From: Candidatus Paceibacter sp.
GTDB taxonomy: Bacteria; Patescibacteriota; Patescibacteriia; DYGC01
DNA: 37,556 bases
Assembly (NCBI GenBank): GCA_020724925.1
Contig: DYGC01000004.1
Location: 1 to 37,556, forward strand
Reading direction: 5' to 3'
The number at the start of each line of letters is the position of its first letter. Position 1 is the first letter of the stretch. The notes beneath the pieces were generated by a model that made no database searches, was not told the origin of the DNA, and worked only from the letters and a program-made list of their open reading frames with translations. The translations under genes and the position numbers were made by a program. Of the stretch, positions 1 through 37,556 are shown one piece after another.

Positions 1-1020
1 ATTCCCACTCCAGCATTATTACCCAGCGAACGAGGCACCACCACTAGTAGTTATTCTTTAGTGCAAAATGTCAGTCCCAATATCAGTAAAGGGGCGACTT
101 TAAACAGTAAAAGCAACGCCTTAAATTACTATGATTATGATAGCCAAAAATTTTATAAACTAGACGCAGAAGGCAACAAAGAATTACTCTCTGATAAGCA
201 ATTTTACAATGTTCAAGATGTCACTTTTTCACCAGTAAAAGATCAAGCGATTTTGGAATACCCGGATGGTACCACCATTATGTACGATTTTGATAAAGAA
301 CAACAACACACCCTGTCCAACACCTGGACTGATTTTGAATTTACTAATAACGGTGAACAAATTGCTTTTCGAGAAACAAACGCCCAAGCTGATTATCGTT
401 GGTTATCAATTGCCAACCCTGATGGGACCGGAAAAAAATTAATTCAACATTTAGGTGAAAATGATGAAAAAATTATTGTTAATTGGTCACCGGATCAACA
501 AATTGTCGCCCAATATCCGGAACTGGAAAGTTTATCGCGCTCCATTGTTTATTTCATCGGCCAAAACGAAGAAAACTTTAAGGCAATTTACGTTGATGGG
601 GCTGATGTCCGTTTGGCCTGGTCACCCAGTGGAAAATATCTTTTAACCAGCGCTTACTCCCCTAGCTCTGGTTTTAATCCGCAATTACAAATTATTACTT
701 ATAATCCCATTACCAAAGAAGCCAGTGCCAAGAAAACCATCAATTTACAAACTTGGGCTGACAAATGCACTTTTAAAAGTGACGAAGTAGCAATTTGTGC
801 TGTTCCCACAACCATGGTAAGCGGGGCCGGCATGCAACCGGATGTAATGAAATTCACCCCTGACAATTTATATGAAATCAACGTTAGCACCGGTAATACA
901 AAAAAAATCTTGGACAATCTCCAGAACTACACCATGACCAATTTAAGCATTGGCCCGGATGGTCAACTCTATTTCATTGATCAAAATGATGGTAGTTTAA
1001 ATAAGGTATATTTACAATAA
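1..1020 (+). CDS. Beta-propeller (TolB/WD40-like) protein, C-terminal part; 5' end outside the window
   Basis: Frame stays open from base 1 through the track ORF starting at 61 (IPTPALLPSERGTTTSSYSLVQNVS...); repeated blade-like motifs (NWSPDQQ, AWSPSGKYLLTS, IGPDGQLYFID). Confidence 0.7.
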   Translation: MPTPALLPSERGTTTSSYSLVQNVSPNISKGATLNSKSNALNYYDYDSQKFYKLDAEGNKELLSDKQFYNVQDVTFSPVKDQAILEYPDGTTIMYDFDKEQQHTLSNTWTDFEFTNNGEQIAFRETNAQADYRWLSIANPDGTGKKLIQHLGENDEKIIVNWSPDQQIVAQYPELESLSRSIVYFIGQNEENFKAIYVDGADVRLAWSPSGKYLLTSAYSPSSGFNPQLQIITYNPITKEASAKKTINLQTWADKCTFKSDEVAICAVPTTMVSGAGMQPDVMKFTPDNLYEINVSTGNTKKILDNLQNYTMTNLSIGPDGQLYFIDQNDGSLNKVYLQ

Positions 1021-4000
1021 TGATTATGATGATAAAAAAATTACTTCCATTTTTTCTAGCATTTTTTTTATTTTTCACAATTGCTTATGATATCCCGAAT
1101 TGCTATGCCCAAATGCAGGATGATCCTGAGTTTGTAAAATTGGATTTGAGAGGTTTTACTTTCAAAAATCCAAAACCTGTTGTTCTAACTAGTGACACAA
1201 CTTCAGACAACTGGGATCCTCGTTTTAGAATAAAAGGTATAAATAAATCAGGAAATATAGCCCCAGCAGAAGCGTTGATCTTTCCAGTAATCAATGGGGG
1301 AATTTTTTACAAATTAAATATTTTACAATACATTGCCGAAAACAAAGAACACACCGCTGTCGCAATGCTCGGTGATGAGTTTATTAATTTTGCTGTTAAT
1401 ACAATCAATCTTGCCAAAACAAAAGATTGGACAAGTAATGGTGGTCAATTTTTAGATGCCTATTATTTTGTACCAGGAAATTACCAACATTTTCTTAATA
1501 TTGATAAAAAACTACAAACATTTTCTGGTGCCTATACTGAAAAAAAATCTGTTTTATTTTTCGCCGGCATATCAAACATAGCCCCCACCAGCGACCCTTA
1601 TTTTTCCGAAGAAATCATGAAAAAATTAAAAACTTTTTTAAACATCGGTGAAAATGCAAATAATGCCTTCTTTTATCCTACAAAAGTATTAGAACTTTCA
1701 ACCGCTAAAGATAACCCTATCGCCTTTGGTGCTTGCTATGAGATACGACCAGCCGGGGAAACAAACAAATGTTTAAATACAACCAAAGAAGGATGCGACA
1801 AAAAAAGAGCAGAATCTTTCCAAAAAGATTTAAAAGATCCTGACAATGCAGTAATGATAGAACTACAAGGCGAAAAAGAATTCGAGGAAATGACTGATAG
1901 TACTTATTTTGCTTACGGTATATCCTGTAAAAAACTAGATTCTTTGTTAAACAATGAACGATCACAAACCCAACAAGTTACTTACAACATGTTAATATAT
2001 TTTCACGGTTTATTTACTGGAAAAGAACCCTCTCGTGAAACTGTAAAAGCTGGTTTTGAAAAAACTGTTTTCAGCAAAATGACAACCATCAAAAACAATT
2101 TTATAACAGTTTGGATGGACCAACCCAAGACTAATTTTCTAACAAAAGACCAAGGTGGAGAAAGCTGGTCATCAGGAATCCCCTTTGCTGATATTGTCAA
2201 AAAAGTTTATGCTCATTGTTCTGACAAAGGAAAGCTAGGAGGTGATTCATTTAAATGGGATATCTGGAACCAGCTTCCCATTAAAGATAATTTAACAGCC
2301 ACTGTTCATTGCGGTTACTTAACAGATGCTGGTGCTTTTGATAAAGGGGCTCAAAGCCTAGATGAAATTAAAGTTTTTGTGGCCGGACACAGTGCCGGTG
2401 GTCAACCAGCTAGCCAATCAATTGGTAATTCCAGTGTAAAATATACAGTTATTCTGGATGGTCTATATTATTCACCGAATAGCAGTGCCAAGGATTGTAG
2501 TAAATGGTGGGCTATTCAAACCAATAAAGATATCCCTGATGACAAAAATGGACAAAAAGCGATTGCCAGCTGGCGAGCTCTTTGTCCTAATAACATTGTT
2601 AAAGGATCAACCGATGACCATTGGCAAGTACCTGGTGATCTTCCTCCTTTTTTAATGAAAGGGACTGATACCAATGCTGCCAGTAATCCCTCCACCGTCA
2701 CAGAAACCGTCGCTGACACCCCCCTGCCCGACCGAGAAAAAACAATTTTTAAACCACAGGTGGCTTTTGGGGGAATTACTACCGGCACCAATTTAGCTAA
2801 TTATCTTAACAGTATCTATAAATATTTATTGGGATTTGCCTTAGTTACTACCGGTTTTATCATTGTTTTAGGTGGTTTAAAATATATGATGGGAAAAGCT
2901 GATGGCTTAGCGATGGTTAAAAATGCCTTTATTGGTTTAACCTTACTAGCGGGCACCCATCTCATTATGAAAACCATTAATCCCCAAGCCATTGAATTAC
3001 AAATTGTTGAAGTAACTGAAATTGAGGGAGTATCAATAAAAGGAGGAAGTGCCACTAGTTCCAGTGCCAGTGCAGGAGGAACAGTTTCAGGGACAAGTAG
3101 TTTAACACCAGGTACCGATCTTTCTCCTGACCCGGCAATTCAAATTGGTTCAGGTTGGTATTTTCCAGTCATCATTAACCATGTTGATACCCCTCAGTTC
3201 AAATATAATCTCAGTAATAAATCTGCCGGTGGCAGTTTTGGTTATTTTCGAAGAATCAGTGCAAGTTCAATTACAAAAACAACACCAATCCATTGTCATG
3301 CTGGCGTTGATATAAATACCTTATTTGAAAACACACCAGCTGAAGTTCGAGCCATAACCGATGGAGTAGTAGTTACTGCCGGCAACACCTTCACTGTTTG
3401 TGGAGGGGGCACTCCCGATAAAAAAAGACGTCATGCTGGATCAATAATTATCGAACATCTTGATGCTAATGGAAAAAAATTCTATGTTCGATATGCTGAA
3501 ATAAATGTTAATTGTGCAAGTGCAAAAGGTGAAAGTACCATAAACGGAAAAACTTATAAAAATAATGATGGGTGCGGAAGCCGAGCTCCGTATTTAGAGA
3601 ATTTACCTATTATAAACCTAAAAAATGAATACTATCGTGGAAGAAAAATAGAAGCTGGGCAAGTCTTAGGCAATGCCACTTATTGTGGTATGCTTCATTT
3701 TGAATTACTAAAAGATGGACCCAAAGCAATTGCTTTTTGGGATATGAAAGGCGATCTTTGGACAACAATCCTAACAGAATTAGGATTTTCGACAGAAATC
3801 ATTTCAAAATTCCCAACACCCGAATCAACATTAATCAAAACAACAAATGAAAAGGGGGAAACTGAATGGGGAAAGCAAATTGATAAACCTCTAGAAAAGA
3901 AAAGTTGTTTAGATTCACCGACTGCCATAAGCAATAGGGGGGGGGAAGGAGAAAACTTACTAAATCCAACTCCTTTCCTAACCGAACTTTGGAATAAAAC

Positions 4001-4031
4001 CGGTGCCGTTGGAAAACAAACAACTGATTAA
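1020..4031 (+). CDS. Secreted multidomain protein: alpha/beta-hydrolase-like region (GHSAGG), T4SS-pilin-like 2TM segment, degenerate M23/LytM-like domain
   Basis: Signal peptide (KKLLPFFLAFFLFFTIAYDIPNCYAQ); VAGHSAGGQPAS; YKYLLGFALVTTGFIIVLGGLKYMMGKADGLAMVKNAFIGLTLLAGTHLIMKTINP; HAGVDINT...GMLHFELLKDG. Confidence 0.65.
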   Translation: MIMMIKKLLPFFLAFFLFFTIAYDIPNCYAQMQDDPEFVKLDLRGFTFKNPKPVVLTSDTTSDNWDPRFRIKGINKSGNIAPAEALIFPVINGGIFYKLNILQYIAENKEHTAVAMLGDEFINFAVNTINLAKTKDWTSNGGQFLDAYYFVPGNYQHFLNIDKKLQTFSGAYTEKKSVLFFAGISNIAPTSDPYFSEEIMKKLKTFLNIGENANNAFFYPTKVLELSTAKDNPIAFGACYEIRPAGETNKCLNTTKEGCDKKRAESFQKDLKDPDNAVMIELQGEKEFEEMTDSTYFAYGISCKKLDSLLNNERSQTQQVTYNMLIYFHGLFTGKEPSRETVKAGFEKTVFSKMTTIKNNFITVWMDQPKTNFLTKDQGGESWSSGIPFADIVKKVYAHCSDKGKLGGDSFKWDIWNQLPIKDNLTATVHCGYLTDAGAFDKGAQSLDEIKVFVAGHSAGGQPASQSIGNSSVKYTVILDGLYYSPNSSAKDCSKWWAIQTNKDIPDDKNGQKAIASWRALCPNNIVKGSTDDHWQVPGDLPPFLMKGTDTNAASNPSTVTETVADTPLPDREKTIFKPQVAFGGITTGTNLANYLNSIYKYLLGFALVTTGFIIVLGGLKYMMGKADGLAMVKNAFIGLTLLAGTHLIMKTINPQAIELQIVEVTEIEGVSIKGGSATSSSASAGGTVSGTSSLTPGTDLSPDPAIQIGSGWYFPVIINHVDTPQFKYNLSNKSAGGSFGYFRRISASSITKTTPIHCHAGVDINTLFENTPAEVRAITDGVVVTAGNTFTVCGGGTPDKKRRHAGSIIIEHLDANGKKFYVRYAEINVNCASAKGESTINGKTYKNNDGCGSRAPYLENLPIINLKNEYYRGRKIEAGQVLGNATYCGMLHFELLKDGPKAIAFWDMKGDLWTTILTELGFSTEIISKFPTPESTLIKTTNEKGETEWGKQIDKPLEKKSCLDSPTAISNRGGEGENLLNPTPFLTELWNKTGAVGKQTTD

Positions 4032-4042
4032 AAACTCATTAT

Positions 4043-5359
4043 ATGCCCTACCTCTGCCAAGCCTGTAACAAAACGACCAACAAATGGTCAGGAAAATGTC
4101 CAAATTGCGGTCAATGGAACAGCATCATCACGATTGAAGAAAAAGATATAAAAGGCCAAGCCTCACGCTTTGGTAATTATCAAGCGTCTTATCATTTATC
4201 AGAAGATTCTAAAGTCCCGCAAGCCCTATACCAAGCCACCACCATGTCAGAACTGAACAATGTTTTGGGCGGGGGCGTGGTGAGCGGTTCTCTTATTTTA
4301 TTGAGTGGCGAACCGGGCATCGGCAAATCCACGCTGATTCTGCAAATCTTAGACTCCATTAAAAACGGTTTATATATTTCCGGAGAAGAAACCGCCCAAC
4401 AAATTTTGTGGCGTGCCAATCGTCTCAAAACCAATTTGGATAATTTTAAATTTTTGGATGAAACGGTTTTGGAAAACATCATTGCCACGGTTTTGCAAGA
4501 AAAACCCGGCTTGGTGGTGGTTGATTCCATTCAAACCATCTACTCCACGCAAATCCCCAATGAACCGGGCAATCTCTCGCAAATTCGTTTGTGCACCAAT
4601 AAACTTTTGGAATTAAGTAAGAAAACAAAAATCCCGATTATTATCATCGGCCATATTACTAAAGACGGTGCCGTGGCCGGACCGAAAACCTTGGAACATT
4701 TGGTGGACGTGGTTTTATATCTGGAAGGTGATGAACAATACGGCTACCGACTGCTCCGCTCCAGCAAAAATCGTTATGGTTCCACCAAAAATATCGGTTT
4801 GTTTGAAATGACCGGCGAAGGCTTGAAAGAAATCAAAGATCCGACAATGTTCTTTTTGGAAAGTGAATTTACCGCCCAAAAACCATCAGTCTTCACGATT
4901 GTTACCGAAGGGCAAAGATATTTTATGGTGGAAGTGCAAGCCTTGGTCAGCAAAACGATGTTTGGCTATCCGCAACGCAAATCGGTCGGTTATGATTTGA
5001 ATCGTTTACATATTTTAATTGCGATTTTAAGCAAGCGCTTGCATTTACCTTTGGATAACCAAGATATTTATATCAATGTCACCGGAGGACTAAAAATTAA
5101 GGATTTAAGCGCGGATTTGGCCGTCGCCGCCGCAATCCTCAACTCGTTTTATAATCATCAACTAAATGATAAAATTTTCGCCATGGGCGAAATCGGTTTG
5201 AACGGTGAGATTCGTTCTTTGCCGTTAATGGATGAAAAACTGGCCAACGCCCTATCCCTCGGTTTTAAACAAATTTACGCGCCCAGCGGCAAAGCCACGC
5301 GCAAAGGCGTGAAAAATATCAATACCCTGGCGGAGCTGAACGCAATTTTTAAACCGTAA
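4043..5359 (+). CDS. radA: DNA repair protein RadA
   Basis: N-terminal zinc finger CQACNKTTNKWSGKCPNCGQWNS, Walker A GEPGIGKST, KNRYGSTKNIGLFEM (RadA KNRFG motif), Lon-like C-terminal domain. Confidence 0.96.
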   Translation: MPYLCQACNKTTNKWSGKCPNCGQWNSIITIEEKDIKGQASRFGNYQASYHLSEDSKVPQALYQATTMSELNNVLGGGVVSGSLILLSGEPGIGKSTLILQILDSIKNGLYISGEETAQQILWRANRLKTNLDNFKFLDETVLENIIATVLQEKPGLVVVDSIQTIYSTQIPNEPGNLSQIRLCTNKLLELSKKTKIPIIIIGHITKDGAVAGPKTLEHLVDVVLYLEGDEQYGYRLLRSSKNRYGSTKNIGLFEMTGEGLKEIKDPTMFFLESEFTAQKPSVFTIVTEGQRYFMVEVQALVSKTMFGYPQRKSVGYDLNRLHILIAILSKRLHLPLDNQDIYINVTGGLKIKDLSADLAVAAAILNSFYNHQLNDKIFAMGEIGLNGEIRSLPLMDEKLANALSLGFKQIYAPSGKATRKGVKNINTLAELNAIFKP

Positions 5360-5363
5360 AAAA

Positions 5364-5395
5364 AATCCTCGATTCATCTCGGGGATTTTTTTTAT
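5364..5395 (+). terminator. Rho-independent terminator after radA
   Basis: AATCCTCGA-TTCATC-TCGGGGATT (9 bp, one G-U) followed by a T-run. Confidence 0.8.
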
Positions 5396-5429
5396 TTCTG
5401 AGGATGAATATATTTTTGTGAATTTTCTC

Positions 5430-5655
5430 TAAGCCCGCCTGTTGCTGAGCGAAAGTTAGAATTTGGAGGTGAGTTGAAGTGGTCCCGACCTCGTCGGGAT
5501 CCGAGCAGTTTGTTTGAGTCAATCATTTTGTTTTCATAAGAAACAAAATGATGACGAGTTTGCGAGGAAACGAACAACGAACCCCAAATTCTCTGTGCGA
5601 AGCAGAGGCGGTGTCTTTTGGTGCCACCTTTTGGACACTCAAAAGGTGGCGAAAA
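5430..5655. repeat. Highly structured intergenic region with several nested hairpins (possible MITE-like element or ncRNA)
   Basis: TCCCGAC/GTCGGGA (5483-5499), ATCATTTTGTTT/AAACAAAATGAT (5522-5552), AGAATTTGG (5458-5466) pairing with CCAAATTCT (5584-5592), CTCTG/CAGAG (5591-5607), CCACCTTTTG/CAAAAGGTGG (5624-5649). Confidence 0.6.
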
Positions 5656-5656
5656 C

Positions 5657-7744
5657 CTATTGTAACGCATTCAACTGCTCAAAATTCGCCAGTTTAGCGG
5701 CCAATTGCGGATAATGTGCCAGCTTCAAATCTTTTTGTAAAATAAATTGACTGGCCTCGCGTGCCTTGTAAATCAATAAAGTATCAGTGATTTTCGCTAA
5801 TTTTAAAGACAACATACCGGACTGATTGGTCCCGAAAACCTCGCCCGGCCCGCGCAACTGCAAATCATACTCGGCCAACTCAAAACCGTTATTAGATTTA
5901 ACAAACATTTCCAAACGCGGAGAAATTTTATCACTCGGTAAAAGCAAACAATACGATTGATGCTCCCCGCGCCCCACGCGCCCCCTAAACTGATGGAGCT
6001 GTGCGAGACCGAAGCGCTCTGCCCCTTCAATCATCATAACGGTGGCATTTTGAATATCAATCCCGACTTCAATCACGGCCGTACTGACTAAAATATTAAT
6101 TTCATTACGCAACATGCGCGCCATAATCTCGGTTTTTTCCTGGCCTTTCAATTTGCCATGCAAAATCGCGATTTCATAATTGGGGAAAATCTCTTTCAAC
6201 TCAGCCGCCGCCGCCCCTACTGATTTCACGCCCAACTTGTCGGACTCGTCAATCAACGGACAAACCACAAACGCTTGGCGCCCAGCTTGAATTTCCTGAC
6301 GCAACAAATCATACGCAGCCACTTTATCATTAGGATCAATCAACTGACTGACAATCGATTGGCGTCCGGGTGGTAATTTTTCAATAATGGATAAATCCAA
6401 ATCACCATAAATCGTCAAAGCCAAACTACGCGGAATTGGCGTGGCGGTCATCGCCAAAAAATGCGGATAAACATCTTCGCCCAAACCGGCCTTATCTTTA
6501 ATTTCATCGCGTTGCTTAACACCAAAACGATGCTGCTCATCCACAATAATCAAAGCGATATTATGAAACTCTGCAGCTTCTTGTAACAAACTGTGCGTCC
6601 CAATAATCAATTTCGGACTATTATCATTTAAAACTTCTAAAATTTCTTTTTTGCTCAATTCCTGGACCAAATCTTTTTGGGCCACAAAACGTTGGGTGCG
6701 AGTATATAAAACCACCTTAAAATCAGCATATTTAGCAAATAATTTACTAATATTTTTCCAATGTTGATCAGCCAAAATTTCCGTCGGTGATAACAAAATG
6801 GCACTGTAATTTTTCGCTAAAACATTTAAAATCGCCAAGGCCGCCACCACGGTCTTACCAGAACCAACGTCGCCCTCTAACAAACGATTCATTGGTTTAA
6901 GCGGTTCTTTCATATCACTGATGATTTCCCAGGCTGATTTACGTTGCTCCTCAGTCAATTGATATGGCAAAGAAGCGGTAAATTCTTTACTCAACTCTTC
7001 ATCCACCGGAATCGCCGGCGTAGCGTATTGTGCTAATTGATAACGAATGCGATTACCATGCAATTGCAATAAAAATAGTTCTTCAAATTTAAAACGCTCC
7101 ACCGCTTTATTCGCTTCTGTCTGACTACTCGGAAAATGAATCTCTTTCAAAGCACTGGCTAAATCCATCAAACGATATTTTTGAATAATTTCCGGTGGCA
7201 AAAACTCCGGATATTTATCCAAATAGTGCAAAGCACTGTTAACAAAAAACCTCAGCTGTTTAGAGCTCAGGCCTTTAGTAATAGAATAAACCGATAAAAT
7301 ACGGCTGGTTTGACGATTCACAGTGGCACCCAAACTGCGTTGGGCTTTTTCATAATTGGGATTGACGAATTGCAGCGGATCACTTTCTTTAACCTCACCG
7401 GATAAATAAATCCAATCGCCAACCTGCAAAGTTTTGGCAATATAAGGCTGATTGAACCACACCACGCGCACCGAGCCGGTTTCATCACTGATTAAAGCTT
7501 CGGTCAAATTAATTTGACGAGTGCGGCTACGACGACTATTCAACAAATCGACGCGCCCGCGTACCGTGCAAGCCTGACCGGCCTGTAAATTCTCAATCGA
7601 AACAACTTCGCTGTAATCTTCGTAGCGATAAGGAAAATAATACAACAAATCAGCAATGGTATTAATCCCAAGCCTTTTCAAGTGACCAAGCGTGGCTTTG
7701 CCGATTCTCGGCAAAACTTGAATTGAGTCATTCCAATTTAGCAT
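5657..7744 (-). CDS. recG: ATP-dependent DNA helicase RecG
   Basis: Helicase motifs LEGDVGSGKTVVAALA, DEQHRFGVKQR, MTATPIPRSLALT, QFRGRVGRG. Start taken as the ATG at 7744 (MLNWNDSIQVLPRIG), because the track start at 7789 would overlap the tRNA. Confidence 0.96.
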   Translation of the reverse strand: MLNWNDSIQVLPRIGKATLGHLKRLGINTIADLLYYFPYRYEDYSEVVSIENLQAGQACTVRGRVDLLNSRRSRTRQINLTEALISDETGSVRVVWFNQPYIAKTLQVGDWIYLSGEVKESDPLQFVNPNYEKAQRSLGATVNRQTSRILSVYSITKGLSSKQLRFFVNSALHYLDKYPEFLPPEIIQKYRLMDLASALKEIHFPSSQTEANKAVERFKFEELFLLQLHGNRIRYQLAQYATPAIPVDEELSKEFTASLPYQLTEEQRKSAWEIISDMKEPLKPMNRLLEGDVGSGKTVVAALAILNVLAKNYSAILLSPTEILADQHWKNISKLFAKYADFKVVLYTRTQRFVAQKDLVQELSKKEILEVLNDNSPKLIIGTHSLLQEAAEFHNIALIIVDEQHRFGVKQRDEIKDKAGLGEDVYPHFLAMTATPIPRSLALTIYGDLDLSIIEKLPPGRQSIVSQLIDPNDKVAAYDLLRQEIQAGRQAFVVCPLIDESDKLGVKSVGAAAAELKEIFPNYEIAILHGKLKGQEKTEIMARMLRNEINILVSTAVIEVGIDIQNATVMMIEGAERFGLAQLHQFRGRVGRGEHQSYCLLLPSDKISPRLEMFVKSNNGFELAEYDLQLRGPGEVFGTNQSGMLSLKLAKITDTLLIYKAREASQFILQKDLKLAHYPQLAAKLANFEQLNALQ

Positions 7745-7747
7745 AAG

Positions 7748-7821
7748 CGATCCCGAAAGGAGTTGAACCTTTGGCCTCAAGTTCCGCAAACTTGCGCTCT
7801 ATCCAGCTGAGCTACGGGATC
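7748..7821 (-). tRNA. tRNA-Arg(GCG)
   Basis: Minus strand folds as GATCCCG / GCTC..GAGC / CAAGT-TTGCGGA-ACTTG / AAAGG-TTCAACT-CCTTT / CGGGATC; anticodon GCG; A20-type D-loop. Confidence 0.9.
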
Positions 7822-7881
7822 AAAACAAATGAGCTCTAAAGTCCTTAATATCCTACTAAAAAACTTCTAAAAAAGCAAGAC

Positions 7882-8391
7882 TTACAAACGAAGCAATCGC
7901 GATAAAATATCCCAAAAATCCCGCTCCGGTGGATTGGCATTTTCAGACACTCCGCCATCAAGTAAAATTTGTCTAATTTTTAAGGGATTTACCTCACCAA
8001 GCAACATCAAACTATACTGTTTTTTTCCGAATTTATCATCACGATATTGCCAATACAGCTTACTCAAGCCGGTAATATCTTCGCTAATCCAAAAATCCTT
8101 TAAAGCTTTATAACGATGAGCTTCCCCTTCAAGTAATAAATAATCAGGAAACATTAATATTTTCAATTCGGAAACCGGCTGATAATTCATCAACATCACC
8201 AAAAAAACAATCAATAAAATAATAATCGCCAATAAAAAATTATCTGACCAAAAGGCATAAAACAAAAACAAGCCAACAAAAATGGCAAAAACCACGTACC
8301 ATAATTTTCCCCGATAAGTGGGAATACGATTAACTGTTTGCCAACGATACAATAATTGGCCATTGGCTTGACCATCCTGTAAATTATCCAT
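7882..8391 (-). CDS. Membrane protein of unknown function (two TM helices plus soluble domain)
   Basis: WYVVFAIFVGLFLFYAFWSDNFLLAIIILLIVFLVMLM hydrophobic hairpin; good ORF. Confidence 0.65.
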   Translation of the reverse strand: MDNLQDGQANGQLLYRWQTVNRIPTYRGKLWYVVFAIFVGLFLFYAFWSDNFLLAIIILLIVFLVMLMNYQPVSELKILMFPDYLLLEGEAHRYKALKDFWISEDITGLSKLYWQYRDDKFGKKQYSLMLLGEVNPLKIRQILLDGGVSENANPPERDFWDILSRLLRL

Positions 8392-8506
8392 GTTTTTTTG
8401 TTTTTAAACTTAAAGACAATGATATTATAGCAAATTTTCCACTTATTTGACAAGCAAGTAAAAAAAATCTAAAATACAAAGGAATTTTGTATTGGAACGA
8501 CGATTT

Positions 8507-8593
8507 GGAGAGATGCCTGAGTGGTCGAAAGGGGCACCCTGCTAAGGTGTTATCTCAGAAATGGGATCGCGAGTTCGAATCTCGCTCTCTCCG
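8507..8593 (+). tRNA. tRNA-Ser(GCU)
   Basis: GGAGAGA...TCTCTCC acceptor, GCACC-CTGCTAA-GGTGT anticodon arm (GCT), long variable arm, GCGAG-TTCGAAT-CTCGC T-arm. Confidence 0.95.
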
Positions 8594-8605
8594 CTAAAAC
8601 GAAAA

Positions 8606-8636
8606 CGCTCGGCCTTGTGCCGAGTGTTTTTGTTTT
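8606..8636 (+). terminator. Terminator-like hairpin after tRNA-Ser; near-identical copy at about 22529-22558
   Basis: CTCGGC-CTTGT-GCCGAG followed by TGTTTTTG. Confidence 0.7.
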
Positions 8637-8639
8637 ATT

Positions 8640-8718
8640 GGAACAGGATGAGAAGTTTACACCACCTGATTTTCATCAGGTCAGGCTCCGGGTGAATCCT
8701 GTTCTCTCCGCTAAAACG
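8640..8718 (+). repeat. Partial tRNA-Ser 3'-end-like repeat / hairpin
   Basis: GAACAGGAT...ATCCTGTTC stem; ends with TCTCTCCGCTAAAACG (8703-8718), an exact 16-bp direct repeat of the tRNA-Ser 3' end at 8586-8601. Confidence 0.65.
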
Positions 8719-9523
8719 GACTTTTAATATTCTTCAGTTTTGGATTAGTAACCTGCGTGTAAATCTGCGTAGTGCGAATATTACTATGCCCAAGAAGTTC
8801 TTGCACATAACGAACATCTGTTCCGTTCTCCAACAAATGCGTGGCAAATGAATGGCGTAAAGAATGAAAAGTCGCCTCTTTCATCACTTGAGCTTTGACC
8901 AAACTTTTACGAAACATTTTTTGCAATGAAGTGGTGGTCAATTTACCACCACGATTGGAAGCACAAACAAAATCATCTTTATTTTTACCGGCAATAAAAT
9001 TTCGCAAATCATTTTGTAATTTTTCCGGCAAAACGCTGATTCTGTCCTTTTTCCCCTTCCCTCCTTTGATATGAACCAGCAATTCATCAATATCCAAATC
9101 CGCCACTTTTAAATTGACAACTTCACTAACCCGCAAACCACAAGCATAGCCAAGAGAAATCATCAGTTTATATTTTGGATTATCAGTAACTTGAATGATT
9201 TTTTCAATTTCCACACGAGACAAAACCACCGGTAGTTTTTTGCTCCGTTTCGCATATTTCAAATCAATTTTCTGTGGATCTTTTAAAATTTCCGCATAAA
9301 AAAATTTCACCGCATTAAGGGCGAGATTTATAGTTTGCGACGATTGCTGACGATTAAGCTTATCTAGTAAAAAATCTTCAATCGCTTGTTGCTTGCTTTT
9401 GATTTCCGTTTTTTTGCAAAATTTGATATACTCTTTTATATAGAGCAAATAAGCTTTACGAGTTGCCGGAGAATAGTTACGCAAAAGCAAAATTTTGTTT
9501 GTTTTTTCTAAAATATTTTCCAT
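8711..9523 (-). CDS. XerC/D-family tyrosine recombinase/integrase
   Basis: Catalytic motifs GLRVSEV (Arg), HSLRHSFATHL (HxxR), LLGHSNIRTTQIYT (H...Y); N-terminal SAM-like core-binding domain. Start likely the internal Met (MENILEKTNK) at 9523. Confidence 0.93.
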   Translation of the reverse strand: MENILEKTNKILLLRNYSPATRKAYLLYIKEYIKFCKKTEIKSKQQAIEDFLLDKLNRQQSSQTINLALNAVKFFYAEILKDPQKIDLKYAKRSKKLPVVLSRVEIEKIIQVTDNPKYKLMISLGYACGLRVSEVVNLKVADLDIDELLVHIKGGKGKKDRISVLPEKLQNDLRNFIAGKNKDDFVCASNRGGKLTTTSLQKMFRKSLVKAQVMKEATFHSLRHSFATHLLENGTDVRYVQELLGHSNIRTTQIYTQVTNPKLKNIKSPF

Positions 9524-9599
9524 AAAGCAATCATAGCAAAAGTTTGCATAAGACACAAATTTTTGCTAGATTTAATATATGAAGGCTGGATAATAACCA

Positions 9600-9671
9600 G
9601 TTAGGCGAAATATTCCTTTTCTTTTTCGGGCTATCGCCCAATTGTTTTAAAAAATTTTCAAATTTCTTTTT
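9600..9671. repeat. Left inverted repeat of the defence block
   Basis: GTTAGGCGAAATATTCCTTTTCTTTTTCGGGCTATCGCCCAATTGTTTTAAAAAATTTTCAAATTTCTTTTTC; matches the reverse complement of 15681-15749. Confidence 0.8.
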
Positions 9672-9784
9672 CTTTTTTTATAAGGGGAAATTATGGTGTT
9701 TCCTCCGCTCCGCTACGGAAACGATTTATTTGATGAGGGGAATATATGGAGTTCCGCCTATCGGCGGAACGATCTAAAAAATAT

Positions 9785-9826
9785 TTGACAATATATTTAA
9801 CATACAGTACCATACAGAGTGTATGG
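9785..9826 (+). promoter_or_regulatory. Promoter and palindromic operator of the LexA-like gene
   Basis: TTGACA (9785-9790), 17-bp spacer, TACCAT (9808-9813); perfect palindrome CCATACA-GAG-TGTATGG (9810-9826) covers the ATG at 9823; extra CATACAG half-site at 9801-9807, 10 bp upstream of the same half-site. Confidence 0.7.
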
Positions 9827-10452
9827 ATAAAACAATAAATCTCACAACAAAAGAACTTGAAGCCACGCGACATATCCGCAACTGGCTGATACATCATGGA
9901 CGCACTCCCTCAGTACGTGAGCTTATGCGTGAGCTAAAATATAAGTCTCCTCGTTCAGTACAAGATTTATTAGAAAAGCTTGAAAGTAAGAAAATCATAC
10001 AGCGAACAAAGACCGGAAATATCCAATTGAAAAACGATCCAGAATCAACAGCTTCTCATGCTCAAACCATAAACGTACCTATTGTTGGAACAGTAGCCTG
10101 TGGCAATCCTATCTGGGCTGAAGAAAATATTGAAGGTTATGTTGCCGTTTCCACCTCCCTAGTAAAAACAGGATCAAGGTATTTTTTACTTCGTGCCTCC
10201 GGCGACTCAATGAACAAAGCAGGAATAAACGATGGCGATCTGGCATTAGTAAAACAACAGCCAACTGCCCAAAATGGTGATAAAGTAGTGGCACTTATTG
10301 ATGACGAAGCAACAATCAAAGAGTACAAGCACGCTGGCAAATCAATTATCCTACAGCCAAAATCAACAAACCTTAAACACTCGCCAATTATTCTTACCGA
10401 GGACTTCCAGATTCAAGGTGTTGTCGAGAATGTAATTTCTAACACTCAATAA
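9823..10452 (+). CDS. LexA-like repressor (winged HTH plus S24 autoprotease)
   Basis: LTTKELEATRHIRNWLIHHGRTPSVRELMRELKYKSPRSVQDLLEKLESKKII (LexA_DNA_bind-like); cleavage-like site VGTVACGNPI; catalytic Ser in SGDSMNKAGINDGD, catalytic Lys in ATIKEY. Confidence 0.9.
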   Translation: MDKTINLTTKELEATRHIRNWLIHHGRTPSVRELMRELKYKSPRSVQDLLEKLESKKIIQRTKTGNIQLKNDPESTASHAQTINVPIVGTVACGNPIWAEENIEGYVAVSTSLVKTGSRYFLLRASGDSMNKAGINDGDLALVKQQPTAQNGDKVVALIDDEATIKEYKHAGKSIILQPKSTNLKHSPIILTEDFQIQGVVENVISNTQ

Positions 10453-10454
10453 AT

Positions 10455-10694
10455 ATGTCGAACTATCACGTTACAAAAGCCAAACAAGGCGGTTGGTCAG
10501 CAAAAAAGGCAGGAGCGGAAAAAGCCGCTGGAATTTTCAATACTCAAGCGGAAGCTGAGAAAGCGGCTAAAATATTTTCCGCCAATAGTGGTGGTGGCGA
10601 AGTACGCATTCATGGCTTAAACGGAAAAATTAGAGATAGCGATACAGTGCCGCCAGCAAAAGACCCTAACCCACCAAAAGATACTAAACATTAA
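10455..10694 (+). CDS. DUF2188 domain protein
   Basis: GGWSAKKAGAEKAAGIFNTQAEAEKAAKIFSANSGGGEVRIHGLNGKIRDSDT matches the DUF2188 pattern (W.VK..GA..A...F.T..EA...A......GGGE..IHG.DGKIR..DT). Confidence 0.8.
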   Translation: MSNYHVTKAKQGGWSAKKAGAEKAAGIFNTQAEAEKAAKIFSANSGGGEVRIHGLNGKIRDSDTVPPAKDPNPPKDTKH

Positions 10695-10698
10695 AATT

Positions 10699-12639
10699 AT
10701 GGCAATTTCTTCAAAAGAAATCTTATCCAAAATCTTTAAAAATCCCGAGGACGACCTCGCGCTTTTTAGGAACTTGGACGTACTAGAATTTTACACCGAC
10801 GAAAAAGATCGAGTGTATGTAAAAACACTCGAATACAACGGAAAGGATAAGATTGTCTTAACGGACAAAAAAACTGCACCTGAAGAAATTGTACGTCAGT
10901 TATTTTTGCATGAACTTTTGCACGAATACAAATACCCCAAAGACAGAATCAAGTTAGAAGTCGATGTGCAATTTGGGCGTGAAGTAGGCAAAAAACGAGC
11001 CGACATTGTTGTTTATCGGGAAGACATGCAAACACCATATTTAATGGTAGAAGTTAAAAAACCAGATGTAAAAGACGGTTTGGGACAGCTGAAAAGCTAT
11101 GCGAACGCAACAGGTGCACCAATTTTGGTACTCACAGACGGAAAACTGCAAAATAACCTACTCCGAACCGACCCGAATCTATTTGAAGATTTACCTGACT
11201 TGCCAAAATTAAATGAAACAGTTGAAGACGTGCAAAAGAAAATCATTACTTTTGATGATCTTGAAGAAATCACCAACCTTAAACAGCTCATTCTTGACCT
11301 CGAAAATGCGGTACTGGCAAATGCCGGTGTTAATTCATTCGAAGAAATTTTTAAACTCATCCAAACAAAGCTCTATGACGAACTGGAAACACCAAGAAAT
11401 CAAAATCGCCGTTTCCGTGTAATTGCAGGCGCAAGCAATAAAGAAAACCTAGATAACATTTCTCGTTTGTTCGCGGAATCCAAAAACCAATGGCGAGACG
11501 TATTCAAAGAAAAAGACGACATTGAAATCCCAGCCAATGCCATTGTGCCAGCCATTTCTCTTTTGCAGAAATATAGACTTTTTGGCTCAAATCTGCAAGT
11601 TATTGACGACGCTTTCGAGTATCTCATCAACCAAGATGCAAAAGGTGGAAAAGGTCAGTATTTTACGCCACGTTTTGTGATTGATATGTGCGTCAGAATG
11701 CTAAATCCCAAAAAGAACGAAAACATTGTGGATACAGCTTCGGGCAGTTGTGGATTTTTGCTTCATGCCATGCAACATGTTTGGAGAACTGAAATCACCG
11801 AGGAAAATTATGGCAATAGCTATGAACTAAAACGTAAAGAATACGCCGATCAACACTTATTCGGCATTGATTTTGACCCACGAAGCGTAAAAATCGGTAA
11901 AGCGATGATGTTGATTGCAGGAGATGGAAAAACAAACGTCACCTATGCAAACTCACTTGATAGCGAGCTTTGGGATGGTGAAGCAAAAGCACGATTTAGC
12001 AAACTCTTACACCGTTTTGACGATTTTGACTTAAACACAAAGAACAGAGAGAAAATGACGGATTTTGATTTTGATATTGTAATGACAAATCCACCCTTTG
12101 CAGGTGAAGTTAAAGGAACGCTACTTAATAAATATGATCTTGGTTTCAAGTATGACAAGAATTTTGAGCGTACCAACAAGCACCAGAACAAAATGACACG
12201 TGATATTTTGTTTATCGAGCGAAACCTTGATTTTCTCCGTCCAGGCGGTCGCATGGCGATTGTTTTGCCTCAAGGGGTCTTTAACAATACAAATCAAGAA
12301 TACATTCGGCGCTACATTATGAAACGCGCACGTCTTTTCGCCGTGGTCGGATTGCATGGCAACACATTCAAGCCACACACAGGCACAAAAACTAGCGTAC
12401 TTTTTTTACAAAAATGGCATGACGACAAAGAAAGAGAAAAAGCAGGAAATTATCCTATTTTTATGGCAACCAGCGAAAAGCCAGGGAAAAACAACAGTGG
12501 TGAATACGTCTATGCAATGGATGAAAACGGCAATATCAAAAAGAATGCGAACGGAGCCTATGTTTATGATACGGATTTAGACGTAATAGCAAACAAGTTT
12601 GTTGAGTTTGCTGAAAAAAATAATTTCGACTTTATTTGA
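10699..12639 (+). CDS. R-M protein: N-terminal HSDR_N-like PD-(D/E)XK nuclease fused to HsdM-type N6-adenine methyltransferase (BcgI-A-like)
   Basis: RADIVVYREDMQTPYLMVEVKKP (nuclease D...ExK); DTASGSCGFLLHAM (SAM motif I); DIVMTNPPFAGEV (NPPF motif IV); GGRMAIVLPQGVFNN. Confidence 0.88.
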   Translation: MAISSKEILSKIFKNPEDDLALFRNLDVLEFYTDEKDRVYVKTLEYNGKDKIVLTDKKTAPEEIVRQLFLHELLHEYKYPKDRIKLEVDVQFGREVGKKRADIVVYREDMQTPYLMVEVKKPDVKDGLGQLKSYANATGAPILVLTDGKLQNNLLRTDPNLFEDLPDLPKLNETVEDVQKKIITFDDLEEITNLKQLILDLENAVLANAGVNSFEEIFKLIQTKLYDELETPRNQNRRFRVIAGASNKENLDNISRLFAESKNQWRDVFKEKDDIEIPANAIVPAISLLQKYRLFGSNLQVIDDAFEYLINQDAKGGKGQYFTPRFVIDMCVRMLNPKKNENIVDTASGSCGFLLHAMQHVWRTEITEENYGNSYELKRKEYADQHLFGIDFDPRSVKIGKAMMLIAGDGKTNVTYANSLDSELWDGEAKARFSKLLHRFDDFDLNTKNREKMTDFDFDIVMTNPPFAGEVKGTLLNKYDLGFKYDKNFERTNKHQNKMTRDILFIERNLDFLRPGGRMAIVLPQGVFNNTNQEYIRRYIMKRARLFAVVGLHGNTFKPHTGTKTSVLFLQKWHDDKEREKAGNYPIFMATSEKPGKNNSGEYVYAMDENGNIKKNANGAYVYDTDLDVIANKFVEFAEKNNFDFI

Positions 12640-12640
12640 T

Positions 12641-13993
12641 ATGGCACAAATAGCAATAATAAACATCAACGACTTGGGAATGGCAGTGCGCTTTGACGCA
12701 CAGTTTTATCAACCCAAGTATTTAATTGATACAAGCAAGGGTAAATGGCTCAAAATAAAGGACGTTCTTAAAAAATGTGAGTATGGTCTTTCTCTCGCGA
12801 TGAATGACGAAAAACAAGGTGTGCCGATGTTTAAGATGGACGATATTAGCCATGCTTTTCTCGTTTCGGACAATGTAAGGTATGCCGAAGTAAGCGACAG
12901 CGAGCACAAGCGTTTTAAATGCAAAGTCAACGATGTTTTTTTTAATAGGGTCAACTCGGAAGAATTTGTAGGAAGGACAGGTATTTTTAAAGATTCAAAT
13001 TCAGATTCCGTTTTTGCTTCATATTTAATCAGATTACAAACAAAAGATGACTTAGTTCTACCTCAATTTCTAAACATATTTTTAAACTCAAAATTCGGGC
13101 AAAAACAAATTGATCGCTATAAAAGACGGGCTGTTAATCAGGCAAACGTAAACGCTCAAGAATTGCAGGAGTTTTTTATACCAGTTCCAGCAATTAGCTC
13201 TCAAAGAAAAATAGCCGATTTGGTAGATGAATCATGGCAACAGCTTGAAAAATCAAAAACATTTTATAAAAAAGCAGAGCAAACTTTACTTCAAGAGCTT
13301 GAACTTGAAGATTTTATACCAAAATGGTCAGACGGGTATGAGTCTGATTTTGAAAGCGTCATAAATATTTTCCGCATAGACGCTGAATATTTTCAGCCGA
13401 AATATAGAGCTATCGAGACGAAAATTAAAGAATACAAGCACGGTTGGGATTATCTGCCAAAATTGATTGAGATTTCAAAAGAAAAAATCAAAATTGAGCC
13501 TGAAAAAAAATATGAATATGTGGAATTGGCTGATATAAATGCCTCCATCGGCATTGTAGATAGTACAAGTACAATTTTTGGGGCAGATTTACCAAGTCGT
13601 GCACAAATGAAGCTACGAAAAGACGATGTTGTAGTTTCTTCGGTGGAAGGATCAATTGATAAAGTCGGGTTGATTTTGAGTGAAGACGAAAATCTTGTTG
13701 GCTCAACAGGCTTTCATATTCTCAGATCAAAAGGATTTTCACCCGAAGTAAATTTAATTCTTTGCAAAAGCCCTGTTTTGCAGCACTTATTTATTCGTGA
13801 AGCCTCCGGAACAATCCTAACAGCCGTTTCCAGTAACTCCCTTGGCAATATTGTTGTGCCAAAACTAGCTAAAGCAGTGCAACAAGAAATTACAAAACTT
13901 GTACAAGAAAGCCATAAATGCGTACTTGAATCACGACAGCTCCTTGAACAGGCAAAGCGAGAAGTAGAGGAAATGATTGAATCTAAAGCCTAG
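12641..13993 (+). CDS. Type I/BcgI-like specificity subunit (HsdS-like) with two target-recognition repeats
   Basis: Internal repeat VRFDAQFYQPKY / FRIDAEYFQPKY at the start of each half; IPVPAISSQRKIADLVDESW and KLAKAVQQEITKLVQES helices. ATG at 12641 is directly after the upstream stop. Confidence 0.85.
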   Translation: MAQIAIININDLGMAVRFDAQFYQPKYLIDTSKGKWLKIKDVLKKCEYGLSLAMNDEKQGVPMFKMDDISHAFLVSDNVRYAEVSDSEHKRFKCKVNDVFFNRVNSEEFVGRTGIFKDSNSDSVFASYLIRLQTKDDLVLPQFLNIFLNSKFGQKQIDRYKRRAVNQANVNAQELQEFFIPVPAISSQRKIADLVDESWQQLEKSKTFYKKAEQTLLQELELEDFIPKWSDGYESDFESVINIFRIDAEYFQPKYRAIETKIKEYKHGWDYLPKLIEISKEKIKIEPEKKYEYVELADINASIGIVDSTSTIFGADLPSRAQMKLRKDDVVVSSVEGSIDKVGLILSEDENLVGSTGFHILRSKGFSPEVNLILCKSPVLQHLFIREASGTILTAVSSNSLGNIVVPKLAKAVQQEITKLVQESHKCVLESRQLLEQAKREVEEMIESKA

Positions 13994-14006
13994 CTAACTA
14001 TAAATT

Positions 14007-14939
14007 ATGATCTCCGAGCAACAATTACAAACATGGGCATCCGCGCCAGCAGCGAGTAAATTCAAATATACTCATGAAGAGGTACGAAAAGCGCTTGCGA
14101 ATTACTTGCCCGACTTTGCAAAAAGCAATCATGGCTACGAATTAAAAAACGAAAATTACGAAGTTTATTTGCAAGGTTCTTATGCAAACAGCACAAACAT
14201 TACTGGCGAAAGCGATGTTGATATTGTTATTGAGTTAAACTCAATATTTTCTTACGACATAGATCAACTGACGGACGAAGAAAAACAAACTTTTCATTCT
14301 TTTTATTCTAGCCCCAGCCAATATAAATTTGCTCAATTCAAAAAAGACGTATTTGCTTCTTTGGAAAAATATTTTTCAAAAACCACGCTTGAATATGGAG
14401 CTAAAAGTTTAAAAATACCGAAAAACAGCTCTCGAGTTAATGCCGATGTAATTCCAGCATTTCACCATAGAAAATATGGTCGTTTTACTTACTACACCAT
14501 TGATCAGTATGTGTCTGGCATAAAATTATATAACACAAAAACAAACGATCTGATTATCAATTACCCAAAAGAACACAAAAAAAACTGCGAAGCCCTCAAT
14601 CATGACACAGAAGGAAAGTTCAAGGATTCAATAAGGATTTTCAAAAATTTCAGAAAACAACTAAAGCAAAAAGATGAGATTGATGACTCTTTGGCACCGT
14701 CATATTTTATTGAGAATTTGATTTACAACTGTCCAGCTCCTGTTTTCAACGGAAGCTATCAGAACATTGTGATTAACATATTGCAAAACGTTCTAAATGA
14801 CTCCGAAAATGGATCTCTCCAATATTACAAATGTGCAAATGGTCAAGACATGCTTTTTCTATCAAAACACACTTGGAATACAGATGATGCAATGAGCTTT
14901 GTTACAAAGTGTGCAAATTTAGTCCTCGAAAAAATATGA
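14007..14939 (+). CDS. CD-NTase (cGAS/DncV-like nucleotidyltransferase), CBASS
   Basis: GSYANSTNITGESDVDIVIEL (GS...DxD, D70/D72) and third acidic motif NADVIPAF (D147), with flanking sequence typical of the SMODS/CD-NTase superfamily. Confidence 0.88.
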   Translation: MISEQQLQTWASAPAASKFKYTHEEVRKALANYLPDFAKSNHGYELKNENYEVYLQGSYANSTNITGESDVDIVIELNSIFSYDIDQLTDEEKQTFHSFYSSPSQYKFAQFKKDVFASLEKYFSKTTLEYGAKSLKIPKNSSRVNADVIPAFHHRKYGRFTYYTIDQYVSGIKLYNTKTNDLIINYPKEHKKNCEALNHDTEGKFKDSIRIFKNFRKQLKQKDEIDDSLAPSYFIENLIYNCPAPVFNGSYQNIVINILQNVLNDSENGSLQYYKCANGQDMLFLSKHTWNTDDAMSFVTKCANLVLEKI

Positions 14940-15556
14940 CAAAACTTAACCTTAAAAAGATCGTTTCAATATCGGTACTACTAACATTTGCTTTTTATGC
15001 TATAAGCAACCAGTTTCCAAATTTGGATTTTTGGAAATATAGCATTGTATCAGCAGTAATCTTTTTAATCCTATATTTGCTAAATTATCTCTACGAAAAT
15101 TACTTTTGGAATAAGCACTGGATCATAAAGAAAATTTTTATCCTATTAGGCTTTCAAGAATACCCTAATATCGTGGGTAAGTGGGAAATGGATTATTTCA
15201 GTTCTTATAAATATGACTGGGAAAAGTCAAAATACATTACGACCGGAAAGGGTGACGTTATTATCAAAAAAATAGAGGGAGGCTTTTTATATAGTGGGAA
15301 ATTTGGCGAGTCTGAATTTAAAAGCTCATCAAATTATTTTGAAAGAAACAAAGATGATCAGCAAGAATGGATACTGGGTTATAAATACACAAACAACCCT
15401 AATGAAACCAATGTATCTGAAACAGGCTTTGTAGGACATTGTGGATTTTCAATACTGAATTTTGACCAGGAAAAGCCAAAAGAAATGACAGGCTTTTATG
15501 GAAATGATGAAAACAGAAAAACAAGAGGAAAAATGGTTCTAAAAAAGAAGAAGTAG
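14936..15556 (+). CDS. Cap15-like CBASS effector (two TM helices plus beta-rich domain)
   Basis: ATGA overlap with the CD-NTase stop. TM1 IVSISVLLTFAFYAIS, TM2 YSIVSAVIFLILYLLNYLY; C-terminal pattern YPNIVGKWEM...YKYTNNPN...HCGFSIL...KEMTGFYGNDENRKTRGKMVL matches the Cap15 / SMODS-associated 2TM-beta family style. Confidence 0.82.
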   Translation: MTKLNLKKIVSISVLLTFAFYAISNQFPNLDFWKYSIVSAVIFLILYLLNYLYENYFWNKHWIIKKIFILLGFQEYPNIVGKWEMDYFSSYKYDWEKSKYITTGKGDVIIKKIEGGFLYSGKFGESEFKSSSNYFERNKDDQQEWILGYKYTNNPNETNVSETGFVGHCGFSILNFDQEKPKEMTGFYGNDENRKTRGKMVLKKKK

Positions 15557-15557
15557 A

Positions 15558-15687
15558 GGTTTTCGGTCGGGGCAATTCACCCCTTTTGTTCCCCTCTTGC
15601 CCCTCCCTCAAACAGAAATAGGAGTTTTGGGCTTCGGGCATTCACCCCTTTAATTCCCCTCTGCCCACCACCCAAAACGGAAAAAGA
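15558..15687. repeat. Two tandem ~65-bp imperfect repeats
   Basis: TTTT-CGGTCGGGGCAATTCACCCCTTTTGTTCCCCTCTTGCCC.. and TTTTGGGCTTCGGGC-ATTCACCCCTTTAATTCCCCTCT-GCCC.., both hairpin-forming (GGGGCAA/TTGCCCC; GGGC/GCCC). Confidence 0.75.
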
Positions 15688-15749
15688 AATTTGAAAATTT
15701 TTAAAACAACCGACTATCGTCGGAAAAGAAAAGGAATACATCAGCTAAC
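15681..15749. repeat. Right inverted repeat of the defence block
   Basis: Reverse complement GTTAGCTGATGTATTCCTTTTCTTTTCCGACGATAGTCGGTTGTTTTAAAAATTTTCAAATTTCTTTTT aligns along its length with 9600-9671. Confidence 0.8.
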
Positions 15750-15868
15750 ACTGCGTATGCGGCTACGGCTTGCTCCGTTCCTCCGCAAGCCTCCACCCAT
15801 ATTTGCCAGTGGTAAGCACTTCGTGCAATTATACCACTGGCAAACATCGCATACTCAGAAACGTTAGC
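15744..15868. repeat. 125-nt attC-like imperfect palindrome
   Basis: Ends GCTAAC...GTTAGC; stem continues CTG/CAG and GTATGCG/CGCATAC, broken by a 1-vs-4 nt asymmetric loop and one mismatch; large central stem TTTGCCAGTGGTA/TACCACTGGCAAA (about 15802-15844). Confidence 0.55.
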
Positions 15869-15891
15869 AAAAAAAATTAACATTAATTCAT

Positions 15892-16431
15892 ATGAGAATC
15901 GGTATCATCGGCCCTAACTATTGCCCTCAATTATCTAAAGAAAATTTAAAAATCAGAAAAAACAATCTTAAAAAGCTTGCGAAGGTACTGGCAAAATCAA
16001 ATTTTGAAATCCTTTTAACTCCCAACAAAAATTCCTTATTGGAATTGCTGGGAAAAGAATACTTGAAAAATAAAGGTAAAAAAATTTTTGAGGTCGTCCC
16101 CTTAAATGATAACTTTGAAGAACATTTAAATGTTGAGTTAGGAGAAATTATTTCTTGCGGAAAATGGCCTAATCAACCTTCAAAATTCAATAAAGAATGC
16201 GATGTGATGTTTTGTGTCGGTTATGGTGGCATGGTTTTGGCTGAAATTGGCTTTTCCGGCTACTATAATCCCAAAAAAGTTTATATTATAAAAGAGTTCA
16301 TTTCACAAAAACTCCCCAAAGAAATAGGTTTGAACCTAGAATATATTGACTTGGCTGAGGTAGAAGATGTTTTGAAGAAAATCAAAAAACAAAAATCTAT
16401 AATTAAAATGAAAAAACTTCCTTCAATATGA
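15892..16431 (+). CDS. SLOG/LOG-like (TIGR00725-type) Rossmann-fold protein
   Basis: MRIGIIGPNYC start and CDVMFCVGYGGMVLAEIGFSGYY near-C-terminal nucleotide-binding-like motif. Confidence 0.55.
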   Translation: MRIGIIGPNYCPQLSKENLKIRKNNLKKLAKVLAKSNFEILLTPNKNSLLELLGKEYLKNKGKKIFEVVPLNDNFEEHLNVELGEIISCGKWPNQPSKFNKECDVMFCVGYGGMVLAEIGFSGYYNPKKVYIIKEFISQKLPKEIGLNLEYIDLAEVEDVLKKIKKQKSIIKMKKLPSI

Positions 16432-16961
16432 AAATATTTTTCATACGACACGGACAAACCAATTATAATGTATTGGGATTATGCAATGATGACATTTCAA
16501 AAGATGTTCATCTTACCGATTTGGGAAAACAACAAGCCGAAAGCATACAAGAACAAATCAAAAATGTCTCCCTGGATTTAGTAATAACATCAGAATTTCC
16601 CAGAGCAAGAGAAACCGCATCAATCATCGCAAAAGATCAATCCGTAAATTTTAAAACCGATTCAAGGTTAAACGATAGAAAAACCGGCGAATTTGAAGGT
16701 AAACCGGCCGTGGATTTTTTAAATTCTTTAAAAAAAGATAAATTTAATTTAAAGTTTGAAAATGGTGAATCTTTTCTGGAAGAAAAACAGAGAGTTCATG
16801 AATTTTTGGCTGAATTACCCAATTACAATCACCAACATATTTTAGTGGTAACGCACTGTGAAATCTTACAAATCATCAATGGTTATTATAATAAGCTGAC
16901 TGATGACGAAATATTAAATGTTAACATTGATAATTGCCAAGTTTTAGAAATAATCATCTAA
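16428..16961 (+). CDS. Histidine phosphatase family protein
   Basis: FIRHGQTNYN (RHG), SEFPRARETASII, ILVVTHCEILQII; 4-nt overlap with the upstream gene. Confidence 0.92.
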   Translation: MKIFFIRHGQTNYNVLGLCNDDISKDVHLTDLGKQQAESIQEQIKNVSLDLVITSEFPRARETASIIAKDQSVNFKTDSRLNDRKTGEFEGKPAVDFLNSLKKDKFNLKFENGESFLEEKQRVHEFLAELPNYNHQHILVVTHCEILQIINGYYNKLTDDEILNVNIDNCQVLEIII

Positions 16962-17419
16962 GACCCCCGCTCCCCCAACACTCTCTCCAAAACCGCTGCC
17001 AAACACGCCACCGCGATTGGAAAACAAGCAATGGCTGCGCCGAACAATAACATGCCGGGCGCGTCATCGGCTTCGGCGATGGGCAACAAAAGCGGCATCC
17101 CACCAACATACAAAGTGGCAATCACTCCGGCCCCGTATTTGATATTTTTCAAAGTTTTTAGCGCTCCCCCTGACAAAGCCTGATTTTTATCAATGTAATT
17201 TAAAAATTTAAAAGCATTCCACAAAACCCAGTAAAACGGCGGAAGCGTGGCGTATAAACCGACCATAATCAAACGAATAGCGTAAACGGCGAGCGTCCCG
17301 GGAAACTCCGCCGCGCTACCCTGCCACATACCGGGCAAGACAAAAATCGCAAAAACCAATGATAATGCGAACAAAACTAAAATAAAGAATCGTAAAAAAT
17401 AAGTGGGAAATCGTTTCAT
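16958..17419 (-). CDS. DUF2975-like membrane protein
   Basis: Four TM segments; NAFKFLNYIDKNQALSGGALKTLKNIKY motif. Confidence 0.65.
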   Translation of the reverse strand: MKRFPTYFLRFFILVLFALSLVFAIFVLPGMWQGSAAEFPGTLAVYAIRLIMVGLYATLPPFYWVLWNAFKFLNYIDKNQALSGGALKTLKNIKYGAGVIATLYVGGMPLLLPIAEADDAPGMLLFGAAIACFPIAVACLAAVLERVLGERGS

Positions 17420-17548
17420 ATTTTTTGCTTAATGATTTAAATTAAGTATATCGCACGGATTAGGTATCGTCCACCAAACCTCAACAAAATTGCCCTGCCG
17501 GTTTATTTTTGATATATTAAAATCAATAATCCATAATAATAAAACCCT

Positions 17549-17857
17549 ATGGACTTTCAAGAATTACAAAAATTATTGGTGGCCAATGCCTTAAATTATG
17601 GAGAAAAATACAATGTAAAAATTGATGAAGATTTCGCAATTTTAAAACTGTACGAAGAACTTGGCGAATTCTCGCAAGCCATGCTGATTCATCGTCGCAA
17701 GAGTCGTCCGGAAAAACACCTACCCGAAGAATTATCCAAAGAAGAAGTAGCCAAAGAATTGGCTGATGTTTTGGGAATGACAATTGTCACTGCTAATTTA
17801 TTGGGTATTGATTTGGAAAAAGCCCTTAATAAAAAATGGATTCACAAGGATTCTTAA
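17549..17857 (+). CDS. MazG-like NTP pyrophosphohydrolase domain protein
   Basis: KLYEELGEFSQAML...LSKEEVAKELADVLGMTIVTANLLGIDLEKALNKKW. Confidence 0.8.
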   Translation: MDFQELQKLLVANALNYGEKYNVKIDEDFAILKLYEELGEFSQAMLIHRRKSRPEKHLPEELSKEEVAKELADVLGMTIVTANLLGIDLEKALNKKWIHKDS

Positions 17858-17887
17858 AAATATTTGAAAAAATAATCAACAATAACT

Positions 17888-18598
17888 ATGTCCAAACCAA
17901 TCCTCATCACCCTCGCCCTGATCGTCACCATCGGGCTAGGCGCGCTCGCCACGCTCCTGCTAAGAAACGAACCGAGCGTCGGCAACGCAACGGAAACACA
18001 AACAACAACCAGCACCACAAAAATAAATGATAAAAAAGCAACGCCACCGGTGGAAAAATCTGTTTCCCTAAACGAAACACCGGTTATCAACGAAACGTCC
18101 TCAGCTGATATCAATCTTATCAATAAAACTTCTAACATGATCACCATTGAAACCAATCACGGCACGATTGTTTTTGAGACTTACAATCAAGACGCGCCCA
18201 ACACCGTTGCCAATTTCATCAAACTGGCAAGCAACGGTTTTTATGATAACCTAACTTTTCATCGAGTGATTCCCGGCTTTATGATTCAAGGTGGCGATCC
18301 GAACGGTAATGGCACCGGTGGTCCTGGCTATCAATTCGCCGATGAATTAAATCCCAATACTCCATCTTACAAAGAAGGTTATAAAAAAGGCGTGGTGGCG
18401 ATGGCCAATGCCGGTCCAAACACCAACGGCAGTCAATTTTTCATCATGACCGCTGATTATCCTCTACCGCATGATTATACCATTTTCGGAAAAGTTGTTT
18501 CCGGCCAAGACGTGGTTGACGCAATCGCCAACGTCCCAACCGGCCGCAATGATCGTCCGGTAGAACCGGTAATTATGAAAACCGTTAAAGTGGAATAA
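17888..18598 (+). CDS. Secreted or membrane-anchored cyclophilin-type peptidyl-prolyl isomerase
   Basis: NFIKLASNGFYDNLTFHRVIPGFMIQGGDPNGNGTGGPGYQF...GSQFFIMTADYPLPHDYTIFGKVVSG; N-terminal hydrophobic segment. Confidence 0.95.
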   Translation: MSKPILITLALIVTIGLGALATLLLRNEPSVGNATETQTTTSTTKINDKKATPPVEKSVSLNETPVINETSSADINLINKTSNMITIETNHGTIVFETYNQDAPNTVANFIKLASNGFYDNLTFHRVIPGFMIQGGDPNGNGTGGPGYQFADELNPNTPSYKEGYKKGVVAMANAGPNTNGSQFFIMTADYPLPHDYTIFGKVVSGQDVVDAIANVPTGRNDRPVEPVIMKTVKVE

Positions 18599-18622
18599 AA
18601 ATCTTTTCTAATAACAAAACAT

Positions 18623-19999
18623 ATGACAAAAATTCGTCTGGGAAAATTGCTCGGTTTGGCAATTTTAGTGTTTTTTATGGCTTGGGCCCAAGCCCCGGCC
18701 ACGCACTCGGAAGATTATTATGAATGCCCGGCCAACAGCCATTGGGGCGGTGACCAATGTTATTGCGACAGCGGTTATGTTTCCACCGACGGCAGCAATT
18801 GCGTTTCAGAAGCGTCAATTTGCGCGCCCTACGGCCCATCACACTTGGTGGGAACAGATTGCGTTTGCAACGACGGTTACGCGATTCTGGAAGGCAGTTC
18901 CAAATGTCAATCTTTATCAGCGGCCTGTGCCAAATATAATGCGGTTTGGAACGCGGGCATCGGCGATTGCTCCTGCCCGAGTGGCACGCACCTCAATGAG
19001 AGCACGGGAATGTGCGTGAGTGACGTGCCAAAAACCACAACGCCAACTCCGACCACAACCACAACACCAACGCCGACGACCACCACCACAAAACCTGTTG
19101 AAACTACTACCACAACGGGCGTCAGCGCCACCCCCGAACCTGCCAAAGTCACGACTGAAGAAATAAAAACCGAAGAAAGCACACCGTTTGCGGCGGTTGA
19201 TCAATTGATGGCCGATAACTATGCTAAATTGGACCAACAAACCCAAACCGTGATTGCGGAAAATCAAACTATTATTCCGCAAATCGCCGCTCAAACCTTT
19301 GAACCGACGCCGGATATTTATAATTCCAATGTTTTAAGCGCTGATATTTCTTTTAAAGAACCGATTGTGGAAAGTTTGAATACCTTACCGAAAGCCGAAC
19401 AAAACATCGCCAAGCAACAATTGGCGGTGCTGGAAACTTTCAACGATGGTAGTAATGAAGTGCAATTAACCGGACAAAGCGTCATCAAAAAAGTCCATGA
19501 AACTTTTGTGGATGAAACCTACGAAAAACAATTAAACGATTGGCGCGTGGCCGCTAGACAAGCGGAAGCCACAAAAAAATTAAAGGAAGGTGTCGATGCC
19601 AAAAAATATGATGATGATTTGGAAATGGAACAACGCTTGAAAATGCAAATCGCTTCCTTGGAAAAAATCAATGATTACAATCATCGTCGATGCTTGGAAT
19701 CCACCAAAAAATTACAATTTGATACCATGGATAAAGATTACAAAGCCTATTTTAATAACAAATCAGCTGATAATATGTTTGAAGGCGCAGAAGAAGGTAC
19801 CGCCTTTACCAAAGCGACCGCCAACGCCAATGGTGCTTCCAAACAAATTCGTGAATTGAAAGATGAATTGAAACGCAAATATCCGAGCGGCTGGAAAAAT
19901 CAATATTTGGATTTACCGAGTAAACCGAATCGTGAAAAAATTTCTCAAGAAGATGAAAATATCTTCAAGGTTTTTGAAAAATTGCGCAAACAAAAATAA
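18623..19999 (+). CDS. Secreted Cys-rich protein with Thr/Pro linker and coiled C-terminal region
   Basis: Signal peptide LGLAILVFFMAWAQAPATHS; YECPANSHWGGDQCYCDSGYVSTDGSNCV... repeats; (T/P)-rich linker KTTTPTPTTTTTPTPTTTTT. Confidence 0.7.
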   Translation: MTKIRLGKLLGLAILVFFMAWAQAPATHSEDYYECPANSHWGGDQCYCDSGYVSTDGSNCVSEASICAPYGPSHLVGTDCVCNDGYAILEGSSKCQSLSAACAKYNAVWNAGIGDCSCPSGTHLNESTGMCVSDVPKTTTPTPTTTTTPTPTTTTTKPVETTTTTGVSATPEPAKVTTEEIKTEESTPFAAVDQLMADNYAKLDQQTQTVIAENQTIIPQIAAQTFEPTPDIYNSNVLSADISFKEPIVESLNTLPKAEQNIAKQQLAVLETFNDGSNEVQLTGQSVIKKVHETFVDETYEKQLNDWRVAARQAEATKKLKEGVDAKKYDDDLEMEQRLKMQIASLEKINDYNHRRCLESTKKLQFDTMDKDYKAYFNNKSADNMFEGAEEGTAFTKATANANGASKQIRELKDELKRKYPSGWKNQYLDLPSKPNREKISQEDENIFKVFEKLRKQK

Positions 20000-20021
20000 T
20001 CATCAATAAATCAATATCAAT

Positions 20022-20810
20022 ATGGAAAAAATTTTAAATTTTTTACGTAAAATCGGGCTTTTGCGCAGTAGCGGTGGCAGCTGGAAAGGTGATGCCAAAA
20101 ACCGTCCGGTCAGCGCCGGTACCGACGAAATCTACAACGATGAAGACAAGCCAAGCAAAACTGAAAAAACATCTAAAAATAACGGCTACAAAGCCAGCTT
20201 GTCTTTAAAAATTCTGTTTAACATCAATATTATTTTGTTCGTGATTGTCTTGATTTCCTTTGTCGGCAATGACACTTACAATTTTTGGTTTTTGTTGAAT
20301 TTGATCGCCTGGGGATATTTCTTTTATTTGTTGGTAAAGGCTTTGCAAAATCGCGGTCCGAACATGAAAAATCTGATTATCGGCACGATTATTTTGAGCA
20401 TTTTCAGTTTTTTGAGCTTCTTCTCCATCCCAAGCACCACCGCCGGTCTGGACTATGAAACAAAAATGGATCCGCTCGCTTTGATTGATTTGAGTTTGGA
20501 ATTGGAAGAAAATCTCTTATTGGAAAACGTGCGCATCAGTGAAAGTGCCGGCGATATTTTGGACATTCGCGTGAAAACTCCGGACAATGTCTCCCAAGAA
20601 GCGATTATCGGGGCGACCGCTTATATTTTCAGTTATCTGGAACCATCCATTGATGAAAGTTTAAAAACCTTCCGTCTGATTATGACGGTCAATGGATTTG
20701 ATGCCACGATTATTGAATGCCAACGCGCGCAACTGGAAAATTGGATGGCGCAAAAACAAAGTGATGAAGCGTTTTTCGCCACCTTACAAATCAAAAACTT
20801 GTTGAAATAA
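20022..20810 (+). CDS. Membrane protein, unknown function
   Basis: Three hydrophobic segments around residues 60-140; good ORF with spacing. Confidence 0.65.
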   Translation: MEKILNFLRKIGLLRSSGGSWKGDAKNRPVSAGTDEIYNDEDKPSKTEKTSKNNGYKASLSLKILFNINIILFVIVLISFVGNDTYNFWFLLNLIAWGYFFYLLVKALQNRGPNMKNLIIGTIILSIFSFLSFFSIPSTTAGLDYETKMDPLALIDLSLELEENLLLENVRISESAGDILDIRVKTPDNVSQEAIIGATAYIFSYLEPSIDESLKTFRLIMTVNGFDATIIECQRAQLENWMAQKQSDEAFFATLQIKNLLK

Positions 20811-20816
20811 CTAAAA

Positions 20817-20843
20817 AATCCGCCGAAATGGCGGATTTTTTAA
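20817..20843 (+). terminator. Rho-independent terminator
   Basis: AATCCGCC-GAAAT-GGCGGATT then TTTT. Confidence 0.85.
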
Positions 20844-20849
20844 TCTAAA

Positions 20850-20909
20850 CTATTTACTCTTTTTCGGTTTTTTCTTTTCCTTTCTTTGGGAATTATTACC
20901 CTTGGCCAT
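20850..20909 (-). CDS. 19-aa Lys-rich microprotein MAKGNNSQRKEKKKPKKSK (not in the ORF track)
   Basis: Read directly on the minus strand: ATG at 20909, TAG at 20852-20850; composition resembles short MAKG...KKPKK basic proteins. Confidence 0.45.
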   Translation of the reverse strand: MAKGNNSQRKEKKKPKKSK

Positions 20910-20968
20910 AGAAATTTTTCTATGAATAATAATATATTATTAGCACAAAATTGAATTTCTCACAAATT

Positions 20969-21127
20969 TTATTTTTTGCGGCCGGTACTCAAACGCAGTC
21001 TTGGGGCACGCGCTTTGGCGGCGGCGTCAGTGCCTAAATCTTCTTTCATTTTTGGCAACTTAACGTGGCGTTTGCCGGGTGCGCAGCAAGCGGAACAGCC
21101 GCCGCAACCTGATTTTGTTGTAGTCAT
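20969..21127 (-). CDS. Small Cys-rich protein (MTTTKSGCGGCSACCAPGKRHVKLPKMKEDLG...)
   Basis: CxxCxxCC-type N-terminus; start placed at the internal Met (21127). Confidence 0.5.
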   Translation of the reverse strand: MTTTKSGCGGCSACCAPGKRHVKLPKMKEDLGTDAAAKARAPRLRLSTGRKK

Positions 21128-21240
21128 TTTATTTTTTTTATGAATAAGCTTTTCAAGTCCTAAAAACATTATAGCAAAAAATATTGACATGGTATAATTA
21201 TGATGATTAAAATTATTTCAGAAATCATAATCATACACTT

Positions 21241-21654
21241 GTGGAAACCCCAAATTTCAATCGTTTGTTGACAGAACTGAAAGAATTACAATTACTCATC
21301 GGGGAATTCGCGCTTTGCGGCAGTGCCCCCATGGCGGTGCGTGGCTTGCGAGACAGCCATGATTTGGATATTGTTGTTTCAGAAAATTTCTATCAAATAT
21401 TGAAACAAAAATATTCCGAGAAAAAATACCAAACGACACTCGGCCCCCTAAAAATAAAAGATCTGGAAATCAGTTGCACCTGGCTGAATGATCCTGATGA
21501 AGCGAAAAAAATCATTACCGAGGCGGAAATAATCAATAACTGGCCATTCGCCCCCCTAAAATACGTGATTGCCTACAAACAAATGCTCAATCGGCAAAAG
21601 GATCTGGATGATTTGAAATTGATTGAGGAATATCTTTTGCAAGAAAAATCTTGA
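21241..21654 (+). CDS. Nucleotidyltransferase-fold protein (AbiEii/MNT-like)
   Basis: FALCGSAPMAVRGLRDSHDLDIVV (GS...DxD) and RQKDLDDLKLIEEYL C-terminus; GTG start. Confidence 0.7.
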   Translation: METPNFNRLLTELKELQLLIGEFALCGSAPMAVRGLRDSHDLDIVVSENFYQILKQKYSEKKYQTTLGPLKIKDLEISCTWLNDPDEAKKIITEAEIINNWPFAPLKYVIAYKQMLNRQKDLDDLKLIEEYLLQEKS

Positions 21655-21699
21655 GTGATATAATAGAAGTGTCGGTATTAACTCATAAATAACAATTTT

Positions 21700-21900
21700 A
21701 TGGGATTATTTCTCTGGACCAACGACCGCATTAAAAACCTTACTTGGGTGGATATGGCGTTCACCAAGCTCGCGGTCATGGCTTTCATTTTAACGGCTGC
21801 CAAATTATGGCCGGCAATTCTCGGTTTGGAATGGTATTGGTATGGCATCGCCTGGATTTTATTGGCGATTCGCCCATTGTACAAGTTTTTCAAAAAATAG
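21700..21900 (+). CDS. Small membrane protein
   Basis: 66 aa with two hydrophobic segments; follows an intergenic gap with a plausible start. Confidence 0.5.
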   Translation: MGLFLWTNDRIKNLTWVDMAFTKLAVMAFILTAAKLWPAILGLEWYWYGIAWILLAIRPLYKFFKK

Positions 21901-21988
21901 AGGCTGGAATTAACCAAACACCCGAATTCACCTGGCCACTTGTCTTATTATTGCCAAAAATCAATTATTCTTTTAAAATACTAGCACT

Positions 21989-22216
21989 GGAGAGATGCCT
22001 GAGTGGTTGAAAGGGACGGTCTTGAAAACCGTTAGCTGTGTTGAACGGCTCGAGGGTTCGGGGAATCGAGCGGATGAGCGAAATGGCAAAGCTTGCTTTG
22101 ACATTTCCCCCGGCTATAATTTACCGTTATTACTAAATCACGTGCCGGGGCAGGCTAAGCGATGATTGCCCTGGCAGCCGAGCGTAGCGAGGATGACAGT
22201 ATCCCGCTCTCTCCGC
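21989..22216 (+). pseudogene. tRNA-Ser(UGA) copy interrupted in the T-loop by ~140 nt
   Basis: 21989-22060 is identical to the first 72 nt of the intact tRNA at 22258; after GGTTCG the sequence diverges for ~140 nt and resumes with ATCCCGCTCTCTCCGC. Confidence 0.85.
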
Positions 22217-22257
22217 AAAAAGTTTTTTCACAATTTGTAAAATTTCATTAAAAATCT

Positions 22258-22345
22258 GGAGAGATGCCTGAGTGGTTGAAAGGGACGGTCTTGAAAACCG
22301 TTAGCTGTGTTGAACGGCTCGAGGGTTCGAATCCCTCTCTCTCCG
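22258..22345 (+). tRNA. tRNA-Ser(UGA)
   Basis: GGAGAGA/TCTCTCC acceptor; ACGGT-CTTGAAA-ACCGT anticodon arm (TGA); GAGGG-TTCGAAT-CCCTC T-arm. Confidence 0.95.
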
Positions 22346-22380
22346 CAAACTAAACCGCCTACCGGCGGTTTTTAGTTTGT

Positions 22381-22517
22381 GGAGAGAGAGTTTTGTGAGA
22401 ACACTACAGGTTCGCAAAATCAAGCGAATGAGCGAAATGGCAAAGCTTGCTTTGACATTTCCGAAGAAACGAAGATTTTCTTTGCCACCGTAGGTGGCAA
22501 ACATCCCTCTCTCTCCG
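22381..22517 (+). repeat. tRNA-Ser-3'-end-like repeat with inserted hairpin element (copy B)
   Basis: GGAGAGA...GAGAACACTACAGGTTCG | AAATCAAGCGAATGAGCGAAATGGCAAAGCTTGCTTTGACATTTC... | ATCCCTCTCTCTCCGC. Confidence 0.7.
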
Positions 22518-22560
22518 CTAAATAAAAATGCTCGGCCTTGTGCCGAGTGTTTTTATTTGT

Positions 22561-22709
22561 TGAGATATGAGGATGATGAGAACACTCCGGGTTCGGGCAA
22601 TCAATTGAGCGAGCGAAATAAAAATTTATTTTTATTTCCGAGCGAATGCAGATTGCCCTGGCAGCCGAGCGTAGCGAGGATGACAGTATCTCGCTCTCTC
22701 CGCTAAAAC
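22561..22709 (+). repeat. tRNA-Ser-3'-end-like repeat with inserted hairpin element (copy C)
   Basis: GAGAACACTCCGGGTTCG | GGCAATC...GATTGCCCTGGCAGCCGAGCGTAGCGAGGATGACAGTAT | CTCGCTCTCTCCGCTAAAAC; the last ~50 bp is nearly identical to the insert end at 22164-22216. Confidence 0.7.
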
Positions 22710-22822
22710 ACCGTGATAATATGAAAAACTTAAAAAACAACCTATTTATTAAGGCTTTTTTTGACTTTAAGTTGGAATAAAGATAATATAAATTTATATA
22801 TATAAAATAATTAATTTTTTAT

Positions 22823-23494
22823 ATGGAAGAATTAGAAAGATTAAATCTGCTTATAAAAGGGTTTTCAGATTTAGTTAACGAACATAAAGAATTAGATGTT
22901 CACAAATATAATAAATTTAATAAACAATGTGGAGATCTTTTTAAAGATTACAATTATCTGAAAATTATAATTGAGAGAATTGAAATGGCCGATTCAAACA
23001 AAGATATAGTACAGCTTAATTTAGATTTAAAAACTTTATATATTTTTGGTAGAGTTTTTTCTGAATCTTTAATATATACTATTTCTTTATTTATTAAAAA
23101 CAATACCAAGCTTGAATGGACTAAAATAGGTCCTTTTTTATCTAGTGTGAAAAACAATTTTAATTCCGAATCCGATGAGTTTAAGAATTTTTGGAAAGAA
23201 TGTGAAAAACCTATTAAAATTTTATATGATCTTTTTAAATATCGAAATTTTGTTTTGCATGAGAAAGATAGTAATACAGAATGGACCTTTTCATGGCCCA
23301 ATAAATCCAATCTAGATAATGTTTACATATCAAATGTCCCATGGGAAGAAGATAAAGATAATAAAAAAGAAGAAAAAACCCTGAATGCTAGAAACATTAT
23401 AAATAAACTATATATTGAAAGTTATAACATTATTAATTATATAAAAAAATATATAATTAATATACTTTATAAACCCAAGAATCTATTAATTTAA
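22823..23494 (+). CDS. Hypothetical alpha-helical protein, HEPN-like motif
   Basis: AT-rich ORF; KYRNFVLHEK contains R-N-x3-H. Confidence 0.5.
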   Translation: MEELERLNLLIKGFSDLVNEHKELDVHKYNKFNKQCGDLFKDYNYLKIIIERIEMADSNKDIVQLNLDLKTLYIFGRVFSESLIYTISLFIKNNTKLEWTKIGPFLSSVKNNFNSESDEFKNFWKECEKPIKILYDLFKYRNFVLHEKDSNTEWTFSWPNKSNLDNVYISNVPWEEDKDNKKEEKTLNARNIINKLYIESYNIINYIKKYIINILYKPKNLLI

Positions 23495-23589
23495 AACAAA
23501 AAAAAATAAAAATGATTTTACTAAATTTACTAGAAATTTAGTTTCAGACTAAAGATTTTCACTAATTAAAATTTTTACATAAAATTGTT

Positions 23590-24138
23590 ATGAAATGGTT
23601 TTCAAAAAATAAAAAAAATGAGGATACAACTATTATACTTAATGGGTTTCCCGTATGGGCAACCATACATTCTATTAATCTAATCGACGAATTACAGAAA
23701 AATGACAAATTAGGATGGGCAGAACTTATTAACAATAATATAAAAAAATCAGAAATTATAGATTGTTTTCTTGGTGCTCATTTATTTTATTTAAACAATA
23801 ATGTTGCGGGGGATATTGTTAATTCATTATTTGGTAATGATGTTTTTGAAAAAATCCTATCTACCTTACCAGAAAGAGCAAAAAAAATTGCTGTTTTATC
23901 CCATACCTTACAAAAAACAAACGATAATGTTCTCATTACATCTTCATTAGAAAACTTTTATAATATAAAAATAAATCCATTTGATGCATGTGTTGCATTT
24001 GTGATTGACCAAGAAATAAATAATAGTGATGAATTTTCTAATAAAATAGGTGGCCTTTTACCGATATTAAACCGTCTTCAAATTGAACAATTAGACTGGC
24101 TTAATGAACTTGTAGAAAAATGGTCAAAATTAAAATAA
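23590..24138 (+). CDS. Hypothetical protein
   Basis: 182-aa ORF, AT-rich, same strand as the preceding ORF; no recognised motif. Confidence 0.5.
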   Translation: MKWFSKNKKNEDTTIILNGFPVWATIHSINLIDELQKNDKLGWAELINNNIKKSEIIDCFLGAHLFYLNNNVAGDIVNSLFGNDVFEKILSTLPERAKKIAVLSHTLQKTNDNVLITSSLENFYNIKINPFDACVAFVIDQEINNSDEFSNKIGGLLPILNRLQIEQLDWLNELVEKWSKLK

Positions 24139-24172
24139 AAAATATATAATTTTTAAACTAAAAAATCTTTTT

Positions 24173-24568
24173 ATGCCCACATCCGACTGGTATTCACAAA
24201 TTATTAAACCAACTTGGTCCCCGCCGGCCTGGCTTTTCGGACCGGTTTGGTCATTTCTTTACATCTTAATCGCCGCGTCGTTCGGCACAGTGTTTTATAA
24301 AACCATCACCGGCAGCCTATCTTGGCTGGTTGCTTTGCCGTTTGTGCTCAATCTTGTGTTTAATTTTGCTTTCACTCCCCTGCAATTCGGTTTAAAAAGT
24401 AATATTTTAGCCTCAATTGATATCATTTTAATTTTAGGCACACTGATTTGGGCGATTATTGCCATTTACCCACATTTGCGCTGGGTTGCCTATCTGCAAA
24501 TCCCCTATCTGCTTTGGGTTTCCTTTGCCACGATTTTGCAATTAACGATTACCTATTTGAATAAATAA
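24173..24568 (+). CDS. TspO/MBR family protein
   Basis: WYSQIIKPTWSPPAWLFGPVWSFLYILIAAS; five TM helices; LRWVAYLQIPYLLWVSFATILQ. Confidence 0.93.
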   Translation: MPTSDWYSQIIKPTWSPPAWLFGPVWSFLYILIAASFGTVFYKTITGSLSWLVALPFVLNLVFNFAFTPLQFGLKSNILASIDIILILGTLIWAIIAIYPHLRWVAYLQIPYLLWVSFATILQLTITYLNK

Positions 24569-24590
24569 GAATAATAAACCATCGAATTCT

Positions 24591-25325
24591 ATGACAAAAA
24601 AATTAAAAATTGTCATTTCCGGATCATTTAGCCGTAATTTTGAAGGAATAAAAGAAACCATTAAAGAATTCAAACAATTAGGACTTGATGTTTTATCACC
24701 AAAAGATTCCAAAGTGCTCGATACTGTTAATGATTTTGTATTTTTAGACAGTGATAAAAGCACGGATATAAAAGTACTGGAACAAGCGCATCTTGATGCC
24801 ATAACATCAGCAGATGCTCTGTATATTTACAACTCCGAAGATTATCTTGGCGACTCTTCAAAAATGGAACTGGGCTGGGCCTTGGCACTTGGCAAACCAA
24901 TTTTTTGTAAGGAAAAGCCCAAGGATTCTACCATACAATTATTTTGCGGACAAATTGCCACCCCTGAAGAGACAAAAAACATCCTTGAAAATCGCTCTCC
25001 TTTAGATTCCATAAATGAACGCTCCTCGGTGGCCGAACTTCAAAAATATATTCATGAAATGGTTATTCGTCGTGGTTTTGACGAAGAAAGTCCACGGGAT
25101 GCGATGTTAATGATGGTTGAAGAAGTCGGTGAAATGGCCAAAGCCATGCGTAAATATATTGGATTAAAAACTGATCAAGAAAAACAAGACCGGTATACAA
25201 AATTGGAACATGAATTGGCAGATGTTTTTATCTACCTTTTGGATATTGCTAATTTACTGAACGTTTCTTTATTCAAAGCACTACACGAAAAGGAAAAAGA
25301 AAACGAAACAAGAACTTGGAATTAA
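24591..25325 (+). CDS. Fusion: nucleoside 2-deoxyribosyltransferase-like domain plus MazG-type NTP pyrophosphohydrolase
   Basis: N-term KIVISGSF...DALYIYNSEDYLGDSSKMELGWALALGKPIFCKEKP; C-term MLMMVEEVGEMAKAMRKYIG...KLEHELADVFIYLLDIANLLNVSL. Confidence 0.8.
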   Translation: MTKKLKIVISGSFSRNFEGIKETIKEFKQLGLDVLSPKDSKVLDTVNDFVFLDSDKSTDIKVLEQAHLDAITSADALYIYNSEDYLGDSSKMELGWALALGKPIFCKEKPKDSTIQLFCGQIATPEETKNILENRSPLDSINERSSVAELQKYIHEMVIRRGFDEESPRDAMLMMVEEVGEMAKAMRKYIGLKTDQEKQDRYTKLEHELADVFIYLLDIANLLNVSLFKALHEKEKENETRTWN

Positions 25326-25334
25326 AAAAATTTT

Positions 25335-26228
25335 ATGATCACTCACGAAACTTCACTAAAATCGGAACAAACTCCACAAAACCAACTGGATTTGGAATTT
25401 GATTCGTTAGAAACGGAATTTTCCGGACACGACCGACTGCTAATGACCAGACAAATCATGGAAGAAATTTTTCGTCCTGACGTCAAAAAGACTTACCGCT
25501 GGTTTATTGAAAATGAAAAAGGCGAAATCGTTCCCAACAAAAATTATCCCAAAGAAAAATTTGCCGGTTCTTTGCAAAACAAAATGGCGCGTGCCGGCGG
25601 TCCACTCAAACATTTTTTATTACCGGATATCCCCGGCGGTAGCGGTGATTTACAAAGCATCCGCGAGGCTTATGATTCACGCAATCTTTACAAAAAAAGC
25701 GACCGACACCTTTTCATGAAAATCGGCCAAGGTGAAATGTGGGCCATCCCCCGCCAAGAAAATCCGTATTTGCTCGTTTCAATGTCCGAGTGTAGCACGC
25801 TAGTCGGCAAAACCACCGATAAATTGTTTGTCGCCCATATCAGCTTCTCACTAACGAAACAAGTCACTGAAACCGTCAAATTTATGCAAGCGCAAGGCGT
25901 TGAGATAAACAATATTTACGCCATTGCCTGCACCGGTACTTATCAAGAACAAAAAGCTCAACAAAATCATGAGCGACGCGCCACGCAAATCCAAGATTAT
26001 CTGGATTTGGGTTTGCCGCCACAAAACATCACTGAATTCTCTTATAATCTCGGGCCTGATGATGGACTGGGCCGATTTACCATGAAAAATCTCACAGAAA
26101 TTATTATTTGCAATGACGGAATTTTTAAATATTCTTTTGATTTGCTCAATGATCAATATGCGCCGGGAGCTTATCATCAAACTTTTGTGGAAGGTTCTTA
26201 TCGGGATGAAGAAATAATTACATTTTAA
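25335..26228 (+). CDS. Hypothetical protein
   Basis: Long ORF continuing a plus-strand gene cluster. Confidence 0.6.
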   Translation: MITHETSLKSEQTPQNQLDLEFDSLETEFSGHDRLLMTRQIMEEIFRPDVKKTYRWFIENEKGEIVPNKNYPKEKFAGSLQNKMARAGGPLKHFLLPDIPGGSGDLQSIREAYDSRNLYKKSDRHLFMKIGQGEMWAIPRQENPYLLVSMSECSTLVGKTTDKLFVAHISFSLTKQVTETVKFMQAQGVEINNIYAIACTGTYQEQKAQQNHERRATQIQDYLDLGLPPQNITEFSYNLGPDDGLGRFTMKNLTEIIICNDGIFKYSFDLLNDQYAPGAYHQTFVEGSYRDEEIITF

Positions 26229-26247
26229 TAATTAACAAAAACAAATT

Positions 26248-27030
26248 ATGTCAGAACAAAATTTTGGCGGAGAACAAAAAAATTTTAATGTGGAAATTCA
26301 AAAAATTACAGAAACCGTAAAAACAGAAGCTTCACGCGTTAAACAACTGGGAAATTGGCCGGCGTGGGTCGGCGAAGAATCTTTAACCGCCCGCATTCCG
26401 CAAAATAATGAAAAGCCCGCCCCCGGTTTTGATGCCGGCGTCGCTTGCGCTCTCAATTTAATTCCTGAAAACAAACAAAAATTGGCCTCAACATTACATG
26501 CTGCCTACACCCCCGAGGCGGTAACACAAATTCGTCAAGAAATTGAAAATATGAATGCCGATTCCGAAACCGCTTGGTGGTTGTCTGCCAGCAGTATTTG
26601 TGATGAAGGTGGCGTAAATCAAGAAAAGTTTATTAAACAAATCAATGATTTCACAAATTTAACAAAAAATCCTGAGCCCCGAAAACAAGCGGCGGAAAGC
26701 ATGCTGAATAATATCAAGCATTCCTTCGCTTTTAATTCCGAATTGGGTGACAATGTACCTTTCGGTAGCAAAGACGGTTGTATTCAAGCAGCCTATGTTG
26801 CCGGGCACAAATTCGGCGTGCAGTATGCGGAAAATTATGGACTGTATTTCATAGGTACCTATGAACCATCATTGGGTTTGGAAAATTTTGCATGGTCTAA
26901 TGAGAAAGACGAACAAGGACGCGCCAAAAGCGGACCGGTTTTCGGAAGCAAACAATTTGTAAAATGCGCCACCAAAGAGGAACTTAAAAATGCTTTGGAA
27001 GCAGTGAAAAAACAGTTGATCAATGAATAA
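26248..27030 (+). CDS. Hypothetical protein
   Basis: Long ORF 20 bp after the previous gene. Confidence 0.6.
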   Translation: MSEQNFGGEQKNFNVEIQKITETVKTEASRVKQLGNWPAWVGEESLTARIPQNNEKPAPGFDAGVACALNLIPENKQKLASTLHAAYTPEAVTQIRQEIENMNADSETAWWLSASSICDEGGVNQEKFIKQINDFTNLTKNPEPRKQAAESMLNNIKHSFAFNSELGDNVPFGSKDGCIQAAYVAGHKFGVQYAENYGLYFIGTYEPSLGLENFAWSNEKDEQGRAKSGPVFGSKQFVKCATKEELKNALEAVKKQLINE

Positions 27031-27035
27031 AAAAA

Positions 27036-27053
27036 ATCGGACCTAAATCCGAT
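27036..27053 (-). terminator. Terminator for the minus-strand gene 27090-27320
   Basis: ATCGGA-CCTAAA-TCCGAT with a T-run on the minus-strand side. Confidence 0.6.
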
Positions 27054-27089
27054 ATGATAAACATTTTTGCCGATTTGCCGAGCCGGTGT

Positions 27090-27320
27090 TTACTTTTTGA
27101 TTTGCTCCAGCTCTTCGCGGTGATAGGCGGCGATGCTGCCGTCCTCGTGCTTGACCCACCAGAGCGAACCACTGTGCTCCGGCACCTGGCCATCCACCTT
27201 GCCGACGACGCCCTTTTTGCGCGTCTGCATATAGTTAGGGTGGACGTTCATCCAGCCGGTGTCGTCAAACAACTTCACCACCTGGACCTGCATTCCGTCG
27301 TCAATACGCCGTTTTCCCAT
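27090..27320 (-). CDS. Small hypothetical protein (MGKRRIDDGMQVQVVKLFDDTGW...)
   Basis: Strong GAAGGAGGGATTTTG Shine-Dalgarno context upstream of ATG; the overlapping plus-strand ORF is less plausible. Confidence 0.6.
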   Translation of the reverse strand: MGKRRIDDGMQVQVVKLFDDTGWMNVHPNYMQTRKKGVVGKVDGQVPEHSGSLWWVKHEDGSIAAYHREELEQIKK

Positions 27321-27506
27321 CAAAATCCCTCCTTCTGAGACACTTGGTCTCGGCTAAAGAACTGCTGATATTTAACCCCGTTTTTAGAAGAAAGTCAATC
27401 TTGAAATTAGCTAACCATAGGCTTTTTTTATTTTATAAATATGCTACAATAATAGTTATAAAATAGTTTTCCAAACTAATAAAAATTTTAATTAAAAACA
27501 AGTTCT

Positions 27507-30287
27507 ATGAACACAAACACGAAAGGACTTTTAAAAAGTCTTTTGCTGGTTGGCGCTTTTATTTTAATGAGCGTCTTACCGGCCAATGCCTTGATTCTCC
27601 AATGGAATTTGACCTATTACTCCGGTGATCACGGCGTGATTGTCGGTGATGGCAGTCAAACTGTTTTGGATGGTAACGACGGCACCCCGGTTGGTGTCAC
27701 CGCCGACGCCGATTATTTCTTTTATCGTTGGTCTGACGGTATTACCGACAACCCACGCACCGACTTGGCGGTCACGGAAGATATCACCGTCACAGCCGAA
27801 TATTTATTACTCGCTCCGACCAGCGTTTACGTTGATGATGATTATTTTGACGGTGGCGCCAATGACGGTCACATCTGGGGCTATGATGCTTTTGACAATA
27901 TCCCGGACGGCGTCTCCAGCGTAGCGGAAAATGGCACGGTTTACGTGGCTGCCGGCGCTTATGAATATACATCTGAAATTGGAATTTCAACTCCCGGCGT
28001 GACTGTTACCGGCCCGACTCCGGTGGACATGGAAGCTTTACCGGCCGTCAAAAATTATGATTGCGGCCGAGTCTTTAATATTACCGCCAACGAAGTCAGT
28101 ATTATCGGTTTAAAATTGGAACAAACCGACGATATGTATAATTACTGTTATAATTCACCGGTTGTCCGTGTCGGCTTGGTTACCGATACCACCATTGAAA
28201 GCAACGAAATCGCCGGTGGTTATGTCGGTATTGCCAACTATTACGAAGGTGGTGACAGTATCATTTCCAACAATATCATTCACGATAATGACCAATACGG
28301 CATTGTGATTTGGCAAGGTGCGCATAGTATCAGCGGCAACGAAATCAGCAACAACAGTTGGGGTATCGGCATGGCCTGCGGACCGGATGGTTGTGGCAGC
28401 AATTATAACTTGAGCGGTACCACCATTTCCAACAATAACATTTACGGTCACTCCCAAGGGGGTATCCAATACTCCGCCGGTGACCAAGCGGCGACCGTCA
28501 CCATCGGTCCCAACAATGATATTCATGATCAATTGGATAACATTGCCATTTTGACCAATGCTAATAATTTGTCCATTACCGGTAACAAAATTCACGACAG
28601 CATTAATATCACAACCGGTTTGCATATTGAAAACAACGAAGGCATTGTCAATGCCAAAAACAACTGGTGGGGTTCTGATAGTGGTCCAAATATTTCGGGC
28701 GTCTGGGCCGGTTCCGGCGACACCATCACTCCTCCCGATGCCGATACTTCCGTTTTTTATCGTCCATTCTGCACCGTGGAAGATTGCAGTGAAGCCAGTA
28801 CTTTGGAAATTGATCCGACCGCTTTAGAAGATAATTTCACTTCCGGCACGTTCGCGATTGTCGGGGATGATTATACCAACACCAGCCAAATTATGGTGAC
28901 CGAAGAGTTGACCATTGCCGTCACCGATGGCGATGGCACCAGCAAAGTTATTTTACCGAGTGGCACCATTATCACTAAAATCGGCGGCGGTAATATTGAT
29001 GGTTCACTATTGGAAGCCAGCGAATTGGACGAAGCTACCGTTACCGGCTTAGCCAGTGGCGACGTGGTTTACGGCGCTTTAAACTGGGGTATTCCGAGTT
29101 TAGGTTTGGAATTCTCCACCCCGATTACCATCAGCATTTATGTGGGAACTGATTTATACAATCAAACTTTGGCCATTAAACGTAGCACCGATGGTGTCAC
29201 TTGGACTTCCACCGGTATCGTCGCTCCGGCCGAGTGCGTCGTTGATATTGATGGCATGTGCACTTTCCAAGCGACCAAAGCCTCTTCCTATGTCGGTTAT
29301 GATGAATATGAAATGGAAGAAACACAACATGGCAACACCGGTTCCATCAGTTTAACTTACAACAACCCCACGCCTACCGGTGACGGCGAAACCAGCCAAA
29401 CTGTCGGAATGGGACAAAGCGTGTCTGTCGGTACTTTATCCACCGAAGGTTTGAACTTGTTCACCTATGTTGATTCGGTCGCTCATTTTAAGGCTTTACA
29501 CAGCAGCACTTATACTTATGGCGAACACACCATGACAATTACCGGTTTGGATATGGCGCAACAAATTGTCAGCTTCAAGATTGAGTCTGATCCGCAATAC
29601 TTCTCCTTGACTTTGGGCAATGAAACGCAAGTTGATTTGGATGGTGATAATATCAAAGACATTAAAGTCAAATTCAGCGCGTTGAGTGTAAACCGCATTG
29701 AAATGACTTTGAAATCCCTTTTGACCAAGACCGGCACCGTCAACGGTGACACTACTACCCCAACACAAACAAAATTGTGTGCTTATACTTTCACTCGTGA
29801 TTTGAGTGCCGGTATGAGTGGCGCTGATGTCAAAGAATTACAAAAATGTTTAAATTCCATTGGTTATACTTTGGCTGCCAGTGGCGCCGCCTCCCCGGGT
29901 TGGGAAACTTCCTTCTTCGGCAGTTTGACCAAAGCCGGAATCACGCGCTTCCAACAAGCCAACGGCTTGACCGTGAACGGCATGCTGGACGCCGCCACCC
30001 GTGCTAAACTTAACGGCCCGAGTGTCGCTCCGACCACGCCCACCGGTAAATATATGTTTACTCGCAATTTATATTTGGGCATGAGCGGTGATGATATTAA
30101 AGAATTGCAAAAACTCTTGAATAACAAAGGATACCAAGTCGCTAGTGTCGGAGCCGGTTCTCCTGGCAACGAAACTATGTTCTATGGTTATGCCACCCGC
30201 GCCGCTGTCATGAAATTCCAAAGTGCCAATGGCATCAGCCCGGTCGGCTATGTCGGTGCTTTAACCAGAGCGTCCTTGAACAAATAA
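27507..30287 (+). CDS. Secreted right-handed beta-helix surface protein with two C-terminal peptidoglycan-binding (PG_binding_1) domains
   Basis: Signal peptide; NosD-like N-rich parallel beta-helix repeats (SIISNNIIHDNDQYGIVIWQGAHSISGNEISNNSWG); GMSGADVKELQKCLNSIGY...FGSLTKAGITRFQQANGLTVNGMLDAATRAKL, repeated. Confidence 0.85.
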   Translation: MNTNTKGLLKSLLLVGAFILMSVLPANALILQWNLTYYSGDHGVIVGDGSQTVLDGNDGTPVGVTADADYFFYRWSDGITDNPRTDLAVTEDITVTAEYLLLAPTSVYVDDDYFDGGANDGHIWGYDAFDNIPDGVSSVAENGTVYVAAGAYEYTSEIGISTPGVTVTGPTPVDMEALPAVKNYDCGRVFNITANEVSIIGLKLEQTDDMYNYCYNSPVVRVGLVTDTTIESNEIAGGYVGIANYYEGGDSIISNNIIHDNDQYGIVIWQGAHSISGNEISNNSWGIGMACGPDGCGSNYNLSGTTISNNNIYGHSQGGIQYSAGDQAATVTIGPNNDIHDQLDNIAILTNANNLSITGNKIHDSINITTGLHIENNEGIVNAKNNWWGSDSGPNISGVWAGSGDTITPPDADTSVFYRPFCTVEDCSEASTLEIDPTALEDNFTSGTFAIVGDDYTNTSQIMVTEELTIAVTDGDGTSKVILPSGTIITKIGGGNIDGSLLEASELDEATVTGLASGDVVYGALNWGIPSLGLEFSTPITISIYVGTDLYNQTLAIKRSTDGVTWTSTGIVAPAECVVDIDGMCTFQATKASSYVGYDEYEMEETQHGNTGSISLTYNNPTPTGDGETSQTVGMGQSVSVGTLSTEGLNLFTYVDSVAHFKALHSSTYTYGEHTMTITGLDMAQQIVSFKIESDPQYFSLTLGNETQVDLDGDNIKDIKVKFSALSVNRIEMTLKSLLTKTGTVNGDTTTPTQTKLCAYTFTRDLSAGMSGADVKELQKCLNSIGYTLAASGAASPGWETSFFGSLTKAGITRFQQANGLTVNGMLDAATRAKLNGPSVAPTTPTGKYMFTRNLYLGMSGDDIKELQKLLNNKGYQVASVGAGSPGNETMFYGYATRAAVMKFQSANGISPVGYVGALTRASLNK

Positions 30288-30306
30288 TAGAAAAATAGGA
30301 ATATTG

Positions 30307-30349
30307 AAAGCGCCCGGTTTGACAAAATGTCAAACCGGGCGCTTTTCAT
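30307..30349 (+). terminator. Rho-independent terminator
   Basis: 18-bp perfect stem AAAGCGCCCGGTTTGACA-AAA-TGTCAAACCGGGCGCTTT plus T-tract. Confidence 0.9.
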
Positions 30350-30423
30350 AAAAATCCTTAAAACCTTCATAAATATAAATAAAGGTGTTATAATAAAAAG
30401 GCAATTATTTAATCAAAAAACAT

Positions 30424-30750
30424 ATGATCGCCATGAAACCAATAATTCCTGAAAGACCGGAAATACCTCCTTTTACTGGGCCAAAGAGAATTCCTACTCA
30501 AGCACCGATTGAATTGGCGGTGCGTGCCAACCTTAGCAACGAACAATTCCAAGAACTAGCCAATCAACCGCCTTCACAATTACAATCACGAGAATTTCAA
30601 GCAAAACTTAAAAGCTATAATATTCCTTTTAACCAAGGAGAAATCTTTATCAAAGTTGATGGTATTATAAAAAAAATGAATACTGATGAAAATGATTTTG
30701 GTACCACCAGCCGAAATCTATTACCAAGCAAACCAAAAAATATTTTGTAA
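30424..30750 (+). CDS. Hypothetical protein
   Basis: 108-aa ORF between a terminator and the next plus-strand gene. Confidence 0.5.
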   Translation: MIAMKPIIPERPEIPPFTGPKRIPTQAPIELAVRANLSNEQFQELANQPPSQLQSREFQAKLKSYNIPFNQGEIFIKVDGIIKKMNTDENDFGTTSRNLLPSKPKNIL

Positions 30751-30773
30751 ATAAATTTTTAATAAAAATTTTT

Positions 30774-31508
30774 ATGGAAAATCAAAATCAAACTCCTTGT
30801 ACTTGCGGTCTTACCGGCAAGTGTGAATGCGGAGAAACTTGTACCTGTGGAACAATTTGTCAAAAATGTGGACGCAAATGTTGTTTTTGTTCAACCGGTG
30901 CTTGCAACAAAAAAAATGTTTGTTTCACCTTAATTCTTCTAATTGTTATTGCAGTATTATTGGGAACAGCTGCTTTGTATTTTTATTTTCAAAGCAAAAA
31001 CTCCAATGATAATTATATTCCTCCGGAAATCAACATCAACGCTTCTGATGATTATGAGATTCCCGGGGAAGAAGACACTACTGAAAACCCAATTATTGAA
31101 GAAGAAAGTGAAGAAGAAATCCTTGATGAAGAACCATTACCACTTAATGATGCCCCAGCCGCAATTTTCTACAACAACAACGACTATGGTTTTGCTTTAA
31201 CCTTACCTAGTAGCTGGACCGGCTACATTGCAACTGAAAGAACTTTAAGTTGGGGTGCCCCGGTTGGTGATAGCAACTCTCTTGATTTTGGTTTTACGGC
31301 TCAAGATTCTATTTTTAATATTAGTATTTTTACTCTTGGACAATGGACTGACTTACAAAGCATGGAAGGCCCTTTACCTGGATATTTAGGAGAAAACAGC
31401 CAATATGTTTTTGCCTATGATACTGCCCAATTTGCTGCCAACGCCGACATGAGTACTCGTCGCACCGAAGTTGCTGGCATTGTCGGGACTTTCCGCACTC
31501 TTCCCTAA
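30774..31508 (+). CDS. Membrane-anchored protein with Cys-rich N-terminus
   Basis: CTCGLTGKCECGETCTCGTICQKCGRKCCFC then a TM helix VCFTLILLIVIAVLLGTAALYFYF and an acidic linker. Confidence 0.7.
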   Translation: MENQNQTPCTCGLTGKCECGETCTCGTICQKCGRKCCFCSTGACNKKNVCFTLILLIVIAVLLGTAALYFYFQSKNSNDNYIPPEININASDDYEIPGEEDTTENPIIEEESEEEILDEEPLPLNDAPAAIFYNNNDYGFALTLPSSWTGYIATERTLSWGAPVGDSNSLDFGFTAQDSIFNISIFTLGQWTDLQSMEGPLPGYLGENSQYVFAYDTAQFAANADMSTRRTEVAGIVGTFRTLP

Positions 31509-31531
31509 TAATTCAATATCATAAAAAAAAT

Positions 31532-32062
31532 ATGAAAAAAATATTAATTTTATCGGTTTTTGCCTTATCAATTTTAAGTTTAAGTGCTTGCGGAAAAGAA
31601 GAAACACCGGTTCAATCGATCGGTGATATTCCCACTGACACTGCTGCCACGATTGAAACCACTACTACTGATCCACGCGATAATGATTGCCCGGCAATTT
31701 GTGAAACCGCCCTTCCAAAATGCACCAGTTTAACGGAAAATGATTGTTTATATAAATGTCAAAATGCCACCAATGTTGAAAAAGCTTGTTTGAAAAATTT
31801 TAAAACCTGCGATGAACTAGCTCGTAACTGTCGACAACCCGGTAATAACGAAACCGAAACAAGCTCTGAAAATAATTGCCCAGCCGCTTGTAATAACTAT
31901 GTTTTAAAATGCATTTCTCAAGTCCCCAGTGCCACTGAAGCCTTAGAAAAAGATGCTTATAACTCCTGCATGGGCGAATGTGCCAAGTGGGACAATGAAA
32001 AAATTAACTGTATGTCAATTTCCCCATCCTGCGAGGGTTTTACCACACAATGCGATTTATAA
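31532..32062 (+). CDS. Putative Cys-rich lipoprotein
   Basis: MKKILILSVFALSILSLSAC lipobox; many CxxxC pairs. Confidence 0.75.
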   Translation: MKKILILSVFALSILSLSACGKEETPVQSIGDIPTDTAATIETTTTDPRDNDCPAICETALPKCTSLTENDCLYKCQNATNVEKACLKNFKTCDELARNCRQPGNNETETSSENNCPAACNNYVLKCISQVPSATEALEKDAYNSCMGECAKWDNEKINCMSISPSCEGFTTQCDL

Positions 32063-32063
32063 T

Positions 32064-32096
32064 GTCATCCTGGAAAAAATTTTTATCCAGGATCTC
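32064..32096. repeat. REP-like palindrome (GTCATCCTGG...CCAGGATCTCGC)
   Basis: ATCCTGGA(aaaaattttta)TCCAGGAT; same style as 37461-37487. Confidence 0.6.
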
Positions 32097-32153
32097 GCCT
32101 ACGGCATCAATAATATTAATATCAGATTATTTTTAACTTTCTAAAATAAAATT

Positions 32154-33110
32154 ATGTTGATTTACGCACTCTTCGCGCTCGGTTTTCCATTGCTATTAAA
32201 AGGAGCGGATTTATTGGTGGATGGTTCTGTTTCCATCGCTAAAAAATTTAATATTTCCAACATTGTCATCGGTTTGACGATTATTGCTTTCGGCACATCC
32301 TTGCCTGAGTTGGTGGTTAACGTGATGGCCGGTTTAAGCGGTAGCAATGAGTTGGCGATTGGTAACATTTTGGGAAGCAATATCGCTAATATTTTATTGA
32401 TTCTCGGAGTTTCTGCCTTGATTTATCCTTTAATGACGCAAAAAAATACCATTTGGAAAGAAATCCCTTTTAGTTTATTGGCAATTCTCGTTTTGGGAGT
32501 CTTAGTAAATGACCAAATGATTGACGGCGCGCCTTTGTCAATTTTGAGCCGAATTGATGGTTTTGTCTTATTGGCATTCTTTCTTATTTTCTTCTATTAC
32601 ATTATCAGCATCAGCAAAGGAAACAAATCCACTGACAATAGTGACATGAAACAACTATCATCAATAAGATCAATTGTTTATATTATTTTGGGTTTACTGG
32701 GATTAATGTTTGGCGGCAAATGGGTGGTGGACGGTGCCGTGGCGATTGCGACCGCTTTAAATGTCAGCGAATCTTTAATCGGGTTAACAATCGTGGCTAT
32801 CGGAACGTCCCTACCGGAACTCGCGACCTCGGCGGTGGCGGCTTACAAAAAACAAACCGATATTGCCATCGGTAATGTTGTCGGCTCCAATATTTTTAAT
32901 ATTTTCTGGATTTTGGGCGTGGGCGCTTTAATCAATCCGATTGTTTTCACCACCAAATCCAACTTGGATATCGCAATGGTTATCTTAGCGACTGTGTTGT
33001 TGTTCGCCATTATGTTTATTGGTAAAAAACGCGTTGTGGAAAAATGGCAAGGCGGAATGTTCGTGGCGATTTACGTCGCTTACGTGATATTTTTAATTTT
33101 TAACCAATAA
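32154..33110 (+). CDS. Calcium/sodium antiporter (CaCA family, YrbG-like)
   Basis: Duplicated motifs IVIGLTIIAFGTSLPELVVNVMA...AIGNILGSNIANILLILG and LIGLTIVAIGTSLPELATSAVA...AIGNVVGSNIFNIFWILG. Confidence 0.95.
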   Translation: MLIYALFALGFPLLLKGADLLVDGSVSIAKKFNISNIVIGLTIIAFGTSLPELVVNVMAGLSGSNELAIGNILGSNIANILLILGVSALIYPLMTQKNTIWKEIPFSLLAILVLGVLVNDQMIDGAPLSILSRIDGFVLLAFFLIFFYYIISISKGNKSTDNSDMKQLSSIRSIVYIILGLLGLMFGGKWVVDGAVAIATALNVSESLIGLTIVAIGTSLPELATSAVAAYKKQTDIAIGNVVGSNIFNIFWILGVGALINPIVFTTKSNLDIAMVILATVLLFAIMFIGKKRVVEKWQGGMFVAIYVAYVIFLIFNQ

Positions 33111-33229
33111 CAATCACCTACCGATTTTTATTGACAAATATAATCAAATAGAATCATCTTTCATCATCTTCCTAATCATAGTAAGCCGCTTCGCGCTCAC
33201 GCGCTTTCGCGGGAGAACTCACAGTGGTC

Positions 33230-33255
33230 AAAAAAAGGAGAGCGCGCGGCTCTCC
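33230..33255 (-). terminator. Terminator for the minus-strand gene 33264-33665
   Basis: On the minus strand GGAGAGC-CGCGC-GCTCTCC then TTTTTTT. Confidence 0.75.
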
Positions 33256-33263
33256 CGTGAGAA

Positions 33264-33665
33264 TCAGAACAAAAAGTCTTTCAGTTCCCTGAAATTGGGA
33301 ATTTGTTTGGCGTAACGCTGGAAGTCAAGATTGACGGCGCGTGGCCATTCAGCAGGAATGAAATCCCCGCGTGCCACGATCACACCCTCCAGGCAAGCGT
33401 GAAAACGCGCCACTCTGACCTTGTGCGAATCACACCAAAAGACTGTCTTGGCGATACGCACTTTTTCGTGGCGATTCCAAAGATGTTGAAAACGCTGCTG
33501 ACTGATCAACTCCTTCGGACCGCCATCAATTTGACGATAATACATCGCTCCTTCCTGAATCAATTTGACCAATTGATCTTTTTCTTTGTAAAGACCAATC
33601 GTCACGTCATGGACAGGCGTGGCGCAGTCCGGCACCTTTTGCAAAAACACTGTTTGTTTTTTCAT
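33264..33665 (-). CDS. Hypothetical protein
   Basis: 133-aa ORF with upstream GGAGGG and downstream terminator; the plus-strand overlapping ORF lacks such signals. Confidence 0.6.
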   Translation of the reverse strand: MKKQTVFLQKVPDCATPVHDVTIGLYKEKDQLVKLIQEGAMYYRQIDGGPKELISQQRFQHLWNRHEKVRIAKTVFWCDSHKVRVARFHACLEGVIVARGDFIPAEWPRAVNLDFQRYAKQIPNFRELKDFLF

Positions 33666-33756
33666 CTATTTACCTACCCTCCTTTTCCGGATTTCTAACA
33701 ATACTCTCCTAAAATAAAAAAAGCAAGCTCATTTGAACAGCATTTTTATTCAAAAA

Positions 33757-34263
33757 TTAAACAAAAAACCTCAAATAATACAAAGCGATTGCTGCCGCTG
33801 ACGCCACGTTCAATGATTCTTTAATGCCGTGCATTGGCAAATGACAAATCAAATCGCTGCGTTGCAACAAACTTTGCGAAACGCCCGTCACTTCGTTCCC
33901 CACAATTAATGCTAACGGATATTTTAAACGCTTCGCACTGGAACGGATATCAATACTATCTTTATTATATTCTAAAGAGACTACAAAATAACCTTGTTTT
34001 TTTAATTTATCCACCAAACGCCAAGCCGATTTACAATACTCCCAGGGTACTGATTGATTAGCCCCCAACGCCACTTTCGCCATTTTGGGATGTTCGGGGG
34101 TGGCGGTCCAACCGGTGATATAAATTTTGTTGATGGCGGCGCAATCGCCCGTTCTAAACATTGATCCGACATTATAAACCGAACGAATATTCGGTAAAAT
34201 CACCACCATTTCTTTTTTCAATAATGATTCGCGGGTGGCCGCGCTTTTTTTATTTTTCATCAT
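33757..34263 (-). CDS. SpoU/TrmH-family RNA 2'-O-methyltransferase
   Basis: LPNIRSVYNVGSMFRTGDCAAINKIYITGWT; LIVGNEVTGVSQSLL; HLPMHGIKESLNVASAAAIALY. Confidence 0.93.
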   Translation of the reverse strand: MMKNKKSAATRESLLKKEMVVILPNIRSVYNVGSMFRTGDCAAINKIYITGWTATPEHPKMAKVALGANQSVPWEYCKSAWRLVDKLKKQGYFVVSLEYNKDSIDIRSSAKRLKYPLALIVGNEVTGVSQSLLQRSDLICHLPMHGIKESLNVASAAAIALYYLRFFV

Positions 34264-35458
34264 AAGCGTTCAAATCATATTGATAAATTTGCGCCCGCGC
34301 CATAATATCATCCAATAAAGTATTCAGTTCTAAATTACTTTCCAAGGCCAAAACTTCCGCCAATTTTGATTTGGTATGAGGATGGGCAGACACCAACAAA
34401 GAACAACAATCGCCATAAGGTAAAATTGATGTTTCATAAGTACCGAAACGATTGGCCAACTGCACAATTTCCGTTTTATTTAAACCGATCAACGGTGAAA
34501 AAATCGGCAAATTCACCGCTTCATAAATTGTCTTAATATTATCCAAAGTTTGTGAAGCGACCTGAGACAAGCTATCACCGGTAATAATCGCTTTAGCGTT
34601 GATTTTGAGGGCCAGACGCTCGGCCAAACACAACATCTGACGTTTGTAAATAATCATTCGGTAATCCGAGGGAACACTTTGAATAATCGCTTTTTGCAAA
34701 TCATCAAACGGTAAAATATACAAAGTGATGCGGCTGTGCAAAGCCAGCAAGTTTTTCGCCAATTGCTGAATTTTATCCTGCACGGCGTCCTTATTGATAC
34801 TTTGATTTTGGCAATGACACAAAACCACTTCAGCGCCGCGCTTCATCAATAATACGGCCGCCACCGGACTGTCAATTCCTCCGGACAACAAAGCCACCAC
34901 CCGCCCGGCCGTACCCACCGGCAAACCACCGATTCCTTCCCGCCGCTCCCGCGCAATCAATAATTTTTGATCTCGGGCCACAATTTGCAAATTCCAATCC
35001 GGATGATGCAAATCCACGCGCAAACCGGCATAAGCGTCCAAAATCCAGCCACCCAATTGGGCATTCATTTCCATGGATGGAACCGGCAAATATTTATCAG
35101 CGCGCCGCGAAGTAACGCGAAAAGTTTTAATCAAAGGATGATTTTGTAAATATTGTTCAATCCAAGTCATTAAATTTTCTTTGGCAGCATAAAAATCATT
35201 ATTAAAATCCAAAACATCACTCAGAACCGCGTGATTAACGCCCGGTACCAAAATGATTTTAGACATCAAAAATTCCAAATCCACGTTTTCCGGCAACTCA
35301 ATTTGAAAATGCGAACCCTGAAATGTCAAAAAATTGACATTGATTTTCCATGCCCGTAAAAATCCGTTCAAATTGTATCTTAATTGCTTGATGAATTTCT
35401 TTTTGTTACGCCCTTTGAGCGCGATTTCATCATAAAACAAACTGATTACTGATGTCAT
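34250..35458 (-). CDS. thiI: tRNA 4-thiouridine synthetase ThiI
   Basis: N-terminal ferredoxin-like/THUMP region; PP-loop LLSGGIDSPVAAVLLMKRG; ITGDSLSQVASQTLDNI; IGLNKTEIVQLANRFGTYE. Confidence 0.94.
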   Translation of the reverse strand: MTSVISLFYDEIALKGRNKKKFIKQLRYNLNGFLRAWKINVNFLTFQGSHFQIELPENVDLEFLMSKIILVPGVNHAVLSDVLDFNNDFYAAKENLMTWIEQYLQNHPLIKTFRVTSRRADKYLPVPSMEMNAQLGGWILDAYAGLRVDLHHPDWNLQIVARDQKLLIARERREGIGGLPVGTAGRVVALLSGGIDSPVAAVLLMKRGAEVVLCHCQNQSINKDAVQDKIQQLAKNLLALHSRITLYILPFDDLQKAIIQSVPSDYRMIIYKRQMLCLAERLALKINAKAIITGDSLSQVASQTLDNIKTIYEAVNLPIFSPLIGLNKTEIVQLANRFGTYETSILPYGDCCSLLVSAHPHTKSKLAEVLALESNLELNTLLDDIMARAQIYQYDLNAYDEK

Positions 35459-35462
35459 AAAA

Positions 35463-36152
35463 TTACTTTAATTTTCCCAAAAGTGCGATCACTTCTCCTT
35501 TATCATGATTTTTATCATTCAAAAATGCTTGATAAGCCTCTTTAATGGATCCGCGATAGAACGTTTCAAATTGTTTAGTAATTTCCCGGCCGATTAATAA
35601 CGGACGCTCAGCGCCGACAAAATCCATCATTTTTTCCAAATTCTTAGCCAAACGATGGGGGTTATCCATAAAAACAAAAGCGGTTTCCGGATTTTCCGCC
35701 ATCATTTTAAACAATTTCTCACGGCCTTTTTTATGCGGTAAAAATCCCAAATAAGTAAACGGATTGATGTCCAAGCCCGCCACGCTCAGCAATGAAGTCA
35801 AGGCCGAAGCGCCCGGCACGGGAATCACCTCAACAGGCACGCCCGCCGCGAACAACGCTTCCAATAAGAGATTGCCTGGATCGTTGATGCCGGGCGTGCC
35901 GGCGTCGCTGACCAGCGCCAAATCCTTATCTTCAGCCAACAATGATTTAATCATGTCCACTTGCTTATCCGAGCTATGTTGATGATAAGACAATAAATTT
36001 TTTCCTTTAATTTGCAATGCTTCCAACAATTGACGAGTATGACGGGTATCTTCGGCCAAAATAAAATCAGCCCGCGTTAAAACGTCAATCGCGCGTTGGC
36101 TGATATCTTGCAAATTGCCGATTGGTGTCGCCACCATGAATAACTTTGCCAT
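35463..36152 (-). CDS. rsmI: 16S rRNA (cytidine(1402)-2'-O)-methyltransferase RsmI
   Basis: MAKLFMVATPIGNLQDISQRAIDVL, LAEDTRHTRQLL, LVSDAGTPGINDPG, PVPGASALTSLLSVAGL. Confidence 0.96.
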   Translation of the reverse strand: MAKLFMVATPIGNLQDISQRAIDVLTRADFILAEDTRHTRQLLEALQIKGKNLLSYHQHSSDKQVDMIKSLLAEDKDLALVSDAGTPGINDPGNLLLEALFAAGVPVEVIPVPGASALTSLLSVAGLDINPFTYLGFLPHKKGREKLFKMMAENPETAFVFMDNPHRLAKNLEKMMDFVGAERPLLIGREITKQFETFYRGSIKEAYQAFLNDKNHDKGEVIALLGKLK

Positions 36153-36161
36153 ACAAATCAA

Positions 36162-37409
36162 TTATTTTTCAGTCACCGCGTTGAAATAGCTGGGCACCAC
36201 CTGAATCCAAGTGTTTCCCGGTGACAACAACAAATCATTACCGGCTTTATCCACAAAACGCGTGCGGCCACTGTAAGACTCCTTTTGCCACTCGCCTTTT
36301 TGCTTAGTTCCTTGAGTGTAAATCAAGACCGGACCATGGCCGATATTGTTCATTTCCAAACGACCGATATCGTCAATTACGCGACTTAGGGCCTCCATCA
36401 CAATCACGTTTTTAGCGGTGATTTGCTGATTGCTATTCTTATCCAAATGCGGTTGTCCGGCGTTAAAACGATAGTAAACGCCTTCTTCTTCATTATATTG
36501 CCACTCTACCTCATAATTTTTGTTTTGTGAATAGGAAATCTCAATATTGTCAACCATTACATCGCCACTAATTTCTTCATTACTATAATGCCAAGTATCA
36601 ATTTCCGTCCATAAACCAGCTTCCGGCTTAGTCGGACGGCACAATCCCAAATCGGCAACACTGACATAAGTGTTGTGCGGGGCGTAACGCCAAGTGACAC
36701 GCTCAAAAATATCTCCATGATAAAACTCATCGCAATCAATCATGCCTTGAGAAGCAATCAAATCCAAAGCTTTCGGACTGCCACCAACGTGGGCATAAAC
36801 CGGATTATTATACTCTTGCGCCCACCACAAATAATAATCGCGGGCGGAGCGCACCGGGCCGATCGCTTTGACCGTTTGCAAACTGTCAAAAATCGCCATA
36901 AAACGAGTAAAACCACCTTCCACCAAAGCCTCGTAAACGACATCGGCTTCGCCCAAACCACTTTGCGGACGGGCGGCCGTATGATTTTCCACCATCACGG
37001 CGTAAACTCTGGCGTTTTCCAAATCTTCAACAGAATATGCCAATTCCTCACCTTTTAATTGCAAACAAACGCCGGTCACGGGGTGCACAAATTCACATTG
37101 TGTTTTTGTAATAAGTTTTTCCGGCATGCTAATTTGGTAAGGAATAACTTCAATCACCTTAAATTTCTCACTCCCATAAGACAAAATACAAAAACTAAAA
37201 ACTGTAAAAATTATCCAGACAATCAAAATACCCCAGCTCCACACGATTGAAAGATTTTTTTTCAATAAAATTTTTAATGTGACGCAACAATTTTTAAAAC
37301 GCCCCCCGGGCACGGACGTGGCCGGCAGGATTACTTTTTCCGATTGCTTCATTTTTTCCGGCTGAATCTTTTTTTCAGGCTGAGAATTTTTGTTTTTTGG
37401 TTTAACCAT
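36162..37409 (-). CDS. DUF3048 (YerB-like) membrane-anchored protein
   Basis: VYAVMVENHTAARPQSGLGEADVVYEALVEGGFTRFMAIFDS...IGPVRSARDYYLWWAQEYNNPVYAHVGGSPKAL; N-terminal TM helix. Confidence 0.9.
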   Translation of the reverse strand: MVKPKNKNSQPEKKIQPEKMKQSEKVILPATSVPGGRFKNCCVTLKILLKKNLSIVWSWGILIVWIIFTVFSFCILSYGSEKFKVIEVIPYQISMPEKLITKTQCEFVHPVTGVCLQLKGEELAYSVEDLENARVYAVMVENHTAARPQSGLGEADVVYEALVEGGFTRFMAIFDSLQTVKAIGPVRSARDYYLWWAQEYNNPVYAHVGGSPKALDLIASQGMIDCDEFYHGDIFERVTWRYAPHNTYVSVADLGLCRPTKPEAGLWTEIDTWHYSNEEISGDVMVDNIEISYSQNKNYEVEWQYNEEEGVYYRFNAGQPHLDKNSNQQITAKNVIVMEALSRVIDDIGRLEMNNIGHGPVLIYTQGTKQKGEWQKESYSGRTRFVDKAGNDLLLSPGNTWIQVVPSYFNAVTEK

Positions 37410-37460
37410 ATAAAAATCTTAATATTTAATTGCGCGCTTTTTATAAAAAGTAGCGATTTC

Positions 37461-37487
37461 TGTCATCCTGAACTTGTTTCAGGATCT
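37461..37487. repeat. REP-like palindrome TGTCATCCTGAACTTGTTTCAGGATCT; a second partial copy starts at the window end (GGATCCTGAAACA)
   Basis: ATCCTGAA-CTTGT-TTCAGGAT. Confidence 0.7.
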
Positions 37488-37556
37488 CCCCAATAAACTC
37501 TTCATTCCTTAAACGACGGAGGAAACAATAAGGATTAATTAAGGGATCCTGAAACA

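Follow-up and report, generated by a model that had tools for sequence, protein, structure and literature searches.

In integrons, the last bases of the R' box come from the next cassette, so that an R'' box is expected to agree with the 5' end of the cassette to which it belongs. Acinetobacter pdif/Xer modules depend on the host XerCD and on short double-stranded dif sites, not on long folded attC sites. I2 docks extrahelical bases, and IntI1 has been reported to need it for capturing cassettes (PMC7790495, citing Messier and Roy 2001). I2 has been treated as the innovation that made integrons possible, and the lack of intermediates has been noted (PMC4792948, PMC7790495). The extra IntI domain is used in integron definitions and as a survey filter (PMC7784347, PMC2426708), and a group without I2 would therefore be missed. 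In CTXphi, an I2-less Xer pair recombines a folded single-stranded hairpin (PMC4792948). Our search of the open-access literature, with preprints and most subscription journals outside its scope, found no publication on integrons in Patescibacteria.

We analysed a 37,556-nt stretch of DNA from Candidatus Paceibacter sp. (the window). It contains a putative recombinase, an attI-like site and a block of genes ending in an attC-like palindrome:

8711..9556, - strand: tyrosine recombinase of 281 aa, integron-integrase-like, without I2 (PF00589, TIGR02249, 2A3V, alignment gap at I2)
9573..9611, + strand: attI-like site, inferred crossover G9600^T9601 (score 19/23 to the attI consensus)
9600..9678, + strand: cassette 5' end, left inverted repeat and small hairpin (repeats I1/I6, paired with 15674-15749)
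9785..9825, + strand: promoter-like site TTGACA-17-TACCAT and palindrome CATACAGAGTGTATG (consensus matches only)
9823..10452, + strand: LexA-like repressor/peptidase S24 (TIGR00498, 162.8 bits)
10455..10694, + strand: DUF2188 protein, phage-defence candidate PDC-S16 (Pfam, PADLOC)
10699..12639, + strand: N6 DNA methyltransferase with HSDR_N domain (PF02384, PF13588; PADLOC MTase_I, 618 bits)
12599..13993, + strand: type I specificity (HsdS-like) subunit (Pfam, NCBIfam, PADLOC)
14007..14939, + strand: CBASS-type oligonucleotide cyclase (PADLOC Cyclase, 298 bits)
14909..15556, + strand: two-transmembrane CBASS effector, Cap15-like (PF18153; PADLOC 2TM effector)
15674..15749, + strand: right inverted repeat, continuing into the R'' box (inverted-repeat match, repeat family)
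15738..15874, + strand: attC-like recombination site (covariance model R1, folding, family covariation)

The attC-like palindrome and its family

A first-pass annotation of this DNA had described a 125-nt palindrome at the 3' end of the block, and its termini were found where claimed (GCTAAC, 15744-15749; GTTAGC, 15863-15868). We assigned the R'' box AGCTAAC to 15743-15749 and the R' box GTTAGCA to 15863-15869, with an inferred crossover at G15863^T15864. Folding of both strands as ssDNA gave -28.8 kcal/mol for the top strand (z -6.3) and -34.9 kcal/mol for the bottom strand (z -7.6); none of 200 dinucleotide shuffles equalled the fold on either strand. The boxes had been called imperfect matches to the integron consensus. 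They do differ from strict RYYYAAC/GTTRRRY, which is the norm in the family described below, where only about 17-20% of sites fit both boxes strictly.

Homologues of the palindrome were absent from the rest of its own genome, which holds a single copy and is incomplete (0.68 Mb, the window being one contig), and were abundant in relatives. BLASTN with the window site detected homologues in 31 of 95 genomes of the same class. R1, a covariance model built from an alignment of 23 related sites, found 87 sites in 21 loci and, searched against the 95 genomes, matched 48, with up to 23 sites per genome. An absence of other copies, which would have counted against the first-pass proposal, is thus ruled out. 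The window site scored 102.2 bits against R1 (E 1.4e-19; R1 E-values are rough), having itself been among the 23 sites used for building the model. Across the phylum, 42 of 240 sampled genomes were positive (E up to 1e-6), and a strict DNA pattern retrieved at least 118 stretches. Most of these came from Patescibacteria; a few carried Omnitrophota, Cloacimonadota, Bacteroidota or archaeal labels, some of which may reflect mis-binning. Nearly all comparative data are MAGs. R1 matched no site on class 1 integron plasmids and was rejected as a general attC model.

The consensus read from the 23-site alignment was ACATC-NNN-TAAC-A-stem-...-stem-RAAC-GTTANNN-GAAAT, and it included a small hairpin on one side as well as a conserved TCCACCCATA stretch; across the family the box consensus is ACATC-NNN-TAAC / GTTANNN-GAAAT. 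In the named structure 92.7% of cells were paired and 18 of 26 pairs showed two-sided change. The covariation score was 0.408, as compared with 0.140 for shuffled alignments (0/500) and at most 0.118 for slid structures. The structure was partly drawn from the same sequences, which inflates pairing and scarcely affects two-sided changes. The bottom strand, which is the one that integrons recombine, folded better in 96 of 103 sites of the class set, and neighbours within arrays were always in the same orientation (same:opposite, 151:0). No single flipped-out base was seen in the R-L stem of family sites; a large one-sided bulge is present.

The same site family occurs on contigs labelled archaeal (L137, L166, L172, L181 and L200). 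L137 (Altarchaeum) carries a related recombinase and three sites, and L166 (Pacearchaeota) a recombinase 66% identical to that of the window; these occurrences may reflect either real transfer or mis-binning. An IMG/VR contig (L252:10684-10795) carries a strong R1 site (107.8 bits), which points to possible carriage of such cassettes by viral or plasmid-like DNA. On a Pontibacter kalidii plasmid (L242:3410-8510), the gene for a recombinase 37.8% identical precedes small ORFs that have attC-like palindromes on their 3' side, with weak R1 matches; Bacteroidota may also have related recombinases with attC-like sites. An Rfam scan of the window returned tRNAs only and left the palindrome unmatched. 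A tRNA-like 74-nt sequence is found in two identical copies 269 bp apart (21987-22060 and 22256-22329) with more repeats around; Rfam calls a tRNA only at the second copy (22258-22345), and a further tRNA at 8507-8593 shares part of the sequence.

The divergent recombinase and its attI-like site

The recombinase belongs to the Pfam Phage_integrase family (PF00589) and has an alternative ATG start at 9523. Its best NCBIfam match is TIGR02249, at 223.9 bits and under the cut-off of 265. The nearest solved structure, by sequence and by fold, is IntI4 (2A3V), and the sequence match splits at I2; the fold search used an AlphaFold2 model with a mean pLDDT of 86.3 and a modest pTM of 0.65. Aligned to IntI1, the protein lacks about 50 residues around I2, with only a few present there, bearing out the earlier remark that no IntI-specific insertion is obvious. 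Relatives also lack I2, with TIGR02249 matches split at 178/237, and no IntI above the TIGR02249 cut-off was found in the 95 genomes of the class. The catalytic R-K-H-R-H-Y residues are invariant in an alignment of 17 sequences, and all of the motif patterns are satisfied by 37 of 43 relatives.

A tree of 72 proteins placed the short recombinases with IntI, which formed its own clade, and separated both from the Patescibacteria Xer genes (100/97). The possibility that the enzyme is simply the chromosomal dimer-resolution Xer, which would have refuted the first-pass proposal, is not borne out, since it groups with integron integrases and not with the Patescibacteria Xer clade. With only four IntI, few outgroups and a midpoint root, the tree is thinly sampled, and the absence of I2 may be either ancestral or a loss. 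A second Xer-like gene, a 315-aa open frame with a weaker match, is present in the same genome (G000:C20).

Sites and recombinases were closely associated. AttC-like sites lay within 10 kb of 10 of 20 short recombinases and of none of 20 other Xer genes. Sites were present in 34 of 39 genomes with a recombinase (listed matches of at least 100 bits) versus 14 of 56 without (p 1.4e-9). The exceptions, 5 of the 39 recombinase-bearing genomes without a site and the 14 genomes with sites and no detected recombinase, possibly stem from fragmented assemblies or model misses.

The GTTAGGC motif noted near the recombinase was confirmed at 9600-9606, 77 bp from the ATG start (9523) and 44 bp from the GTG start of the divergent gene; it is the junction of attI with the cassette 5' end. 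An upstream site scoring at least 14/23 against the attI consensus TTCGCATAATAACGAG^TTANNNGAAAT was found for 29 of 47 recombinases, compared with 4% of shuffled sequence; the consensus was partly read from the same sequences, and this count is not fully independent. For most recombinases, the conserved attI-like site is located 41-175 bp upstream of the start. Wherever an array and a recombinase shared a stretch (21 arrays), the gene diverged from the array; most have an attI-like GTT site 44-116 bp from the recombinase, and 12 of these sites match the R'' of the first attC exactly. The left inverted repeat was also considered as attI itself; this reading was discarded, since most of attI is to the left of 9600 and the repeat is part of the cassette. 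A palindrome scan saw no LexA-type operator at the recombinase promoter.

The window cassette and exchange within GTT

A single cassette of 6.3 kb spans 9601-15863. The first-pass annotation had considered this cargo unusually large, and it is: the family median is about 0.8 kb (825 bp, n=93 cassettes). In the same 93 cassettes, 91% of ORFs point with the attC. The window cassette is predicted, from its translated genes, to carry a restriction-modification-like operon, a CBASS pair and a LexA-like regulator; cargo in other cassettes includes Fic, restriction-modification, methyltransferases and other enzymes. The perfect palindrome (9811-9825) overlaps the start of the LexA-like gene, and the only mismatch-free CATACA-N3-TGTATG palindrome sits at this gene; it is possibly the gene's own putative operator.

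Both ends of the block are linked by inverted repeats of about 60 nt, which had previously gone unremarked. The sequence of their small hairpin varies and its pairing is kept. Repeat-bearing sites are a minority in relatives (11/103); among the repeat-bearing cassettes that were examined, several have restriction-modification or defence-like cargo. The left repeat was not picked up by a simple terminator scan, and a terminator or insulator role remains unproven.

Past exchange was assessed by comparing the four variable bases of R'' with GTTNNNN at the cassette 5' boundary, after removal of known duplicates. For the class set, R'' agreed exactly with the start of its own cassette in 33 of 55 cases (10,000 permutations: mean 3.9, maximum 13); a largely independent named set gave 33 of 63 (permutation mean 4.4, maximum 14); a first version of the test had given 30/52 versus 3.5. 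R'' agreed with the R' of the same site only at chance level (6/55 and 4/63, respectively). We read the match between R'' and cassette, which is the pattern expected of integron-type crossover at G^TT, as evidence of past site-specific exchange within GTT; these statistics resolve the cut no finer than GTT. In the window cassette, the 5' boundary GTTAGGC and the reverse complement of R'', GTTAGCT, agree at only two of four variable positions; the inverted repeats nevertheless tie the two ends of the block together.

Mechanism, alternatives and known systems

Collectively, the arrays, the attI, exchange at G^TT and a divergent recombinase without an IntI-specific insertion sustain the first-pass proposal of a cassette system with attC-like sites, driven by an Xer-type enzyme and distinct from canonical integrons. 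We give a probability of roughly 85% to the window being a one-cassette integron-like platform, whose recombinase exchanges G^TT at attI and at a hairpin attC; recombination is untested. The dedicated divergent recombinase would exchange strands at G^TT in the adjacent attI (9573-9611) and in the hairpin attC, and a circular cassette with one attC would insert at attI. Each cassette would run 5' TTNNNN ... 3' NNNNAAC-hairpin-G. The recombinase is inferred to read the duplex R and L arms of the folded bottom-strand attC, as XerCD does on the folded CTXphi site; this recognition is favoured because, in CTXphi, a folded hairpin is recombined by an Xer pair that has no I2 (PMC4792948). The conserved bulge perhaps gives direction. 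As I2 is reported to be necessary for capture in IntI1, strand use may differ in an I2-less system. The site family, arrays, orientation, attI, exchange point within GTT and missing I2 can be read from DNA and predicted proteins alone, whereas the strand used, the circular intermediate and present-day activity are only inferred. The best-supported mechanism is probably one in which attI captures a circular cassette by way of its folded attC.

The main rival is a purely double-strand mechanism, where the recombinase would act only on dsDNA resembling dif, namely attI and the L'-R' half of attC, with the hairpin otherwise employed. The attI consensus resembles Xer dif by eye, and the 3' half of attC often has similar TCGCATA and GTT boxes; the strong compensatory change in the stem and the asymmetry between strands (96/103) suggest selection for the folded form, and we consider this mechanism unlikely, without dismissing it. 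A canonical integron, in which a normal IntI would move ordinary cassettes and the short recombinase would be incidental, would share the site logic and layout and would suit those sites that fit RYYYAAC/GTTRRRY exactly. It is very hard to reconcile with the lack of an above-cut-off IntI (0/95 genomes), with short recombinases near the sites that have no I2, and with an attI-like site bearing cassette-specific matches immediately before the start of the short recombinase gene.

A transposon or MITE could also be suggested by the inverted repeats that bound the block, the 60-nt repeats being the ends of a transposable defence element. The repeat adjoins only 11 of 103 sites, no transposase was identified among the genes of the block by Pfam, NCBIfam or PADLOC, and the boundaries coincide with G^TT, which makes this account highly improbable. 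The position 3' of genes and the good fold would also suit an RNA element or terminator hairpin with no recombination role; we give this idea almost no credence, as the palindrome has no Rfam match and the rule linking R'' to the cassette 5' end has no RNA explanation.

On sequence criteria, the integron-like platform qualifies as an I2-less integron variant, integron-like in its predicted working and failing one defining test, I2. That such platforms descend from a pre-I2 stage, with folded attC and capture arising first, with an Xer-like enzyme and a dif-like attI, is a tentative idea that we doubt more than we believe. If true, it would answer the published chicken-and-egg paradox of whether attC or I2 came first. 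If an attC system works without I2, the order of events in integron evolution would become testable. The system would also give very small genomes a route for exchanging defence and other genes.

The system shares with class 1 and sedentary chromosomal integrons a divergent recombinase, an adjacent attI, same-orientation and mostly one-ORF cassettes, hairpin attC sites with R''/R', G^TT exchange, a more foldable bottom strand and a recombinase nearest to IntI4. Unlike in integrons, the Patescibacteria recombinase has no I2, the box consensus is relaxed and extended, the attI resembles dif, and the sites have a conserved one-sided hairpin and TCCACCCATA bulge, R1 missing class 1 attC. Archaeal integrons (Ghaly 2022, PMC9668308) likewise lie outside the usual phyla, with attC arrays in MAGs, and a few archaeal-labelled contigs share the site family; archaeal IntIs, however, are described with the IntI-specific additional domain (PMC9668308). 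XerCD/dif and CTXphi integration also employ an I2-less tyrosine recombinase, CTXphi being the folded-hairpin precedent (PMC4792948), but the system described here has a dedicated recombinase beside its own attI, multi-cassette arrays and a clade separate from Patescibacteria Xer. With the Acinetobacter pdif/Xer modules it has in common cassette-like movement by an I2-less Xer-type enzyme.
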